Shown in pieces: positions 1 to 64,000 of a DNA stretch of 64,000 nt. The notes under the pieces are model-generated. The model was not told the origin of the DNA. It searched no databases and saw only the letters and a program-made list of their open reading frames with translations. Position numbers and translations under genes: made by a program. Numbering within the stretch: the first letter of the stretch is position 1; every line of letters starts with the position of its first letter. This DNA is from Spirosoma radiotolerans (GTDB lineage Bacteria > Bacteroidota > Bacteroidia > Cytophagales > Spirosomataceae): the NCBI RefSeq assembly GCF_000974425.1, contig NZ_CP010429.1, positions 6,402,501 to 6,466,500 of the forward strand, in the 5' to 3' direction.

Positions 1-1
1 C

Positions 2-418
2 ACCATTGCCAGTACAATCAAATTTGCCGGTGGTCCCTTGTCAGGAGCCGCGCTGGGCCTGACCTGGATCGAAACGGCCATTTGTACCATGCTGGGTATG
101 ATGATTAGTGTCGTTCTGGTTACCTATGCGGGAGCCGCGATACAAGCCCTTGTCAAACGGTTCAGGTCGGCCCCTCCCAAGCGGTTTACCCGGCGAACAC
201 GCATGGCTATTCGAATTTGGAAACGCTTTGGTATGAATGGTATCGCGTTTCTAACGCCCTTGATTTTAACACCAATTGGCGGCACAATTCTGGCCTTATC
301 GTTTGGGGTCAACCGAGGGCGCGTACTGGTATCTATGCTGGTTAGCGCTGTTCTATGGGCAATTGTTCAGACCCTGTTTTTTTATCTGATTCCCGGATTA
401 AAAGGGGTCGTTGGTTAA
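2..418 (+). CDS. Small multi-pass membrane protein, 5' end outside window
   Basis: The reading frame is open from the first bases of the window, so the gene is cut by the left edge; the TTG at 38 is only the first start-like codon inside the window. The visible part has three or four hydrophobic segments (about residues 15-35, 70-85 and 95-115 counted from the TTG) and a basic loop rich in Arg and Lys between them. It resembles small Bacteroidota integral membrane proteins of unknown function. It converges on the minus-strand glycosyltransferase with only 7 bases between the two stops. I cannot assign a function. Confidence 0.7.
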   Translation, partial: TIASTIKFAGGPLSGAALGLTWIETAICTMLGMMISVVLVTYAGAAIQALVKRFRSAPPKRFTRRTRMAIRIWKRFGMNGIAFLTPLILTPIGGTILALSFGVNRGRVLVSMLVSAVLWAIVQTLFFYLIPGLKGVVG

Positions 419-425
419 GCGGGGC

Positions 426-1193
426 TTATCGGCTCACGGTCTGTGGGACAGAAGCTGTTTTTTTGCGAAAATCGCCTTGAGAGAAATATTTTTCGATTAG
501 GCAGTACATCAAAATGAAGAAGTAGCGGCTGCCCATTTCTTTGATCTTCAGTTTCGACTCGCCATACTTCCGATTTGTCCAACTGTTCGGCACTACGGCA
601 TATGAATAACCCCGGACGATGGCCTTCAATGGGAGTTCGACCGTTAGGTTGAAATGAGGAGCCAGAAAAGGCTTTATACCCTCGATTGTTTCCCGTTTAT
701 AGAGCTTAAAAGCGTTGGTCGTATCGTTGTATTTGATGCCCATCACCATCCGGACGATAAAATTTGCAATTCGGTTAATGAATTTTTTTAGGGTTGGATA
801 ATCAACCACTTTACCGCCTTTTTCCCAACGGGAGCCAAAAACGGCATCTACATTGGAATCCAGCATTTTGTTGTAGAACCGCACCAAGTCTTCGGGGTCA
901 TCCGAAAGATCGGCCATAAACACGGCGACGCAATCCCCGGAGAATCGTTCCAGGCCATAACGTACAGCGTACCCGAATCCATTCGGCCCGGGATTGGTGT
1001 AATAGACAAGCGTCGGAATCTCCGTTGCAGCCAGGCGTTCGAGGACAGCCAGCGTACCATCTTTCGAGTTATCATTCGTCACACAGATTTCGTGCGGAAT
1101 CCCGTGTTTGGCCAATGTCTGGTAAAGGATACGGAGCGTTGGCGGCAACGACTCTTCCTCATTGTATGCAGGTATGACGACGCTTAGTTTCAT
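426..1193 (-). CDS. GT2 family glycosyltransferase (DPM1/GtrB-like)
   Basis: A GT-A fold family 2 glycosyltransferase of about 255 residues. It begins with the typical SVVIPAYNEEESL nucleotide-binding strand, has a metal-binding acidic motif FMADLSDD, and an acceptor-side stretch PNSWTNRKYGESK like polyprenyl-phosphate mannose/glucose synthases. There is only one possible hydrophobic segment (FFILMYCLIEKYF) and no C-terminal pair of TM helices. I chose the second Met (MKLSVV) at 1193 over the Met two codons upstream because it opens the first beta strand. It is the last gene of the co-directional cluster starting at 7292. Likely substrate is a nucleotide sugar with a lipid-phosphate acceptor; this is family inference. 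Confidence 0.9.
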   Translation of the reverse strand: MKLSVVIPAYNEEESLPPTLRILYQTLAKHGIPHEICVTNDNSKDGTLAVLERLAATEIPTLVYYTNPGPNGFGYAVRYGLERFSGDCVAVFMADLSDDPEDLVRFYNKMLDSNVDAVFGSRWEKGGKVVDYPTLKKFINRIANFIVRMVMGIKYNDTTNAFKLYKRETIEGIKPFLAPHFNLTVELPLKAIVRGYSYAVVPNSWTNRKYGESKLKIKEMGSRYFFILMYCLIEKYFSQGDFRKKTASVPQTVSR

Positions 1194-1222
1194 AAACAAA
1201 AGTAAAAAGAACTATGTCAAAA

Positions 1223-2197
1223 TCAGCTTTTTGGTTTCCAGTGATCAGCCACGTCGGGAACCGCCTGACGAATACGAGCCAGTAAATCGGGGGATAAAGG
1301 GCCTAGTTTTTCAGCCTGACGGTTCGCTAAAACCTGTTTCTCGTTACGCATACCGGGAATTACGACGCCTACCGCTTCAGAAGACAAACTGAATCGCAAG
1401 GCCGAAGTGGCAAGACCACCAGGCTGTTCATCCAGAAAAGCTAGCTTTCGGGCCGATGTTAACAGCCAGTCACGGTCGCGGTCGGGTAAATAATACCGGT
1501 ATTGATCCTGCGGGAAAACTGGATCCTGTGTCAGGTAAGCTGGGTTCAGGAAACCCGATGCTAGGGGCACCCGCCCTATAAACAGGTAATCGCCAGCATT
1601 AGAAGCGGTAAATAGCAACTCTTCCGCCCGACGATCCAACGCGTTATAAATTACCTCCAGCGCGCTACCAAAACCAGCTTCCAGAACGCGCTTGGCTCCA
1701 TATACAGAACGTGAACTAACCCCGTAAGCCCGAATTTTTCCGGCCTGTTTTAGTTTTTCAAAAGGGGTTGGGTCGTAGTTGGCCCAATCGAACGCATCAG
1801 GAGGGCTATGCAGTAAAAGAAGATCGAGCGTGTCTAGACCTAACCGGCTCAGACTTCCTTCAACGGCTTCGACCAGATACGCTGCACTATAATCCTGAGT
1901 CGGCTGGCCGTCCGGCAACTGTCGATTCCCAAATTTTGTGCAAACGAGTTTAGTTAAGTCGGGCTTTTGTGCAAAAGCTTCCTGCAAAATCCGTTCAGAC
2001 TGGCCGCGGCCGTAGCTGTCAGCCGTATCGAAGAAGTTGATACCCTGCTCCAAGGCGCTGTGCACCGCCCGAATGGCATCGGCTTTATCCACTTCGCCCC
2101 AACCGGTTGGGTTACCATTTACAACATTTGGCCCGCCAAACTGCCAGGTACCGAAGCCCAGTCGAGATGTTAGCTGCTCTTTTATGGATACACTCAT
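1223..2197 (-). CDS. Aldo/keto reductase
   Basis: An NADPH-dependent aldo/keto reductase of about 324 residues with a TIM-barrel layout. The catalytic tetrad is visible: Asp and Tyr in FFDTADSYGRGQSE, Lys in VCTKFGNRQ and His in LDLLLLHSPP. The C-terminal cofactor region VVIPGMRNEKQV is also typical. The frame is open upstream to 2248, but that stretch overlaps a terminator-like hairpin (2208-2266), so the ATG at 2197 (MSVSIKEQ) is preferred. In this cluster it may reduce a keto-sugar made by the epimerase or oxygenases; that role is inference. A general detoxifying AKR is the alternative. Confidence 0.92.
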   Translation of the reverse strand: MSVSIKEQLTSRLGFGTWQFGGPNVVNGNPTGWGEVDKADAIRAVHSALEQGINFFDTADSYGRGQSERILQEAFAQKPDLTKLVCTKFGNRQLPDGQPTQDYSAAYLVEAVEGSLSRLGLDTLDLLLLHSPPDAFDWANYDPTPFEKLKQAGKIRAYGVSSRSVYGAKRVLEAGFGSALEVIYNALDRRAEELLFTASNAGDYLFIGRVPLASGFLNPAYLTQDPVFPQDQYRYYLPDRDRDWLLTSARKLAFLDEQPGGLATSALRFSLSSEAVGVVIPGMRNEKQVLANRQAEKLGPLSPDLLARIRQAVPDVADHWKPKS

Positions 2198-2207
2198 AGT
2201 AAGCGAA

Positions 2208-2266
2208 CAGTCTGGTATTGGTTGAATTAGCCAGCAAAGTCGCTTCATTCAACCAATACCAGACTG
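2208..2266 (-). terminator. 20-bp perfect hairpin downstream of the TauD-like gene
   Basis: Perfect inverted repeat: arms 2208-2227 and 2247-2266 (20 bp each) with a 19-base loop. It lies 59 bases past the stop of the TauD-like gene and just upstream of the aldo/keto reductase start. There is no U tract on the minus-strand exit side. It may end or attenuate transcription between the two genes. Confidence 0.65.
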
Positions 2267-2325
2267 CATCTATAGGAATAAGCTTGACTACTCTAAGAAT
2301 AGCCTAAGCATATTCTTATGTAAAA

Positions 2326-3114
2326 TTAATAAACGGCGTCGGCAGCCGGCGTGATAATAATTTTCCCTTTGATGAGGCTGCGCTGACCTGGGAATTCAGC
2401 AAAGAATGCATTACGCCCGTGCATAACCCGGTCATCGTGGAAGAATACGGCCTCGCCTTTCTTCAGTTGAACAGGCAAAATAATACCGGCATTCATGATC
2501 CGACTTTCGAGGAACTGGTGAAAACGCTCGCACATGTCCAGCACTTCCGGTGAATTTTCTTCTCGCGACAGACAGAAGTAGTTCCAGTTGGCCAGATAAC
2601 CTTCTCCGTCTTTATCAATGATCTTCCGCACTTTGCGAGCGCCCCCTTTGGAATGGACAACGTCCGTGCTCATCAACTCTTCCAGTAAAGCGTCTTCGCC
2701 ATCCAGCTTCATGCACTCGATCAAGTTGGGTAAATCAAAGAAGGTAGTTGCCCCACCGATTTTTGCGTTAGATGCACAATAAAAGAAGTTAACGGCCTCT
2801 TCGCCCCCTAACTCAACATATGAATCATCTGTGTGCAAGGGTTGGCGGGTATTGCTAGACCGGTAGCGATCAGGAATTTGTGGATCGTAGGTAATGTCAA
2901 TCCAGCGATTTCCAGTCATCTTACCCGTAGCCAGATCTTCGTCGGCAGCATGAATACGGCCAACCGTTTCCGATAGTTTGCTGTAGAAATCGTGTACGGG
3001 CAGGTCTTCACGGAAATCAGACAGGAAAACCAGTTTATTATTCTGAACGGCTTCTTTTACGTTCTGAATCGTTTCTTCCGGCGTTGTATAGGCAACTTGC
3101 TGAAAAAAATTCAT
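2326..3114 (-). CDS. TauD/TfdA-type Fe(II)/2-oxoglutarate dioxygenase
   Basis: A protein of about 262 residues with a full iron-binding triad of the TauD/gamma-butyrobetaine-hydroxylase superfamily: His94 and Asp96 in LHTDDSY and distal His232 in MHGRNAF, with Arg245 (GQRS) placed to bind 2-oxoglutarate. The ATG at 3114 has a good ribosome site (AAGAGG) 6-8 bases upstream; the frame extends to 3195 only by non-homologous residues. It follows the GT2 gene and precedes the aldo/keto reductase on the same strand. The reaction is probably hydroxylation or desaturation of a small molecule or sugar; the substrate cannot be read from sequence. Confidence 0.88.
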   Translation of the reverse strand: MNFFQQVAYTTPEETIQNVKEAVQNNKLVFLSDFREDLPVHDFYSKLSETVGRIHAADEDLATGKMTGNRWIDITYDPQIPDRYRSSNTRQPLHTDDSYVELGGEEAVNFFYCASNAKIGGATTFFDLPNLIECMKLDGEDALLEELMSTDVVHSKGGARKVRKIIDKDGEGYLANWNYFCLSREENSPEVLDMCERFHQFLESRIMNAGIILPVQLKKGEAVFFHDDRVMHGRNAFFAEFPGQRSLIKGKIIITPAADAVY

Positions 3115-3191
3115 AGCCTCTTTAGTTTCGTTATTTAGTTCACAAAATAGGAAAAGTGTAACAATTGCCCAAATGCGGGTAACCGAGTTAC

Positions 3192-4160
3192 TCAATTATT
3201 TAGAATACGGTGTAGGCCGATAGCCACTACGCCGTAAGCACGCTGTAGAACAGGCGGAGTTAAATGGTCGTAAACAATCGTTTTCAAATCGGGCCAATTT
3301 GGTTTCGCCAGCGAGTAATACTGAGTAACCAGTTTTAACTTTCCCAGGTAAGAACCACGGAACTGCCTGCTCTTCAACATCATCCGATAATAACGGGCTA
3401 TGTTTTTTCTCAGCAGCCGATCATATTGGTAGTTCAGTTCGCGGTTAATATTGCTGTACATATCAATCCGGTTTTGCAGAAAAACGGCGTCATCATACTT
3501 ATCCGTAAAGCTGGTGCCATTGCTGTTTTTCCGGTAGACCGACATGACATCCGGCAAATACCCGATTTTTCCCATCTTGGCTTTCAGAATCAACCGGGGA
3601 ATGTCGCCACTGACTGATTCACTAAACCAGGCGGGATATTCTTTTATAGAATTCCGATACAGCGTACTGGAGGTAGCCATAAACCAGATTTCATCTTCCC
3701 CAATCAAATCTTCTATCGTATAGAAGGGCTTCATATCAGGCCCGTTGAGCACGTGTGACGGACTTCCATCCTCATACGTGATCAGGGCATTATGAAAAGC
3801 CATCGAATAATCGGGGTGAGCGTCCAGCAGATCGACCTGTTTTTGTAGTTTCAGGGGATCAGTCAAATAGTCGTCGCCGTCGATCAACGCATAATATTCG
3901 CCGGTCGCCCGCTTTAGCGTTTCCAGAAAGTTAATCCCGCCATTTTTACCCATGTTACGCGGGTGAAGCACCCCTTTCACTAAGCCGGGATGCTGGCGCT
4001 CGTATTCCTGAATGATCTCCCGTGTACCATCGCTTGAAAAATCATCGCCGACTAAGATTTCGATTGGAAACGTAGTCTTTTGAGCCAGAACACTGTCAAT
4101 GGCCTGGCGAATGAAATTTTTCTGATTGTAGGTAATAATCAGGACACTAACTTTTAGCAT
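3192..4160 (-). CDS. GT2 family glycosyltransferase
   Basis: A family 2 glycosyltransferase of about 322 residues. The N-terminus MLKVSVLIITYNQKNFIRQA is the GT-A start, followed by VGDDFSSDGTREI and the metal-binding LIDGDDYL. The C-terminal third is helical and basic without clear TM helices, so the protein is cytoplasmic or peripheral. The ATG at 4160 is preferred to one nine codons upstream because it begins the first strand. It overlaps the extended upstream frame of the TauD-like gene, which supports co-transcription. The acceptor is unknown; together with the epimerase it suggests glycan assembly. Confidence 0.9.
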   Translation of the reverse strand: MLKVSVLIITYNQKNFIRQAIDSVLAQKTTFPIEILVGDDFSSDGTREIIQEYERQHPGLVKGVLHPRNMGKNGGINFLETLKRATGEYYALIDGDDYLTDPLKLQKQVDLLDAHPDYSMAFHNALITYEDGSPSHVLNGPDMKPFYTIEDLIGEDEIWFMATSSTLYRNSIKEYPAWFSESVSGDIPRLILKAKMGKIGYLPDVMSVYRKNSNGTSFTDKYDDAVFLQNRIDMYSNINRELNYQYDRLLRKNIARYYRMMLKSRQFRGSYLGKLKLVTQYYSLAKPNWPDLKTIVYDHLTPPVLQRAYGVVAIGLHRILNN

Positions 4161-4229
4161 AACAATCGGGATTCGGTTTATAAACAACCGCTAAAGCGGC
4201 TTCTTTGTCTATAAACCGTAAGCTATAAA

Positions 4230-5054
4230 CTAAACAACAGCCTCCGACGTAGCGTTTTTAGCCGTCTGAATCTGCGCTTTCCAACCCTGTGGTTCTTCTT
4301 TATCGGCGGGTGTTGCCCAGGGATCATAGAATGGTAGAATAGCCACCCAACGTCCGGCAGGATCATCCCAGCTAAAGCGATCAGCAAAACTTGATGGGCT
4401 AACCCAGTGCGGTAAATCATACCGGAACAGGATCAAATCGCCAATATCCTGGAAACCTTCTGTTTCAACGATATGGTCATTGATAACGTAGCCGGTTCCA
4501 CCGGATGTGTAATCCTTTCCGTACTGATTCAGCGCTAGAATCGTGCCTACTTTCTGCGGGTTGAGCGGGTGCCAGTGCCGACCGAAGAAGCTTCCTCCCA
4601 AGGGGTAGTGCGTTACCTGCGGGTGAAAGTAAGGCTGTCCTTTGCGAATGCCATATTCTTCGTTATTTCCGGTTAGGTCATTCCAGAATTGGCGCATTGG
4701 CGTGAAAACCTGCATAAGCTGTTGCTGCGTTGGCTCTTCAAGATCCAGAATGGCATCGAAGGTATGGTCATGAAACAATTGCGGTGCCTGCTGAATCTTG
4801 GCAATGTGCAGCCGCTGCTTATGCTGATTGTTGTCAAATGGGTCAGGACCTTCGGCTAACGGCGTTTTAGAGGCCCATTCGTGGGTTGTCCTGATAACGC
4901 TCCGCAATGTCTCCTCCGGAATGCCCGTTTTAATGATAACAATGTTTGGCTCATTGACCAATCGCATCACTTCTTCATAGGGAACTTCAGGAACGATTCT
5001 GCCGTCCTTGAACTCCGCATCAATTTTTATCAGGTATTTTGCAACTTCTTTCAT
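4230..5054 (-). CDS. Fe/2OG-oxygenase-like protein with altered iron motif
   Basis: About 274 residues with a double-stranded-beta-helix oxygenase pattern: a HYPLGGSF strand, a conserved YGKDYTSGGTG loop, GDLILF, a distal His216 (DLPHW) and Arg235 (GRWVAI) in the positions expected for iron and 2-oxoglutarate. Where the canonical HxD/E motif should be, the sequence reads H160-W-H162, so the acidic ligand is replaced by His or lost. That could mean a changed metal site, a halogenase-like open site or a non-catalytic role. It sits between the propeller gene and the GT2 gene. The family assignment is inferred from motif order; the substrate is unknown. Confidence 0.65.
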   Translation of the reverse strand: MKEVAKYLIKIDAEFKDGRIVPEVPYEEVMRLVNEPNIVIIKTGIPEETLRSVIRTTHEWASKTPLAEGPDPFDNNQHKQRLHIAKIQQAPQLFHDHTFDAILDLEEPTQQQLMQVFTPMRQFWNDLTGNNEEYGIRKGQPYFHPQVTHYPLGGSFFGRHWHPLNPQKVGTILALNQYGKDYTSGGTGYVINDHIVETEGFQDIGDLILFRYDLPHWVSPSSFADRFSWDDPAGRWVAILPFYDPWATPADKEEPQGWKAQIQTAKNATSEAVV

Positions 5055-5167
5055 AGCAAAAAACGTATAAATGCGCGACTACCCGCGGCTGTTTTTACTT
5101 ATTTAAATTGTGTCACAAAGTAGGGCGGTATCTGGGGAAAACACAACCCTCCCGATACTGATTTTCA

Positions 5168-6130
5168 TCAGCCTGCGGGCTGAGTTGCGTAGCCAAATCC
5201 CGATGCACCAAATCCATTTCCGTTATACAACATTACCCACTGGTCGTTCTGTTTGAAAATGTGGCAATAGTCCATCATCATTGAGTCCCAGCCCTCTGCT
5301 GACCGTTCGATTCCCGCCTGATCATCTTTGCGCTCCCAGGTGATGCCATCTTTCGATTCGGCGTACCCAATTCGGTAACTCCGCTGAACATCGGTCCGGT
5401 AGTTGGTCGCATTGCGATACGAAAAATACATTTTGTACAAATCGTCACCACTCGAATCGGTATCTTTATACACCGTTGGCCGACCAATGGCATCCGTAAA
5501 CTGATCGTAACCAACACAAACGTGGCCGGTACGTTTCCAATTGAGTCCATCGTTCGACTCGGCGTACTTCACGTCGTAAAAAGGTTCGGGATGACCATTG
5601 ATCACCTCGATCTTTGTACATGAAAGGTACCACATCCGCCACCGGATGGAGCCATCGGCCTGCTCTTCTCGCATAACGCAGGGTTGTGCAATCCAGACCT
5701 GGTCATAGATGGACCGATCAAGAATTGGTCCCGTATATTTCCGTTCAAAGGTCAGCCCCCCGTCACGGCTAATAGCCAGGCCAATGGAAAGCCGATAACT
5801 GGCCGTTTCGCTTTTGTTCCAGCCCGTGTAATACAACCAGATTTCGTCACCTACAGGTAAGAACCAGGAAGGCATGGTTCCTGTTTCGTCAAACATGCCA
5901 ACAGCGCCCTTTGTCAGGCACGGTTTGTCATGAATATAGATCACCTCAGACAGATTATCGGGATTCAGTTCAACGAACGAAACAGCCGACGCAACTTCGT
6001 CATCGCGGGTAGAAAAATAGACCCGCACTTTATCCGCCATTGGATAACCAAAGGGAACCTGCGCGTGGGTGCGGCTAAATGGTTTCGAACCGTCGGGTTT
6101 ATAAACTAGTCCTTGCTTTTGCCAGGTCAT
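5168..6130 (-). CDS. Beta-propeller glycosidase-like protein (GH43/32/130-like fold)
   Basis: About 320 residues with no signal peptide, so probably cytoplasmic. Three copies of the blade motif xxSxDGxxW/F are visible near residues 118-129 (AISRDGGLTF), 190-199 (AESNDGLNWK) and 257-266 (AESKDGITWE), as in five-bladed propeller glycosidases and phosphorylases. I cannot identify a full catalytic acid/base set. The cytoplasmic location and cluster context suggest it acts on or senses a sugar intermediate rather than degrading extracellular polymer. It could be a glycoside phosphorylase-like or non-catalytic enzyme. Confidence 0.7.
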   Translation of the reverse strand: MTWQKQGLVYKPDGSKPFSRTHAQVPFGYPMADKVRVYFSTRDDEVASAVSFVELNPDNLSEVIYIHDKPCLTKGAVGMFDETGTMPSWFLPVGDEIWLYYTGWNKSETASYRLSIGLAISRDGGLTFERKYTGPILDRSIYDQVWIAQPCVMREEQADGSIRWRMWYLSCTKIEVINGHPEPFYDVKYAESNDGLNWKRTGHVCVGYDQFTDAIGRPTVYKDTDSSGDDLYKMYFSYRNATNYRTDVQRSYRIGYAESKDGITWERKDDQAGIERSAEGWDSMMMDYCHIFKQNDQWVMLYNGNGFGASGFGYATQPAG

Positions 6131-6157
6131 TCGGATCAGGTCTTCTATAAGGTTAAA

Positions 6158-6212
6158 TACCCACCATCTTCCGGCCGTATTTTATAGTGACACGGTCGGA
6201 AGATGATGGGTA
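6158..6212 (-). terminator. Hairpin downstream of epimerase gene
   Basis: Arms 6158-6178 and 6192-6212 (21 bp) match except for two positions that form G-U wobbles in RNA. It lies 7 bases past the epimerase stop and before the propeller gene start. No strong U tract. It may act as an attenuator inside the cluster. Confidence 0.6.
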
Positions 6213-6218
6213 CGTTTA

Positions 6219-7292
6219 TTAAATCGTTGGGGCTAAGCGGGAAACCATGCTGCTGTGGATTTGCGACATTGTCTCCTTTAGATCAAATGTCCAGTCCCAG
6301 CCGGGATAGTGCTGTTTGAACTTAGTCAGGTCGGAAATATACCAGATATGGTCACCGCTGCGGTTGGTTTCCGAATATTGGTAGTTCATCTTGTTGCCCG
6401 AAATTGTCTCGCAGAGCGCAATGGCTTCGAGCATGGAACAGTTCGCATACCGGCCACCGCCTGCATTGTAGACTTCGCCCGGACGCGGGTTCTGGTAAAA
6501 ATGCCAGAACATATTCACGAGATCCCAGCTATGGATGTTGTCCCGAACCTGCTTGCCTTTATAGCCAAAGATGGTATACTGATTTCCGGTAATGGCGCAT
6601 TTCATCAAATACGACAGAAATCCATGCAACTGGGCGCCGGAGTGATTTGGGCCGGTTAAACAGCCACCCCGGAACACACCGGTATTCATTCCAAAATACC
6701 GACCATATTCCTGCACCATGATATCGGCTGCTACTTTCGATGCACCAAAAACCGAGTGTTTGGTATGGTCGAGGCTCATGTGTTCATCGATCCCGTTTTC
6801 GAAATAGGGATGGTCGTGATCAATTTCCCAGCGTGTTTCGGTTTCGATAAGCGGCAAAAAGTTAGGGTTGTCACCGTATACTTTATTCGTCGATGTAAAA
6901 ATAAACACAGCCTCGGGACAGTGCAGGCGGGTCATCTCCAGCATGTTGAGGGTCCCAACAGCATTAACGCCAAAGTCGGTAAATGGCTCACGGGCGGCCC
7001 AGTCGTGGCTGGGTTGAGCGGCCGTATGTAACACCAGTTTAATATCGGTGCCGAATTCCTGGAAAATTGTTTCCAGTTGAGCTACTTCCCGAATATCGGC
7101 GGACCGGTGCTGGTAATTGGTATACGCTTGGGCCAGGCGGTTGCGGTTCCATTCTGTTGAGCCATCGGCGCCAAAGAAGTACTGCCGCATATTGTTGTCT
7201 ATACCAACAACTAAATCAAATTTATCCGCGAAGAAGGCCACCGCTTCGCTACCGATCAAACCGGCAGATCCCGTAACTAATGCAATTTTCAT
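6219..7292 (-). CDS. NAD-dependent epimerase/dehydratase, CDP-paratose 2-epimerase-like
   Basis: An extended short-chain dehydrogenase of about 357 residues. The NAD motif TGSAGLIG is at residues 7-14, followed by GIDNN and the substrate-side motifs STNKVYG (about 134-140) and RGGCLTGP. The overall pattern recalls the CDP-paratose/tyvelose 2-epimerase (RfbE) group. The usual catalytic YxxxK reads F182-G-A-S-K186 here, so the Tyr is replaced by Phe. The ATG at 7292 starts the NAD-binding strand; upstream codons are non-homologous. It is first in the minus-strand cluster, and probably provides the nucleotide sugar used by the downstream glycosyltransferases. Substrate specificity is not proven. 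Confidence 0.85.
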
Positions 7293-7440
7293 ATCGTTTT
7301 CAGGTCGTAGTGAAAGTTCCCTATTCAAAAAATTCTATTTTTCAAGAATTTGACTGAACAAAGTAACGCAAAAATCCAGACTTACATTCCCTTTATTGTC
7401 CTATTTAAGCAAACAGAGGATGCAATTTAGCAAGCGGAAA

Positions 7441-7489
7441 AACGACAGCGATGGAATCAGCGTCTATTCGCCAATCCATCGCTGTCGTT
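7441..7489 (-). terminator. Terminator of small lipoprotein gene
   Basis: Perfect 15-bp arms (7441-7455 and 7475-7489) with a 19-base loop. On the minus strand the stem is followed by a run of five U. It lies 24 bases past the stop of the small lipoprotein gene. Confidence 0.7.
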
Positions 7490-7513
7490 ATGTCAATTGA
7501 GTGATCAGGAAAA

Positions 7514-7792
7514 TTAGGCACCCTGACCTATTGTACCAGCTCCAAATAGTTTTTGACGGATCTTCTGCGTCCGGGCATCTAGATCTGGATTAGGCGTGTA
7601 TTTGTATTTTGTCTGCACAGCCGCCGAGTCTCTACCAGCGCCATATACTTCTGGGTCACCCGCCCGATAGCCAGCCCGATAGTCGTCGGCCCGGAAATCC
7701 TTTTGACGGATTGAGTTATATTTTTGATAGTCGCAGGATGTCAGCGATAAGGCCGCTACAGCCAACAAACCTATGCTTAGTACGCGTTTCAT
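7514..7792 (-). CDS. Small lipoprotein of unknown function
   Basis: About 92 residues. It starts with a lipoprotein signal: basic MKR, hydrophobic core and lipobox SLTSC with Cys20. The mature part is hydrophilic and rich in Tyr, Asp and Arg (RADDYRAGYRAGDPEVYGAGRD), which suggests a small periplasmic or outer-membrane-attached protein. The ATG at 7792 is preferred to a GTG two codons upstream. It stands alone between the sugar cluster and the M3 peptidase, with its own terminator. I do not recognise the family. Confidence 0.75.
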   Translation of the reverse strand: MKRVLSIGLLAVAALSLTSCDYQKYNSIRQKDFRADDYRAGYRAGDPEVYGAGRDSAAVQTKYKYTPNPDLDARTQKIRQKLFGAGTIGQGA

Positions 7793-7966
7793 AGCCACTT
7801 GATTACGAATTGATTCGGCAAAAATAGGTTAGACCACTTAGGTTTCCAAACAAGAATACTCAGTTCTTACCGCGCTGAGATAGGATACGTTTATTTTTTC
7901 GACCGGTTTGGCAAGCTCTAACGAATAGACTCTTGTCCAGGCTGGTGGAATCACCGATACGATCAC

Positions 7967-9724
7967 TCAGTGGGCCGGGTTCTTCAGGCGTTCAATTTCT
8001 GACCAGACAAAACCTATTAACTCCTGGATATGCTCATAGGAAAAGTCGAATGGCACATCGGCGGCTGCATATATCTCCCGAATGGGCGCTTTATAACCCA
8101 GACTTAACGCACTCTTGTAGCCGGCCAAACCCGCCTTTGGGTCGCGCCGGTAATTGCGCCACACGCCAATGGCACCTAATTGGGCAATACCATATTCGAT
8201 GTAGTAAAATGGCACTTCATACAGGTGTAACTGCCGCTGCCAGATGTATTCCTGGTAAAACGCAAAGCCGTCCCAACTGGTAACCGTATCGGCAAACTGA
8301 TTGTAAATCCGGACCCAGTTTTCACCTCGTTCAGCGTCCGTATGCGTCGGGTTCTCATAAATCCAGTGCTGAAACTTGTCAATCGTGGCTACCCAGGGCA
8401 GCGTCTCAATGATGGATTCGAGGTGCTGAAGTTTGGCGCGACGCAGTTCATCCGGATTATCAAAAAATACATCCCAATGATCCATCGATAATAACTCCAT
8501 ACTCATAGACGCTAATTCAGCAACTTCCATGGGCGGATTCCGAAAGGCTTTCAATGACAGATCACGCGTGAGAAACGAGTGAACGGCATGGCCACCTTCG
8601 TGTACCATCGTGACCAGATCACGCAGGCTTGACGTAGCATTCATGAAAATGAACGGCACTCCAATTTCTTCGAGTGGGTAGTTGTATCCGCCCGGTGCTT
8701 TCCCTTTTCGCGACTCCAGATCAAGGTGACCCATGGCGCGCATGATGCGCAGGTCGTCACCTAGTTCACGATCAAGCCGATCAAAACACTCGATTGCTTT
8801 TTCGAGGAGTTCGCTTCCGGTCGAGAACGGTTTCAACGGCGCGCGACCTTCTAAATCGACCTTGGCGTCCCAGGGCCGGAGCGGGTCAACTGAAGGATCA
8901 GACGCCTGTAACTTTAGTTTGCGTTCTTCGGCGAGCTTGTTCACGAAGGGCACAACGGCCTGCGCTACGGAGTTATGAAAATCAAAGCAGTCCTGCGGAC
9001 TATAATCGAATCGACCCAGAGCCGCAAACGCGTAATCGCGAAAGTTATCGAAGCCAGCATTCAGAGCAATTTGATTTCGCAGATCGCGCAACCGGTCGAA
9101 AAGCTGATCAAGCTCCTCATGATCCTGATAACGCCGTTCCCAGATTTTGCGCCAAGCCTCCTCCCGCACAGCCCGGTCCGTCGATTGAAGTCGGTCACTG
9201 GCTTCGGGAAGGGTCATTTCGCGGCCGTCAATCGTTACAGTCATCGCCCCAACGATTGCTCCGTATTTGCGCTCTTCGGTCTGAAGTTCGGTTTGGAGCG
9301 GGACATTTTCATCTCGGTAAATCTCAATAGCCTTCTTCATTCCCCGCACCATTACATCGTAGCCATCGTCGGTTAGCTGGCTTAGGAACGGGCTGTTCAC
9401 GGCTTTCAGGTCCAGCTCGTTTCCATAGGTCGTCATGGGTGGCTGAATGTCTGAAATGAAGAAATTCAGTTTATCCACCAAATCTTCATTGGCGGTATCG
9501 CAAGTCATGCGAATGTACCGCCACGCAAAATTTTCGGATAAGTACGACTCCAGTTCGCTCCGGTCAATCAGCCATTGTTTCAGTTCTTCGGCATTGTCAA
9601 TCGAGCGATCCAGCAGTTCTTCATAAAGCGGCTTTACATCATCCCAACTGCTTAGTTCAATGGTTTCCCCAATGAATGAGCGTGTTGGCCGGGCCGGCAG
9701 GTTTAGGGTTTGATTTGCTGTCAT
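7967..9724 (-). CDS. M3 family oligoendopeptidase (PepF-like)
   Basis: A zinc metallopeptidase of 585 residues, the normal length for M3 oligoendopeptidases. The zinc site is His375-Glu376-Gly-Gly-His379 (VHEGGHAVHSF), followed about 25 residues later by the Glu-rich helix EVAELASMSMELL that supplies the third ligand. No signal peptide, so it acts in the cytoplasm on short peptides from proteolysis. It is divergent from the BlaI-like gene and shares the 163-bp intergenic region with it. It ends close to an otherwise empty 170-bp gap. Confidence 0.93.
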   Translation of the reverse strand: MTANQTLNLPARPTRSFIGETIELSSWDDVKPLYEELLDRSIDNAEELKQWLIDRSELESYLSENFAWRYIRMTCDTANEDLVDKLNFFISDIQPPMTTYGNELDLKAVNSPFLSQLTDDGYDVMVRGMKKAIEIYRDENVPLQTELQTEERKYGAIVGAMTVTIDGREMTLPEASDRLQSTDRAVREEAWRKIWERRYQDHEELDQLFDRLRDLRNQIALNAGFDNFRDYAFAALGRFDYSPQDCFDFHNSVAQAVVPFVNKLAEERKLKLQASDPSVDPLRPWDAKVDLEGRAPLKPFSTGSELLEKAIECFDRLDRELGDDLRIMRAMGHLDLESRKGKAPGGYNYPLEEIGVPFIFMNATSSLRDLVTMVHEGGHAVHSFLTRDLSLKAFRNPPMEVAELASMSMELLSMDHWDVFFDNPDELRRAKLQHLESIIETLPWVATIDKFQHWIYENPTHTDAERGENWVRIYNQFADTVTSWDGFAFYQEYIWQRQLHLYEVPFYYIEYGIAQLGAIGVWRNYRRDPKAGLAGYKSALSLGYKAPIREIYAAADVPFDFSYEHIQELIGFVWSEIERLKNPAH

Positions 9725-9831
9725 AAGTATTGTTACGTAGCGTGGCTAGATTTTAGCTTACGTTTTACGGGGTTTATATGGGTCAAAAGCTACGTTACTG
9801 TAAGTCATTATGAAACTTTTTTGTTCATAAA

Positions 9832-9881
9832 CTTGCAACTACGAAAACGTTCGTATATGTTTACTACGAAATTATTCGTAG
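9832..9881 (+). promoter_or_regulatory. Promoter and double operator of the blaI/blaR1-like pair
   Basis: Two palindromes of the same design, TACGAA-N4-TTCGTA: 9839-9856 and 9864-9881 (the second has perfect 7-bp arms CTACGAA/TTCGTAG). Their centres are 25 bp apart. A Bacteroidota-type promoter can be placed over them: CTTG at 9832-9835, 20-base spacer, TATGTTTA at 9856-9863 (consensus TTTG and TAnnTTTG). The first operator would then fill the spacer and the second the start-site region. The downstream gene encodes a BlaI/MecI-type repressor, so autorepression is likely. Confidence 0.75.
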
Positions 9882-9887
9882 ATAGAT

Positions 9888-10256
9888 ATGAAGCCAACCG
9901 ACTCTGAACTGGAAATCCTGCATGTACTCTGGGCAAACGGTCCCAGCACCGTGCGGCAAGTACATGAGAAACTGAGCCAAAGCCGCGACATTGGGTACAC
10001 AACAGCCTTGAAACTGATGCAGATTATGCATGAAAAGGGGTTCTTATCACGCGAGGAAGACGCCCGCTCACACACGTATGCAGCCCTTGTCAGCGAAGAA
10101 GATACCCAACGGGGGCTGGTTGATCGCTTTGTGGAAACGGCCTTTCGCGGATCAGCGTCGAAACTGATCATGCAGGTGTTGGGGCATCATAAAGCATCGC
10201 GTCAGGAGCTGGACGAAATAAAAAGACTACTAAACGATCTTGACCGCGATTCGTAG
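9888..10256 (+). CDS. BlaI/MecI/CopY family transcriptional repressor
   Basis: A winged-helix regulator of 122 residues, typical of the BlaI/MecI/CopY family: N-terminal KPTDSELEILHVLWANGPST, recognition region GYTTALKLMQIMHEKGFL and wing RSHTYAA, then a helical dimerisation tail. These repressors bind palindromes as dimers and are inactivated by cleavage by a BlaR1/MecR1 protease. The gene starts 6 bases after the second operator palindrome and is followed 80 bases later by the M56 protease gene, the classic pairing. The inducing signal is unlikely to be a beta-lactam bound by a penicillin-binding domain, since the partner lacks one. Confidence 0.92.
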   Translation: MKPTDSELEILHVLWANGPSTVRQVHEKLSQSRDIGYTTALKLMQIMHEKGFLSREEDARSHTYAALVSEEDTQRGLVDRFVETAFRGSASKLIMQVLGHHKASRQELDEIKRLLNDLDRDS

Positions 10257-10336
10257 GATCTTCCCTGATTTACCTAACTGATCGATCATCCGTGGAAACC
10301 ACACTTTGATTTGCTAAACCAACAGACAACACGTTT

Positions 10337-12502
10337 ATGAACTCGTTCAATTTTCTATCAAGTCCGGTTGCCGACGCGCTTGGCTGGACCCTGCTTCACG
10401 CGGTCTGGCAAGGGTTTGCGTTGGTACTACCCGCAGCGGTGGCCTTACATCTGCTGCGGAGCCGGTCGAGCGCCCTGCGCTACCGAATCGGCACGTTTAC
10501 GCTGCTCAGCCAGTTGCTGGTTTCGACCGCTACGTTTATCTGGTGCTATACGCCGGTAGCTACGATCCACTCCTCGACGTCTGTGATGATGACGGTTCAG
10601 GCACTGCCCGTTCGCTGGCAGTCTGTTGCACAAACATTACCCTGGCATCAGCAAATGCAGTTGTTTTTGGCGAACCACCTGGGCCAGTTTGTGCTCATGT
10701 ATCTGATTGGCGTAGCCCTTTTCGGACTACGGCTGGCTGGTGGCTGGCTATACTTACAACGACTCACCCAAACTGCTACCCAACCCGCTGCGTCCATATG
10801 TCTGCAACTCGCCAACCGCATTCGGTCGACGCTGGCTATCAAGATCGTCGTTCAGGTACGGGAATCAGCTCGCACTACCGTTCCTATGGTCGTTGGTGTC
10901 CTGAAGCCTGTTCTGCTACTGCCAGTTGGCCTGGTTACCAACCTCACATCGCGCGAAATAGAAGCCGTTTTAGCGCATGAATTGGCGCACATCAAACGCC
11001 ATGATTACGCCGTTAACCTGCTTCAATCGGTAGTAGAAGTACTTTACTTCTTCCACCCGGCTCTATGGTGGCTGTCGGCGCGGGTGCGGGAAGAACGCGA
11101 ACATTGCTGTGACGATCTGGCGGTGCAGGCCTGCGGTGGCGACGGTCGCATTCTGGCGCAGGCTCTGGCGCATGTCGAAGAACTCCGGCTAACTCCGGCA
11201 CCCTCAGCTCCGGCGCTGGCCATGGCCCTAACAACCAACCGGCAACAGTTACTACACCGGGTTCAACGAATGCTGGGTGTTCCAACCCGTCCGTTCGTTT
11301 CCAACGGCAGTTTGGCCGGTTTAACTCTGGCAACGATTCTGTTGATGAGCATATCCGTTTATGCAATGCAAAAACAGAATCAGCCCAAGCCCACCAAGAG
11401 TTCATCACCGTCAACCCGTCGGCACAAGACTGGCAATGGGAGTGAGTTTAGCATGATCGACAACAAAAAGGTCGATTACATTATCTGGAAAGGCCAGAAA
11501 CTACCAGCCAGCCGCATTGCCCGATTGCAAAAGCAATTCGACCTGGTTATGTCAGGCCAACTTTCGCTTGATGCTGTAAAACAACCTGATCGGGATATTC
11601 TGCTCACCATAATAGAAACGAATCAGGGCCATCAGGAAGGCATGGAGGCATTAGCAGAAGGCTTAAGCCACATTGACTACAGCAACATTGTCGCATCAGC
11701 CTTGAAAAACGTCCCCCTTAGTCCAGATGGAACTGTGGAGGGATTGGCTAAGGTGGATTATGATTCGATCATCAATAATGCATTTGCATCGTTACCGACC
11801 TTAAACGCTCTGTCCGACTCTCACGATAAGCTCAATCAGCGTCTGCTTGATACGGATTCTCTTCCCGAAGAATTCCATAACAAGTTCTTGGACCTCAAGC
11901 TTAAATACGATCAATTACATAGCCAGTTAACTGCGAACGAAAAGGCGATGGAAGATTACATTGCGAAAATGAGGGAACCTTCAAATCAGCGCCAACGCCT
12001 GTATCTGGAGCAGCGTAAATTACAGGAGGAGATGGCATACTTGCAAAAACAAGCTTCCAGAGCCGACTTCCGTACGCTCAACGATGCGCTTTTAGCGGAA
12101 ATGGCCACTGCCGAACGTAATCTATCAGAAGCCCGTAAACGACTGAATGAATTTACCTACAAGGAGATTAACCCGTATTCAGACAGTTTGTCTAAAACGT
12201 TTAAGCGATTGAGACGATTAAGAGACTCTATCCGAATAAATGAAGAACAGATAATCCGATTAACGCCTGAAGCACTTGAAACCCCGGAACCACCGAAGGC
12301 CAACATCCATACTCCACGGGGAGTCATTGCACCAGCCGCCCCCATCCCCCCAGCGGCATCAGTGCGTGCAATACCCGCTCCAAAGCCAGCCCCGGCGGCT
12401 CCCGCACTGGCACCAACACCTGCGGTCCCGGCAACTTCCATACGAGGCCGAAGAATGGCAACTCCGAAGCCCGCGCTGCCACCAGTCCCCGAACGGCCGT
12501 AG
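10337..12502 (+). CDS. BlaR1/MecR1-like M56 membrane metalloprotease with unusual C-terminal region
   Basis: A protein of 721 residues. The N-terminal half has TM helices (about 15-40, 50-70, 110-140) and the M56 zinc site His214-Glu-Leu-Ala-His218, followed by EREHCCDD with the downstream acidic ligand. A last TM segment is near residues 325-345. Instead of a penicillin-binding sensor domain, residues about 350-721 form a largely helical region with predicted coiled coils (about 515-640) and an Ala/Pro-rich tail (about 650-721). It probably detects an envelope signal and cleaves the BlaI-like repressor. Many Bacteroidota M56 proteins have variable C-termini; the exact ligand is unknown. Confidence 0.88.
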   Translation: MNSFNFLSSPVADALGWTLLHAVWQGFALVLPAAVALHLLRSRSSALRYRIGTFTLLSQLLVSTATFIWCYTPVATIHSSTSVMMTVQALPVRWQSVAQTLPWHQQMQLFLANHLGQFVLMYLIGVALFGLRLAGGWLYLQRLTQTATQPAASICLQLANRIRSTLAIKIVVQVRESARTTVPMVVGVLKPVLLLPVGLVTNLTSREIEAVLAHELAHIKRHDYAVNLLQSVVEVLYFFHPALWWLSARVREEREHCCDDLAVQACGGDGRILAQALAHVEELRLTPAPSAPALAMALTTNRQQLLHRVQRMLGVPTRPFVSNGSLAGLTLATILLMSISVYAMQKQNQPKPTKSSSPSTRRHKTGNGSEFSMIDNKKVDYIIWKGQKLPASRIARLQKQFDLVMSGQLSLDAVKQPDRDILLTIIETNQGHQEGMEALAEGLSHIDYSNIVASALKNVPLSPDGTVEGLAKVDYDSIINNAFASLPTLNALSDSHDKLNQRLLDTDSLPEEFHNKFLDLKLKYDQLHSQLTANEKAMEDYIAKMREPSNQRQRLYLEQRKLQEEMAYLQKQASRADFRTLNDALLAEMATAERNLSEARKRLNEFTYKEINPYSDSLSKTFKRLRRLRDSIRINEEQIIRLTPEALETPEPPKANIHTPRGVIAPAAPIPPAASVRAIPAPKPAPAAPALAPTPAVPATSIRGRRMATPKPALPPVPERP

Positions 12503-12517
12503 TTCACTAAATAAAAA

Positions 12518-12554
12518 CAAGTAGGCAGGAAGCTGATGGCTTCCTGCCTACTTG
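12518..12554 (+). terminator. 16-bp perfect hairpin after the M56 gene
   Basis: Arms of 16 bp (12518-12533 and 12539-12554) with a 5-base loop, starting 15 bases past the stop. No U tract follows. It probably ends the repressor-protease operon. Confidence 0.7.
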
Positions 12555-12586
12555 GTACGATATTCTTATGTATTGTGTCTACGGGA

Positions 12587-12643
12587 CCGTGTCCTCACGG
12601 CCTATAGACTTGGCTGGCGCTTGTGTGGTCCGTGAGGACACGG
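12587..12643. repeat. Intergenic inverted repeat, possible dispersed element
   Basis: Perfect 14-bp arms (12587-12600 and 12630-12643: CCGTGTCCTCACGG and its complement), extended by two more pairs after one mismatch, around a 29-base centre. It sits between two convergent genes, next to an independent hairpin. A second structure beside an existing terminator is more like a repeat element (REP-like) than a terminator. Confidence 0.55.
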
Positions 12644-12663
12644 ACCACGGACAAACCTTATAA

Positions 12664-13734
12664 TTAGTCGATTTCAATCACGACATCGCGGCCAACGGGG
12701 TGTGCCACGCAAGTAAGTACATATCCGGCTTTTAATTCTGATTCCGAAAGGCCGTCTTCTTCGTCCAGTTTAACTTTTCCCGAAATGCATTTGCCCAGGC
12801 AAGCGGTACACATGCCCGCCTGACACGAATAGGGCAGATCAATATCCAGATCCAAAGCAGCTTCCAGAATGGTTTGATGGGGCGCCACGGCAAATTTATA
12901 CTCGCTGCCCTCATACAGTACCGTCACTTCAGGCGAACCACTATCGCCCGCAGTTAGTGGTTCCTCCACAACTTCACCAGCCGCAACAGGCGCCGTCGCG
13001 TAGCTTTCCTTATGGACACGCTCCGCCGAAACACCGACCAGCGACAAGGCCGAACGGGCTTCGGCCATCATACCATCGGGACCGCAGAGGTAAAAGCTCG
13101 CATTCTGAAGATCGGCTTTAGGCAACTGATCGAATAATCGGGTAAGCGTGTGCTGGTTTAAGCGCCCTTCGGCTCCTGCCCAGCCAGCCGATGGCTGACT
13201 CAGCACGTGGGTTACCTGAAAGCGCGACTTGCCGTAGGCCTGCTCCATGGCGTCCAGATGGGCTTTATAAATAATTGACTCCTCGTTGCGGTTGCCGTAA
13301 ATAAGCCACACGCGGCTGTTTGGCTCCACGTGAAGGGCCGATTTAGCCATCGAAAACAGGGGTGTAATGCCACTACCCGCGCCAATCAAGACAATAGTCC
13401 GGCGGCTTTGCGGATCGAGTTTTGGCACAAATGTGCCCATTGGCTCCAGCGTTTCAAGAATGTCGCCCGGCTTAATGCGGTCGAGGAGATAATTGGACGC
13501 CAGTCCACCCGGTACACGCTTTACAGATACCGATAAAGACACATCGACATGGGGCGATGAGGCCATGGAATAAGATCGACGAACTTTTTGACCGTTTATG
13601 TTGAGCAGAAATGTCAGAAATTGGCCCGGCTGGTAGCGAATTTCCTCGCTGATGGGATGCCAGAAACTTATGGTTACCGCGTCGCTCGTTTCCCGATTGA
13701 CGTCTTTTACTTTTAAAAAATACCGATTTGCCAT
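12664..13734 (-). CDS. PaaE-like flavin/2Fe-2S reductase
   Basis: A three-domain electron-transfer protein of 356 residues. An FAD-binding domain has the RRSYSMAS motif, an NAD(P)-binding domain has GAGSGITPLFSM, and the C-terminal plant-type ferredoxin carries Cys304, Cys309, Cys312 and Cys342 for a 2Fe-2S cluster. The order FAD-NAD-ferredoxin matches PaaE, the reductase of phenylacetyl-CoA epoxidase, and related oxygenase reductases. No other paa genes are in the window, so it may serve another monooxygenase or desaturase. It stands alone, convergent with the M56 gene. Confidence 0.88.
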   Translation of the reverse strand: MANRYFLKVKDVNRETSDAVTISFWHPISEEIRYQPGQFLTFLLNINGQKVRRSYSMASSPHVDVSLSVSVKRVPGGLASNYLLDRIKPGDILETLEPMGTFVPKLDPQSRRTIVLIGAGSGITPLFSMAKSALHVEPNSRVWLIYGNRNEESIIYKAHLDAMEQAYGKSRFQVTHVLSQPSAGWAGAEGRLNQHTLTRLFDQLPKADLQNASFYLCGPDGMMAEARSALSLVGVSAERVHKESYATAPVAAGEVVEEPLTAGDSGSPEVTVLYEGSEYKFAVAPHQTILEAALDLDIDLPYSCQAGMCTACLGKCISGKVKLDEEDGLSESELKAGYVLTCVAHPVGRDVVIEID

Positions 13735-13887
13735 TACTATTCAGGTTGTCTTTCACTACCGGGCGAACCAATCGAGCAGACCTACGCGACCGGCAGATTA
13801 TGTCCGCTGTAGCGGCTCTGTTTTCGTTAGTCCCCGTTTTATTTAATTGACTTCTTTCCGACAAAGGTACAAGTGAACACTGGGAAC

Positions 13888-14736
13888 TTACCCATTTTTA
13901 TGAAAATCAACTAACTCATCAGCAGGGGCTTTAATACTACGACCCATTGTTAAACCGGTTTGTTTTACCGCCTGTTGCAGCAAATCAGAAAAATAGTAGG
14001 CAATAGACCCGACAAAGTGAACCGGCCACTGGCTCGCTTCCGGAAAGCGCTTAACGTACGTTGTCAGGAATAAAACAAACGCATCGGTAACCAACTGGGC
14101 GATGTAGGGATGAGTTAAATGAGTGAACAAAAAGGGCGTAAATGAAGCAAAATAGCGGTTAGGAAACGGCTTTTGGTAAGCGTTTTCCAGCAATGTTGGG
14201 CGGTCGAGGGCGTATTGATTCTGAAAGGCCTCCTGAAGTTCAGCGGGCAGGCGGTCCTGAAAAAAATCGCGAACCAGTGTTTTGCCAAGATACCCCCCAC
14301 TCCCTTCGTCACCAAGCCAGAAGCCCAGCGACTGAATCCCGCAAATAGTAGTAGTCCCATCATAACAGCAGGCATTGGCTCCTGTTCCCAGAATACACAC
14401 GATACCCGACTGATGGCCCATGGCCGCTCTGGCGGCACCAAGCATGTCGCTATTGACCTCAACAAGCTGTAAGCCCGGCAACACCAGGTGCAGGGCATCG
14501 GCTATGATGTAATTGACCGACGGGCCTGTGCAGCCGGTTCCGTAGTAGAACACTTTGGTTAAGCTGGCCTGCTTCAGATGCGGCAGTAATTGTGCCTGCA
14601 ATGTTGCCGCTATTTGTTGGGCGTTTTGATAATATGGATTGAAGCCATCCGTTTGAATAGCAAGGGAATGACCCGTATTTGTATCGACAAGACGCCAGTC
14701 GGTTTTTGTCGATCCACTATCAGCAATTAAAAACAT
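13888..14736 (-). CDS. BadF/BadG-type ATPase, N-acetylglucosamine kinase-like
   Basis: An ASKHA-fold kinase of 282 residues. The phosphate-1 motif is DSGSTKTDW near the N-terminus and the phosphate-2 region is ILGTGANACCYDG at about residues 114-126, followed by LGDEGSGGYLGK, typical of N-acetylglucosamine kinases and BadF-type ATPases. No signal peptide; cytoplasmic. Likely role is phosphorylation of an amino sugar during cell-wall recycling. It starts 254 bases before the cytochrome-b5-like gene region on the same strand. Exact sugar specificity is not shown. Confidence 0.87.
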   Translation of the reverse strand: MFLIADSGSTKTDWRLVDTNTGHSLAIQTDGFNPYYQNAQQIAATLQAQLLPHLKQASLTKVFYYGTGCTGPSVNYIIADALHLVLPGLQLVEVNSDMLGAARAAMGHQSGIVCILGTGANACCYDGTTTICGIQSLGFWLGDEGSGGYLGKTLVRDFFQDRLPAELQEAFQNQYALDRPTLLENAYQKPFPNRYFASFTPFLFTHLTHPYIAQLVTDAFVLFLTTYVKRFPEASQWPVHFVGSIAYYFSDLLQQAVKQTGLTMGRSIKAPADELVDFHKNG

Positions 14737-14769
14737 AAAATATAGTACGGATTACGATCTGGGATAGCC

Positions 14770-15018
14770 CTAAACTAATTTCCCAACGGCAGAAAACCGG
14801 GCAAAAACGCCGTTGGTATGCGGAGCATCACTGAGCTCATCGGTGAGATCCTGACCAGCCCAATGTTCATAGTGTTTACCATTGCGCCAGAGCCGGGACG
14901 CCGACAGGTCGTAAATGACTCCTTCATAAGCACACCAGATTTCATCACGGTCCTGGCCATTACGGAGGGCTAATTGTGAACGGGTGTATACAGGAAGTGA
15001 TGGATTATTTACGGGCAT
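14770..15018 (-). CDS. Cytochrome b5-like heme-binding domain protein
   Basis: A single-domain protein of 82 residues. The core WCAYEGVIYDLSAS and the following HYEHWAGQDLT and DAPHT match the predicted heme/steroid-binding (cytochrome b5-like) family; His49, His52 and His67 are the candidate heme ligands. No signal peptide or membrane anchor, so a soluble cytoplasmic protein. It lies upstream of the kinase gene on the same strand with a 33-base gap. Partners are unknown. Confidence 0.8.
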   Translation of the reverse strand: MPVNNPSLPVYTRSQLALRNGQDRDEIWCAYEGVIYDLSASRLWRNGKHYEHWAGQDLTDELSDAPHTNGVFARFSAVGKLV

Positions 15019-15060
15019 CGTATCCGATCAGTCAAAGAAGGATAATTATTAAGTATCGCT

Positions 15061-15093
15061 TTTGTTAGTAACGACAAAATTAGCGTAACTTAG
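15061..15093 (+). promoter_or_regulatory. Bacteroidota-type promoter of lipoprotein gene
   Basis: TTTG at 15061-15064, a 21-base spacer and TAACTTAG at 15086-15093, one mismatch from TAnnTTTG. It lies 31 bases before the lipoprotein start codon. Confidence 0.45.
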
Positions 15094-15124
15094 CCACTTC
15101 TGTTCCTACTGCATTTGTTTAACC

Positions 15125-15574
15125 ATGAGAAAGACTCATCACATCGCTTTTCTTTCACTTTTAGTTTTTTTGGGTGCCCTTATGGGCTGTAGTGGCAACA
15201 AGCCAGCCCCCGTTTCAGAACGTATTGCCAAAATCTGGACGGCCAGTAAAGTAGACGAGAACAAAATAACGGTCTACACCAAAGGGGGAGCCTCCAATGT
15301 TCGTAATTACACATCGTTCAAACTGGATTTGAGTCAGGCTCCAACCGTAAAATACACAGAGTTCGACGGGAACACATTCGTGGGGAAATACTCGCTTCCA
15401 ACCGATAATCGCCTTGTACTGACTGACCTGAACCCAGTACCGACTGGTCTTACTACCGGCACCATTGAGTTTACCATTAACTCAATTGATGACAACAACC
15501 TGAGTTTGTCGCGCACAACCACAAGCCAGAAAACCGGCGGTACCTTAAATGATTACACGCTGACGAATCCGTAA
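15125..15574 (+). CDS. Lipoprotein of unknown function
   Basis: A protein of 149 residues with a lipoprotein signal (MRKTHH, hydrophobic core, lipobox ALMGC, Cys22). The mature part is Thr/Asn-rich with alternating beta-strand patterns (KIWTASKVDENKITVYTKGG and TIEFTINSIDDNNLSLSRT), which suggests a small beta-barrel like the lipocalin-type domains of Bacteroidota lipoproteins. It is a single-gene unit with its own promoter and a classical terminator. I do not recognise a defined function. Confidence 0.8.
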   Translation: MRKTHHIAFLSLLVFLGALMGCSGNKPAPVSERIAKIWTASKVDENKITVYTKGGASNVRNYTSFKLDLSQAPTVKYTEFDGNTFVGKYSLPTDNRLVLTDLNPVPTGLTTGTIEFTINSIDDNNLSLSRTTTSQKTGGTLNDYTLTNP

Positions 15575-15599
15575 GGCTTCTGTAAACCAATTCAACCTG

Positions 15600-15635
15600 A
15601 AAGCCGTTCCGTATGTCAATCGGAGCGGCTTTTTG
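15600..15635 (+). terminator. Rho-independent terminator of lipoprotein gene
   Basis: Stem AAAGCCGTTCCG pairing with CGGAGCGGCTTT (one wobble), loop of 9 bases, then a T run. It begins 26 bases past the stop codon and is the most classical terminator in the window. Confidence 0.8.
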
Positions 15636-15651
15636 GTTCTATAAGATTAAT

Positions 15652-15762
15652 TTAACCACGTCGGACCGCCGAAGCGGAGGCATGGAGAACACAGAGCTGT
15701 AAACTATCGTTTTTAGCTGTTTTAATCTCCGTGCCTCTGCTTCGGCGGTCCGACGTGGTTAA
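15652..15762. repeat. 111-bp intergenic inverted-repeat element
   Basis: Arms 15652-15688 and 15726-15762 are 37 bases each with only two mismatches, around a 37-base centre. It lies after an independent terminator and directly abuts the thiL promoter box. Size and form fit a non-autonomous, REP- or MITE-like element. Confidence 0.65.
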
Positions 15763-15770
15763 TAAATTTG
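15763..15770 (+). promoter_or_regulatory. Possible thiL -7 box
   Basis: TAAATTTG matches TAnnTTTG exactly and sits 31 bases before the thiL ATG. No good TTTG lies at the expected upstream distance, where the inverted repeat's right arm is instead. Confidence 0.35.
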
Positions 15771-15800
15771 CCCAATGCTTATTAATTACTTAGAGTGATA

Positions 15801-16829
15801 ATGACTGACCTAAATAAACTTGGCGAAATTGGCCTGATCGAGCGTATTCGGCAGGCCACAACGGCACCAACGCATACAGAAACGATTCGGGGTATTGGCG
15901 ATGATGCCGCTGTGTTCGATTGGGAAACGGATTACGGTTTGCTCTCTACCGATATGCTGGTTGAGGGCATTCATTTTGATCTGACGTATGTTCCCTTGAA
16001 ACACCTGGGCTATAAGGCTGTCACGTATGGCGTTTCGGATATTGCAGCCATGAATGGACTACCCATTCAGATCACCGTTAGCATTGCCCTAAGCAGTCGG
16101 TTTCCGGTAGAAGCCATCGATGAATTATATGAAGGCATCCGGGCAGCCTGTGACGCGTATAATGTCGATTTGGTGGGTGGTGATACAACCGCATCCCGGT
16201 CAGGGTTAATTATTTCGGTATCCGTCGTGGGTAAGGTCCCGAAAGAGTTGATCACCTATCGCAACACCGCCAAAGCCAACGATGTTGTGTGTGTTACCGG
16301 CGATTTAGGCGCAGCCTATCTTGGTCTGCAACTGCTGGAACGAGAGAAACAAGTATATCTGGCCGATCCCAATATGCAGCCTAATCTTTCCGAAGAGCGG
16401 GCTTACCTGGTCCAGCGTCAACTCCGGCCCGACGCCCGCACGGACATGGTTCACGAACTTCGTGACCTTGGTATACGCCCGACGGCGATGATCGACATTT
16501 CGGACGGTCTGGCTTCTGAACTACTTCACATTTGCCACCAATCCGGGACCGGAGCGGTAATTTTTGACGAAAATATACCCATCGATGACCAGACGCATCT
16601 GGCCGCTGACGAGTTTAAAATCAGCCCCATTACGGCAGCTTTAAACGGGGGCGAAGATTACGAACTCCTGTTTACCGTTCGGCCGCAGGAATTCGAAAAA
16701 CTAGCCACGAACGCTCGAATCACCGCCATTGGCTATTTGACCGATACGCCATCACAAATCGTGTTGGCCACTAAGGCCGGGCAGCAGACACCAATTCGTG
16801 CCCAGGGTTGGAATACAGCTGCGGATTAA
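15801..16829 (+). CDS. thiL: Thiamine-monophosphate kinase
   Basis: ATP-dependent phosphorylation of thiamine monophosphate to thiamine diphosphate, the last step of the pathway. The 342-residue protein shows the family features: N-terminal LGEIGLIERI, the ATP/metal motif RGIGDDAAVF, LLSTDMLVEGIHF, the VGGDTTAS loop and C-terminal LNGGEDYELLFTV. The ATG at 15801 is preferred to a GTG two codons upstream. The gene is followed by the cyclase-family gene on the same strand after 131 bases. No other thiamine gene is present. Confidence 0.95.
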   Translation: MTDLNKLGEIGLIERIRQATTAPTHTETIRGIGDDAAVFDWETDYGLLSTDMLVEGIHFDLTYVPLKHLGYKAVTYGVSDIAAMNGLPIQITVSIALSSRFPVEAIDELYEGIRAACDAYNVDLVGGDTTASRSGLIISVSVVGKVPKELITYRNTAKANDVVCVTGDLGAAYLGLQLLEREKQVYLADPNMQPNLSEERAYLVQRQLRPDARTDMVHELRDLGIRPTAMIDISDGLASELLHICHQSGTGAVIFDENIPIDDQTHLAADEFKISPITAALNGGEDYELLFTVRPQEFEKLATNARITAIGYLTDTPSQIVLATKAGQQTPIRAQGWNTAAD

Positions 16830-16960
16830 ATTAATTGGTAGGAACAGGCTCATTGATTTGCAATGAAAAAGACAGGTATTCAGGCGGCTTATTACTTCGA
16901 GTAAATCAGTCCAGCGGTTTTACGCCTTTTTCTATAACCAAGTTCTACCTCAGACAAAAA

Positions 16961-17851
16961 ATGCAGAAGCGGGTTCGATTCGATTTTGAGTTTTATTTTA
17001 CGAATGGCGGCAGTTTGACTGGTCAGGACTTCCGGCTGGATATTGACGGTGAAGACATTTCTGACCAGGCATTAGCCGACTATGTCATCGCCGATTTACG
17101 CCTGCTAATGGTTGGACAAACCCGTATTTTCAACAAAAAAATCATTACCGAAGCGCATAAGCGAAAGCCGGTAGCATCATCGTCCGGCCAACGCAGTAAG
17201 CTGATTGACCTGAGCCATATAATTGAAAACGGGCTTATCACCTATAAAGGCTTACCCGCTCCCATCGTCTGTGATTACCTAAGCCGGGAAAACTCGCGTC
17301 AACTTTATGAAGCGGGAACGGAGTTTCAGATTGGCAAAATTGAGATGGTAACCAATACCGGCACCTACCTGGATTGCCCCTTTCATCGGTACGAACAAGG
17401 AAAGGATTTGTCGGAGGTTAGCCTTGACGCCTTCACCGATCTGGAAGGAACCGTCATTCATGTACCACACACAGATACACTGGCAATTACGGAAAAGCAT
17501 CTGCAACAGTACGAAATCCGAAACCGGGCCGTTCTGATCCATACTGGCTGGGCTGACTTCTGGAATACAGAAGCCTACTACGAACATCATCCGTTTTTGA
17601 CTGCCGATGCCGCTTTGTATTTACGGGACTGTGGCGCCAAACTAGTGGGCATCGATTCGCACAACATTGATGATACAACAGGCAAAAGTCGTCCGGTACA
17701 CACGACATTATTAGGCGCAGATATATTGATTGTTGAACACCTGTGCAATCTGGAACTGCTACCAACAACAGGCTTTACCTTCAGTGCTACACCCCCCAAG
17801 TTCAGAGGAGTCGGCACATTTCCGGTGCGGGCGCTGGCGAAGGTATATTGA
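16961..17851 (+). CDS. Cyclase-family (kynurenine formamidase-like) protein with N-terminal extension
   Basis: A protein of about 296 residues from the ATG at 16961. Residues about 1-70 form an extra N-terminal segment (RVRFDFEFYFTNGG, IDGEDISDQALADYVI). From about residue 77 (LIDLSHIIENGL) it is a cyclase/formamidase domain. In this family the metal motif is HxGTHxD; here it reads NTGTYLDCPFH, so two histidines are replaced. It retains VLIHTGWADFW and the C-terminal VEHLCNL. Earlier in-frame starts at 16835 give a low-complexity, non-homologous leader. It may hydrolyse an amide or lactone, or have lost metal catalysis. Confidence 0.8.
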   Translation: MQKRVRFDFEFYFTNGGSLTGQDFRLDIDGEDISDQALADYVIADLRLLMVGQTRIFNKKIITEAHKRKPVASSSGQRSKLIDLSHIIENGLITYKGLPAPIVCDYLSRENSRQLYEAGTEFQIGKIEMVTNTGTYLDCPFHRYEQGKDLSEVSLDAFTDLEGTVIHVPHTDTLAITEKHLQQYEIRNRAVLIHTGWADFWNTEAYYEHHPFLTADAALYLRDCGAKLVGIDSHNIDDTTGKSRPVHTTLLGADILIVEHLCNLELLPTTGFTFSATPPKFRGVGTFPVRALAKVY

Positions 17852-17864
17852 AGCCGTGGGTACA

Positions 17865-18782
17865 CTATCCCTGCTTAACGTAGGTATAAATCAATTCCGA
17901 CACGGTAGCCATCGTAGCTACTGTAGCCTTGTCATCTTTGATGTCTTTCGATAAAAGTACCAGAACATATTTTCGGCCATCGGGCAGGAAAACGATGCCG
18001 GAATCGTGCCGGACGCCAGCGATTGAGCCTGTTTTATGAGCTACCTTCACATCGCGGGGTAGCTTCCCTGGAATAGCATCGTTGAATTTCTGATCGAGCA
18101 ACGTCTTAATCATGGCATTTGAGGCCTGCGGGTTCACCGCTTTCCCGATGGCGATCTTCTCAAAAATCACCATCAAATCATAAGCCGTTACCGTATTGTT
18201 AAGCCCCTGTGCAAACGCTTTGCTATCTTCTACACCCCGCCTTACCTGAATGTCCTTAGCCCCCAGGTCGCGCATGGTTTGGGTTACGTTTTGCGCCCCG
18301 ACCCGCTCAATGACCATGTTTGTAGCCAGATTGCTGCTCACGATAATCATGTCATACACCAGGGCTTCCAGTGTACGCTTCGTCCCAATGGCTTTGTAGA
18401 TGTTTGTATCGCTGTCTTCGGTAGCATGCAGGCTGTAGGTGCTCCCATCGACAATGCTTTTGAACTCGGTCTTGATTGTCAGGGAATCCGACAGCGCCAG
18501 TTTATGTTGAGCAGCCTGTTTGTAAACTTCGATCATAACGGGCGTTTTCATGGTACTGGCCGCATGAAACACGTCCCGCTCTCGAACGAGCAATTCGTTT
18601 CCCGTGGCTAAATCCCTGAAGGCCACCGCAAAAACGCCGGGTTGTTTGCTCAACTCCTGCTCTATTTGTTTACGTAATTGAGGCATTGTCAGCCGGGGTT
18701 GAGCAGACACCGATTGCCAATGCGTCAATAAACAAAGAAAATTCAGAATCAGAACTACAGCTTTACCTTGTGCTAAACCCAT
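17865..18782 (-). CDS. Class A beta-lactamase family serine hydrolase
   Basis: A periplasmic protein of 305 residues with a signal peptide cleaved near SVSA-QP (about residue 27). Class A landmarks are present in order: Ser76-Thr-Met-Lys79 (SxxK), Ser149-Ser-Asn151 in place of the usual SDN, Glu185 in an omega-loop-like RRGVEDS, and Lys250-Thr-Gly252 (HKTGS). The Asp-to-Ser change in SDN is unusual. It converges on the cyclase gene with 13 bases between stops. It probably hydrolyses beta-lactams, although a peptidase-like function is possible. No BlaI-type palindrome like that at 9839-9881 is seen upstream. Confidence 0.87.
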   Translation of the reverse strand: MGLAQGKAVVLILNFLCLLTHWQSVSAQPRLTMPQLRKQIEQELSKQPGVFAVAFRDLATGNELLVRERDVFHAASTMKTPVMIEVYKQAAQHKLALSDSLTIKTEFKSIVDGSTYSLHATEDSDTNIYKAIGTKRTLEALVYDMIIVSSNLATNMVIERVGAQNVTQTMRDLGAKDIQVRRGVEDSKAFAQGLNNTVTAYDLMVIFEKIAIGKAVNPQASNAMIKTLLDQKFNDAIPGKLPRDVKVAHKTGSIAGVRHDSGIVFLPDGRKYVLVLLSKDIKDDKATVATMATVSELIYTYVKQG

Positions 18783-18843
18783 ATCTACAGAAAGACGTTT
18801 GATGATCGTAAGATCAAAAATGCAGTCAAATCCGCAGCTTTCC

Positions 18844-19416
18844 TCATTTAACCCGCACGAATTTCGAATAGCAAGGTTGTGCCTGGTTGCAGTTTGTCAG
18901 TAGCATCAGCATATCCTGCTGCACCACCATCCGCTGCTGAAAGGGAATTGTAGCCCGGTTGGTATTAATGAAAAAGTTAATGAAAAGGCTGTCGGGATAG
19001 GTTGCATCGACCCGATAATACTTGATTGGCGCATAATACGTCATCTCGCTCCCACTGTGCGTTAGCTGGCCATCGGCACCGAAGGTAAGGGTCTGGGCGG
19101 GCGTGGGTGTATAATATTTTGTGGTATAGAACGATGTGTCGCGTTTGACAAAGACGGTATCCTTCTCGGTTATGAGTGAATCCTTCTTAATGACCTGACC
19201 GCCTACCGTCACGGAAACAGTATCGTGCTGGGTAACGAGGACTTCGGTAAGGACCGATTTAACCGAATCTTTGGAGAAGTAACGCTCTACCAACCGCCAG
19301 GTGCCCGTAATACGGGAATCGCCCGGTCCCGGAGAGAAACTGGTCGCCGTATCCTTACAGTCGATAAGAAGGCTCGCCAGTAGCAGAGCCAAACTAAGGT
19401 AGAGTGTTTTTTTCAC
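18844..19416 (-). CDS. Lipoprotein of unknown function
   Basis: A protein of 190 residues beginning MKKTLYLSLA with a hydrophobic core and a possible lipobox LLIDC (Cys20); Asp before the Cys is unusual, so lipidation is less certain. The mature part starts with GTWRLVERYFSKD, like lipocalin-type Bacteroidota lipoproteins, and contains a repetitive run of D-T-V-x-V patterns (HDTVSV, KDTVFVKRDTSF). Two cysteines near the end (NCNQAQPCYS) may form a disulphide. It lies downstream of the manC-like gene, separated by a hairpin. Function unknown. Confidence 0.75.
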   Translation of the reverse strand: MKKTLYLSLALLLASLLIDCKDTATSFSPGPGDSRITGTWRLVERYFSKDSVKSVLTEVLVTQHDTVSVTVGGQVIKKDSLITEKDTVFVKRDTSFYTTKYYTPTPAQTLTFGADGQLTHSGSEMTYYAPIKYYRVDATYPDSLFINFFINTNRATIPFQQRMVVQQDMLMLLTNCNQAQPCYSKFVRVK

Positions 19417-19502
19417 GAGGTAAGTAGCTGTTCGTTAGCTTAACGAACACAAGGCTTTCACCATTGCTTCGTTCGTTGAACGGAGTCTGTCTTTTATAGC
19501 AA

Positions 19503-19543
19503 CTCCGGCTGCTCAACCCGATGATCGGATTGGGTAGCCGGAG
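19503..19543 (-). terminator. Hairpin downstream of mannose-1-P guanylyltransferase
   Basis: Arms 19503-19522 and 19524-19543 pair over 20 positions with three G-U type mismatches. It starts 28 bases after the stop at 19571 on the minus strand. The exit side lacks a clear U tract. Confidence 0.6.
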
Positions 19544-19570
19544 CCATAAACAGAAGCCGATAAAAAAGGT

Positions 19571-20656
19571 CTAAACAAACTCCATGCCTCTTTCTTTGGC
19601 ATCGGCCACAAAGCTCTTCACTTTTTGCTCTTCTTCTTTCCGACAGATCATCAGTACGTTATCATACTCGGCCACAATGTAACCGTCCAGACCATTGACA
19701 ACCACTAACCGATCTTTCGGCGTTTTAATGATGCAGTTTTTAGTATCGTATAACATAATATGCCCGTCGATCACATTGAGGTCATCGTTTTTATCGGATA
19801 CCTCGTAAAGCGATTTCCAGGTACCGAGATCCGACCAGCCAAAATCACTTAACACAACATAAACGTTGTCGGCTTTTTCCATCACCCCGTTGTCGATGGA
19901 AATGCTACCGGTTAGTGAGTACGCTTTATCGACAAAAGCTTTTTCTCGTTCCGTATAATAGGTGTCGCTTCCCTCAGCAAAAATCTCGGCGATTTCGGGC
20001 AGATAGGTTTCAAACGCCTTGATGATGGATTGTACATTCCAGACGAAAATACCGGCATTCCAGACGAATTCACCGCTTTCAACAAACTGCTGCGCCAGTT
20101 CAAGATGTGGTTTTTCCGTAAACGTTTTTACTCGCCGTGGAGCCGAATTTTTGTTGGTATTTTCCGACTCTGTAATGTACTGAATGTAGCCATAACCCGT
20201 GTCCGGGCGGCTCGGCTGAATGCCTAGCGTGACCAGAATATCCTGATCTTTGGTCGCATCAAGAGCCGACTGGATTGTTCGCTTAAACTCTTCTTCCTTC
20301 AGAATAATATGGTCGGCGGGAGCAACAACGATGTTTGCTTGCGGGTCGCGCTGTGCAATTTTATAACAGGCATAGGCAATACAGGGAGCGGTGTTCCGCG
20401 CAATGGGCTCGCACAATACCTGATCGTCAGAAAGTTGCGGAAGCTGCTTCTGGCAAAGGTCTTTGTAAAGCGAACTGGTAACGATATAAATATTTTCGGG
20501 AGGGCAAACGCCATCGAAACGATCAGCGGTTTGTTGCAACAGGGTTCGGCCCGTACCGAGCACATCGTGGAATTGCTTGGGATAACTCGTGCGACTGAAA
20601 GGCCAGAAGCGCGTTCCGACGCCCCCCGCCATGATTACAACGTAGGTATGATTCAT
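19571..20656 (-). CDS. manC: Mannose-1-phosphate guanylyltransferase
   Basis: Makes GDP-mannose from mannose 1-phosphate and GTP, the precursor of GDP-fucose and mannose-containing glycans. The 361-residue protein has the nucleotidyltransferase signature MAGGVGTRFWPFSR followed by the catalytic Lys in YPKQF, then LCEPIARNTAPCIA, VAPADHII and the sugar-binding FTEKP (about residue 175). It is the single-domain type without the isomerase extension. The supply of GDP-mannose fits the GT11 fucosyltransferase and other glycosyltransferases of the window, though it is not in their operon. Confidence 0.94.
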   Translation of the reverse strand: MNHTYVVIMAGGVGTRFWPFSRTSYPKQFHDVLGTGRTLLQQTADRFDGVCPPENIYIVTSSLYKDLCQKQLPQLSDDQVLCEPIARNTAPCIAYACYKIAQRDPQANIVVAPADHIILKEEEFKRTIQSALDATKDQDILVTLGIQPSRPDTGYGYIQYITESENTNKNSAPRRVKTFTEKPHLELAQQFVESGEFVWNAGIFVWNVQSIIKAFETYLPEIAEIFAEGSDTYYTEREKAFVDKAYSLTGSISIDNGVMEKADNVYVVLSDFGWSDLGTWKSLYEVSDKNDDLNVIDGHIMLYDTKNCIIKTPKDRLVVVNGLDGYIVAEYDNVLMICRKEEEQKVKSFVADAKERGMEFV

Positions 20657-20807
20657 GGATGCTAGACTAATTTATGACAAAAATGCCACTATAAAGTTAA
20701 TTTACGAAGTGCCAGTTTTGTTTCACAACTAAAAGTATCCATAAAGTTTAAAAATAAAACCTATAGTATACAAAATAAACCAACACATTGATTACACCCT
20801 ATACAAC

Positions 20808-22292
20808 CTAATAGTCGCCCCCAATTGTTCGAAGGAGAGCAACGGCATACTGAACTTCCTGACTACGAAGCTGTACCAACTGCTGTTCTGTCGTCAAAAC
20901 GGTTCGTTGCGCATCGAGTACTTCCAGATAAGTAGCCAGTCCACGGACATACAATTCACGGTTATATTGCTCCGTCCGGCGAGCTAGCGTCAGTGTTTGC
21001 GCCTGTAAATCAAGCTGCTGACGAAGCAGTGTCAGGTTGTCAAGCGCGGTTTCTGCATCCCGCTGGGCCAGTTGGAGAGCCTGTAAATAAATTTGCTGAT
21101 TTGTTTGCGTTTGCTGCCGGGCCAGTGCAATGTTTTGCCGGGCCCGATGGCCTTCGTAAATCGGCACGGACGCATTGACGCCTACAATGTACGTAGCTGC
21201 ACTGGGCGTAAACCACGAGCCGATTTTACCCGATAAAATACCGCCAGAGCCAATAAGCGTAACCCGTGGCTGCGTGCTTGCTTGCTGGAGAATAACCTGG
21301 GCTGCAGCCACCTGATTCTGCCGGATATACTGGACTAGATCAGGTCGGCGCTGAAGCTGGTCGGCGGTGACGCTGGCGTAGGGGTAGGTTGGCACTGTAG
21401 ATGGCAACGCACCCGACGGAATGGAAAATGTAGTGGGATCCTGACCACATAGTTGAGCCAGTCCGTTCACTAATTCGACACGAGCCCGTTCCAGACCTTT
21501 GAGCGTAACCTGTAAACCAGCATAATCGGTTTCGGCCCGTTGCACATCGATCTGGTTGATTAACCCAACCCGGAAGCGTTCCCGAAGAATGGATAATGTG
21601 GTATCCCGCGATTGGATATTCCGACGAAAAACGGCTTGCTCAGCGTCATTACCCCGGATGAGCATGTACGTCCGGGCAATATCAGACGCCAGCGAGAGCC
21701 GGAAAGAAAGGTAGTCTGCATCACTGGCCTGCGCCTGTAAATTGGCGACCGTTATGCCACCCCGGATGCGTTTGAATAAATCCAGTTCATAACTGGCATC
21801 AATTGGCAGCAATTGAAACGTGTTCAACTGAAAACGCGGCAGCAAATCCGACTGATTGGCGACAGAGAGCGGTCGGCGTTCAGACAAACTCTGGGTTGTT
21901 ACCAAGGCCGAGCTTCGCAGGGAGGGTGACAAAAACGATTGGGCAACTCGCAGTCGAATCCGCGACTCTTCCAGGCGGCTCAAGGCAGCCCGCAGGTTAG
22001 GACTATTATCCAAACCCAATTGAATCAGCGATTCCAGCGTGGGGTCGCTAAACCGACGAAAACCACTAACGGTTAAGGTTGGACTTAGATCAAGAGCTGT
22101 AACGGTTGCTCCCGGCACGGCATTACCGGCTGGAGTAGGCCCCTGTGGCTGCACTGTACCCGGTGCATTGGCAGGACCAGCGCTGGGTTGAACCGTAACG
22201 GAGCCACCTGGAGCATTCAGGGGAGCCGTTTGTGCATTGACCTGGCCGACGAACAGACTAAAAAAGAAAACACTACTGAAAAATTTGATCAT
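20808..22292 (-). CDS. TolC-family outer membrane efflux protein
   Basis: The outer membrane channel of an RND tripartite pump. The 494-residue protein has a signal peptide (cleavage near VNAQTA, about residue 21), a Pro/Gly/Ala-rich linker (about 22-65) and two OEP repeats with long helices, including QRRPDLVQYIRQNQVAAAQ and the C-terminal YLEVLDAQRTVLTTEQQLVQ. No lipobox is visible. Its ATG overlaps the adaptor stop by 4 bases (22289-22292), so the two are translationally coupled. Last gene of the RND operon. Confidence 0.92.
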   Translation of the reverse strand: MIKFFSSVFFFSLFVGQVNAQTAPLNAPGGSVTVQPSAGPANAPGTVQPQGPTPAGNAVPGATVTALDLSPTLTVSGFRRFSDPTLESLIQLGLDNSPNLRAALSRLEESRIRLRVAQSFLSPSLRSSALVTTQSLSERRPLSVANQSDLLPRFQLNTFQLLPIDASYELDLFKRIRGGITVANLQAQASDADYLSFRLSLASDIARTYMLIRGNDAEQAVFRRNIQSRDTTLSILRERFRVGLINQIDVQRAETDYAGLQVTLKGLERARVELVNGLAQLCGQDPTTFSIPSGALPSTVPTYPYASVTADQLQRRPDLVQYIRQNQVAAAQVILQQASTQPRVTLIGSGGILSGKIGSWFTPSAATYIVGVNASVPIYEGHRARQNIALARQQTQTNQQIYLQALQLAQRDAETALDNLTLLRQQLDLQAQTLTLARRTEQYNRELYVRGLATYLEVLDAQRTVLTTEQQLVQLRSQEVQYAVALLRTIGGDY

Positions 22293-23389
22293 CGCTGAGC
22301 TATTGTTTTGCCGGCTGCGGCCTTTCGAAATCTTACTTTTTGACCATCCCGTAACCGGTCATTAGGATTTGTAACAACAAGTTCCTGGCCCGTCAGACCA
22401 TTCACGGCTTCAAGCGTTGTTCCATAGTCGCGTCCTAGCGTAATCGGCACAAAGTGAACGCGCTGACCCGCATCAACCACCACGACACGCGGCCCTTCGG
22501 CGGTGATCTGTAAGGCGTTTGCCGGAATCAGAACGGGTGCCTGAGCGCTGATCATATCGAACTTAACCAGGCTATACAGCCCCGAAGGTAACCCCTGTTT
22601 CGGATTTGGAATAACGACTTCGGCCAATAATGTTCGGGAATCGCTCCGCAACGCCCCGGACGTATGCATAACCGTCCCCTTAAACGCTTGATTTTTCAAT
22701 TCAGGAATAACGACCGTAGCAGGCATGCCAATTTTCATATATTGGTAATACGTCTGTGGCACATCGACAAAAACGCGCAATGACCCGACTTCCGACAAGG
22801 TAAATAGCGGTTGTCCAACGCCCGGCGAGACAATGGTTCCGTTTTCAGCGGTCCGGCTGGTGATGATCCCACTAAAGGGTGCCCGGATCTGCTGTAAGTT
22901 TTTCAACGCTTCGAGCCGACCCAGATTGGCCTGCGCCACGGTCACGGCCGACTTGCGGGTGTCAATATCCTGCCGTGCAATGGCACCGGGCAGTTGAACG
23001 CTCTGCAACCGGTCCAGGTTGACCTGCGCCAGTTGCTGGTCGGCTTTAGCGCGGGCAATGTCCTGATCAAGTTCCGGCGCATCAATGGTAGCCAGCAATT
23101 GTCCCTGCTTTACTTTCGCGCCAATATCGACATACCAGCGACGCAAAAAACCCTGTGTCCGCGCATACAGAGGTGTCTGCCGAAAGGGTTGAATTTGCCC
23201 CGGCAAGGTCAGCCCGGTTGTATCGGACGAGTGCTTCAGTGGCACGGCGTTCACAATCGGATCACGGTTCTTTTCTTCCGAGACAGCGGCTTTCAATTCC
23301 TGCGTATTGCGGATGCGCGGCAGTACACCGAAAAAGACAAACACCGCGATAAGCAGTAGCAAAGGAATGAGTATACGGAGTGCTTTCAT
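22289..23389 (-). CDS. RND efflux periplasmic adaptor subunit
   Basis: A membrane fusion protein of 366 residues with a single N-terminal anchor (ILIPLLLLIAVFVFFGVL), a lipoyl-like hairpin start (LYARTQGFLRRWYVDIGAKVKQGQLLATIDAPELD), a short alpha-hairpin and a closing IRAPFSGIITSR half-lipoyl segment, then beta-barrel and membrane-proximal domains. It links the inner membrane permease with the TolC-like channel. It overlaps the DUF952 gene upstream by 4 bases and the TolC-like gene downstream by 4 bases, a tightly coupled order. Confidence 0.93.
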   Translation of the reverse strand: MKALRILIPLLLLIAVFVFFGVLPRIRNTQELKAAVSEEKNRDPIVNAVPLKHSSDTTGLTLPGQIQPFRQTPLYARTQGFLRRWYVDIGAKVKQGQLLATIDAPELDQDIARAKADQQLAQVNLDRLQSVQLPGAIARQDIDTRKSAVTVAQANLGRLEALKNLQQIRAPFSGIITSRTAENGTIVSPGVGQPLFTLSEVGSLRVFVDVPQTYYQYMKIGMPATVVIPELKNQAFKGTVMHTSGALRSDSRTLLAEVVIPNPKQGLPSGLYSLVKFDMISAQAPVLIPANALQITAEGPRVVVVDAGQRVHFVPITLGRDYGTTLEAVNGLTGQELVVTNPNDRLRDGQKVRFRKAAAGKTIAQR

Positions 23390-23700
23390 AAGGATGATTG
23401 ACCGGTTAAGGTGTCTATCTGCACGACGGCCTCTTTATTGAGTGGCCCGTACAAATGGGGGAATGGTTCCTGATTCGTGGCCAGTTCATAGCGCAAATCA
23501 CTGGTTAGCTTATCGGTATCAACGTGCAGGAGCAGCAAGTCAGGCACGTGTTGATAATAGCGACTTAACGTTCCGGCCACCTGCTCTTTCGTAGACAGAT
23601 GAATAAACCCTTCTGTCTGCAGGCTGGTGGCTTCGTAACTGGGCTGGCTTTCCTGCCTTGCCCAGTCGGCGGCTGAAACGATATGATAAATCAAGTTCAT
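23386..23700 (-). CDS. DUF952 family protein inside RND operon
   Basis: About 104 residues beginning MNLIYHIVSAADW, with the family landmarks EGFIHLSTKEQV, LLLLHVDTDKL, LRYE and PFPHLYGPLN. DUF952 proteins are small cytoplasmic proteins of unknown reaction, related in fold to ADP-ribosyltransferase-like domains according to family descriptions. The ATG at 23700 is preferred over one at 23718 because the latter lies within the inverted repeat 23709-23791. Its stop overlaps the adaptor start by 4 bases, so it is translated together with the pump. A role in efflux is only suggested by position. Confidence 0.85.
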   Translation of the reverse strand: MNLIYHIVSAADWARQESQPSYEATSLQTEGFIHLSTKEQVAGTLSRYYQHVPDLLLLHVDTDKLTSDLRYELATNQEPFPHLYGPLNKEAVVQIDTLTGQSSL

Positions 23701-23708
23701 AATATTGG

Positions 23709-23791
23709 TTTTTGTCATTCCGACGAAGGAGGAATCTTATACTCTCCTGTCAGGCAACTTTAAGATTCTTCCTTCGTCGGAATGACAAAAA
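23709..23791. repeat. Long inverted repeat between RND permease and DUF952
   Basis: Arms 23709-23739 and 23761-23791, 31 bases each with one mismatch, around a 21-base centre. One end falls 2 bases before the permease stop. It is an almost perfect hairpin with A/T-rich tips on both sides, so it could terminate or stabilise mRNA. Its form also fits a dispersed intergenic repeat. Confidence 0.7.
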
Positions 23792-23792
23792 A

Positions 23793-26700
23793 TTACATAG
23801 GTTTTGGCTTCCGGGCCAGATAGCTAAAGACGACGGGAACGAATAACAGTGTAGTAAACGTAGCCAGCAGCAAACCGCCAATAACAGCGCGGCCCAATGG
23901 CGCGTTTTGCTCCCCTCCTTCACCCAGACCCAACGACATGGGCAGCATACCGATTATCATGGCAATAGCTGTCATCAGGATTGGCCGTAGCCGGGTTCGT
24001 CCCGCTTCGAGAGCCGCTTCGTAGGCATTTCCACCGACTTCAGGCAAATGATCTTTAGCGAAACTGACCAGCAAAATACTATTCGCCGTGGCCACACCAA
24101 CGCTCATGATTGCGCCCATCAGCGAGGGAATGCTAAAAGTTGTTCCCGTCAGAAACAGCATCCAGACCATGCCGCACAAGGCGCCGGGCAAAGCCGTAAT
24201 GATGATGAACGGATAACGAAACGACTGAAAATTGACGACCATGAGCAGATAAACCAGTAAAGCCGCAAAAACAATACCCAGGCCCAGTCGGCTAAACGCG
24301 CTCTCCATGCTTTCGACCTGTCCCCGAATCGAGACGACATTACCCGGTTTCAGCTGTGTCTTGTATTCAGCCGTGATTTCTTCCAGCGCTTTGGCAACAG
24401 AGCCCAAATCGGTTTTTTCGACTGATGCATACACGTCGTAAGTCGGCTGAGTATTGACCCGATTGATGATGACCGGCGCTGTGGTACGCTTCATGGTCAT
24501 TACGTTGCTGAGCAGTTGCGGGGTAGCCCGATCGGCCTGTCCCGCAGCAATCGGTGTCTGCAGCAACTTGTCGTAGGAATCCAGTTTGTAAGGGGGCGTC
24601 TGCACGGCAATAATGTACGGAAAACCACTAACCGGATCGGGCCAGAAGTTGGGGCGGGTTTGCCCGGTTCCACTTAAAGATATATTTAAGTTGGTGGCCA
24701 CCCGTTGCTCCGTCAGGCCAAACTGCCCGGCGCGTTCCCGATCAACATTCAGGAAGAGTTCGGGGGCATCCAGTACCTGGTGTAAGTGTACATCCACCGC
24801 GCCCGGCACCTGTGCGATTTTAGTTTCCAGCTCGCGGGCAACTTTCAGGTTATTTGCCCGATCAAAGCCGGACACCTGCACGTCGATGGCGGCCGTCAGA
24901 CCAAAGTTCAGGATTTGGCTAACAATATCGGCGGGCAGAAAAAAGTACGTAACATCGGGCATTTCTTCGCGCAACCGGGCCCGCAACTCCCGCACATAGT
25001 CCGCGGTTGGATGCGACCGCTCCTCACCAAGAGAAATCAACAACTCTGCATCGGCCGAACTGGCGGATGAGTTATCGGAAAAGAAAAAGTTATAGCGTTC
25101 CGACGTCAGACCAATGTTGCTGATAACCGAGCTTATTTCCTCTTCCGGAATCACCTCCCGCACAATCTCGGCGGTTTGGGCCGTTATCTGCTCCGACGAT
25201 TCAAGCCTTGTTCCGGCTGGCGCGCGCAGATGCAATCGAATTTGCCCTCCATCGACCTGCGGAAAGAAATCACGCCCGACAAAGGGCAACAATACGCCCG
25301 TAAAAACAATCACTACCAGAAACACACCCAACACCACCCGACGGTTGTTGAGTACCCATTCCAACGCCCGGATATAGCGTAGTTGAAACCGCTCGAAACC
25401 CTCGTTAAACCGGTTATAAAAGCGCGCAAAGGCATTTGGCCGTTTTGCCGTCTCATGCCCATGCTGCGACTCACCTTTCAGCATCAGATCGGCCAGGGCA
25501 GGAACCAGTGTCCGCGAGAGTATATAAGACGCCAGCATGGCAAACACCACCGCTTCGGCGAGTGGGCCAAACAGAAATCGCGCCGGGCCTTCCAGAAACA
25601 GAACTGATGTAAATACGATACAGATCGTTAGCGTCGATACCAGCGTTGGCGTCGCAATCTGTTGGGCTCCTTCCAGAATAGCCTGCCGCAAGGGCATACC
25701 CAACTCTTCATTCCGGTGAATGTTTTCGATCGTCACCGTGGCATCATCAACCAGGATACCAATGGCGAGAGCCAGCCCGCCTAATGTCTGAATGTTGAGT
25801 GTCTCCCCCATCAGATACAGCACAATCAGCGAGGCCAGAATCGACAAAGGAATCGAAATAGCAACGATCAGTGTGCTGCGCCAACTTCCCAGAAACAGTA
25901 AAATCAAGCCTGCTGTGAGTAGGGCAGCTATCATTCCTTCTACCAATACGCCTTTGATAGACGCCCGCACAAAAACGGACTGATCAAACAAGGCTTCGAG
26001 ACGCAGGTTTGATGGAGCAGCCGCCCGAACGGTCGGCAAAATCTGGTTCTTGATTTTATCGACGATCTGGGTAGTCGATGCGTTACCCGTTTTCACAATC
26101 CGCATCAGCACGCCCTTACTTCCATCCTGCTTAACAATGTTCGATTGCACGGCAGCTCCATCGTGTACGTTGGCAACATCGCGCATGTGCACGGTCGTAC
26201 TGCCAATCGTCTTGATCGGAATATCGTTGAGGGTTGTAATCACATCCGGCTTGGAGTTCAGACGGACGTTGTATTCTCGTTCGGCCAGCCGCAACGAACC
26301 ACCAGGCAGTGTCAGGTTCTGGGCTGCTACGGCGTTCGTTACTTCCTCGGGGGTAACGTTGTACGCCACCAGTTGGTCAGGCTCCAGATCGACCGCAATC
26401 TGCCGGGTTTTTCCGCCGAAAGCCTGGGAGAGACGGCTTCCGGGCACCGTCGAAATCTGCGGCCGGACCCGCGTTTGAGCATAGTCAGTAATTTGGGCTT
26501 CGGTCAGGCTATCGGATGACAGACCAAGTTGCAGTACGGGTACATCAGTCGCGTTATACCGAACAATGAGAGGAGGCTGCGTGCCAGGCGGCATCCGAAC
26601 CAGAATCGTTTGCGAAATAGCTGTAACCTGCGCCAGCGCTTCTTCTATTTTAACCGATGGCTGGAAGAAAATCTTTAGGACAGCCGTACCATTATACGTT

Positions 26701-26951
26701 TGCGATTCGAGCCGCTGAATATCGCTAACGTTGTTGATCAGGGAGGTTTCGGAGAAGTTCGTGATCATCTTCTCCATTTCATTCGTAGAAAGGCCACTGT
26801 AGCCCCAGATCACAGAAACAACCGGGATATTGATCCGGGGAAAGATATCGGTTGGCATTTGTGTGACCGACAGCCCGCCCATAATGATGATTAGCAGCGC
26901 CATCACGGCGATGGTATATTTCTTTTCAAGTGCCAGGCGAACAATCCACAT
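23793..26951 (-). CDS. RND multidrug efflux permease
   Basis: The inner membrane proton-driven pump of 1052 residues with the normal AcrB-like length and 12 TM helices (first at about 12-31, a cluster at about 340-500 and another at about 860-1040). Diagnostic stretches are PTDIFPRINIPVVSV, the TM4 proton-relay GILVDDATVTIENIHRN with paired Asp, and RPILMTAIAMIIGMLPM. The sequence type is closer to hydrophobe/amphiphile exporters than to metal exporters, but substrates cannot be read. It is transcribed toward DUF952, adaptor and TolC-like genes and is preceded by an AraC regulator gene. Confidence 0.95.
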   Translation of the reverse strand: MWIVRLALEKKYTIAVMALLIIIMGGLSVTQMPTDIFPRINIPVVSVIWGYSGLSTNEMEKMITNFSETSLINNVSDIQRLESQTYNGTAVLKIFFQPSVKIEEALAQVTAISQTILVRMPPGTQPPLIVRYNATDVPVLQLGLSSDSLTEAQITDYAQTRVRPQISTVPGSRLSQAFGGKTRQIAVDLEPDQLVAYNVTPEEVTNAVAAQNLTLPGGSLRLAEREYNVRLNSKPDVITTLNDIPIKTIGSTTVHMRDVANVHDGAAVQSNIVKQDGSKGVLMRIVKTGNASTTQIVDKIKNQILPTVRAAAPSNLRLEALFDQSVFVRASIKGVLVEGMIAALLTAGLILLFLGSWRSTLIVAISIPLSILASLIVLYLMGETLNIQTLGGLALAIGILVDDATVTIENIHRNEELGMPLRQAILEGAQQIATPTLVSTLTICIVFTSVLFLEGPARFLFGPLAEAVVFAMLASYILSRTLVPALADLMLKGESQHGHETAKRPNAFARFYNRFNEGFERFQLRYIRALEWVLNNRRVVLGVFLVVIVFTGVLLPFVGRDFFPQVDGGQIRLHLRAPAGTRLESSEQITAQTAEIVREVIPEEEISSVISNIGLTSERYNFFFSDNSSASSADAELLISLGEERSHPTADYVRELRARLREEMPDVTYFFLPADIVSQILNFGLTAAIDVQVSGFDRANNLKVARELETKIAQVPGAVDVHLHQVLDAPELFLNVDRERAGQFGLTEQRVATNLNISLSGTGQTRPNFWPDPVSGFPYIIAVQTPPYKLDSYDKLLQTPIAAGQADRATPQLLSNVMTMKRTTAPVIINRVNTQPTYDVYASVEKTDLGSVAKALEEITAEYKTQLKPGNVVSIRGQVESMESAFSRLGLGIVFAALLVYLLMVVNFQSFRYPFIIITALPGALCGMVWMLFLTGTTFSIPSLMGAIMSVGVATANSILLVSFAKDHLPEVGGNAYEAALEAGRTRLRPILMTAIAMIIGMLPMSLGLGEGGEQNAPLGRAVIGGLLLATFTTLLFVPVVFSYLARKPKPM

Positions 26952-27014
26952 GATGAATCAAGTAAGTAATTAGCAGCTACTGCGTTAAGCATCAGGGCTA
27001 CTTACGCAACGGGT

Positions 27015-27022
27015 CAAAATTA
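27015..27022 (-). promoter_or_regulatory. Possible -7 box of RND operon
   Basis: On the minus strand TAATTTTG matches TAnnTTTG and lies 63 bases before the permease ATG. No TTTG is found at the usual upstream spacing, so this is a weak call; an activator such as the upstream AraC protein could compensate. Confidence 0.35.
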
Positions 27023-27122
27023 GGGCTACGCCAGGCAGCAGAACAGGTATGTTTTGTAGATTCACTGGTAGAAAGTGCAGATACTAAAACCTGGGATATA
27101 AAAATTACCAGTTATCCTTGTT

Positions 27123-28055
27123 CTATGCGGCTAATGCATAGTGTTGTTCGCGGTAGGCACGAGGGGTTATACCCGTTATACTCTTGAAGAATTTTGTAAA
27201 ATTGGAGGGATCATCAAAATGAAGCTGATAGCCTATTTCGGCTACGGTGAGGTTCGTATTCCGAATCAAATTCTGAGCTTCAAACGCCGTCCGCTCCCGT
27301 ATGTGCTGCAGCGCTGTTTTACCCGTATACTTTTTGAGTATATCGCTGAGGTAGTGCGGGTGTATGTGCAGTCGGTTGGCGGCTTCATGGACCGTCAGCA
27401 GCACCGTCGATTCCCGCGTAGGATCAGGTAGATAGTACATCTGCAACAAACTCTGAAACCGCTCAACCAGCGATACAGGCTGCGAGTACTCAATAGCCGA
27501 AAGCGTCTGACGGTAAATCTGTCGGCTTTTGATCAGAGATGCTTGAAGTAAATGGTAAATCAAATCCAGCCGATCCGATTTAGAGCGCGTGGGATGGCTG
27601 GCTTCCGTAACAATGAGTTCAAACTGATGCGCTAGTTCATTGGCCTCATCTGACTTGATATGAATCAACGGCTGAGCCCCCTTCCGGTAAAAGGGATATT
27701 CATGCATGGGGTCCGACAGCATAGACCGTTTAGTTACGAATTCTGCTGTAAACATCAGCACATAGCCGTGCCACTGATCTTCCTTGTGAATGGATCGAAC
27801 TGTCCAGGGACGAAGAAAATACAGCGTACCCGGCTGAACGCGGTAAGGTACTCCATCCAAGTGAATGGTCCCCGTTCCTTCGGTTACCAGAGCGGCTACA
27901 TAGGTACTGCTTCGAAAAGGGGGAATTATTTCGCCCGGCCCACCAAACTGCTCAAACGGGAAAATGCCAAAACAGCGGTTGGTAGCGTCAATCGACTTGA
28001 CGGCCTTCAAAAAATCCGGCAAATTATCGTAGTACGGAATCGGTTGAGCTTCCAC
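27123..28055 (-). CDS. AraC family transcriptional regulator
   Basis: A regulator of 310 residues with an N-terminal cupin-like sensor half (VTEGTGTIHLDGVPYRVQPG, LRPWTVRSIHKED) and a C-terminal AraC DNA-binding domain: LHIHPHYLSDILKKYTGKT (first helix-turn-helix) and IGYQLHFDDPSNFTKFFKSITGITP (second). It lies directly upstream of the RND permease on the same strand with 171 bases between, so it is a candidate activator of the pump. The ligand is unknown. Confidence 0.92.
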   Translation of the reverse strand: MEAQPIPYYDNLPDFLKAVKSIDATNRCFGIFPFEQFGGPGEIIPPFRSSTYVAALVTEGTGTIHLDGVPYRVQPGTLYFLRPWTVRSIHKEDQWHGYVLMFTAEFVTKRSMLSDPMHEYPFYRKGAQPLIHIKSDEANELAHQFELIVTEASHPTRSKSDRLDLIYHLLQASLIKSRQIYRQTLSAIEYSQPVSLVERFQSLLQMYYLPDPTRESTVLLTVHEAANRLHIHPHYLSDILKKYTGKTALQHIRERTAFEAQNLIRNTNLTVAEIGYQLHFDDPSNFTKFFKSITGITPRAYREQHYALAA

Positions 28056-28412
28056 GTAGGCTAAAGTGACAGGACAGACAAAAGGGATTTATTAACACAA
28101 ACTCATTCAAGCGTATTACTTTCCAATAACAGCAATTACATCGATTCTAGATATGTAAAAACGAGAAAGCACCGCTCGTGCGCCAACAAAACCCATTTAA
28201 CACTAGGCAATTTAGTTGTATTATTCTAAAAAATGAATTGCACTAATTGAATTATTCGAAGAATAAATTACTCACACCGGCAGAAGCGTGCGGTGTAATA
28301 CAGGAGCTTGAGGATTAACTTTCAGTGGTAGACTGGCCTGTTGTTCATTAATACGATTTCACTGGGTAATCGGGCCTGGTTGGGCTTACTCAAACAAGCC
28401 CATCTTATTACC
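28056..28412. other. A/T-rich gap without a gene
   Basis: About 357 bases between the AraC gene start and the acyltransferase stop. It is A/T-rich and holds a short palindrome TTATTC-GAA-GAATAA at 28252-28266 that could be a regulator site for the AraC gene. I see no ORF, RNA gene or repeat of note. Confidence 0.5.
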
Positions 28413-29438
28413 TTATTGTGTAGAAGATACCCTAGCCGACTTTTCCTCTACGCTAACTTTAGGCCGACTGAAATCACCACATAATGCTCGAAATACAGCT
28501 GGCGCGTATTTATCAAGGACTACCATTAGCAGCATGCAAATACCCAGACCAATTAAGGGGCTCATTAGATGAAAAAATCCGCCCGTTACGATTGATTTTG
28601 CGAAGATTCGATGGAAAACAAGGTTGACAACAGGGTGGTATAAATAAAGCGGTAAGGAGTACCGTCTGCCATAGTAGCTAAGCGGATACTCCGGAGAGAT
28701 AGATAGTCGTAATGATAATAGAAAGATACCAACCGAAAGCGGTAAGGTGCCTGCGAGAAAGTTTACCTTGGCTGCGCTGGGCATAAAGCTTGACAAGAAC
28801 GACACCTCAACTAGTTGAAGGCCAATACCAAGGGCAATTAGTATGTAGGCAGTCAGTCTGGATACATGTCTATCTAACGCATGCTTGGAAATTAAAAACC
28901 CAATGCATAAAAAAGGAACGGATAATAAAGAGCGGGCATAAATTGGGTGAGGTCCAAGGCCCAGCAGGGAGTTGTAAGGTATGAAAATCAGGATAATCAG
29001 CAGACTAACCACGACCACAAAAGGCAACAACTTGTCTAATTTAAAATGTAACAGGAACCAGAGCGCCAGATAACCCAGCATCATGGAGGTGAGAAACCAC
29101 AGATGAAAATAAACGCCCGTTAATAATGTAAAGTAGGTAATCAGGGGCTTGATCGTTCCTTCAGTAAGTAAAGTAAACAGTAAATAAAATAGGTTGACGA
29201 ACAGCGTGACAAACAATAGATTTCTAATTGTTTTAGTAAAAGCCTGAACCGGCCGGACAGCATAGCTTTTCTGAAAATAATAGCCTGCAACCATAAAAAA
29301 GAATGGGACTACCCATCGTCCTAACACGCCCAATAAGCTCAGCGTAGGGCGATACTCTGAGTAGATACTGTGACATAAAAAAACTAGACAAGCGCCTAAA
29401 AACCGAAAAACATCTATACTTCCATTACGTTGATTCAT
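28413..29438 (-). CDS. Acyltransferase 3 family membrane protein
   Basis: An integral membrane O-acyltransferase of 341 residues with about ten TM helices. It starts with the family pattern RNGSIDVFRFLGACLVFLCH, where Arg and His are the expected catalytic residues, followed by FFFMVAGYYF, and later LPLYLYHPVVNL. Such proteins add acetyl or succinyl groups to exported sugars or peptidoglycan. It is flanked by A/T-rich gaps on both sides and has no operon partners, which could reflect transfer. Confidence 0.88.
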   Translation of the reverse strand: MNQRNGSIDVFRFLGACLVFLCHSIYSEYRPTLSLLGVLGRWVVPFFFMVAGYYFQKSYAVRPVQAFTKTIRNLLFVTLFVNLFYLLFTLLTEGTIKPLITYFTLLTGVYFHLWFLTSMMLGYLALWFLLHFKLDKLLPFVVVVSLLIILIFIPYNSLLGLGPHPIYARSLLSVPFLCIGFLISKHALDRHVSRLTAYILIALGIGLQLVEVSFLSSFMPSAAKVNFLAGTLPLSVGIFLLSLRLSISPEYPLSYYGRRYSLPLYLYHPVVNLVFHRIFAKSIVTGGFFHLMSPLIGLGICMLLMVVLDKYAPAVFRALCGDFSRPKVSVEEKSARVSSTQ

Positions 29439-29850
29439 GATTCATATAACTGGCGAGCCAGCGTAGTTTGATGAACAACCTGATTGTTATATTGCTAATT
29501 ATATATGATTCAGTAGACCTTTTTCGGCGATAAATAAGTATTTCTCCAATGTATAGATAAGCTTCGTGTTAGCCTCTTGTGTCCATACAGACACAGGGAA
29601 ATTGACATAAAATGTAATTGGAGCAGCACGAGTATAGTATTAACCGCTTTAATTCTCTAGAATGCGTCTACAATTTAATATATTTTGGCTTTTTTATAAC
29701 ATAATGTTTATATAATCAATTATTCGGTTCTTTAAAATACATATTTGGGTCTATTCTCTCTAATGTCCAACCACCTTGCAGGAAAATAGAAAGCTCGTAG
29801 TGCATTTACAGTAACGCCGTTTGGTAGTAAGGTTAAAGCAGAAATCGTCG
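29439..29850. other. A/T-rich gap without a gene
   Basis: About 410 bases between divergent genes, clearly more A/T-rich than the surroundings (runs such as TTTAATATATTTTGGC). It must hold the acyltransferase promoter. No coding potential, RNA structure or repeat could be supported. Confidence 0.5.
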
Positions 29851-29858
29851 TAATTTTG
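29851..29858 (+). promoter_or_regulatory. -7 box of cyclophilin gene
   Basis: TAATTTTG matches TAnnTTTG exactly and lies 24 bases before the ATG. A TTTG is present upstream at 29820-29823, but the spacer of 27 is longer than usual. Confidence 0.4.
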
Positions 29859-29882
29859 TGCTAAACAAAATTGATTTCAGTT

Positions 29883-30320
29883 ATGCCAAAGGCACAAATG
29901 AATACCGACAAGGGCACAATGCTCATTGAGTTTTTCGAGAAAGATGCTCCTAAGGCGGTCGATAACTTTATTACCCTGGCCAAGAAGGGCTTTTATGACG
30001 GGGTTAAATTTCACCGCGTAATCCCAAATTTCATGATTCAGGGGGGCGATCCGACGGGTACCGGCGCAGGTGGACCAGGCTATACTATTGATTGTGAACT
30101 TACTGGCGAGAATCAGTACCACGATCGGGGTGTTTTATCCATGGCTCACCGGGGGCGTAATACGGGCGGTTCACAGTTTTTCATCTGTCATAACCGCCAG
30201 AACACCGCTCACCTCGACCGGAACCACACGGTTTTTGGCAAAGTGGTCGACGGTTTGGACGTAATCGACCAGATTCAGCAGGGTGACAAAATCAACAGCA
30301 TCACAGTGCTGGAAGATTAG
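29883..30320 (+). CDS. Peptidyl-prolyl cis-trans isomerase, cyclophilin type
   Basis: A single-domain cytoplasmic cyclophilin of 145 residues. Key active-site residues are visible in FHRVIPNFMIQGGDP (Arg, Phe, Gln), MAHRGRNTGGSQFFI and HLDRNHTVFGKVVDG. It catalyses prolyl isomerisation in protein folding. The ATG at 29883 is preferred to the TTG four codons upstream. It ends at a very strong shared terminator with the convergent TspO-like gene. Confidence 0.95.
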   Translation: MPKAQMNTDKGTMLIEFFEKDAPKAVDNFITLAKKGFYDGVKFHRVIPNFMIQGGDPTGTGAGGPGYTIDCELTGENQYHDRGVLSMAHRGRNTGGSQFFICHNRQNTAHLDRNHTVFGKVVDGLDVIDQIQQGDKINSITVLED

Positions 30321-30334
30321 TATAAACTGATAAC

Positions 30335-30391
30335 AACATTAAACGACATACCCCGCCCCTGATTCAGGGGCGGGGTATGTCGTTTAATGTT
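30335..30391. terminator. 28-bp perfect bidirectional terminator
   Basis: Perfect arms 30335-30362 and 30364-30391 with a 1-base centre (the innermost pairs would open as a loop). It fills the 73-base gap between convergent stops at 30320 and 30394. A/T-rich outer ends and a GC-rich core make it suitable for both directions. Confidence 0.8.
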
Positions 30392-30393
30392 TC

Positions 30394-31218
30394 TCAACTA
30401 TAGGCGGGCGTCTTCTTCGAAATGAGTCCCGAAATGGCCAGCCCCACGGCAGCAATCGCTCCGGCTCCGGCAATTAACTGAACCTGGCTATAGCCCTTCT
30501 GTTCGGCAGCAATCGCCACGTAAGCCCAGGTAAACACCAGAATATAGGCCACACTCCGGTAACGGTTGAAAACGATTGCACCTACAACCAGTCCAACGAT
30601 GAGTATGGCCATTGCCCATGACTGTTCGCTCAGGCCCATCAGACTAAACTCTGTCGATTTTAAAAACACTGTTACGTTTAAAATCGTAGCCACGGTAAGC
30701 CAGCCGAAGTAAATTGAAAACGGAATCCGGGCCAGCCATGTTTCCGTTGCCGAAGCTGGAGATTCAGGTAATGTAGCGTCCGGGTCCGTATCAACCAGGG
30801 GCGTTGTAGCTCCCCGTAAGCCACGCCGAACGAGCAGTTGCTGTTCAATGACCACCAGCGAGAACAGCATCACCAGAATAACCAGCAAGGCAATGCCAAT
30901 ACGCTCGTTATTAAAAAGCGGGCTCCAGGCTGCATTCCCAAACGCATTGAGTACTACCCACCAGCCAATCGCCCGGAAGCGGGGATTTTCTCGTTGAGCG
31001 CTCAGGCCCTGGTAAATGGCAAAACCCAGCAGGCCTAGAAAAATGATTCCCCAAATCGAAAAGGCATAACCCGCCGGCGTAATCAGCGTGTGGTACTTGT
31101 CGGAAATTACCTTATTTGTTTGTCCCCCAAAAGCTCCCGTGTTGGAGAGGTAATTCATCACAATAAGCGTGATGATGCTGAACATGACAAAGAACTGACG
31201 TAGTTTATCGGATTGCAT
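30394..31218 (-). CDS. TspO/MBR-related tryptophan-rich membrane protein
   Basis: A membrane protein of about 274 residues with seven or eight TM helices. The signature regions ITPAGYAFSIWGIIFLGLLG and FSIYFGWLTVATILN resemble TspO/tryptophan-rich sensory proteins, but it is longer than canonical five-helix TspO (about 160 residues). Family members bind porphyrins or are implicated in stress responses; the ligand is not evident here. The ATG at 31218 (MQSDKL) follows the OmpA-gene hairpin; the longer frame to 31242 overlaps that hairpin. Confidence 0.75.
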   Translation of the reverse strand: MQSDKLRQFFVMFSIITLIVMNYLSNTGAFGGQTNKVISDKYHTLITPAGYAFSIWGIIFLGLLGFAIYQGLSAQRENPRFRAIGWWVVLNAFGNAAWSPLFNNERIGIALLVILVMLFSLVVIEQQLLVRRGLRGATTPLVDTDPDATLPESPASATETWLARIPFSIYFGWLTVATILNVTVFLKSTEFSLMGLSEQSWAMAILIVGLVVGAIVFNRYRSVAYILVFTWAYVAIAAEQKGYSQVQLIAGAGAIAAVGLAISGLISKKTPAYS

Positions 31219-31225
31219 AAAACGA

Positions 31226-31259
31226 AAGGGCTTGGTTACCAATTGATAACCAAGCCCTT
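31226..31259 (-). terminator. Terminator of PorE-like gene
   Basis: Perfect 13-bp arms (31226-31238 and 31247-31259) with an 8-base loop, 28 bases past the stop of the OmpA-family gene, ending in a T-rich stretch on the minus strand. It is immediately upstream of the TspO-like start. Confidence 0.7.
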
Positions 31260-31287
31260 CAAGCTAGTGTTTCCCGAAGGGGAAGCG

Positions 31288-33315
31288 TTATAACTCCAGA
31301 ATTTTAATTTCTGTCCGACGGTTGCGCTGGTGTTCCTCTTCGGTCTTGGCATTTTTAACGACCAACCGCGTTTCGCCATACCCTTTGGCCACCAGCCGGT
31401 CGGCCGAAATACCCTGCGACACAATGTAATCCACCGCAGCTTTGGCTCGATTTTGCGACAACTTCATGTTGTATGCATCAGGCGCCCGAACGTCCGTATG
31501 TGAGCTAAGTTCGAGTTTGAGCGTTGGGTTGTCTTTCAAAATCACAACGATTTTGTCAAGCTCCGGCGCAGCATCCGATCGAATGTTGTATTTATCGAGA
31601 TCGTAGTAAATGTTTTCGAGAACAAACGTTTTGTTTAGCAGCGACCGATCGAGCAAAAGATCGACAGTAAATGTTGTATCGGTTTGCGGTTTGGTCAGGA
31701 AGACGGCAGGAATGCTTCTACCTTGCATCGTAAACGGCTCCCGGCGGGTCAGGTAACCTTTTCGTTCGGCCAGAAGTGTATAGTCTTTGCCTTCTGTTAA
31801 TGGATATTTCCCAAACGTTCCGGGCTGACCCGTTACGACTTCGGCAATTGGCTGGCCCGTTGCGTCGTCCAGAATCCGAACGCGTGCCGAATCGAGCGGG
31901 GCAGTGGGTGTCTCATTGGCCAAAACCGTTCCAGCAATGAAATAGCGAACGATTTTGGGAGCGTTGGCCGGTGGTGGCGTTTGCACGATAATCGTTGTGG
32001 TATCGGTTGGTGGGCCTTCCTGGAAGAAATAAATGTCATCATCGCCTTTTCCTCCGCTCCGGTTCGAGGCCATATAGCCTTTGGTGGCTTCGGTATAAAT
32101 CAGGCCGAAGTCATCGGCGGGCGAGTTGATGGGCTGTCCCATATTTTCAACCCGTGTAACGCCCCCTGAACGCGTAGCCACGAACACGTCTAATTTTCCT
32201 AAACCCGGATGACCATCCGAAGCAAAATATAATTTTGCATTGGGCGCTACGTAGGGAAACATCTCGTCGCCGGGCGTATTGATATCGCGGCCCATGTTGA
32301 CGGGACGGCTGAAGCGGCCGGATGCATCAATACTGGTCCGATACAGGTCAATACCACCAGCACCACCGGCCCGATTTGAAGCAAAGTAAAGCGTTTTTCC
32401 ATCGGCCGAAAACGCGGGCGATCCGTCCCAGGCCAGCGAATCACTGATGGGCAAACGCAGTGGCTGGCTCCAGGTGTTGTTGTCGCCCAGGCGGCTAATG
32501 TACAAGTCGACATCGAGGCCACCTTTCCGTTTGCCATTGTTACCCCGCGCCAGGATCATGGTTTTCCCATCTTTTGAGAAAGCCGGTGTCCCTTCGTTCA
32601 CGTCGCCCTGAAAGACATTGTTGCTGAACACCTCGGGCGTACCTGAAGCACCACCCGGATTTCCGGTCTCGTCGGGCTTCTGGTCGGGCAACGCTTTGCT
32701 TAGCTTCGTTTTATATAACCCCAGCATAGGCTGGCCATTGTTCTTATACACAGTCTCTTTCCGGGAGGCCGTAAATACCAAGTCCTCACCCCGAACGACT
32801 GGTGCAAATTCAGCCCCCGGCGAGTTCAGGTTACCCATGTTGCGGAGCGTGATGAGCGATTTGTTCTGGGCAATAGCATCAATCGCCTTCAGCGTTTCTA
32901 CTTCCCGTTTGGCTTTGTCGAGCGTAGCTTTTGCGGCTGTCTTTGGCGCATTGGCCAGGTATTGCTGCAACTGCTGCAGGGCTGCGGCATAGTTTCCCTG
33001 CGATTTTAGGGCATACGCGTAATTGAAGTGGGCGTCGGGCTCTTTGGTACCCGCTTCAATGGCCTTCTGATAAAAGGGGACGGCCTCACCAAACCGGTTC
33101 GATAAGCGGTAGGATTCAGCGGTATAATAATTCAGGCGGGCCGGGTCGATATCGCCCTTTGCTGCTTTCTGAAACTGGGTTAGTGCCAGATTATATTCGC
33201 CAGCATCATAGTGACGGACACCTTTCTTATACGCCTGCATGGCTGAATTGCAGCCCGTTAGTCCGCTGGCCAGACCTAACACTACGAGCAGTACAGATAA
33301 CGTATTGGTTTTCAT
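31288..33315 (-). CDS. PorE-like OmpA-family lipoprotein (TPR, PD40, regulatory, OmpA domains)
   Basis: A lipoprotein of about 675 residues from the ATG at 33315, lipobox GLTGC with Cys22. Domains in order: TPR repeats (about 25-125), a PD40/WD40-like propeller (about 170-430, with repeated DGKT and SADGKTLYFASNR motifs), a carboxypeptidase-regulatory-like domain (about 460-540, DSARVRILDDATGQPI), and a C-terminal OmpA peptidoglycan-binding domain (about 560-675, LELSSHTDVRAPDAYN). This is the layout of PorE, a peptidoglycan-linked component of the type IX secretion system, but paralogues with other roles are common in Bacteroidota. Confidence 0.88.
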   Translation of the reverse strand: MKTNTLSVLLVVLGLASGLTGCNSAMQAYKKGVRHYDAGEYNLALTQFQKAAKGDIDPARLNYYTAESYRLSNRFGEAVPFYQKAIEAGTKEPDAHFNYAYALKSQGNYAAALQQLQQYLANAPKTAAKATLDKAKREVETLKAIDAIAQNKSLITLRNMGNLNSPGAEFAPVVRGEDLVFTASRKETVYKNNGQPMLGLYKTKLSKALPDQKPDETGNPGGASGTPEVFSNNVFQGDVNEGTPAFSKDGKTMILARGNNGKRKGGLDVDLYISRLGDNNTWSQPLRLPISDSLAWDGSPAFSADGKTLYFASNRAGGAGGIDLYRTSIDASGRFSRPVNMGRDINTPGDEMFPYVAPNAKLYFASDGHPGLGKLDVFVATRSGGVTRVENMGQPINSPADDFGLIYTEATKGYMASNRSGGKGDDDIYFFQEGPPTDTTTIIVQTPPPANAPKIVRYFIAGTVLANETPTAPLDSARVRILDDATGQPIAEVVTGQPGTFGKYPLTEGKDYTLLAERKGYLTRREPFTMQGRSIPAVFLTKPQTDTTFTVDLLLDRSLLNKTFVLENIYYDLDKYNIRSDAAPELDKIVVILKDNPTLKLELSSHTDVRAPDAYNMKLSQNRAKAAVDYIVSQGISADRLVAKGYGETRLVVKNAKTEEEHQRNRRTEIKILEL

Positions 33316-33422
33316 AGGACTAAAAAAGCAAATCGCTGATTCTCGCCCAAGATAATGCAAATTTGGGCGGGTCTTACTTTTAACGATTACAATTGGTTTT
33401 TATTGAGGATTGTTTCACAGTA

Positions 33423-33494
33423 AAAACGGGTGAAAACCCGCGCTTTGTACGAATCTGTTTTAAGGATTCCAAAGCACGGGCTTTCACCCGTTTT
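33423..33494 (-). terminator. Terminator of gcvP
   Basis: Arms 33423-33447 and 33470-33494 pair over 25 positions with two wobble-type mismatches, starting 18 bases past the gcvP stop. Outer ends AAAA/TTTT provide a U tract in both directions. Confidence 0.75.
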
Positions 33495-33511
33495 AATTAT
33501 GAACAGGTTTC

Positions 33512-36415
33512 TTACGCTTGTTGCCCCACGCCCATTTCCTCAGCAACTTCCGTTGCATAGGCATCCGTCGGAATGCAGGAACAAACCAGGTTCCGGTCAC
33601 CATAGGCCGAATCAATACGACTCACACTTGGCCAGAACTTACGAGCCCGCACCTGTGGCAACGGATACACTGCTTTTTCGCGGCTGTACGGGCGCGTCCA
33701 GTTGTCGCTCAAGGCAACCGTAGCGGTGTGTGGCGCGTATTTCAGTACATTGCTGGCCCGGTCGGCGTCTCCTGCTTCAATTTCGCGAATTTCATTTCGG
33801 ATAGCAATCATGGCCTCGCAGAAGCGATCCAGTTCAGCTTTTGATTCCGATTCTGTTGGCTCGATCATCAGCGTACCAGCCACTGGGAACGAGACAGTTG
33901 GCGCATGGAAGCCATAATCCATCAATCGTTTGGCGATGTCTTCAACTTCAACGCCAGATGTCGCTTTGAACGGACGGCAATCGAGAATCATTTCATGCGC
34001 GCAACGACCATTCGTACCTGTATACAACGTGTCGTAATGCCCTTCCAAACGAGCTTTGATGTAGTTGGCGTTCAGAATAGCTCGTTTCGTGGCATTCGTT
34101 AATCCTTCGCCCCCCATCATCGCAATGTAGGCATACGAAATAGTGAGGATACTCGCCGAGCCGTAGGGGGCCGCCGAAACAGCATGAATGGCCTGATCGC
34201 CCCCAATGTGCACCACGGCATGACCGGGAAGGAACGGTACCAACTGCGGAGCGACACCAATTGGCCCCATGCCTGGCCCGCCCCCGCCATGCGGAATGCA
34301 GAATGTTTTATGAAGATTCAGGTGACACACATCGGCACCAATCGTAGCTGGTGACGTCAGACCAACCTGCGCGTTCATGTTCGCACCATCCATGTAGACC
34401 TGCCCACCATGTTCGTGAATGATGGAGCAGATTTCTTTGATGCTTTCTTCAAATACCCCGTGTGTCGATGGGTACGTTACCATCAGACACGACAGGTCAT
34501 TGCTGTACTGCTCCGCTTTCGCCTTCAAGTCAGCTACGTCAATGTTGCCGCGCTCATCGCATTTGACAATGACCACCTTCATACCAGCCATAACAGCGCT
34601 GGCGGGGTTGGTTCCATGCGCTGATTGTGGGATAAGCGAAATAGTCCGGTGAGCATCGCCCCGACTTTCGTGATACGCCCGAATAACCATTAATCCGGCG
34701 TATTCACCCTGAGCGCCCGAGTTTGGTTGCAGCGACATGGCGGCAAAGCCCGTTATCTCGCAAAGCCAGGCATTTAGTTCGGCAAACATCTGCTGATAGC
34801 CGGTCGTTTGGTCTTTCGGCGCGAAGGGATGCAGTTTGCCCAGTTCAGGCCAGGTAACCGGAATCATTTCGGCCGTCGCGTTCAGTTTCATGGTGCAGCT
34901 ACCGAGCGAAATCATCGAATGAACCAGCGAAAGATCCTTTTCTTCCAGCGATTTTAGGTAACGCAGCATTTCGTGTTCCGTATGGTGCGTATTGAATACC
35001 GGATGCGTGAGGTAGTCCGACTGCCGGATGAGTGGCTCAGGCCAGGTAATTTCCAGACTTTCCAGAATAGCCTCCATATCGGCTTTGATGCCGAAAACAG
35101 TCAGCAATTCGGTTACGTCGTGTAATGATTTTGCTTCATCGAACGAGACGCCTACGTGCTCTTCATCGTCAAAATAACGCAGGTTAATCTGAGCAGCCTT
35201 TGCCGATTTTTTCAGCGATTCGGTGTCCAGCACCTTTACCGTAACCGTATCGAAGTAATTTTCTGTATTTACCTCGTAGCCGTTCCAGCGAAGCGCCGTT
35301 GCGAAAATCTTAGTCAGTGCATGTACCTGCTCCGCAATGGCGCGCAGCCGTTGTGGACCGTGATAAACAGCATAGCTTCCGGCCATAACGGCCAGCAGCA
35401 CCTGTGCGGTACAGATGTTCGAGGTCGCTTTTTCCCGACGAATGTGTTGCTCGCGCGTCTGGAGCGCCATCCGCAGGGCAGGTTTGCCCTCGGCATCCTG
35501 AGATACACCGATAATCCGTCCCGGAATCTGCCGTTTGAAGGCATCGCGGGTTGCGAAGAAAGCCGCGTGCGGACCACCGTAGCCCATAGGTACGCCAAAC
35601 CGTTGCGATGAGCCAACCACAACATCAGCGCCCATTTCGCCGGGTGAGGTGAGCAAGGTGAGCGCCAGCAAATCGGCAGCAACAGCCACCGTAATGCTCA
35701 GTTCATGAGCAGCAGCAATCAGATCGGTGTAGTTGAATACTTCACCGTCCGAAGCCGGGTATTGCAGCAGCATGCCGAAGATCTGGCCACTGGTGAGATC
35801 AACCGTGCGGTGGTCGCCAACCAGGATGGTAACACCAATGGGCGTGGCCCGTGTCAGCAGTACATCGATAGTTTGGGGATGGCACCGATCCGAAACGAAA
35901 AATGTCGTCGCGGCTTTCTTTTGCGCCGGACGCATGGCAAACAGCATGTGCATCGCTTCGGCGGCAGCGGTGGCTTCGTCGAGGAGGGATGCATTGGCCA
36001 GATCCATGCCCGTCAGGTCCGATACGACCGTCTGAAAATTAAGCAGCGCTTCGAGCCGTCCCTGGGCAATTTCGGCCTGATAAGGCGTATAGGCCGTGTA
36101 CCAGGCTGGATTTTCGAGAATATTGCGAAGAATAACGTTTGGCGTCAGCGTATCGTAATACCCCGTACCGATGTATGATTTAAAGATTTTATTTTGCCCG
36201 GCCACCTTTTTAAAATCAGTCAGAAAAGCGGTTTCTGACTTGGGTGCGGGGAGGTTCAGTGGCGTTGCCAGTCGAATAGCGTCGGGTACGGTTTGACCAA
36301 TCAGTTCGTCGATGGTTTCGGCCCCAATGGTCTGGAGCATGTCGGCCAGAGCCGTGTCAGTCTGACCGTGATGACGGTCTTCAAATATGTCTGTTTGTTG
36401 AAGCTTTAGTTTCAT
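33512..36415 (-). CDS. gcvP: Glycine dehydrogenase (P protein of glycine cleavage system)
   Basis: The PLP-dependent decarboxylase of the glycine cleavage complex, 967 residues, a single-chain type (not split into two subunits). The N-terminal half contains [18 protein letters not shown] and the C-terminal half the PLP lysine Lys703 in [16 protein letters not shown]. It decarboxylates glycine and transfers aminomethyl to the lipoyl group of protein H. The ATG at 36415 (MKLKLQ) is preferred to one five codons upstream. gcvT and gcvH are not in the window, so the system is dispersed. Confidence 0.97.
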
Positions 36416-36451
36416 GCCTGAATCGACCACCTTTTCGTTTTAATGAAAACT

Positions 36452-36459
36452 CAAATTTA
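36452..36459 (-). promoter_or_regulatory. -7 box of gcvP
   Basis: TAAATTTG on the minus strand matches TAnnTTTG exactly, 36 bases before the gcvP ATG. The upstream box is not clear. Confidence 0.4.
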
Positions 36460-36527
36460 CGGCAGAAGGTGCAAACTCCGGTATAAGTTACCAATATTGT
36501 GGCCCGATAATTGCCGACTCTACCCTG

Positions 36528-37364
36528 ATGCATCAAAATGACTTACCTTTAATATCGGTTATCATGCCGGTTTATAACGGCGAACGCTTCCTTGCCGAAG
36601 CGATAGAAAGTATTTTGGCGCAGGAATACACAAATTTTGAACTGCTGATTCTGGACAATGGCTCGACCGATGGAACACCTGACCTGCTATCTCATTTTGC
36701 CCGGCTCGACAGCCGGATTCGGTTATTGCATGAACCAAACCCGCTGGGTTACGGGGGCGAAGTAGCCAGTAACATAGCGACAAAGCAGGCAAAGGGGAAA
36801 TTTATTGCCAAACTCGATTCCGATGACATTGCCACACCAGATCGGCTGGCTAAACAGGCAGGCTATCTGATGGACCATCCCGATGTGTTTCTGGTGGGTA
36901 GTCAATTGACGCTTATCAACGAAAGAGGCCAAGTTACGGGTACCCGCCTGTACCCGCTCACGCATGAGGAAATTTACAACGAGTTTTACCTTCGCTTCCC
37001 GATAGCGAACCCCGCCATTATGTATCGAAATGATCTGAGTGAGGATTTATACCAGATTCGGTTTCCTCACTTCAACGATTATTACAGTTTGTTCCGGTTA
37101 CTTCAGGAAGGTTATCGCGTATATAATCTGCCCGAAACGTTGACTGCTTACCGGGTTCACACGACGAATACCGTATTCACCAATCTGCGGACCAAATGGC
37201 GCAGTAATGTAGCGATTAAAAAAGCTTTTGTTCATGAGTTTGGCTACTCGCCCCCCTGGATACACCAGCTTAAAATAGTGGCTATCACATGGGTCATTAA
37301 CCTGTTTCCTGAACCTATGCTTATCAAATCAATGAATAAGGCCCGTCAGTTAATTAATGCCTAA
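36528..37364 (+). CDS. GT2 family glycosyltransferase
   Basis: A cytoplasmic family 2 glycosyltransferase of 278 residues. N-terminal ISVIMPVYNGERFLAEAIES, then LDNGSTDGTPDLL and metal-binding AKLDSDDIATPDRLAKQ mark the GT-A fold. It opens the plus-strand glycan island and is followed 6 bases later by the DUF268 gene. It probably adds a sugar to a growing O-antigen, capsule or glycoprotein glycan. Confidence 0.92.
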   Translation: MHQNDLPLISVIMPVYNGERFLAEAIESILAQEYTNFELLILDNGSTDGTPDLLSHFARLDSRIRLLHEPNPLGYGGEVASNIATKQAKGKFIAKLDSDDIATPDRLAKQAGYLMDHPDVFLVGSQLTLINERGQVTGTRLYPLTHEEIYNEFYLRFPIANPAIMYRNDLSEDLYQIRFPHFNDYYSLFRLLQEGYRVYNLPETLTAYRVHTTNTVFTNLRTKWRSNVAIKKAFVHEFGYSPPWIHQLKIVAITWVINLFPEPMLIKSMNKARQLINA

Positions 37365-37370
37365 TCAACC

Positions 37371-38138
37371 ATGATCGGACGCATCCTTAAAATCGGCTCC
37401 CAAATCGTTTGGGGTGGCGTGAAAGCCATACCAGCCTACGTCAGTGATTATTTTGCGCTGAAGAAACAGTTAAACGGGCATTCCGACTTCCCAATCCGCA
37501 GTTATTATCCAGCTATTTTCGACCGGTACGCAGAAAGCGGTGAACTGATAAAGCATTATTTTCTTCAGGACTTGTATGTAGCCCAGCGCATTTTCAAAAA
37601 CAACCCTATCAAACACGTAGATATTGGCTCCCGTATCGACGGATTTGTCGGGCACGTGGCGGCTTACCGGCCCATCGAAATTATTGACATCAGGCCCCTG
37701 ACCCGATCCATTCGCAACGTCAGCTTTCGGCAGGCCGATTTGATGAACCTGCCCGCCGACCTGATTCGCTCGACCGACTCCATTTCAGCCCTGCACGCTA
37801 TCGAACACTTTGGCCTCGGTCGTTATGGCGACCCCATTGACGCCAATGGCCATATTAAAGCTCTGGATAATATTCGACAGATTATTAAGCCAGGTGGTAC
37901 GTTCTATTTCTCGTCGCCCATTGGCCCGCAGGGAATTGTGTATAATGCCCATCGCGTGTTTTCAGTTGGTTATCTTGTGGCCTTGTTTGAGCCACATTAT
38001 ACGATCGAGCGTTTTTCATATATCGATGACAATGAACAATTCATAGAGGATGCTGACTGCCGTTCGGATGCCGCTCAACGTAATTTTGGCTGTAGTTATG
38101 GCTGTGGAATTTTTGAGATGACTCGACGAATTGACTGA
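37371..38138 (+). CDS. DUF268 family protein, methyltransferase-like
   Basis: A protein of 255 residues that matches DUF268 in its characteristic stretches: HVDIGSRIDGFVGHV, IDIRPLT, ISALHAIEHFGLGRYGDP, IIKPGGTFYFSSPIG and FSYIDD. The order glycine-rich start, acidic strand end and the KPGG motif resemble SAM-dependent methyltransferases. No experimentally proven reaction is known to me. It lies inside the glycan operon, between a GT2 and an FkbM gene, so methylation or modification of a sugar is the simplest idea. Confidence 0.82.
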   Translation: MIGRILKIGSQIVWGGVKAIPAYVSDYFALKKQLNGHSDFPIRSYYPAIFDRYAESGELIKHYFLQDLYVAQRIFKNNPIKHVDIGSRIDGFVGHVAAYRPIEIIDIRPLTRSIRNVSFRQADLMNLPADLIRSTDSISALHAIEHFGLGRYGDPIDANGHIKALDNIRQIIKPGGTFYFSSPIGPQGIVYNAHRVFSVGYLVALFEPHYTIERFSYIDDNEQFIEDADCRSDAAQRNFGCSYGCGIFEMTRRID

Positions 38139-38142
38139 TCTT

Positions 38143-38934
38143 ATGAAACGATTTCTACAATGGCTACTAGCTCCAATTCGCATTACGCTACTACAGCCGG
38201 TTTACGAAAAACTGTATTTGTTTACGATTTATGCTATGAATTATGGGGGTGGCTCATTTACCGACGATAGCGGAGAGCGGCACGTGGTTCGGCATGTTGC
38301 ACAAAAAACGGCAGGCCAACCCGGTCCGGCTATGATTTTCGATGTGGGAGCCAATGTAGGCACCTACGCCCGTATGCTGCTAAACGAGTTTGGCGATAAA
38401 GCTATTATCCACTGCTTTGAGCCGTCGCAGGTTACCCATCAGACATTGATCGCCAATATTCCTGAGCCAAACGTCAAAAAGCATAACATCGGGCTGAGTC
38501 ATGAGGCTGGTGAACTGGCTCTGTACACCGACGCTGAACAGTCAGGCATGACCTCGGTTTATAAGCGAGATTTGCAGCACATCAACGTATCCTTTGCCCA
38601 GCACGAAGTAGCTACGTTCAATACGGTCGATGGATTTTCGGAAAATCAGAACATTCAGCAAATCGATTTATTGAAAATTGACGTAGAAGGGCATGAACTG
38701 GCGGTTTTGAAAGGGGCACAGCGAATGATTAAGGAGCAGCGAATCCGATTTATTCAATTCGAATTTGGGGGAACGAGTATCGACTCGCGCACTTATTTTC
38801 GGGATTTCTGGAACCTGCTTTCGCCTACTTACACCCTCTACCGGATTGTTGGAAATGGCCTTCGCCGGATTGATGCGTACTCTGAGTTTCTCGAAATATT
38901 CGTAACCGTTAATTTTCTGGCTGAACGCAAATAA
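38143..38934 (+). CDS. FkbM family methyltransferase
   Basis: A SAM-dependent O-methyltransferase of about 263 residues. The SAM-binding motif is IFDVGANVGTYARMLL and the FkbM signature is LLKIDVEGHELAVLKGA. The ATG at 38143 follows the DUF268 stop by 4 bases; a TTG start at 38131 would overlap that gene. FkbM proteins methylate hydroxyls on sugars or polyketides. With the second FkbM gene at 39856 it suggests a glycan with two O-methyl groups; this is inference. Confidence 0.9.
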   Translation: MKRFLQWLLAPIRITLLQPVYEKLYLFTIYAMNYGGGSFTDDSGERHVVRHVAQKTAGQPGPAMIFDVGANVGTYARMLLNEFGDKAIIHCFEPSQVTHQTLIANIPEPNVKKHNIGLSHEAGELALYTDAEQSGMTSVYKRDLQHINVSFAQHEVATFNTVDGFSENQNIQQIDLLKIDVEGHELAVLKGAQRMIKEQRIRFIQFEFGGTSIDSRTYFRDFWNLLSPTYTLYRIVGNGLRRIDAYSEFLEIFVTVNFLAERK

Positions 38935-38962
38935 GCAGCCTGCTTATCCCCGACCTAGCGTT

Positions 38963-39838
38963 ATGGTAATTTCTGTTCTTGCGGGTGGACTAGGCAATCA
39001 GTTATTTCAGTATGCATTCGGGTTCAGCCTTGCCCAACAACGCAAAACCGAACTCCGGTTGGAACGTCATCTACTGGAAAGCCGGACGCTGGCCCGGCTG
39101 CGGAACTATACGCCCCGCCAGTATGAATTGAGTGTTTTTGGGATTGACCAACTGGATTCCTCGCTTTATGATACCCTGCGCTGCCTGAGTCGAACACTGC
39201 TTCCTGGTCAACAGGCCGTTCTGCTGCGCGAATCGGCACCAGCAACCTTAACGTCGTTGACCCAGTCTGATACCCAGTTGGAAGATGCCTTTTGTGTCGG
39301 CTATTGGCAATCAGAAAGTTATTTTAAACCAGTTGAAGTAGCTCTTCGGCAACAACTGACAGTTAAAAAGCCGCTCTCCAATCTGACTCTGCGTATGGCC
39401 GAAACAATTTTTTCATCTGCAAACGCTACGTTTGTCCACATCCGCCGGGGCGACTATATAACCAATACTAAGGCGAATCGGCACCATGGCGTTTGCGGTG
39501 AAGCCTACTACCGCAGGGCGGTCGAATACCTGCATCAACAAGCCTCTGATATTCAGTTTTTTGTCTTTTCCGATGATCAGGCCTGGGTCAAACGCGAATT
39601 GGGCGCTTTGCTTAGCCCGGCTATCTTTGTTGAGCACAACACAGGCGTCGATAGTTGGCAGGACATGTATCTGATGAGTTTATGCCGCCATGCCATTGTG
39701 GCCAACAGTTCATTTAGCTGGTGGGGAGCCTGGCTGAACCCTGACCTGAATCGTATTGTTGTGGCTCCTCAACAGTGGTTTGCGGTTAACCGGTTAACTC
39801 AGCCTGCGGTTGCGCCTTCTCACTGGATTACGGTATAA
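38963..39838 (+). CDS. Alpha-1,2-fucosyltransferase family (GT11)
   Basis: A GT11 protein of 291 residues. All usual motifs appear: N-terminal LAGGLGNQLFQYAFG, the GDP-fucose-binding VHIRRGDY near residue 155 and C-terminal NSSFSWWGAWLN. It transfers fucose (or a related deoxysugar) from GDP-fucose to a galactose-like acceptor. GDP-mannose, the precursor of GDP-fucose, would come from the manC-type gene at 19571. It lies between two FkbM genes; fucose methylation is therefore a possibility. Confidence 0.93.
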   Translation: MVISVLAGGLGNQLFQYAFGFSLAQQRKTELRLERHLLESRTLARLRNYTPRQYELSVFGIDQLDSSLYDTLRCLSRTLLPGQQAVLLRESAPATLTSLTQSDTQLEDAFCVGYWQSESYFKPVEVALRQQLTVKKPLSNLTLRMAETIFSSANATFVHIRRGDYITNTKANRHHGVCGEAYYRRAVEYLHQQASDIQFFVFSDDQAWVKRELGALLSPAIFVEHNTGVDSWQDMYLMSLCRHAIVANSSFSWWGAWLNPDLNRIVVAPQQWFAVNRLTQPAVAPSHWITV

Positions 39839-39855
39839 CTTAACGCTCATATTCT

Positions 39856-40581
39856 ATGATTCGGCAGGCCCTTGCACCTTACTGGCATACATTTTATGAC
39901 CGAATGATGGCTGGTCGCCGGAAAAAGTTTTACGGAACCCTAATCCATCCCGGCGACTTATGTTTCGATGTAGGGGCTAACATTGGGAATCGAACGGCCA
40001 TTTTTCTTGCGCTCAATGCACGGGTTGTTGCCGTTGAGCCGCAGCCCGCCTGTGTTGAGCGCTTAACCCGCCGATTTAAGGATCGAATTACGGTTATAGC
40101 CAAAGGGCTGGGAGCCCAAGAGGGCGAGTTACCAATACACATCGGCAGTAATAGCACTTTATCGAGCTTTTCGGAAGAGTGGATTGATACTGTGCAGGAC
40201 CGATTTGCTGGTTACAAATGGACGGAAACCCTGACCGTTCCGGTAACAACGCTCGACCAACTGATTGCGGCCTATGGCGTACCGTCTTTCTGTAAGATTG
40301 ACGTAGAAGGGTTCGAATTGCAGGTGTTGCAGGGATTAACGCAGCCAATTCCGATGCTTTCGCTCGAATATGCCGTACCTGAGGCCAAAAACAACCTTGT
40401 TGCCGCCATCGACTTGCTCAGTTCTCTTGCAACAGATGTACGGTTCAATTATTCTCCCGGCGAAAGTATGCGGATGGCGATGCCGTCGTTCATTCCGTTG
40501 CCTGAGTTCAAAGAACACATTAACTCTCAAACGTTTGAGCAAACGCTTTTCGGCGACGTGTATGTCAAAAGTTTGTTTTAA
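39856..40581 (+). CDS. FkbM family methyltransferase
   Basis: A second FkbM-type SAM methyltransferase, 241 residues. Motifs: LCFDVGANIGNRTAIFL for SAM binding and CKIDVEGFELQVLQGL for the FkbM core. It is shorter than and clearly distinct from the FkbM protein at 38143, so it may act on a different sugar hydroxyl. It is the last gene of the plus-strand glycan operon and converges on the DUF2304 gene with 15 bases between stops. Confidence 0.9.
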   Translation: MIRQALAPYWHTFYDRMMAGRRKKFYGTLIHPGDLCFDVGANIGNRTAIFLALNARVVAVEPQPACVERLTRRFKDRITVIAKGLGAQEGELPIHIGSNSTLSSFSEEWIDTVQDRFAGYKWTETLTVPVTTLDQLIAAYGVPSFCKIDVEGFELQVLQGLTQPIPMLSLEYAVPEAKNNLVAAIDLLSSLATDVRFNYSPGESMRMAMPSFIPLPEFKEHINSQTFEQTLFGDVYVKSLF

Positions 40582-40596
40582 ACACGCTGGTTCTCC

Positions 40597-40968
40597 CTAA
40601 GCGTTCACCTCAGGATTGGTTGCCAGCCTACGGCAATTCTTGATGGCATTCTGCCGGATAATCTGCGTCAAAATTATATCGTGCTGTAGCAACCGGCGAT
40701 ATAATATGGCAATTAAGAGCAGGAATCCGGTAAATAACAAGTAAAAGACCAGGTCGACACCCCGGCCAACACCCATCAGCGTTGCCAGATAAACGGGCAG
40801 GATAGGAACAGCTACGAACAAAATCCCGGCGAAGACAATCCCGATAAAAAACAGGCGGTATAGCAGCCGATTTCGGAACAGGCGAAGCGAAGCAATTGCC
40901 ACGACCAGCAATAAAGCCGATAGCAAAAGCTGAATAGGCGTGAGTGTAAATTGAATGTCAGCCGTCAT
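40597..40968 (-). CDS. DUF2304 membrane protein
   Basis: A small membrane protein of 123 residues with three hydrophobic segments (about 12-31, 38-58, 70-90) followed by a short amphipathic, basic helix LLQHDIILTQII, as in DUF2304. In many bacteria this family is encoded next to a DPM1-like GT2 protein, as it is here (the start shares one base with the GT2 stop). It may anchor the glycosyltransferase at the membrane or help flip its product; this is inferred from gene pairing. Confidence 0.82.
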   Translation of the reverse strand: MTADIQFTLTPIQLLLSALLLVVAIASLRLFRNRLLYRLFFIGIVFAGILFVAVPILPVYLATLMGVGRGVDLVFYLLFTGFLLLIAILYRRLLQHDIILTQIIRQNAIKNCRRLATNPEVNA

Positions 40969-41648
40969 TAGCGAAAATATTTATTGATAAATACATCGAT
41001 TAAGATATCGATAGCGCCCTGCCAACGTTGCCCTTTCACCTGGGAATACTCCGAATAAACAATATGCGTTGGACATTCGACATAACGCAGCTTCTGCCGT
41101 CGAATGTGCATCAGTATTTCGGATGCGTGGGCCATCCGGTTTTCCTTCAGTTGAATAACTCGCAACGCCTGCCGATTCATAACCCGGAAGCCATTGTGAG
41201 CGTCGGAAAGCCACAAGCCTGTCAGCAGGCCGTTAACCAGTCGGGCAACCCGCAGCAACAACCGTCTGAGACGCGGAATGGCCAGAAGGTCTTCCTGCCG
41301 CATAAATCGTGACCCCAGCACCACATCAACTTTTTGAGTTTTAAGGACCCCAACAAACCGATCAATATCGGCCGGGTTATGCTGCCCGTCGGCGTCGAAA
41401 TGAACCACAATATCGGCTCCCTGCTGAAGCGCGAAGTCCATGCCGGTTTGCAAAGCGGCTCCCTGCCCCAGATTGATGTCGTGGCGCAGGTAATAGATGG
41501 GCAAATCGCGCACGGCATTGGCCGTATCGTCGGTAGAGGCATCGTCGATGAGTACAATCTGATACTGGTTACCCAGCGCCCGGATAGTCTGGCGAATGAC
41601 CTTACCTTCATTGAAGGAAGGTATCAGAATGAAAATCTGGTCAGTCAT
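40968..41648 (-). CDS. GT2 glycosyltransferase (polyprenyl-phosphate type)
   Basis: A protein of 226 residues. FILIPSFNEGKVIRQTIRAL, LIDDASTDDTANAV and the metal-binding HFDADGQHNPADIDRF identify a family 2 transferase; the VLGSRFM and DAHNGFRVMNR stretches are typical of DPM1-like enzymes that load sugar on a lipid phosphate. The ATG at 41648 is preferred. It overlaps the upstream GT-C-like gene by 8 bases and touches the DUF2304 gene by one base. It probably provides a lipid-linked sugar for the large membrane protein upstream. Confidence 0.92.
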   Translation of the reverse strand: MTDQIFILIPSFNEGKVIRQTIRALGNQYQIVLIDDASTDDTANAVRDLPIYYLRHDINLGQGAALQTGMDFALQQGADIVVHFDADGQHNPADIDRFVGVLKTQKVDVVLGSRFMRQEDLLAIPRLRRLLLRVARLVNGLLTGLWLSDAHNGFRVMNRQALRVIQLKENRMAHASEILMHIRRQKLRYVECPTHIVYSEYSQVKGQRWQGAIDILIDVFINKYFR

Positions 41649-43743
41649 TAGTACGGTAGATTTCAATATTACCCATTTTCGCCACTTGCTTCATGCACCG
41701 AATCTCTACCGGTTGTGGAGTTCGGTCGAACATAATGTAGCGCACATTGAGTTTTCTAAGCTTAGGCGAGCAGGGATCCAGGGCAACCTGATACCCATCT
41801 TCATACCCATTTTGAATGATAACCGTATCGGGATGAGCCGGGTCGATATAGCTACCATATACGGCATGTGCATACCGGTTGTAGGCCGAGTCTCGTTTGG
41901 CCGTTGGGTCCAGTACGTGCATTGTTTTAAAATCAGGCTGGTTTTTCACTCCACTCAATTGATTCACGCCCGTAGCGGTAACCAAGTAAGTAAGGTATTG
42001 ACTGCCAAGCACAACCCAGCGGGCCTTAGGGTCCTGTAGATGAATTTCCCGCACTTTCTGATACAAGGCGTTTTGAGTAATGGGTACCATGCCTTTGCCA
42101 ACGGGGTTAATTTTCAGATTGGGCAGCGTAAACAGGACAATAGCGCCTGCAATGACTACTTCTTTATAGCGAAATGTGGAAATGGGCAGCAGCAGGAAAT
42201 TGAGCCCAATAAAAAAGAGTGTCGGCAGAAATAATTGATGCGATTTATAAATCCCATCGGCATCGTTCAGGTTCAGCCAGGCGGCATAAATCATGAACGC
42301 CACCACGCCAGCGCTTAGCAATGCCGCTACCGAACCGGTAAGCGTAATTTTCTTCGCATGGATATAGCTCAGATACAGTACAGCCAGCACCACATTGCCA
42401 ATACCAAACGGAATTTGTGTTCGACGGGTTGGGCTAACGTCGAGCAGGGTTGCCTTCGCCAGAAATTCAGGAAAACCAACTTCAATCCAGATTAGCAAAA
42501 TCAGTACGTAGCCTAGAATAATGGCCAGCAGTGGGTCAACTTTTCGGGTACGGACAAAATAAATCAGCGTACAAACGGTAATGACCGGCGTAAACGTGAT
42601 GAAGTGGGAAGACTCGCAAATGTTAAGCCAGCTTTTAGGAAACACCTGATCATTGAGCAGCCAGCCGGCAAAGTATTCGGAAAACCAGTTGGCAATAAAG
42701 CCCGTACCACCGGTTTCGCTGCGTTTGCCTGGATAAACCGTATTGGACATCACGTCGATGGTTGATTTAGCATCCATATAATAGGTATAGAAGACTACCC
42801 CCATCAGGGCAAAAGCCAGTGCAAACACGCCCAATTTCATGCCTACCTTACTTAACAGCAATTGTTTGTCGTAATGCCGCCAGGTGTATCCTACCAGCAG
42901 AAACAACAATAAATAGCCCAACGGTACCTGATAGGGTGGATACAGGGTTAGAGCAAACATGGAAAAGCACCAGAAGAACAGGACACCCGCGATGAGTATG
43001 GTCCGGGTTTTGGTTGAAAAGAACATATACGCCGATGCCACCAGCATACCAAATCCGGCATAGATACTGGTGAGCAGGAAGAACGACCACCAAGCTAAAC
43101 CCGGCGAAAAAACCAGCCAGAAAGCACCTAATACCGATAACCAGAACTGGTTACGCGTCAGAAGCATAAACGCCAGCATGACCGAGATAAGACCGAAACA
43201 AAGAATAAAATTCCAGCGCCAGGCAAACCCATGCTCAACATCAAAGAGGAAAAATCCCCAATAGTCAGGACGAAAAAACGAGACGAAGTGGTTGATGGGG
43301 AAATAGCCCACTAGCGCAACTTTTTCGCCCCCAATGGCCGGATTTTCAAGGGGAAACCCCTGGTTCGCCTGCGAGAGCATAAACGGGGCCAAAATAGCCC
43401 ATTCATCCATCCGTATCGGTTTGGGCGTACCGGAAATAATTCCCCGACGGGCATCCGAACCGTCAGGAATAACGGTATTCCACATCCCTATCGACGAGTA
43501 ATTAATCTTGGCCAGCGTTAGCAGGATAAACAATCCCACGCAGATTCCCAGAAACCATTTCACTCGTCTATCGAACCGAATTAGTTCAAAAGGCCGTTCA
43601 TCTGGCATCACCTCCGATTGGGAAACAGCAGGTTTAGGCGCTTTGACTGGCTGATACGGGTCTATTCTGGTTTCTGGCTTAGCTTGCTTAATAACCGGGC
43701 CGGAGGGAGCAGTGGCAGGCGGGCCTTTTCTTTTTTTCGACAT
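41641..43743 (-). CDS. Large multi-pass membrane protein, GT-C-like
   Basis: A 700-residue protein with a cytoplasmic, Lys/Pro-rich N-terminus (about 1-58), a first TM helix (about 63-82), a soluble loop with ARRGIISGTPKPIRMDEWA (about 97-115) and about twelve further TM helices to residue 565, then a C-terminal globular tail. The acidic loop after TM1 (RMDEW) and the multi-helix core are typical of GT-C glycosyltransferases that use lipid-linked sugars. The gene is followed by a GT2 and a DUF2304 gene with overlaps, a common donor-making pair. Precise family is not certain. Confidence 0.72.
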   Translation of the reverse strand: MSKKRKGPPATAPSGPVIKQAKPETRIDPYQPVKAPKPAVSQSEVMPDERPFELIRFDRRVKWFLGICVGLFILLTLAKINYSSIGMWNTVIPDGSDARRGIISGTPKPIRMDEWAILAPFMLSQANQGFPLENPAIGGEKVALVGYFPINHFVSFFRPDYWGFFLFDVEHGFAWRWNFILCFGLISVMLAFMLLTRNQFWLSVLGAFWLVFSPGLAWWSFFLLTSIYAGFGMLVASAYMFFSTKTRTILIAGVLFFWCFSMFALTLYPPYQVPLGYLLLFLLVGYTWRHYDKQLLLSKVGMKLGVFALAFALMGVVFYTYYMDAKSTIDVMSNTVYPGKRSETGGTGFIANWFSEYFAGWLLNDQVFPKSWLNICESSHFITFTPVITVCTLIYFVRTRKVDPLLAIILGYVLILLIWIEVGFPEFLAKATLLDVSPTRRTQIPFGIGNVVLAVLYLSYIHAKKITLTGSVAALLSAGVVAFMIYAAWLNLNDADGIYKSHQLFLPTLFFIGLNFLLLPISTFRYKEVVIAGAIVLFTLPNLKINPVGKGMVPITQNALYQKVREIHLQDPKARWVVLGSQYLTYLVTATGVNQLSGVKNQPDFKTMHVLDPTAKRDSAYNRYAHAVYGSYIDPAHPDTVIIQNGYEDGYQVALDPCSPKLRKLNVRYIMFDRTPQPVEIRCMKQVAKMGNIEIYRTND

Positions 43744-43873
43744 GAGTTCGACTACGGAGATCGATAGTATGGGCTTGGACTGGTATTTGCTAATACCTAA
43801 TCAAACTTACTAATACCATGCCAAATTTACCACAGCCCTGTATTGTCTTTCTCATAATAACTAATTTCCGCGA

Positions 43874-44887
43874 ATGAAGAAGGCAGTTGTGCGGCAGGCT
43901 TTGCCGGTTATTCTGGCCGCTGGCTTGTTGTGGTACGTTCTAAAAGATATTCCCCTGGCCGAACTGGGCGCTCAATTTCGTCAGGCTAACTATCGCTGGC
44001 TGATCGTTGTCGGGTTGGTTATTAGTTTATATCATCTCACACGGGCGGCCCGATGGCAACTTACCTTACAGGCTTTAGGCTACCGTCCTTCTCTGTTCCG
44101 TACAACAGTGGCCTTACTGGCAGGTACAATGGCCAGCATGATCATTCCGGGTGCGGGCGAACTTACCCGTTGCGGCACTCTCCAACGAACAGATGATATC
44201 CCAATTGCACAAGGATTAGGTTCAGTCGTAGCCGAGCGGGTAATTGATTTACTGATGCTGGGTGTCCTGATCGGTCTGACACTTTTTCTTGAGTTCAAGC
44301 GAGTCGGGCAATACATCGCAGATTTACTTACGCCTACCCTTACACGCATCACCTCTGGGGGGCAATCCAGGCCAATTCTCATCGGCTTGCTGGTTATAAT
44401 AGTCCTGTTAACAGGAATCGGTTACGGGTTATTTAACAATCAATCATTTCGTCAACATCCCCTGGCGAAACGAATTGGTGCTATTGGTCGCAATGTGGGT
44501 ACAGGATTTCTGGCCATTCGAAAGCTGAAACAACCTGGCTTATTTATCGGTCTCACCCTGGCTGGCTACCTATTAGCTTTTCTGACTACGTACATCCTCT
44601 TTTTCGCTTCTACACAAACCCGTGCGTTTCCTCCATCGGCTGCGCTGACCATTTTAACTGTAAGTTCTTTAGGTGGAATAGCCGTCCCAACGCAGGGTGG
44701 GATGGGCACCTATCATTTTCTGGTCAGTCGGGTACTAATGCTTTATGGAATGAACAAAACGGCGAGTGTTGTGCTGGCAACCTTCTTTCATGCAGCTCAA
44801 ACGGGCTTTTCACTACTGTTTTCCAGCTTGAGCTTTTTGCTTATTCCTATACTCATCCAGCGCAAGGTAAGTAAACGTATAAGTTGA
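43874..44887 (+). CDS. Lysylphosphatidylglycerol synthase TM-region/flippase-like protein
   Basis: An integral membrane protein of 337 residues with eight or nine TM helices, of the YbhN/UPF0104/MprF-TM type. Landmarks are the N-terminal NYRWLIVVGLVISLYHLTRAARW, AGTMASMIIPGAGELTRC, VAERVIDLLMLG and the late GGIAVPTQGGMGTYHFLV. It lacks a catalytic lysyl-transferase domain. Such proteins are proposed lipid or glycolipid flippases. It is divergent from the GT-C-like gene, so it could serve the same glycan pathway. Confidence 0.85.
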   Translation: MKKAVVRQALPVILAAGLLWYVLKDIPLAELGAQFRQANYRWLIVVGLVISLYHLTRAARWQLTLQALGYRPSLFRTTVALLAGTMASMIIPGAGELTRCGTLQRTDDIPIAQGLGSVVAERVIDLLMLGVLIGLTLFLEFKRVGQYIADLLTPTLTRITSGGQSRPILIGLLVIIVLLTGIGYGLFNNQSFRQHPLAKRIGAIGRNVGTGFLAIRKLKQPGLFIGLTLAGYLLAFLTTYILFFASTQTRAFPPSAALTILTVSSLGGIAVPTQGGMGTYHFLVSRVLMLYGMNKTASVVLATFFHAAQTGFSLLFSSLSFLLIPILIQRKVSKRIS

Positions 44888-44979
44888 TCAATTGCGACAA
44901 GCGTATGGTCACTGCAGGACACGGGAGCGAGGTTTGCAGGCTCAGTACAATTCATAAGATAAAGACGGCCTTTTCCTGC

Positions 44980-46608
44980 TCAGTTCTTCCCTCCACTTAC
45001 TTTCCCGGCCCTAGCCGGGACGCCCGGTTGGGTAATCTCAAAGTTCTCTTTCTGCTTGGCATCGGCCACCATTTTGCGAACGTCGGCGAGCAGCTTTTTG
45101 GCATCGTACACCACGCCGTCTTTCACCGTGTAGGTAACCCCACCGATACGCTCCACTTCATTTTTGTCGCTGAGGTGGATGGCCCCCGTTCCGTAAAGAA
45201 CTTTCAGATTGGCGAGTGGATTCTGATCGACAATGACGAAATCAGCGAGTTTACCAACCTCAACCGATCCAATCTGGTCAGCCATACCCAGAGCCTCAGC
45301 CCCTTTTAGGGTGGCGGCCCGGATAACTTCGAGCGGGTGAAACCCGGCTTCCCGCAGGAGTTCAAGTTCACGGATATAGGCAAATCCGTAAAGCTGATAA
45401 ATAAACCCGGAATCAGACCCCGCCGTAACACGCCCGCCCCGATTTTTGTATTCGTTGATGAAGGTCATCCAAAGCTGATAATTCTTTTTCCAGGCCACCT
45501 CCTGCTCCGTTCCCCACGAATGCCAATACGACCCATGCGAAATCCGGCTTGGCCCATAAAAACGCCACAAGCTCGGCATCGTGTAGTCATCGTGCCATTC
45601 GGCGCGCCGGGCCAGCATCAGCTCCCGGTTAGCTTCGTAGATATTGAAAGTAGGATCAAGGGTAAAATCAAGGGCGATCAGTTCATCCATCACCTTGTTC
45701 CAGCGGTCGGTGCCGGGTTTGGCGGCCTGTTGCCAGAGATTGCCCGCTTCCTCGAACCGGTTTTGTTCGTTATTGTAATTATAATCGGCGGGGTAATCCT
45801 GAACGGTTTTATCGTCGAAAAGAGCTTCAGGAAGGCCATACCAGTGTTCCAGCGAGGTCAGGCCCGCTTTAGCCGTTGCCAGCGCGTTCATGCGAGCCAC
45901 TTCCAGTTGGGCATGGTGACAGGCCGACCGCAGGCCAAGCTTCTTGTTTTCTTCCAGGGCTGCCCGAAAAATAGACGGTTCAGCCCCAAAAAACTTGATT
46001 CCGTCGGCGCCACGTTTGGCGTTCTGCTGCACCCAGGCGCGCGCCTGTTCGGGCGTGCTGATGGGCTCTTTGGCTCCTTGACCAAATACCGTGTAGGCTT
46101 TAATGCGCGGAGCCGTAATTTCGTTACGTTCGCTTTTAGCCCGATGCTCCAGTACCCAGTCGAGGCCGTTGCCACAGGATGGGTCCCGAATCGTAGTGAT
46201 ACCATGACCAAGCCAGAGCTTGAACACATATTCAGCATTAGCGCCCTGCGCCTGGCCACCAATGTGGCCGTGCATATCCACAAAGCCGGGCATCAGGTAC
46301 ATTCCCTCGCAGTTCAGTTCTTTATCGCCGGGGCCCGCTTGCGGACGTCCTTTAGGATCAATCGGAACACCCGGATAGCCAACTTGCTTGATTTGGGCGA
46401 TTCGGTTTTTTTCCACCACAATATCGACGGGACCGTAGGGCGGAGCGCCTGTACTGTTGACCAGCGTGACGCCCCGAATGATGAGTTTCCCGAACGGACC
46501 ATCGCCTTCATGGCGGGCAGGCGACTTCTCGACTTGAGCAAATGAACCGAAAAAGGTGAAGAATACGACACTAACCGAAAAGAGCAGTCGGGTATAAATT
46601 TTGGCCAT
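44980..46608 (-). CDS. Amidohydrolase family protein, secreted
   Basis: A metal-dependent hydrolase of 542 residues with a signal peptide ending near FGSFAQ (about residue 25). The first metal motif is GFVDMHGHIGG, the later ones include HHAQ (about residue 232) and TAGSDSGF, and the C-terminal dipeptidase-like signature is ALGMADQIGSVEVGKLADFVIVD. This resembles imidazolonepropionase-like amidohydrolases of the periplasm. Its substrate is unknown; peptides or cyclic amides are likely. It stands alone between convergent and divergent neighbours. Confidence 0.9.
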   Translation of the reverse strand: MAKIYTRLLFSVSVVFFTFFGSFAQVEKSPARHEGDGPFGKLIIRGVTLVNSTGAPPYGPVDIVVEKNRIAQIKQVGYPGVPIDPKGRPQAGPGDKELNCEGMYLMPGFVDMHGHIGGQAQGANAEYVFKLWLGHGITTIRDPSCGNGLDWVLEHRAKSERNEITAPRIKAYTVFGQGAKEPISTPEQARAWVQQNAKRGADGIKFFGAEPSIFRAALEENKKLGLRSACHHAQLEVARMNALATAKAGLTSLEHWYGLPEALFDDKTVQDYPADYNYNNEQNRFEEAGNLWQQAAKPGTDRWNKVMDELIALDFTLDPTFNIYEANRELMLARRAEWHDDYTMPSLWRFYGPSRISHGSYWHSWGTEQEVAWKKNYQLWMTFINEYKNRGGRVTAGSDSGFIYQLYGFAYIRELELLREAGFHPLEVIRAATLKGAEALGMADQIGSVEVGKLADFVIVDQNPLANLKVLYGTGAIHLSDKNEVERIGGVTYTVKDGVVYDAKKLLADVRKMVADAKQKENFEITQPGVPARAGKVSGGKN

Positions 46609-46736
46609 GTTGAAGAAGATCGTTCAGCTAAACAGTTGTAAGATAAGCGAAACTACCGAACTTTTGCCCCGTTAAGCACACTTTACTATACGGAACCAAT
46701 AATTAACGTATCGACGGGTTACGCCCCGAAAGGCTC

Positions 46737-47501
46737 ATGACTAAATACATTGCCCTTTTTCTGTTGTTCCTTTTATCAGCCTGTTCCAGCGATGGCGACA
46801 AGACCAAAACCCGTACCGACGAGCCGATTTATACGCTCATCTTTTTAGATAAAACACGCAGCGTTAACGTCAACAATGCGTTTGTTGCCCGGAAATATCA
46901 GCAGGCGCTGAATGAAATTATTGAGCAGAACATCCGGCATAAAGGCGACAAACTCGAGGTCTATTTCATTCACGAAAATACCTCGAAAGCCCGCGCACTG
47001 ACCATTACGACCCGCACCGACATGGAAGATGTATCAGCTGCCAGCGCCACCGACCGCGAAGCGGCCGAAACCGAATTTGACCTGGCGCTCAGCCGCGAAA
47101 AAGCGCAAATACGCCAGCGGGTATTCCAACAATTGGGGGCACAAAACGCAGGCGCGTCCAATCAGGAAACCGACATTTGGGCCAGCCTGCCCGTTATTGC
47201 CAAGGCAAACGAATCGGGGGCTACCGTGAATGTGTATTACCTAAGCGACATGATCGAAAGCGTGAAAGGCCCCACCCGACGGAATTTTCAGGTGAAGCCT
47301 CCCAAAGACAATGCTCAGGCTGATGAGTGGGCCAAAGCCGATGCGGGTCAATTGAAACGTTACACCATTGGCAGCCCCACCATCACCATGATTTTGCCCT
47401 TTGAACCCAATGCGTCGGTTAAGCAGAACAATCCGGCCGTGACCCAATACTGGCAAACCCTGTTTTCGGACTTGGGTGCTGGTACTGTAGAGGAGCAATA
47501 A
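46737..47501 (+). CDS. VWA-like lipoprotein
   Basis: A 254-residue lipoprotein (lipobox FLLSAC, Cys16). The mature part begins IYTLIFLDKTRSVNV, a von Willebrand A-like first strand with a modified metal site DxTxS in place of DxSxS, and continues with alternating strands and helices (LEVYFIHEN, ATVNVYYLSDMIES). A helical, charged region (about 95-130) is inserted. It may bind a protein partner at the cell surface. The gene is divergent from the amidohydrolase and converges on the metallophosphoesterase with 3 bases between stops. Confidence 0.72.
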   Translation: MTKYIALFLLFLLSACSSDGDKTKTRTDEPIYTLIFLDKTRSVNVNNAFVARKYQQALNEIIEQNIRHKGDKLEVYFIHENTSKARALTITTRTDMEDVSAASATDREAAETEFDLALSREKAQIRQRVFQQLGAQNAGASNQETDIWASLPVIAKANESGATVNVYYLSDMIESVKGPTRRNFQVKPPKDNAQADEWAKADAGQLKRYTIGSPTITMILPFEPNASVKQNNPAVTQYWQTLFSDLGAGTVEEQ

Positions 47502-47504
47502 CTA

Positions 47505-48383
47505 TTATTCTGTAACCGTTTCTCCGGCCGGAATCTCAAACTGATACCCTACGGAAAATCCGGAAAAATCGTTTTTTAAGCAATGCGAGGTTAATGACAA
47601 GCCCTCCCCTTCCCGACGAACAGACAGGTAATGAAACAACGGCTTGTAGTTTGTCGCCAGATCGGGCAATCGACTGGGTGACACATTTAGAGGTTGTTTG
47701 AGCCCTCCGCCCCCACCGATGACCAGAAACGTTTTGCCCTCAAACTGATAGCGCTCAAACGCGTGGGAGTGGCCCGTAATGAACAACCGCCCTTTCTGCG
47801 ACCGCACATAAGCCGGAACAAACCGCTGCTGGACCAGCTTGGATGAGCCAACCAGTTTACTGTTTGAATAAGGCGCATGGTGGCAAGTGACAATAACGAC
47901 CTTCACAGATGGGTCTTCATCCAGGTCTTTTAACGTTTGCTCATACCAGGTCTGCTGTTTCACTAAATCCGCTACGGAGAGAATACTGAAATTAGAATTC
48001 AACATAACAACCGCAATCGCATCGGTTATTTTTACATAACCGGTCGGATTGTGTTCCGGGAAACGAAGCTGGAAGTTTTTAGCCCCTTTGCGCGGGCGGC
48101 CCATTACATCGTGATTGCCCATGATGGCATAAACAGCCGTTCCTACGGCCGTGCAGCTAGCCAGAAACTGGTCGATAACCCGCCACTTATTCGACCGGTA
48201 ACCCAGCGAAACAATATCGCCCAGCCAATAAAGAACGGCGGGTTTCAGGCGAACAATCTCATTGAAAATGGTGGTCGTTGCCTTGGTATTCTGGTGGGTG
48301 CGCAATACCAGACGCTCTACCCACATGGGTGCCTGCGTATCGCTTAAAAAAAATATATCTCGTTGATTAACTTCCTGTTCCAT
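47505..48383 (-). CDS. Calcineurin-like metallophosphoesterase
   Basis: A cytoplasmic phosphoesterase of 292 residues. The dimetal motifs are present in order: FFLSDTQ (DxQ where DxH is usual), LYWLGDIVSLG (GDxx), AIMGNHD (GNHD), VIVTCHHAP and ITGHSH. The His-to-Gln change in the first motif may alter metal preference. The substrate, a phosphodiester, nucleotide or phosphoprotein, cannot be inferred. It lies upstream of the convergent VWA-like gene and downstream of the barrel gene. Confidence 0.88.
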   Translation of the reverse strand: MEQEVNQRDIFFLSDTQAPMWVERLVLRTHQNTKATTTIFNEIVRLKPAVLYWLGDIVSLGYRSNKWRVIDQFLASCTAVGTAVYAIMGNHDVMGRPRKGAKNFQLRFPEHNPTGYVKITDAIAVVMLNSNFSILSVADLVKQQTWYEQTLKDLDEDPSVKVVIVTCHHAPYSNSKLVGSSKLVQQRFVPAYVRSQKGRLFITGHSHAFERYQFEGKTFLVIGGGGGLKQPLNVSPSRLPDLATNYKPLFHYLSVRREGEGLSLTSHCLKNDFSGFSVGYQFEIPAGETVTE

Positions 48384-48400
48384 AACGTTCTACTAACAAC

Positions 48401-49051
48401 TTACCACGAAAACGCCCGCCAAACGAGCTGGACTTCGGCCGTAAATGCCGCATTTTGAGCAGCTACGGCGTCAAACCATTTCAATTCACCGGCTACTCTA
48501 AAACGACGACCAATCGGATACGTGTATGAAGCTGCGGCCATCCAGCCCAAACTAGTTGTATTGGCAGTAACAGTACCCACATAATCCAACCGGGAGTAAT
48601 TAAAATAGGCTCCTGTTCCGGCCGTCACCGCCAGGCGTCGGGTCAATGTCCGATCTGTACCCTTCAGCCAGGCCAGCGGCATTGAAAAGACCAATAGGAC
48701 CGGAACTGCCGACACATACAAATGAACTGGGTCATTGGCCACCCGCCCCCGGTAACTATACATCGTTGTCCATCCCGTTTCCAGACCCACCCGCAGGCGG
48801 TGATCCGGATACCACATGACCCGCAGTGACCCAGGCGCCCCAAACCGACTCAAGTGCTTTTGTTCGATTGTATTTGGCACACCAAGGTGCGTTGCATAAT
48901 ACGACAGGCCGCCCCCTGCGGTCACCACAATGGTATAAGGTCCACGTTGAGTAGCTATTGAATCGGGCATGTAAGTTGGCTGACCTTTGGCTGACTGATG
49001 GCCAGCAAACAGATAGATGATTAACGCTATAGTTTGTAAACAAACTCGCAT
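48401..49051 (-). CDS. Predicted outer membrane beta-barrel protein
   Basis: About 216 residues from the ATG at 49051 (MRVCLQT), with a signal peptide ending near SAKGQP (about residue 24). The mature part consists of alternating amphipathic strands (RLRVGLETGWTTMYSYRG, RRLAVTAGTGAYFNYSRLDYVG, RRFRVAGELKWFDAV) and ends LVWRAFSW, with a terminal aromatic residue as in outer membrane barrels. It begins 4 bases past the stop of the GDPD lipoprotein gene, so it is in the same operon. Function unknown. Confidence 0.72.
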   Translation of the reverse strand: MRVCLQTIALIIYLFAGHQSAKGQPTYMPDSIATQRGPYTIVVTAGGGLSYYATHLGVPNTIEQKHLSRFGAPGSLRVMWYPDHRLRVGLETGWTTMYSYRGRVANDPVHLYVSAVPVLLVFSMPLAWLKGTDRTLTRRLAVTAGTGAYFNYSRLDYVGTVTANTTSLGWMAAASYTYPIGRRFRVAGELKWFDAVAAQNAAFTAEVQLVWRAFSW

Positions 49052-49055
49052 AGGA

Positions 49056-50324
49056 TTACTGCTGTTCAACATAATGGTAGTAAGCAACGACTGGCGAGTA
49101 GTTAGACAAAATACCGTCGAAGTTATTCTGGCTGATAAATTCGCGAATAAACTCCGTTTCGTCGAGCGTCCAGACGAACACGGTCCGCCCTTCGGCTTTC
49201 ATGGCGGCAACTTCTTCCGTTTGCGGACCAAGCGTCCAGCGGGGTGCCCATATTCGGGCGCCCAAACTGCGTGTGATGGCCGTATCTAACTCACACAGGA
49301 TCGGCGTATTTTCTTTATCGGCCAGAGCCTCATAGGATTTTACAGCATCGGTGCTTGGCAGCCCAATTACGATGCGCAGGTTCCGTCCGGCCTGTAAAGC
49401 CTTTTGCCGATACTTTCGCTGAATAGCCTGTACCTTATCCATGGGGCCAATGTATTTGGTATCGAGCCAGACAAAACTCAGAGCCGTATTACTGACAACT
49501 GTTTCCAGGGCTTCTTCCAGAGTTGGGATTTTTTCGCCATTGACCAGTCGGACCAGCGAACTCAGCTGCTGGTAAGTATAGTTTTCCACCGGGCCGGTTA
49601 AACCACTTTTTTGAATAAGCCGCAGGTTGAGGGTATTATCATGGTACAAAATTGGAACGCCATCTTTTGTATAACGCACATCAATTTCGATCCCGGTTGC
49701 CCCTAAGCGTGACGCCAGCTTGATGATCTCAACCGAATTTTCGGAGGCTGGCAACAAATCCGATGTGCGGCCTCCGCTCCGGTGGGCCATAATGGCAAAA
49801 GGTCGCTGATTCAGGGGACGCTTATAGGTAAGGATTAAAGGCGTAGCAGGCTGAGCCGTCTTTTCGCCATATAACCCCGTCAGTACCAGCGTGTCGCCCG
49901 TCGCTAATTGGCCCAAAAAGGGTTGTAACTGACCGTTATGCCGGGCTTTAAGGGTTAGGCTGGTCAACCCAGTAGCCGTATTGACTAGTTTACGCCAATA
50001 GCCATTCACTACTAAACTATCTGTCTGAGTACCAACTTCCAGGTTAAAAAATCCCGCATCAAGTCCCGTAAAAATGGATAGGTAGTGTGTTGTATCAGAC
50101 CCATTCAGGAGGTACGTCCACTTTAATGCCACCTGATCGCCAAACTGGCTGGACCCAGCCGTAACGGTATATACGCCTTCCATTGCCTGCCTGACGGAAG
50201 GCACAAACCGGCCCGAGCCAGGTGTATTCGTAAAGGTATACGGAACGGGTGCTTCGTAATCTTTTCGACAACTATTGAAGCCTATAAGGACTACCCCCAG
50301 GCCAATGAAATGGATCAGTTTCAC
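49056..50324 (-). CDS. Glycerophosphodiester phosphodiesterase lipoprotein with N-terminal extra domain
   Basis: A lipoprotein of 422 residues (lipobox GFNSC, Cys19). Residues about 40-165 form an extra beta-rich domain (GSGRFVPSVRQAMEGVYTVT, LVLTGLYGEK). From about residue 180 it is a GDPD domain: IMAHRSGG with the catalytic His-Arg, ASENSVEIIKLASRLGATGIEIDVRYTKDGVPILYHD with the metal-binding Glu/Asp and second His. It hydrolyses glycerophosphodiesters to glycerol 3-phosphate. It overlaps the upstream barrel gene by 4 bases and lies 4 bases from the downstream barrel gene. Confidence 0.9.
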   Translation of the reverse strand: MKLIHFIGLGVVLIGFNSCRKDYEAPVPYTFTNTPGSGRFVPSVRQAMEGVYTVTAGSSQFGDQVALKWTYLLNGSDTTHYLSIFTGLDAGFFNLEVGTQTDSLVVNGYWRKLVNTATGLTSLTLKARHNGQLQPFLGQLATGDTLVLTGLYGEKTAQPATPLILTYKRPLNQRPFAIMAHRSGGRTSDLLPASENSVEIIKLASRLGATGIEIDVRYTKDGVPILYHDNTLNLRLIQKSGLTGPVENYTYQQLSSLVRLVNGEKIPTLEEALETVVSNTALSFVWLDTKYIGPMDKVQAIQRKYRQKALQAGRNLRIVIGLPSTDAVKSYEALADKENTPILCELDTAITRSLGARIWAPRWTLGPQTEEVAAMKAEGRTVFVWTLDETEFIREFISQNNFDGILSNYSPVVAYYHYVEQQ

Positions 50325-51064
50325 AGGATAAAGCCGAAAATAAGTTGAGGATAGAACAGGTCCCGATCAAACGTGTCATAAAGCGACCACAACTGCCAGT
50401 TAAAATTGGAGTAAGCCGCCCGTATGCCAACAGAAACGTGGGTTTTATTATAAAAAGGCTGTTCCAAAACGGCTGTGAAGGCCACGCCGTTTATTTGCCG
50501 TTTATTGTATTCGACCGCCAGTGAACCTACCTGCGATTTATAATACAGGTCAATAATCGCTTCGGATCGAACCGTTAGCTGCAGGTCTCTGGTCAGTCGA
50601 TACCCCACCGATAAATTTGGGAACGTTTCGATCCCATACGCCTGGCTGTTGAATACGTCTTTGATTAGCAATGCGCCAAACCAGCCGTGTAGATCATAGC
50701 CTACGGATGCCGACAGCCGATTGGTGATGGGCGTGGCCCACCGTAAGCCTACACCCAGGTTACTTTGTACGAGTTGCGTTTGTATACGGCCTACTGCGTA
50801 TAAGTGCCTGCCCAGGGCTCGCTGAATGTTGAAATCAATGGCCGGTACACTAACACGGACCTCTTCGGTTAACTCGGGTGGTGTAGTTGTAAATACGGCC
50901 CCGATAGATCTTCGCCACTTAGTTGCCGGCGGTGATTGTGGAAAGTAAATACCTGGCTGCGCGGGCCAGGGCTTGGTTGCTTGTGCCATTGCGGCCGATG
51001 CTGCGAACATCATCAAACAACCGATCTGGCAATGTCTGGTAATTATTTTTTCGATGGTGGCCAC
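50321..51064 (-). CDS. Predicted outer membrane beta-barrel protein (first gene of GDPD operon)
   Basis: About 248 residues from a GTG at 51064, which gives a normal signal peptide (Lys/Arg, then CLMMFAASAAMAQA). The frame is open to 51127, and an ATG at 51013 is an alternative, so the start is uncertain. The mature part alternates strands with Tyr/Trp borders (NLGVGLRWATPITNRLSASV, VSVGIRAAYSNFNWQLWSLYD) and ends PQLIFGFIL, ending in a hydrophobic strand as barrels do. Its stop overlaps the GDPD gene start by 4 bases. Function unknown; it is unrelated in length to the second barrel. Confidence 0.7.
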   Translation of the reverse strand: MATIEKIITRHCQIGCLMMFAASAAMAQATKPWPAQPGIYFPQSPPATKWRRSIGAVFTTTPPELTEEVRVSVPAIDFNIQRALGRHLYAVGRIQTQLVQSNLGVGLRWATPITNRLSASVGYDLHGWFGALLIKDVFNSQAYGIETFPNLSVGYRLTRDLQLTVRSEAIIDLYYKSQVGSLAVEYNKRQINGVAFTAVLEQPFYNKTHVSVGIRAAYSNFNWQLWSLYDTFDRDLFYPQLIFGFIL

Positions 51065-51166
51065 TTGACAACTACTATGAAAGTCAAATGGAATAAACTG
51101 CAGGGATACGAAATATGTTATAAACACATAAGAATATACGTCACATAAGAACCGCTGATCAGTTAA

Positions 51167-51571
51167 TTAGTTGATTTTCCATTGTTGAACCAACTGGCCA
51201 AACAACATCAATAATTTTCCAGATGACCCAGGTTTAGTTAAAAAGGCATTGGCTCCCAACTCCATAGCCTTCGCTTCATCTTCATAATGGCTTGACGTCG
51301 TTAAAACCACTACTGGAAGACTTTTATAGGCTGGCTCAGCTCGCAATTGCTGTAGGACTTCAAACCCATTCAGGTGAGGCATATTTAAATCAAGTAGAAT
51401 AAGACTGGGCTTAATATCACTTTCATCAAGAGCGGGCAGCAGTTCCTCACCATCATTCAATCGCCTGACATTAACTGGTGGCTTCAAGGTTTTGAAGGCG
51501 ATCTCAAACAGATATTGATCGTCTTCATCGTCGTCTACAATCCAGACAACAGGTGGGGAGTGAACAGACAT
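51167..51571 (-). CDS. Single-domain response regulator (CheY-like)
   Basis: A receiver domain of 134 residues without an output domain. The acidic pocket is IVDDDEDD, the phosphoacceptor Asp lies in LILLDLNMPHLNGFEV, Thr/Ser in VVVLTTSS and the conserved Lys in FLTKPGS. It is the Rcp1-like type common in Bacteroidota. No histidine kinase gene is adjacent; the partner must lie elsewhere. Confidence 0.93.
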   Translation of the reverse strand: MSVHSPPVVWIVDDDEDDQYLFEIAFKTLKPPVNVRRLNDGEELLPALDESDIKPSLILLDLNMPHLNGFEVLQQLRAEPAYKSLPVVVLTTSSHYEDEAKAMELGANAFLTKPGSSGKLLMLFGQLVQQWKIN

Positions 51572-51967
51572 AAAGTAAAGTAAAAGGACACTATCTGATG
51601 TTAATACATGAATGAAGCAACTGTAAACATACCCAATAAATCGGTTAACACGGCAGCGGAACTGTTAAGTGGAGCGTATACCTTATCCAATGGGCCTACA
51701 TTATTGTAAGCGGCTACTTTTCTTGTTATTATGTGAATAAATAACCTGCGTCAGTAAATCAGTCAAATTCTAGTAAGCCAATGGGCAAAAATGACAACTA
51801 AAGCTAGGCTTTTATCCGTTTTCAATAGATATGTTGGCAATTGGCTAAATCCAGGGTTAGGCCTCATGGTGATCTTGTAAATCCTTACCTGATTCAATAG
51901 GGGTGTTGCAGAACGATCGTTCTTCTTTACAGTAGGGAATGGCCGGAGATAGAATTGCCAGCCTTAA
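51572..51967. other. Gap without an intact gene
   Basis: About 400 bases between the response regulator start and the FtsX remnant. It carries the response regulator promoter and otherwise A/T-rich sequence with stops in all frames. I found no repeat or RNA structure; the upstream part of the permease gene is not recognisable here. Confidence 0.5.
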
Positions 51968-52336
51968 CTAGTTGGTCTCGGCATTGCCTTGTTCATCGGC
52001 TGTATGGGCTTGTATGGCCTCGTCCTGTTCATGGTCGTGCAGCGAACTAAAGAGGTTGGCGTACGCAAAGTTTTAGGGGCTGGTATGGGCAGTATTCTGT
52101 GGCCGTTCAGTCGGGAGCTTGTGCGACTGATTGGCCTGGCTTTCATTCTGGCTGCCCCTGTGGCGTGGTGGGTGATGAGTGGCTGGCTGAACAATTTTGT
52201 CTATAAGATTTCGCTCAGCCCTTTCATTTTTCTGCTGGCCTTGCTGGCAACGGGAGTCGTTGCGCTGCTCACGGTGATTTTTCAGAGCGTGAAGGCGGCT
52301 CTGATGAACCCGGTGAAGTCATTACGGAGCGAATAA
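51968..52336 (+). pseudogene. C-terminal remnant of a MacB/FtsX-type ABC permease
   Basis: An open stretch of about 123 codons without a proper start. It encodes the last part of an FtsX-like permease: VGLGIALFIGCMGLYGLVLF (a TM helix), RTKEVGVRKVLGAGMGSI (the conserved cytoplasmic motif), two more TM helices and the closing AALMNPVKSLRSE. Full-length proteins of this family have about 780-800 residues, so about 85% is missing from the 5' side, and an in-frame stop lies just before 51968. No IS or repeat marks the break. It is a decayed gene, not a functional protein. Confidence 0.85.
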
Positions 52337-52381
52337 GGAGGTGGTTGGAACATCAGCCAGCCTGAATTCTTTGTTACACCA

Positions 52382-53302
52382 TTAATTGAAGCTCGCTCTA
52401 AATTCCAGAGGAGAAAAATTCGTTTTTGATTTAAACAATTTGCTGAACGATTGCGGATGCTCGAAGCCTAACTGATAAGCTATTTCGCCTACCGTCAGGT
52501 TACTGATTGTTAAAACTTCCTTTGCCTTCTCGATGAGTTTATGGTGAATATATTGCTGCGTATTCTGTCCGGTTAGTGTCCGCAACAAATCGCCTAAGTA
52601 TCTTGGTGAAACATGTAATTCGTCTGCCAGAAACTGAACCGTTGGCAATCCATTCACTAAGGCCGTTTCATCGTTAAAATAGGTGTGTAGCAATAAGTCT
52701 ACTTTTCCCAGCAACGCATTATTCATAGGTTTTCGGGTGATAAACTGACGTTTATAGAAGCGCTGACTATAGTTCAACAGCAGTTCCAGTTGCGCGATCA
52801 ATACATCCTGGCTGAGGTCATCGATTGCCGCTTCCAGCTCGTCGCCTATGTTTTTAGCTATAGCGGTAATGATTGTCTTTTCTTTATCCGATACGTGTAG
52901 CGATTCGGTAACCGAGTAAGCGAAAAAACCATAATTTTTGATTTTGGTATCCAGCTGATAACTCCGCAAAAAATCGGGATGTATCAGTAAAGTAAAACCT
53001 GAGCTTGAATCTGAGATTTCAAGTCCGGTTAACGGCTGCCCAGGCGATGTAAAAAACATACCACCTTCATCAAAATCATACGTAGTTTGTCCGTATCTCA
53101 TTCGGCAACCGGCCGAGTCGTTGTAAGTAATGTTGTAAAAGTCCATTGCAAAAGTGGGGGCCAGCATTTCGCTGGTGATTTTCACTTTGCTGTAGTCGAG
53201 CAGGCTGATCAGTGGATGCAGAGGCTGCGGCAAACCAAAAGCCCGTTGCATTTCTGTAATAGAATGATAGATGCGTGGTTTGTTTCTTGGTTCTCCTTTC
53301 AT
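52382..53302 (-). CDS. AraC family transcriptional regulator (paired with SDR)
   Basis: A regulator of 306 residues with a poorly conserved N-terminal sensor half and the C-terminal AraC domain: LADELHVSPRYLGDLLRTLTG and IAYQLGFEHPQSFSKLFKSKT. The linker motif SQRFYKRQFITR also occurs in the AraC protein at 62492 (DQRFYKRQFINR), so the two are paralogues. The gene follows the SDR gene on the same strand after 69 bases, in one operon. It probably controls the SDR operon through the 21-bp-spaced repeats at 54225-54261. Confidence 0.92.
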   Translation of the reverse strand: MKGEPRNKPRIYHSITEMQRAFGLPQPLHPLISLLDYSKVKITSEMLAPTFAMDFYNITYNDSAGCRMRYGQTTYDFDEGGMFFTSPGQPLTGLEISDSSSGFTLLIHPDFLRSYQLDTKIKNYGFFAYSVTESLHVSDKEKTIITAIAKNIGDELEAAIDDLSQDVLIAQLELLLNYSQRFYKRQFITRKPMNNALLGKVDLLLHTYFNDETALVNGLPTVQFLADELHVSPRYLGDLLRTLTGQNTQQYIHHKLIEKAKEVLTISNLTVGEIAYQLGFEHPQSFSKLFKSKTNFSPLEFRASFN

Positions 53303-53371
53303 GGCTATGTAACGTTACTGCCGGTACAAATTGTGCCAATATGTACCGGCAAAGTATTTTTAGAATTCCGG

Positions 53372-54172
53372 TTATGCATCAGCCAGCATTTGCTTAATGC
53401 CTTCTCTGAAAGCCTCATCACCTACGGCAAGGCGCTGTGCATACATAGTTTTTGCATCTTCGCCACATACATAGCGCAACGTGTTCTTGCCATCAGTAGC
53501 GGCCTGGTACACGACGTCTGCAATCAGCTCTGCGGTAGAAACGATTTTATCAGGAGCGGTGGCAGCCAGAAACTTACTCAACAAGGTTTCGTAAGCCGGA
53601 TGCGAAGCAATCACTGATTTAGTCCCTATTTCGGTAGCCACCAGACCGGGTTCTATGGTTTTGATGCCAATGCCAAATTGGTTCAATTCAAACGACAGAC
53701 TTTCGCTCCAGCCTTCCAGCGCCCATTTACTGGCATCGTACATGGAACTGACAGGGAAACCCATCAAACCAGCTAACGAACCAGTGGTTATAAAAAGTCC
53801 GGCTTTCTTCTCCCGGAAATAGGGAATAAAAGCCTGCGTAACACGAACAACACCCAGGAAATTGGTTTCCATTTGACGAACCAGTTGTTGGTCGGTGATG
53901 GCTTCCAAGGCGCCCATCAGTGCGTAACCTGCATTGTTAAACACGACGTCTATAGGGCCCAACGCCAGTGCTTTTTGTGTGGTCTCTATAATCTGTTCTC
54001 TGTCGGTCACATCTAGTGGCAGCAGGGTTACATTATCCAACGAATTTAACTCTTTCTCATCTTCCGGCTTACGCATGGTCGCAATCACACTCCAGCCTTT
54101 ATTGGCAAACAGTTTTGCTGTTGCCTTACCAATTCCTGCCGAAGCTCCAGTAATAAAAATGGTCTTTGTCAT
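53372..54172 (-). CDS. Short-chain dehydrogenase/reductase (SDR)
   Basis: A classical SDR of about 266 residues. The cofactor motif is TGASAGIGKATA, then NNAGYALMG, the catalytic Ser in TGSLAG and Tyr-x-x-x-Lys in MYDASKWALEG. It oxidises or reduces a small alcohol or carbonyl compound with NAD(P). The ATG at 54172 starts the first strand; upstream codons to 54277 contain the operator-like repeats and are not coding. The AraC gene follows in the same orientation. Confidence 0.92.
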   Translation of the reverse strand: MTKTIFITGASAGIGKATAKLFANKGWSVIATMRKPEDEKELNSLDNVTLLPLDVTDREQIIETTQKALALGPIDVVFNNAGYALMGALEAITDQQLVRQMETNFLGVVRVTQAFIPYFREKKAGLFITTGSLAGLMGFPVSSMYDASKWALEGWSESLSFELNQFGIGIKTIEPGLVATEIGTKSVIASHPAYETLLSKFLAATAPDKIVSTAELIADVVYQAATDGKNTLRYVCGEDAKTMYAQRLAVGDEAFREGIKQMLADA

Positions 54173-54224
54173 TTTTTCGTTCTTTTTTAGAGATACAAAG
54201 CTCCTTGGCCAATGCTTGCGGCCC

Positions 54225-54261
54225 GTAGTCAAACTGGCGAATCTTGTAGTCAAACTGGTGA
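54225..54261 (-). promoter_or_regulatory. 21-bp-spaced direct repeats upstream of SDR-AraC operon
   Basis: Two copies of a 16-base repeat, 15 of 16 identical (GTAGTCAAACTGG plus CGA or TGA), at 54225-54240 and 54246-54261. They start 21 bases apart, that is two helical turns, the usual arrangement of AraC-protein half-sites. They lie 53-89 bases upstream of the SDR start codon. Confidence 0.65.
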
Positions 54262-54471
54262 GAGACCCAATTCTCACGCACTATTCGGCGAACGGCAGTA
54301 ACTATATAGTTCTACCCTGTCCATTTCCTGTTCATTAATGTGCCGACCGTTTTAGCCATCCTGGATGGATTAGTCTCTTCTCTGAAGAGTATCCTGTTTT
54401 TATAATGTTTAGTAAACCAAATTGACTACCCTCTCGTTGAGTCACTAGTTTATTGTCTACCTGATTCGTTT

Positions 54472-56049
54472 ATGCAACCGGCCATTTCTGCGACATCCCC
54501 TGCCATTCCTACCGGCCTAATCCGGGTTATTATTGTTATTACGGCTATATCGGCCGCTGTTATGGAGCTCATCGACGTCACTATAGTCAATGTAGCCCTG
54601 AATGAAATTGCGGGTGCCTTAGGTGCCACGATCGAAGATGTGGCCTGGGTAGTTACCTCCTACGCCATCGCCAACGTGATCATTATTCCCATGACCGGTT
54701 TTCTGGCTGATTATTTCGGGCGCAAGAAGTACTATGTGGCCTCCATTATTCTGTTTACCATTGCTTCCTATTTCTGCGCCAGCTCGACTAATTTGTGGGA
54801 ATTAGTGTTCTGGCGATTTATCCAGGGGATGGGTGGAGGAGCGCTGTTATCGACTTCGCAAGGTATTATTTTTGACGCCTTCCCGCCGGAAAAACGTGGT
54901 ATCGCTTCGGGTATTTTTGGTATGGGCATTATCCTGGGGCCAACGTTGGGACCATTTCTGGGCGGTGTGATTGTCGACAACTACCACTGGTCGTATATTT
55001 TCTACGTCAACGTGCCCATTGGCATTATAGCTACCATTCTAACCCTACTTTACATCGCTAAAAAGCCGGGCGAGGGCACTCGCAAGCACCAGATAAAGAT
55101 TGATTACCCGGGAATCTTATTATTGGCGGTGGGCGTGGGCTCGCTGCAATATGTACTTGAGAAAGGGCAGTCGGATGACTGGTTTGATTCACAAACCATT
55201 ATGCTGCTGACGGTAACGGCCGTGGTAGGGCTGGTCGGATTCGTCTGGCGGCAACTGACCACCGACCATCCGGTGGTCAACCTGCGGGTGCTGGGTAAGG
55301 GCACGCTTGGGGTGTCCACTATTTTTAGCTTTGTAGCTGGCCTTGGGCTGTTTACCTCCGTTTTTGTGTATCCGGTGCTGGTTCAGCGCATCAATGGATT
55401 CACGCCTACGATGACAGGTATTTCCTTGCTTTGGCCAACCCTGGTGGGTATTCCTCTGTTCCCTCTGATTGGTAAACGACTTTCAGTAGGGGCCTCTCCA
55501 CTCCCTTTTATTATTGTGGGTATGTGTACGTTTGTGGTGTTCGGCTTCTATAGCGGTACCCTGAACGGGCAGGCCAATCAATGGGACTTTTTCTGGGCGC
55601 AGTTGATGCGTGTCTTTGCCGTAACGATGCTGCAGTTACCGCTCATTAATCAGGCCGTCGCGGGCTTACCGCCCCAGGACTTCCCCTCAGCCATCGCTCT
55701 TAATAATATGATTCGGCAATTAGGCGGGGCTTTTGGCATTGCCTTAGCCAACACATTCGTCACCCGCGATTATGCCCAGCATCGGTACGATTTAGTCAGT
55801 AATCTCGACCCCTCTAACCCCCTGCTCACAGAGCGACTCAATTTGCTGGGTGGAGCCAGTCAGCGGGCTTACAAAATTCTGGATCTGACGGTGGATAGAC
55901 AGGCTTACCTGCTGGCCTACCTGGATACGTTTCGACTAGTGGGTATTTTCTTCCTGGCCATTCTGCCCTTGGTTTATTTCCTGCGGACCAAAAAGAAATC
56001 GGCTGCGGAGGTAGCTTTAGCGGCTCAAGCCATGTCGGAAGCCCATTAA
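54472..56049 (+). CDS. DHA2 family MFS multidrug exporter (EmrB-like)
   Basis: A proton-driven drug exporter of 525 residues with 14 predicted TM helices. Family motifs are MELIDVTIVNVALNEI in TM1, GFLADYFGRKKYYV in the TM2-3 loop, FWRFIQGMGGGALL in TM4 and GPTLGPFLGGVIVD in TM5 (motif C of antiporters). Its gene is divergent from the SDR-AraC operon with a 299-base intergenic region that contains the direct repeats, so the AraC protein could control both. No adaptor (EmrA) gene is adjacent. Confidence 0.93.
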   Translation: MQPAISATSPAIPTGLIRVIIVITAISAAVMELIDVTIVNVALNEIAGALGATIEDVAWVVTSYAIANVIIIPMTGFLADYFGRKKYYVASIILFTIASYFCASSTNLWELVFWRFIQGMGGGALLSTSQGIIFDAFPPEKRGIASGIFGMGIILGPTLGPFLGGVIVDNYHWSYIFYVNVPIGIIATILTLLYIAKKPGEGTRKHQIKIDYPGILLLAVGVGSLQYVLEKGQSDDWFDSQTIMLLTVTAVVGLVGFVWRQLTTDHPVVNLRVLGKGTLGVSTIFSFVAGLGLFTSVFVYPVLVQRINGFTPTMTGISLLWPTLVGIPLFPLIGKRLSVGASPLPFIIVGMCTFVVFGFYSGTLNGQANQWDFFWAQLMRVFAVTMLQLPLINQAVAGLPPQDFPSAIALNNMIRQLGGAFGIALANTFVTRDYAQHRYDLVSNLDPSNPLLTERLNLLGGASQRAYKILDLTVDRQAYLLAYLDTFRLVGIFFLAILPLVYFLRTKKKSAAEVALAAQAMSEAH

Positions 56050-56075
56050 GAAAAAGGCATACCTTACCCGTACGT

Positions 56076-56420
56076 TTAAACAGTAATTGTTACTGTTTCA
56101 ATTTGGCTATGTTCGAAAGTTAAGTTAACCGAACGCTCCCCCTTGGGCCGGGTCCTATGGACTACGTTTTTAGGAACACTGAAAAGTTGACCGGGAGCCA
56201 ACTCAATGGTTTCACTCTCCAGATCAATCAGTAAAATACCCTCAATCGTGATAAATGTCTCATCTGAGTTGGGATGATAATGCCAGTAATAAGGCTGAGT
56301 CATCACACTTAACTTAACCACATGGTCATTAACGGTAGTTAACGAGAAGTTCGCATAGTTGGTCGTCACGGCGCGGATCAGGTCGCCCAAATCAAGTCGG
56401 GTCAGTGGGGCATCATTCAT
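56076..56420 (-). CDS. Cupin domain protein
   Basis: A single-domain cupin of 114 residues. The metal-binding motif is YYWHYHPNSDETFITIEG (two His, Glu) and the second motif is GQLFSVPKNVVHRT with the fourth ligand. It is a small cytoplasmic protein of the mannose-6-phosphate isomerase-like cupin group. The gene is convergent with the MFS exporter with 26 bases between stops. Its function cannot be predicted further. Confidence 0.85.
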   Translation of the reverse strand: MNDAPLTRLDLGDLIRAVTTNYANFSLTTVNDHVVKLSVMTQPYYWHYHPNSDETFITIEGILLIDLESETIELAPGQLFSVPKNVVHRTRPKGERSVNLTFEHSQIETVTITV

Positions 56421-57019
56421 AAGGGGCTAACAGTTAGATTAAATTATATAAAGTTCTTGTGTCGTCGTAAATCCTCTACAAACGAGATAGCTCCAGTAGT
56501 TCATCAAAGATTGGTGTGGTCTACGTTTTCCAGTAAACACTTCGTCTATTAGTTGCCGGAAAGATTAGAGGACTCAAGTTGGTGGCGACAATATAGCCAC
56601 ACCTGTTGTACAAGCGACTCTTTCACATAGATAGCTAGCAGGAGCGTAACCAATTCTATTCCGTAAACTCTCTGGTTTAATGTTTAGCTGTATAATAAGC
56701 ACAATTTGACTACTAAATTTATTGAGATTGACGTGGGTAAGACGACTAATCGCCCGAAGCGGCTCAAAGCCATAGCGATTTGAAAAGAAAGGCAACCCTT
56801 CTACTAATTACCAAATTGACCCGGTTGACTCCACAACATTGCCTTCATTTTTACTTTTGCAATTAAGGGGTTGAGTTCGTCTGGGCTGATGCACCACAAG
56901 CGAATGCCCTGATCACTGGCCTTGGTAGGCCATGAAGCCGAGTAGGATTTTAATACATGGAGTTCTTTTGTCAGATAAACGTCTTTAACTTTCACCGTCA
57001 ATAATTAGCTGAATCGAAC
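56421..57019. other. Gap with low-quality ORFs only
   Basis: About 600 bases between cupin and PQQ-type dehydrogenase starts, A/T-rich with no clear repeat or RNA. A minus-strand ORF at 56804-57001 (65 residues, basic, no recognised motif) and another at 56574-56795 read like fragments or chance frames. I do not call them as genes. The region must hold divergent promoters for both neighbours. Confidence 0.5.
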
Positions 57020-58243
57020 ATGAAAACCAAAACTCTGCTATTCATAGCGGGTGCCTTACTGGCGTTGCCATCCTGTGGCCAAACTACATCTGAAAACACA
57101 ACGGCTTCTGGGCAGACGAGTCCCGTAGAAACCAAAGAGCCTAACTCGGACTATAAACCTGCTTTTGCGGGCCAAACCCGGATCGCTGGCGTGAAGTCGA
57201 CCACCAACTACGAAGGCAAAATACTTACAGAAGCGCTAAAATTTCCATGGGGAATAGCAACCCTACCCGATGGTCGGCTGCTCATTACCGAGCGGGAAGG
57301 GACGATGCGCATCGTCACGCCAGCGGGAAAGGTGGGAGAAGCTATTGCGGGACTTCCAAAAGTTAATTCATCCGGCCAGGGAGGCCTGTTGGGAATTCGC
57401 GTTGACCCGGCTTTCAAGACGAATCGAATGGTCTACTGGGTGTTTTCGGAACCAAGCCCTGAGGGAAATCTGACGGCAGTTGCCAAAGGTAAATTGTCTG
57501 CCGACGAAAAAAAGATGGAGGGTGCAACAGTCATTTATCGGGCCACACCCGCTTACAAAGGGAATCTGCACTACGGCGGCCGTATACTTATTGCTCCAGA
57601 CGGCAATCTGTTTATCAGCACCGGAGAGCGTTCGGATCTGGTTACCCGGCCACAAGCCCAGTCGCTCAATTCAGGCTTGGGAAAAGTCATTCGGATAACG
57701 AAAGAAGGCAAACCCGCTGCGGGTAATCCATTTGCCAGCCAGGCCGGTGCTCGACCTGAACTGTACTCTTATGGGCACCGGAATGTACAAAGCCTGGCTT
57801 TCGACCCGGTAACAGGCGATTTGTGGGAAGCCGAATTCGGGCCACGAGGAGGGGATGAACTAAACCATATTCAACCCGGCAAGAATTACGGCTGGCCAAC
57901 CATTACGTATGGGATCGAATACAGTGGCGAAAAAGTAGGCAATGCCATTCAGCAAAAAGAAGGTCTTGAACAACCGGTCTATTATTGGGACCCGGTCGTT
58001 TCGCCAAGTGGCATGACGTTCTATAGCAGCGATCGTATCCCGGAATGGAAAAACAATCTTTTCATTGGTTCCTTAAGTGGGATGCACGTTCTAAGACTTA
58101 TCCTTAAGGATAACAAAGTAGTCGGCGAAGAACGGCTGCTAGCGGATCAATATCAGCGTTTCCGGGATATAACCCAGAGTAACGACGGAGCCTTATACGC
58201 GATTACTGACCAGGGAAGGTTATATCGCATCGATAAGAAGTAA
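57020..58243 (+). CDS. PQQ-dependent sugar dehydrogenase-like lipoprotein (GSDH family)
   Basis: A 407-residue lipoprotein (lipobox LPSC, Cys19) with a six-bladed propeller of the soluble glucose dehydrogenase type. Landmarks are LKFPWGIATLPDGRLLITER, NSSGQGGLLGIRVDP, NLHYGGRILIAPDGNLFIS, YSYGHRNVQSLAFDP, EFGPRGGDELNHIQPGKNYGWP and VVSPSGMTFYSSDRIPEWKN. The positions recall Asl/PQQ enzymes that oxidise sugars in the periplasm. It converges on a lactone-hydrolase-like propeller gene with a shared hairpin, which fits sugar to lactone to acid processing. Confidence 0.92.
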   Translation: MKTKTLLFIAGALLALPSCGQTTSENTTASGQTSPVETKEPNSDYKPAFAGQTRIAGVKSTTNYEGKILTEALKFPWGIATLPDGRLLITEREGTMRIVTPAGKVGEAIAGLPKVNSSGQGGLLGIRVDPAFKTNRMVYWVFSEPSPEGNLTAVAKGKLSADEKKMEGATVIYRATPAYKGNLHYGGRILIAPDGNLFISTGERSDLVTRPQAQSLNSGLGKVIRITKEGKPAAGNPFASQAGARPELYSYGHRNVQSLAFDPVTGDLWEAEFGPRGGDELNHIQPGKNYGWPTITYGIEYSGEKVGNAIQQKEGLEQPVYYWDPVVSPSGMTFYSSDRIPEWKNNLFIGSLSGMHVLRLILKDNKVVGEERLLADQYQRFRDITQSNDGALYAITDQGRLYRIDKK

Positions 58244-58302
58244 TGTCCACCACTCATCGATCGTCATGTAGCTAGTTCTGCTTACGATTGGTTTTAGCCA
58301 TC

Positions 58303-58353
58303 CGCCTATCCAGATGATGTGCTGCCTTTAGGCAGCTATCATCTGGATAGGCG
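58303..58353. terminator. Bidirectional hairpin between convergent propeller genes
   Basis: Outer arms of 16 bp (58303-58318 and 58338-58353) are perfect and an inner stem GCTGCC/GGCAGC (58321-58326, 58331-58336) closes a 4-base loop. It lies between stops at 58243 and 58424. No U tract on either side. Confidence 0.7.
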
Positions 58354-58423
58354 ATGATACCTGAAGAGTACTTAGTGATGCAATAACCTTAGCTCAAAAG
58401 AAAGTAATCAGTGTATGGCCAAC

Positions 58424-59272
58424 TTATTTGAGCGAGTAAGCTTTAACTGTGTTGTGAAAAAAGGTGGGCACGAACAACATTTTTGTCGCTGCACTATAGC
58501 CAATATCAGCCGAGTTTATTTTCTGAGTGGAAGTATCCATTTTTAGCTCAGACTTGCCATCAGCATGAATGTACCAGACTTTTCCGGCCCACTCGGTCAC
58601 TATATAGGTCTTGTTTCCCAGGGCCACAATCCCATCAATACCGCCCGAAACCTTGGCAATCGTGCTGAGTTGTTTGGTCACAGGATTTAGACTCAACAGG
58701 GTGCCGTCACCGTTGCCAATTAGTAATTGATTGTTCTCAAACAGGAGTCCATTGGTACCTTTGAGCGGTTCACCAGCTAAAACAAGGCTGGTTTTTCCAT
58801 TGGTTATGGCCCACACTTTACTGTCGTTTGAGTCGGTGACATACACCACCCCTTTTTTGGTGTCAACGGCAATATCATTGAGAAATTTAGCGCCTTCAAT
58901 TGGATATCGGTTCAGAATCTTTCCCGTAGCCAGGGCAATTTCGGCAACCTGTGTCATTTCGGTCACGTACAGCTTATCCCCCAGGATACCCATTCCTTTG
59001 GTCGAATTGAGGTTGTCCGTAAATTTCAACTGAATCACCTTACCATCCAGACCTACTTTGGCAATGTAGCTACTTTTGTTCTCCAAGGCTGGACCGCCAT
59101 TGATACAGGCTACATACAGGACCTTCTGGCCGGGATCAACTAAAACGCTTTCGGGTGTGCGGAGCGTAGTATCGCTTTCCCAAACAGGCTTTAGCTCAAC
59201 AGATTGGGCCTGAACCAAAAAAGTCAGGCTAACTAATAGACTGGGCAGTAAAATAAGGAATGGTTTTGCCAT
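58424..59272 (-). CDS. SMP-30/gluconolactonase-like beta-propeller protein
   Basis: A secreted protein of 282 residues with a signal peptide ending near FLVQAQS (about residue 23). The repeated blade pattern is visible (ILGDKLYVTEMTQVAEIALATG, DIAVDTKKGVVYVTDSNDSKVWAI, LLFENNQLLIGNGDGTLLSL) as in SMP-30/gluconolactonase/strictosidine-synthase-like propellers. It could hydrolyse a sugar lactone made by the neighbouring PQQ-type dehydrogenase. I cannot identify the metal ligands with certainty. Confidence 0.8.
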   Translation of the reverse strand: MAKPFLILLPSLLVSLTFLVQAQSVELKPVWESDTTLRTPESVLVDPGQKVLYVACINGGPALENKSSYIAKVGLDGKVIQLKFTDNLNSTKGMGILGDKLYVTEMTQVAEIALATGKILNRYPIEGAKFLNDIAVDTKKGVVYVTDSNDSKVWAITNGKTSLVLAGEPLKGTNGLLFENNQLLIGNGDGTLLSLNPVTKQLSTIAKVSGGIDGIVALGNKTYIVTEWAGKVWYIHADGKSELKMDTSTQKINSADIGYSAATKMLFVPTFFHNTVKAYSLK

Positions 59273-59779
59273 GAGTTGTCAGGATTTGAGAAATGAAAAT
59301 AACGCTAGGCTAGGTTTCAATAGGCGAGCAATTTACCGATTATCTGTCAATTATCGTATGCTACGAATTACAGTTAACAATTATCAAAACCATTCAATAG
59401 TAACGATACCAGCTTGCCCTTAAAACCGTTTAATCGGCTGTTAATACTTGTCGTTTTCCAAATCCAGTTACAGCCTATCAAATAGAGCCGTTAACTTTAA
59501 TTTAATCATTCTATGAAAATTGGACAAGACCCTTGCCCAGCAACGCTAGGTATAGTTCGTCAGACGAGTAGACCTGACGCTTACTTATAACCCAGGCCCG
59601 CTAGTGCTTGCCAGTGGCCACAGGGCCGCTATCCAGCAACGGCTTAGCAAAAAAGGAGTCCCAGGAAACACAAGACAGAAACGAGCCGCAGGGATATCCC
59701 TACTTACCTTTTGCTGTTGAAGACGATGTATGATTAATTCGCCAGACCAATCTGACGAACTACTAAACTCCATGGTACT
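59273..59779. other. Gap without a gene
   Basis: About 500 bases between divergent genes. A minor 6-bp hairpin CGTCAG/CTGACG lies at 59558-59579. Short ORFs here have no plausible protein features. It should hold promoters for the propeller and surface-protein genes. Confidence 0.5.
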
Positions 59780-61243
59780 ATGTCTTCATCTCACCTTGCT
59801 CCTTTAGCTTACCTGCTTAGCTATGCTAACGCCCGAACTCCATCCAAAACAAACCGGCAGAATCAGTCTAGTCAACCCTGGTTATCACACATTGGGAAGC
59901 GCGGGGTAGCCTACTGGTTGATTTGCCTGCTCCCTGGTGCCCTTTGGGCTCAACCCACTAACTATGTCGCTAATGTGGCCAATGCCACTGCGCCCGCCAC
60001 CAACAACACCTTCATTGGCCCTCAAGCCGGTCAACACTCCTCAGGCTATGACAATGTCTTGATCGGCTACCAGACAGGCGATAGCAGTGCCGGTCATCGC
60101 AACCTATTTGTTGGCTATCAGGCGGGCCTGATTAATACAGGCGATTACAACATTTTTATTGGAGCCTCCACCGGGGTGGCTAACACCAGCGGGTCTAACA
60201 ACCAATTTATTGGGGAGGGGGCCGGGGCGGCCAACACCACTGGGGGCAGCAACACCTTCATAGGTAGCTCCGCGGGGCTCTCGAATCGAACTGGCAGCAG
60301 CAACTGTTTCATAGGTTACTGGGCTGGCCTATACAATACCACAGGCGTGGCCAACACGTTCTTAGGAGCCTCCGCCGGCAACAGTAACCAGACGGGAACC
60401 AACAACACCTTTGTGGGCACCGGCTCGGGGTCACAGAACAATACGGGGCAGCAAAATACGTTCCTGGGCCAAGCTGCCGGGGGTAGTAATACGCAGGGCA
60501 GTCAGAATACCTTTGTGGGCGCCGGGGCGGGCTATCGCAATACAACAGGCTCCAGCAACACTTTAGTGGGCCACCAAGCTGGCCAGTACATTACCACCGG
60601 CAGCCACAACATCATTGTAGGCCCTAATTCCGGAACGGCCATTACCGATGGCAGCGAAAACGTACTGATGGGTTACAACAGTCAGGCTGAGGATGGTATT
60701 TTCAATGGCATTGCCATCGGTTCCAATAGCCGGGTAGCCAGCAGCAATGCCCTAATCCTGGGTAATGGGGTGAATGTAGGCATTGGTACCTCAGCGCCAA
60801 CCGACCGCCTGGAGGTGGTGGGTCCATCGGCGGACAAAAGCGGTCTTCGTCTGACTAAGCTGACCACTGCCAGCCCTACCCAGCGCACCACCGATGAGTT
60901 TCTAACAGTGGATGAACGGGGGGAAGTAGTCAAAGCAAAGTATCAACTACGCATCAACCAGGTCAGTGAGTGGAGCGACCATGTCTTTAGTTCGGGCTAT
61001 AGTCTGCGTACCTTGTCAGCGGTGGCTGCTTATGTTGGTCAACATGGTCACCTGCCCGGTGTCCCTTCGGCAGAACAGGTGATCAAGGAAGGGGTTGATC
61101 TAGTCAAGATGAATGCTACCTTGCTGGAAAAGGTAGAGGAGTTAACGTTGTATAGCATTGAACAGGATCAAAAAGCGCAGCGACAGGGCGAACGAATTAC
61201 TCAATTAGAGCAACTCGTTAGGCAACTTCTTGAGAAGAAGTAA
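59780..61243 (+). CDS. Surface protein with 13 tandem glycine/asparagine-rich repeats and C-terminal coiled coil
   Basis: A 487-residue protein. A hydrophobic signal stretch (VAYWLICLLPGALWA) is at residues 43-57 after an unusually long, basic N-terminal region. Residues 76 to about 293 contain 13 tandem units of 16-17 residues with the pattern N-x-F-hydrophobic-G-x-x-x-G-x-x-N-x-T-G, like YadA-head or phage tail-fibre beta-rolls. The C-terminal part (about 395-487) has the Bacteroidota-type segment HGHLPGVPSAEQV and ends in a coiled coil. It is probably a trimeric surface fibre. No autotransporter anchor domain is seen. Confidence 0.8.
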   Translation: MSSSHLAPLAYLLSYANARTPSKTNRQNQSSQPWLSHIGKRGVAYWLICLLPGALWAQPTNYVANVANATAPATNNTFIGPQAGQHSSGYDNVLIGYQTGDSSAGHRNLFVGYQAGLINTGDYNIFIGASTGVANTSGSNNQFIGEGAGAANTTGGSNTFIGSSAGLSNRTGSSNCFIGYWAGLYNTTGVANTFLGASAGNSNQTGTNNTFVGTGSGSQNNTGQQNTFLGQAAGGSNTQGSQNTFVGAGAGYRNTTGSSNTLVGHQAGQYITTGSHNIIVGPNSGTAITDGSENVLMGYNSQAEDGIFNGIAIGSNSRVASSNALILGNGVNVGIGTSAPTDRLEVVGPSADKSGLRLTKLTTASPTQRTTDEFLTVDERGEVVKAKYQLRINQVSEWSDHVFSSGYSLRTLSAVAAYVGQHGHLPGVPSAEQVIKEGVDLVKMNATLLEKVEELTLYSIEQDQKAQRQGERITQLEQLVRQLLEKK

Positions 61244-61598
61244 GCTGGCTAATTAAGGATTAACTAAAAAACGCTCAGGCAGTAGGTCAGGGCTTTTTTT
61301 CATTATAAATACGGTTCTTCTTAAGGTTGTAGCTGATGTTAGTCTATCTCAAATAAGGCACCCAAGTGAGACGAGAAGCATTAATATTGGGGCGTTTAGG
61401 GAGACACTTTAGCGACTAAAATAGGCAAGCTCAGGGATAATGACTGCTAAGGCGGATTGACACATCATCTAATAGCATTAAGCTAGCCCCCGAACAGATA
61501 GACTGATTGTCAAAATGTGTCAGATTTTCCCACTTTTGTATCAGTTCAGACCGGCGCTCTTGTTCAAACTTTGCCTCATCATTTAAACTACAATAAAG
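61244..61598. other. Gap with possible terminator T-run
   Basis: About 355 bases. At 61272-61301 a GC-containing stretch is followed by seven T, which may be a terminator of the repeat protein, though its stem is imperfect. Nearer the SDR start lie the short 21-bp-spaced repeats listed separately. No gene found. Confidence 0.45.
61516..61544 (+). promoter_or_regulatory. Short 21-bp-spaced repeats upstream of second SDR-AraC operon
   Basis: TGTGTCAG at 61516-61523 and TGTATCAG at 61537-61544 (7 of 8 identical) start exactly 21 bases apart, 55-83 bases upstream of the SDR start codon. The spacing matches the better repeats of the first SDR-AraC pair; the sequence match is short, so the call is tentative. 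Confidence 0.35.
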
Positions 61599-62417
61599 AT
61601 GAGCAAAACCATTCTAATTACCGGTGCATCTCGTGGCTTTGGCCAACTGTGGACCAAAGCCTTTCTGCAACAAGGCTATCAGGTAGCCGCCACCGCTCGG
61701 AACCTGGCCAGCCTGAACAAATTGAAAGCTCAGTTTGGTCCCCAATTGCTACCCATTCAATTGGATGTGACCGACCGAGGGGCGGCTAGCCGGGCCGTAG
61801 AGCAAACCAAGACGCAGTTTGGCCGCTTGGACGTACTGATCAACAACGCGGGCTATGGCCTCTTTGGTAGTGTCGAAGAAACCAGTGAACAACAGGCGCG
61901 CGATCTGATGGAGACCAACTTTTTTGGCTTGCTCTGGCTGACCCAGGCCGCCTTGCCCATCATGCGTGAGCAAGGTTATGGCCACATCATTCAGGTATCC
62001 AGCGTATTGGGGCTGATCACCTGGCCTAATGTGGGGCTTTACAATGCCTCCAAATTCGCCGTTGAAGGCCTGAGCGAAACGCTAGCTTCAGAAGTAACCG
62101 ACTTTGGCATTCACGTTAGCCTGGTGGAGCCAGCCCCCTATGCCACCGACTATGCTGGCTCCTCGGCCGTAATCACCCAACCTTTAGCAGCTTATGCCCC
62201 CCTAAAAGCAAGATTACAGGCCTCATATGCCGACCTCTCCGTGGGTCAGCCCGAAGCTACTACTGCTGCGATTATCCAGCTTATTGAGAGTGAGCAACCA
62301 CCGCTGCGGCTGCTGCTTGGCAAACTTGCCTACCCCTTAGTTAAACAAGGCTACGATAGTCGGTTTGCCGAATGGGACGCCTGGGAACAGGTCGCTACGG
62401 CCGCACATGGCGATTAA
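61599..62417 (+). CDS. Short-chain dehydrogenase/reductase (SDR)
   Basis: A classical SDR of 272 residues. The cofactor motif is TGASRGFGQLW, then NNAGYGLFG, the catalytic Ser in VSSVLGL and Tyr-x-x-x-Lys in LYNASKFAVEG. It is related to, but clearly different from, the SDR at 53372. It precedes an AraC gene, again in the same orientation, after 74 bases with a hairpin between them. Substrate unknown. Confidence 0.92.
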   Translation: MSKTILITGASRGFGQLWTKAFLQQGYQVAATARNLASLNKLKAQFGPQLLPIQLDVTDRGAASRAVEQTKTQFGRLDVLINNAGYGLFGSVEETSEQQARDLMETNFFGLLWLTQAALPIMREQGYGHIIQVSSVLGLITWPNVGLYNASKFAVEGLSETLASEVTDFGIHVSLVEPAPYATDYAGSSAVITQPLAAYAPLKARLQASYADLSVGQPEATTAAIIQLIESEQPPLRLLLGKLAYPLVKQGYDSRFAEWDAWEQVATAAHGD

Positions 62418-62423
62418 CAAACA

Positions 62424-62470
62424 AATCCGGATAAATCTACACCGATTTTCGGTGTAGATTTATCCGGATT
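62424..62470 (+). terminator. 22-bp perfect hairpin between SDR and AraC genes
   Basis: Perfect arms 62424-62445 and 62449-62470 with a 3-base loop, beginning 6 bases past the SDR stop and ending 21 bases before the AraC start. It would reduce read-through into the regulator gene. Confidence 0.75.
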
Positions 62471-62491
62471 ATTGACTTCTATACCTGACAC

Positions 62492-63382
62492 ATGCTTCAT
62501 TTCAACACCCTAAGCGCCATGCGCCGTCAGCTGGGCCTCACTCCGCCCGAGCATCCTCAACTGGCCCTGGAACGGGGGCTGCAACGATGCCCTCTGGATG
62601 GAGAAGCCTTTACGACCGATTGCTACGGAATCATGTTCAAAAAACTCAAAGCCGGCGTCATGTTGTATGGGCGTACAGTCTATGATCATGCCAACGGCGC
62701 GCTGTCGTTTGTGAAGCCTCGGCAACGAATTGAGTTTCGTAACCTGGAGGTCGAGGAAGATAGTTTCTTGTTGTTTGTGCATGAGGATTACTTTTTGGGT
62801 CATCCGCTGCACGAACGAATTGGCCGCTACTCGTATTTCGATTACGAAGTGAGCGAAGCGCTACACCTCTCTCCGCGGGAAGAACAGATCATCTGGGACC
62901 TATTTATGAAGATCGAAACCGAGTATTACAGTAATCCGGATGAGTACAGTCGGCTGATTATCCTGACCCACCTGGACTCGCTATTGACGTATGACCAGCG
63001 CTTTTACAAGCGTCAGTTTATCAACCGCACCGAGTTATCGGGCCAAACGGTGTCGAAGTTCAACCAAGCGTTATGGGTTTATTTCAGGGATGGCTTACTG
63101 CAAACCGAGGGCTTGCCAACGGTACAGCAGTTGGCCGCTCAATTGAATGTATCGTCCCGCTACCTGAGCGATCTGCTCAAGCAGGAGACTGGCAAAACGG
63201 CCATCGAACTGATTCACATTGGCCTGATTAATGAAGCGAAGAATCGGCTCAAGCAGAACGAACTAAGTATCTCGGAGATCGCCTATACGATGGGTTTCGA
63301 TAACCCCTCTTACTTTTCAAGGCTCTTTAAAAAGGAAGTGGGCCTCACCCCACTCGGGTTCAAAAAGGGACTGGTTGACTAG
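62492..63382 (+). CDS. AraC family transcriptional regulator (paired with SDR)
   Basis: A regulator of 296 residues, paralogous to the one at 52382. N-terminal sensor half with GALSFVKPRQRIEF and a shared linker DQRFYKRQFINR, then the AraC domain with LAAQLNVSSRYLSDLLKQETG and IAYTMGFDNPSYFSRLFKKEV. It follows an SDR gene in the same orientation. It probably regulates that SDR and itself. Confidence 0.92.
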   Translation: MLHFNTLSAMRRQLGLTPPEHPQLALERGLQRCPLDGEAFTTDCYGIMFKKLKAGVMLYGRTVYDHANGALSFVKPRQRIEFRNLEVEEDSFLLFVHEDYFLGHPLHERIGRYSYFDYEVSEALHLSPREEQIIWDLFMKIETEYYSNPDEYSRLIILTHLDSLLTYDQRFYKRQFINRTELSGQTVSKFNQALWVYFRDGLLQTEGLPTVQQLAAQLNVSSRYLSDLLKQETGKTAIELIHIGLINEAKNRLKQNELSISEIAYTMGFDNPSYFSRLFKKEVGLTPLGFKKGLVD

Positions 63383-63543
63383 GCTGGTCAGGTAGTGATC
63401 ATCGAAACAGACATCTTAACGGTTCGGACAGAACGCTACCCAAAAGTCAACGCTTTTTTAAGCTTTCTTAGTTACTGTGCACTACTTATTCTCACAAAAG
63501 GCTCCGGCATGGGACAAAGATGGCTTTGCGCACCCCGTAATTC

Positions 63544-63622
63544 GGGCGTTATTTTAAATACGGCTACTCTAAATTGCTTAGAAAAACGTCAATTTAGAGT
63601 AGCCGTATTTAAAATAACGCCC
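63544..63622 (-). terminator. 33-bp perfect hairpin downstream of Crp/Fnr gene
   Basis: Perfect arms 63544-63576 and 63590-63622 (33 bp) with a 13-base loop, starting 11 bases past the Crp/Fnr gene stop and facing the AraC gene end. It is the longest perfect stem in the window. No U tract on the exit side. Confidence 0.7.
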
Positions 63623-63633
63623 TATTTTGTATA

Positions 63634-63999
63634 TCAGGCGATCTTTAGTTTTGCCCGATACCGGCTTAGGGTTTCACGCGTTATGCCCAAATAACTGGCG
63701 ATGTATTGCAGGGGAACTCGTTTAAAAATTTTAGGATGCTCATCGACTAAAGCCCGGAAGCGCACTTCCGGATGGTCTATGAGAAATGCCGCTTCACGTT
63801 TTTCGGCCCGAATAAATTGATCTTGGGCGATGATCCGCCCAAGCTTTTGCCAGGCAGGAAAATGATCATAGAGCCACAATACATCGTCATAAAAAAGCTC
63901 GATCAATTGGGTGTCTTCCAGGGCTTCAATATACAAGGCCGAAGGTTCCTGAGCGAAGAAGCCGGCAAACGAACCGACGAGGCCGTTTTCAAATATAAA
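63634..63999 (-). CDS. Crp/Fnr family regulator, 5' end outside window
   Basis: The frame is open to the right edge, so only the last 122 or so residues are seen. Visible are the end of the cyclic-nucleotide-binding-like beta-barrel (LVGSFAGFFAQEPSALYIEALEDTQLIEL), the dimer helix and the helix-turn-helix YIASYLGITRETLSRYRAKL with the recognition helix. This is the typical Bacteroidota Crp/Fnr type with no visible Fe-S cysteines. The effector is unknown. Confidence 0.9.
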   Translation of the reverse strand, partial: FIFENGLVGSFAGFFAQEPSALYIEALEDTQLIELFYDDVLWLYDHFPAWQKLGRIIAQDQFIRAEKREAAFLIDHPEVRFRALVDEHPKIFKRVPLQYIASYLGITRETLSRYRAKLKIA

Positions 64000-64000
64000 A

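Follow-up and report, generated by a model that had tools for sequence, protein, structure and literature searches.

Seven co-directional genes in a 64,000-nucleotide stretch of the Spirosoma radiotolerans chromosome (contig NZ_CP010429.1, hereafter the window) raise two questions: do they form one sugar pathway, and are two of their products, whose expected catalytic residues appear to be substituted, working enzymes? A sequence-only reading had proposed the synthesis and transfer of a modified deoxysugar by a cluster with no obvious counterpart. We analysed the sequence families and genomic contexts of the genes, and the predicted structures of PROP and OXA.

Gene order and exchange of the oxygenase gene

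Seven minus-strand open reading frames are indeed present at 426-7292. The intergenic gaps are 29-128 bases long with the start of AKR taken as 2197, and the order of transcription is EPI, PROP, OXA, GTb, TAUD, AKR, GTa. As expected, two of the products are GT2 glycosyltransferases matching PF00535, GTb (3192..4160, 322 aa, 1.4e-26) and GTa (426..1193, 255 aa, 4e-26), and one is an aldo/keto reductase, AKR (1223..2197; PF00248, 2.6e-49 for the ORF from 2194). We recognised nothing in the set that would encode a flippase, polymerase, ligase or export function.

The homologues are not scattered in the genus: the set is syntenic across 30 OXA loci. This count excludes L001 and L002, which belong to the genome of the window and are absent from the synteny table, and the short later loci L116-L124. 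PROP precedes OXA in 26 of these loci, GTb follows it in 29, EPI is present in 23 and GTa in 26. OXA is found in 33 of the 36 genus genomes. The three genomes lacking a full copy include G417, where a 48-aa remnant was observed, and G405, an 80%-complete assembly. Second copies with 67-68% identity occur in two of the 36 genomes; in one such context (L032) there are no cluster genes nearby. The set can be split, since PROP and OXA are on separate contigs in G367, and the stretches read of L026 and L030 contain OXA but neither EPI nor PROP.

Beyond the genus, PROP is present in 118 of 150 family genomes from 29 of 36 genera, with one match each (E 1e-30). Close counterparts thus exist across much of the family, contrary to the initial impression; what stands is that the literature searches, among the matches listed, retrieved no paper on this gene set or on either active-site change. 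The gene following PROP was determined in 50 genomes, which are not a random sample because 20 genera were hand-picked (one genome each) and the rest are the best 30 PROP matches with mostly short loci (about 1.5 kb on each side): it is OXA in 22 genomes (one a remnant), the gene of a canonical PhyH-type 2OG oxygenase in 16, GTb directly in nine, and none of these in three. Hence an oxygenase of either kind occupies this slot in 38 genomes, and PROP has no neighbouring oxygenase in 12 (13 counting the remnant). OXA and PhyH were not observed together at any locus among the 50 genomes; PhyH takes the slot of OXA in other genera. Two loci were left out of the tree, L199 (same genome as L219) and L195 (in G367, with no OXA after PROP and OXA on another contig). 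The locus L209 reads EPI-SAMMT-PROP-PhyH-GTb-TAUD-AKR-GTb-GTa, that is, the order of the window with two extra genes and PhyH for OXA; order is also partly kept in L212 and L219. EPI is visible in four and GTa in eight of the 21 PROP loci of other genera.

TAUD and AKR are an optional cassette. TAUD (2326..3114, 262 aa) is found in eight of the 36 genus genomes, AKR adjoins it in 7/7 loci of the synteny table where the contig continues, and the pair never occurs together with a neighbouring gene encoding a GT-C-like protein (0/8). A 55% homolog of AKR without TAUD was observed in L203. With the cassette in only eight of 36 genomes and EPI visible in four of 21 other-genus PROP loci, the assumption that all seven genes constitute one pathway is not supported. 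TAUD itself resembles other oxygenases of the TauD/TfdA family: it scores 53.7 bits against PF02668, above the curated cut-off of 27, and the metal residues of its H94-x-D96...H232 pattern are invariant in 8/8 sequences.

A TyvE-like SDR with Phe in place of the catalytic Tyr

EPI (6219..7292, 357 aa) is an extended SDR (PF01370, 6.2e-32). Its best solved relatives are the CDP-tyvelose 2-epimerases 9rl0 and 1orr, and the profile match to 9rl0 (1.5e-37, residues 5-333) indicates full-length SDR homology. The TNK segment, the Lys of YxxxK and the GKQVRD segment are retained. However, the catalytic Tyr of YxxxK is absent, with F182 aligned to Tyr164 of TaTyvE; Val-Ala-Met 83-85 is replaced by Pro-Ser-His 94-96, and Gln205 by His223. 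On the nucleotide side, residues Tyr203, Asp204, Trp207, Trp210 and Phe211 of TyvE correspond to Q221, L222, F225, Y228 and L229. By this alignment the cytidine-side residues are not conserved, and aromatic character is left at two positions only. The roles of the TyvE residues are those assigned in the available text of PMC7851689 and PMC13098431.

The earlier description of an RfbE-like epimerase with a non-catalytic-looking Phe was right about the residue and wrong in its implication. All 78 distinct homologs compared, from four phyla and with 53-100% identity, have F182, Pro-Ser-His-Asp 94-97 and His223. Since F182 and the surrounding pocket are invariant across such a large clade, we rejected the explanation of Phe182 as the mark of a decayed enzyme. 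Judging from the alignments, EPI is a member of a clade of TyvE-like SDRs marked by Phe for the catalytic Tyr, whose acid-base chemistry, on the same grounds, cannot match that described for TyvE. A large SDR clade is thereby named; among the matches listed, its members are annotated "NAD-dependent epimerase/dehydratase" or are unannotated. An Azospirillum protein is among the aligned homologs. EPI is present in 25 of 395 phylum genomes, and its relatives adjoin WecB/TagA/CpsF transferase genes or sit among glycosyltransferase-looking genes (L152, L166).

The propeller protein

PROP (5168..6130, 320 aa) has no membrane segment and no hydrophobic 19-residue stretch anywhere, in agreement with the predicted cytoplasmic location. 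The AF2 model (pLDDT 74) is a five-bladed propeller, in line with the glycosidase-like assignment: in the VIA comparison with solved structures the matches listed have Z 23-26 and include GH43, GH130 and GH32 proteins, with Z 26.1 to 9fj8 (266 residues, rmsd 2.7) and Z 26.4 to the GH43 structure 4qqs. PROP shares this fold with GH130 mannoside phosphorylases and has a weak sequence match to GH130. However, the Pfam score of 16.6 bits is under the curated cut-off of 26, and GH43 chains score equally high. A loss of GH130 catalysis, considered on the basis of a GH130 motif, was dropped, as the alignments leave the residue unfixed. Relatives of PROP were found in DegT/WbqC loci with glycosyltransferases in Bernardetia, Tateyamaria and Rhizobium plasmids. 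By description alone, PROP is also similar to the GT108 propeller transferases, as presented in the available text of PMC8476585.

A putative oxygenase with HxH for HxD

OXA (4230..5054, 274 aa) is a putative Fe/2OG-oxygenase-like protein with the pattern H160-W-H162...H216...R235. It differs from PhyH and TauD oxygenases in having HxH for HxD and no family match: the window protein matches nothing in Pfam up to E 10. Weak matches to PF13640 (2OG-FeII_Oxy_3) were observed in 13 of 24 members, the best with E 0.0038. All 24 members appear to have HxH where 2OG oxygenases have HxD, given moderate evidence for the fold. The four residues H160, H162, H216 and R235 are invariant in all 24 sequences, which is a weak argument because these are 67-91% identical. 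When OXA was aligned by hhalign with one P4H-like protein of its own genome, H160-W-H162 was matched to HxD and H216 to the distal His, with weak scores; a comparison with 28 ORFs having the HxD...H pattern, which shares data with the former, gave the same correspondence at similarly weak scores. R235 is the putative 2OG-binding Arg, assigned by eye and from the pattern of P4H-type enzymes.

The VIA matches listed for OXA are Fe/2OG enzymes throughout, with the best Z of 8.5 near the level of chance arrangement, and Foldseek ranks 1-11 are Fe/2OG enzymes (best E 0.07) followed by unrelated folds. The model is poor near the metal motif (pLDDT about 40-55). There are few relatives outside the lineage (two of 395 phylum genomes and, by profile search, ten of 241 order genomes, own genome included in both counts); therefore no deep alignment was obtained and the model stayed poor. 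The OXA profile gave only weak, unrelated matches among solved structures, and no relatives were found in plasmids or phages or confirmed in viral contigs. Thus, of the two oxygenase-like proteins proposed initially, TAUD is established as such by its intact HTD...H, and the case for OXA, with HxH and a low-confidence model, is weaker.

Proposed pathway and alternatives

The gene content is consistent with making an oxidised sugar and transferring it, and the frequent oxygenase after PROP (38/50) agrees with this; the "deoxysugar" of the initial proposal is not supported, as no gene of the set was matched to a 6-deoxysugar step. Probably the seven genes make a sugar of the cell surface and oxidise it; we moderately favour the view that the cluster is a unit for surface-glycan assembly and tailoring in the Spirosoma lineage. 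The exchange of OXA and PhyH supports an oxygenase step on the glycan or its precursor. The glycan role rests on association, because none of the recognised genes of the set is for a flippase, polymerase, ligase or export.

Next to the observed genes, families, synteny, slot exchange and active-site substitutions, we infer a set of reactions, their order, the acceptor and the final location. EPI, as a Phe-type relative of CDP-tyvelose 2-epimerases, would convert a nucleotide sugar. GTa would use a nucleotide donor to load polyprenol phosphate with a sugar: its profile matches DPM synthase 5mlz (2e-24) and sll0501 (5e-16), so that the catalytic domain appears homologous to polyprenol-phosphate sugar synthases and such an acceptor is predicted; the protein has no membrane helices and no hydrophobic 19-residue stretch. 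GTb may extend the cytoplasmic lipid-linked glycan by one sugar. The oxygenase encoded after PROP, OXA here and PhyH in other genera, would oxidise the sugar or its lipid-linked form. TAUD, the optional second oxygenase of this genome, together with AKR could perform further oxidation and reduction. PROP may bind or transfer sugar via its GH130-like propeller, perhaps as a transferase using a sugar phosphate.

The genes may instead be a patchwork, in which a conserved unit of PROP, oxygenase and GTb, a separate pair of EPI and GTa, and an inserted TAUD-AKR cassette share a location and not a product. In L067, L068 and L074, EPI and GTa lie close together and the stretches read show no PROP; in most of the 21 other-genus loci PROP and GTb are found with no EPI in view; the TAUD-AKR pair is confined to eight of 36 genomes, and the set is split in G367. 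However, order and strand are preserved across the genus and partly in L209, L212 and L219, and we consider a patchwork rather unlikely. The product could also be a small glycolipid or secondary metabolite and not a surface glycan, as no export machinery was recognised nearby and a Burkholderia relative of EPI is flanked on both sides by amino-acid adenylation genes. Nevertheless, most other annotated contexts contain glycosyltransferase or nucleotide-sugar genes (L069 is an exception, and L081 carries no annotation), one of them Wzz and O-antigen ligase, and the wide occurrence of PROP (118 of 150 family genomes) suits a structural glycan; a metabolite is thus improbable. According to the available text of PMC12871550, the core machinery of Bacteroidota O-glycosylation is unidentified and resembles eukaryotic O-mannosylation. 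GTa, with its match to DPM synthase, and an exchangeable GT-C-like membrane protein could provide the synthase and the transferase activity for this protein O-glycan's core sugar, the other genes decorating the glycan. The GT-C-like protein is rich in hydrophobic stretches, and in 20 of 33 genomes its gene lies close to OXA (a hand count from positions). On the other hand, its GT-C label was given by eye, as it has no Pfam match; its gene is missing beside the set of the window, with a 35% homolog elsewhere in the same genome; and a core enzyme is expected throughout the phylum, whereas EPI, the partner of GTa, is in 25 of 395 genomes. This explanation seems very unlikely. By layout alone, the cluster is similar to the Bacteroidota O-glycosylation locus LFG in having conserved end genes and a variable middle, and differs from it in its flanks and in having no recognised flippase (available text of PMC12871550).

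A further alternative concerns OXA alone, which may be a pseudo-oxygenase, that is, a non-oxidising binding or regulatory partner of PROP. It would account for HxH in 24/24 members, for PROP without an oxygenase neighbour in 12/50 genomes, and for the three of 36 genus genomes without a full OXA (including the 48-aa remnant of G417 and the 80%-complete G405). However, the putative metal and 2OG residues H160, H162, H216 and R235 are invariant, a weak point at 67-91% identity, and OXA occupies the slot of a canonical PhyH in sister genera; we regard a pseudo-oxygenase as unlikely. We give equally cautious weight to the combined reading that EPI represents a widespread Tyr-less class of nucleotide-sugar SDRs with a new acid-base, and OXA a three-His oxygenase with the 2OG fold replacing PhyH. 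Under it, the new acid-base would most likely be the fixed His96-Asp97 pair or His223 in the sugar pocket, and in the Spirosoma lineage the three-His OXA may have displaced a canonical PhyH within one glycan pathway.

Both altered active sites look worth testing. If metal is really held by three histidines in a 2OG fold, this would test how strictly the carboxylate ligand is required. If the surface-glycan reading holds, the cluster is a tangible example of a bacterial glycan tailored by oxygenases, and the natural swap between two types of oxygenase at a single position offers a handle for identifying the product. KdoO is a glycan-acting oxygenase.

Inverted repeats

The inverted-repeat analysis identified a perfect 20-nt hairpin in the gap between TAUD and AKR (2208..2266). 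The ATG at 2248 sits within it, and the AKR start is therefore best set at 2197. The corresponding gap contains other stems in L003, L004, L006 and L017. The gap between EPI and PROP contains a 21-nt inverted repeat with 90% complementarity (6158..6212).

Gene content of the cluster

Positions 426-7292 of the window are occupied by seven genes, all on the minus strand, which agrees with the seven co-directional genes of the sequence-only reading. In transcription order these are EPI, an extended SDR of the TyvE type (7292-6219, PF01370); PROP, a propeller protein (6130-5168); OXA, a putative Fe/2OG-oxygenase-like protein (5054-4230); the GT2 glycosyltransferase GTb (4160-3192, above the PF00535 cut-off); the TauD-family oxygenase TAUD (3114-2326, above the PF02668 cut-off); the aldo/keto reductase AKR (2197-1223, above the PF00248 cut-off); and a second GT2 glycosyltransferase, GTa (1193-426, above the PF00535 cut-off). 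The gaps are 29-128 bases, with the AKR start taken at 2197. The 3' end abuts a convergent gene for a small hydrophobic protein without a Pfam hit (2-418), and the cluster starts about 670 bases from a gene labelled by eye as M3 peptidase-like. The genome is a single contig of 7.03 Mb. Profile matches of GTa include dolichol-phosphate mannose synthase (5mlz, 2e-24) and sll0501; a hydrophobicity check found no membrane stretch in GTa.

The epimerase-like protein

The best solved relatives of EPI are two CDP-tyvelose 2-epimerases. The phenylalanine seen earlier in this protein is real: F182 aligns to Tyr164 of TaTyvE, for which PMC13098431 proposes the role of catalytic base. Lys186 and Thr135-Asn136-Lys137 are kept, whereas Val83-Ala84-Met85 is changed to Pro94-Ser95-His96 and Gln205 to His223; that paper lists Val83 and Met85 (by backbone) and Gln205 as sugar contacts. 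Among all loci retrieved, Phe182 is present in 116 of 119 full-length matches (53-100% identity to the window protein, 78 distinct), from Bacteroidota, Deinococcus, Azospirillum, Paracoccus, Burkholderia and Nostoc; the other three carry Tyr and have 31-32% identity. P94, S95, H96, D97, T135, N136, K137, F182, K186, C211, L222 and H223 are kept in 78/78 distinct sequences, and H217 in 77/78. Since Phe182 and the pocket residues are fixed, decay is ruled out, and Phe182 is a mark of the clade. We infer that the role of base passes to His96-Asp97 or His223.

At E 1e-80, EPI relatives occur in 25 of 395 phylum genomes, our own counted. Distant ones adjoin a WecB/TagA/CpsF-type gene (Persicobacter, Deinococcus, Azospirillum p2, Paracoccus, and loci L070, L071, L156, L157), lie one to two genes from GTa (L067, L068, L074), or stand within runs of other genes; many of the proteins inspected in L152 and L166 are glycosyltransferase-like. 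One relative is flanked by adenylation genes on both sides, and in L069 an AsnB-like gene is the only glycan-type gene seen. In the peptide-synthetase locus L080 of Burkholderia stagnalis, an annotated aspartyl/asparaginyl beta-hydroxylase domain (8466-8990), another oxygenase type, directly precedes a Phe-type EPI. Tyr-type TyvE-like SDRs are found few genes away from Phe-type EPI in three loci (L067 8853-9932, L068 616-1680, L078 about 12415), and thus both may act in one pathway. A second EPI copy in the same genome (G000:C1:5261436-5262506; L065 9434-10507), 85% identical, lies in a different region that contains glycosyltransferase-like genes, adjacent to and divergent from a WecB/TagA-like gene.

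The propeller and OXA

Sequence matches of PROP to GH130 are weak. Its model (pLDDT 74) folds as a five-bladed propeller and scores Z 23-26 against the 50 chains listed, which include GH43, GH130 and GH32 enzymes. PROP occurs, once per genome, in 118 of 150 family genomes, spread over 29 of 36 genera; relatives at 32-44% identity have DegT, WbqC and acetyltransferase genes in their loci.

The closest named relatives of OXA are from Spirosoma species. The window protein has no Pfam match, and PF13640 matches weakly in 13 of 24 aligned members (best E 0.0038). All 50 structural matches (VIA) listed for the model are Fe/2OG enzymes; the match to PHD2 has Z 8.5 and rmsd 3.9 over 172 residues, a Z that also arises by chance. 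With Foldseek, ranks 1-11 are Fe/2OG enzymes but at E 0.07 or worse, with unrelated folds lower. Confidence in the model is low, with a mean pLDDT of 66 that falls to about 40-55 near the motif. hhalign pairs H160-W-H162 with HxD and H216 with the distal His, both against one P4H-like protein of the same genome and against 28 P4H-like ORFs, an overlapping set selected by the HxD...H pattern, at probability under 1% and E 0.14-0.19; hmmsearch with the 28 ORFs again places H160-W-H162 on HxD (best E 0.085). By eye, R235 is the candidate 2OG-binding Arg. H160, H162, H216 and R235 are invariant in 24/24 members, as are 125 of 275 alignment columns. From alignment and model, OXA seems to carry an altered metal motif, with HxH predicted at the HxD position; unlike OXA, TAUD keeps HxD...H.

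Second OXA copies occur in 2 of 36 genus genomes. In one such context, a lone paralog of Spirosoma terrae (L032 10001-10822, 67%), the neighbours are respiratory-chain-like by eye, and the stretch read contains no other cluster genes.

Synteny and the oxygenase slot

Among the 36 genus genomes, 33 have OXA and eight TAUD. At 30 OXA loci (tblastn), of which L012, L022, L027 and L029 end at contig ends, PROP precedes OXA in 26 and GTb follows it in 29, with GTa in 26 and EPI in 23. The order is EPI - (GT-C-like, or SDR-membrane protein-GT2-AsnB, or nothing) - PROP - OXA - GTb - (TAUD-AKR or nothing) - GTa. The GT-C-like gene, labelled by eye and without a Pfam hit, is no further than about 4 kb from OXA in 20 of 33 genomes (hand count) and adjoins none of the eight TAUD-containing sets (hypergeometric 9e-5, kinship ignored). 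Its homolog in the window's genome (35% identity) is about 3.6 Mb distant on the contig. A Spirosoma-type set in the same order, with 67-85% identity, occurs in L019, recorded under the title Flavobacterium sp. SUN052; the record may be misnamed, or the set transferred.

The slot after PROP was surveyed in 51 PROP loci of 50 genomes, a non-random sample with many short loci. In 22 genomes OXA is the first gene recognised after PROP; in 16 it is PhyH, a canonical 2OG oxygenase, in nine GTb directly and in three none of these. OXA and PhyH were not found together in any of the 51. The PhyH of L151 is above the PF05721 cut-off (72 bits vs 22), and all 16 aligned PhyH sequences, from 15 genomes, keep His133-Gln-Asp135 and His213. 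L209 has the order EPI-SAMMT-PROP-PhyH-GTb-TAUD-AKR-GTb-GTa, that of the window except that PhyH replaces OXA and a methyltransferase and a second GT2 are added. On the PROP tree OXA presence requires four changes, against 16.4 in shuffles, and fits one gain and three losses (25-row clade, modest support 86/77, long-branch warning). Given the slot counts, the L209 order and this tree, the oxygenase step seems to be of long standing in the family, and in the Spirosoma lineage the slot was probably taken over by OXA. One of the 22 OXA genomes, G417, has no intact copy, just a 48-aa remnant between PROP and GTb (L172 1340-1483).

Proposed pathway

The synthesis and transfer of a modified deoxysugar proposed from the sequence holds in part. 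Gene families and genus synteny favour synthesis and transfer of an oxidised sugar, but none of the seven genes could be matched to a 6-deoxysugar step. The seven genes need not occur as a unit, since PROP and OXA are on separate contigs in G367, the stretch read of L026 and L030 contains OXA-GTb-TAUD-AKR-GTa but neither EPI nor PROP, and among 21 PROP loci that do not belong to the OXA lineage four show EPI and eight GTa. We lean towards a reading of nucleotide-sugar remodelling, assembly of a lipid-linked glycan and oxidation of a sugar in it; the single steps are less sure. EPI would remodel the nucleotide sugar, GTa and GTb would add sugars to polyprenol phosphate and the lipid-linked glycan, and the slot oxygenase, here assisted by TAUD and AKR, would oxidise a sugar of that glycan. 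PROP might serve as a sugar-phosphate transferase; PMC8476585 presents the GT108 enzymes, which have a five-bladed propeller, as dual mannosyltransferase/phosphorylases. Within the seven-gene set we recognised no gene for transport, a flippase or a ligase.

Another possibility is that GTa and the GT-C-like protein form the core O-glycan machinery of Bacteroidota, described in PMC12871550 as unidentified and O-mannosylation-like. The pair matches that shape; we nevertheless regard this assignment as improbable. Under the remodelling and oxidation reading, the cluster is of a known kind, a surface-glycan locus, to which it adds two active-site changes, in EPI and OXA, worth testing.

Long inverted repeats lie in intergenic gaps of the cluster (window 2208-2266 and 6158-6212) and of other loci (L003 4041-4100, L004 12754-12955, L006 4185-4244, L017 12654-12703). 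The TAUD-AKR gap contains a 20-45 nt stem in all five loci inspected, mostly of different sequence, with one arm start common to L003 and L006, as though the hairpin itself, rather than its letters, were conserved.
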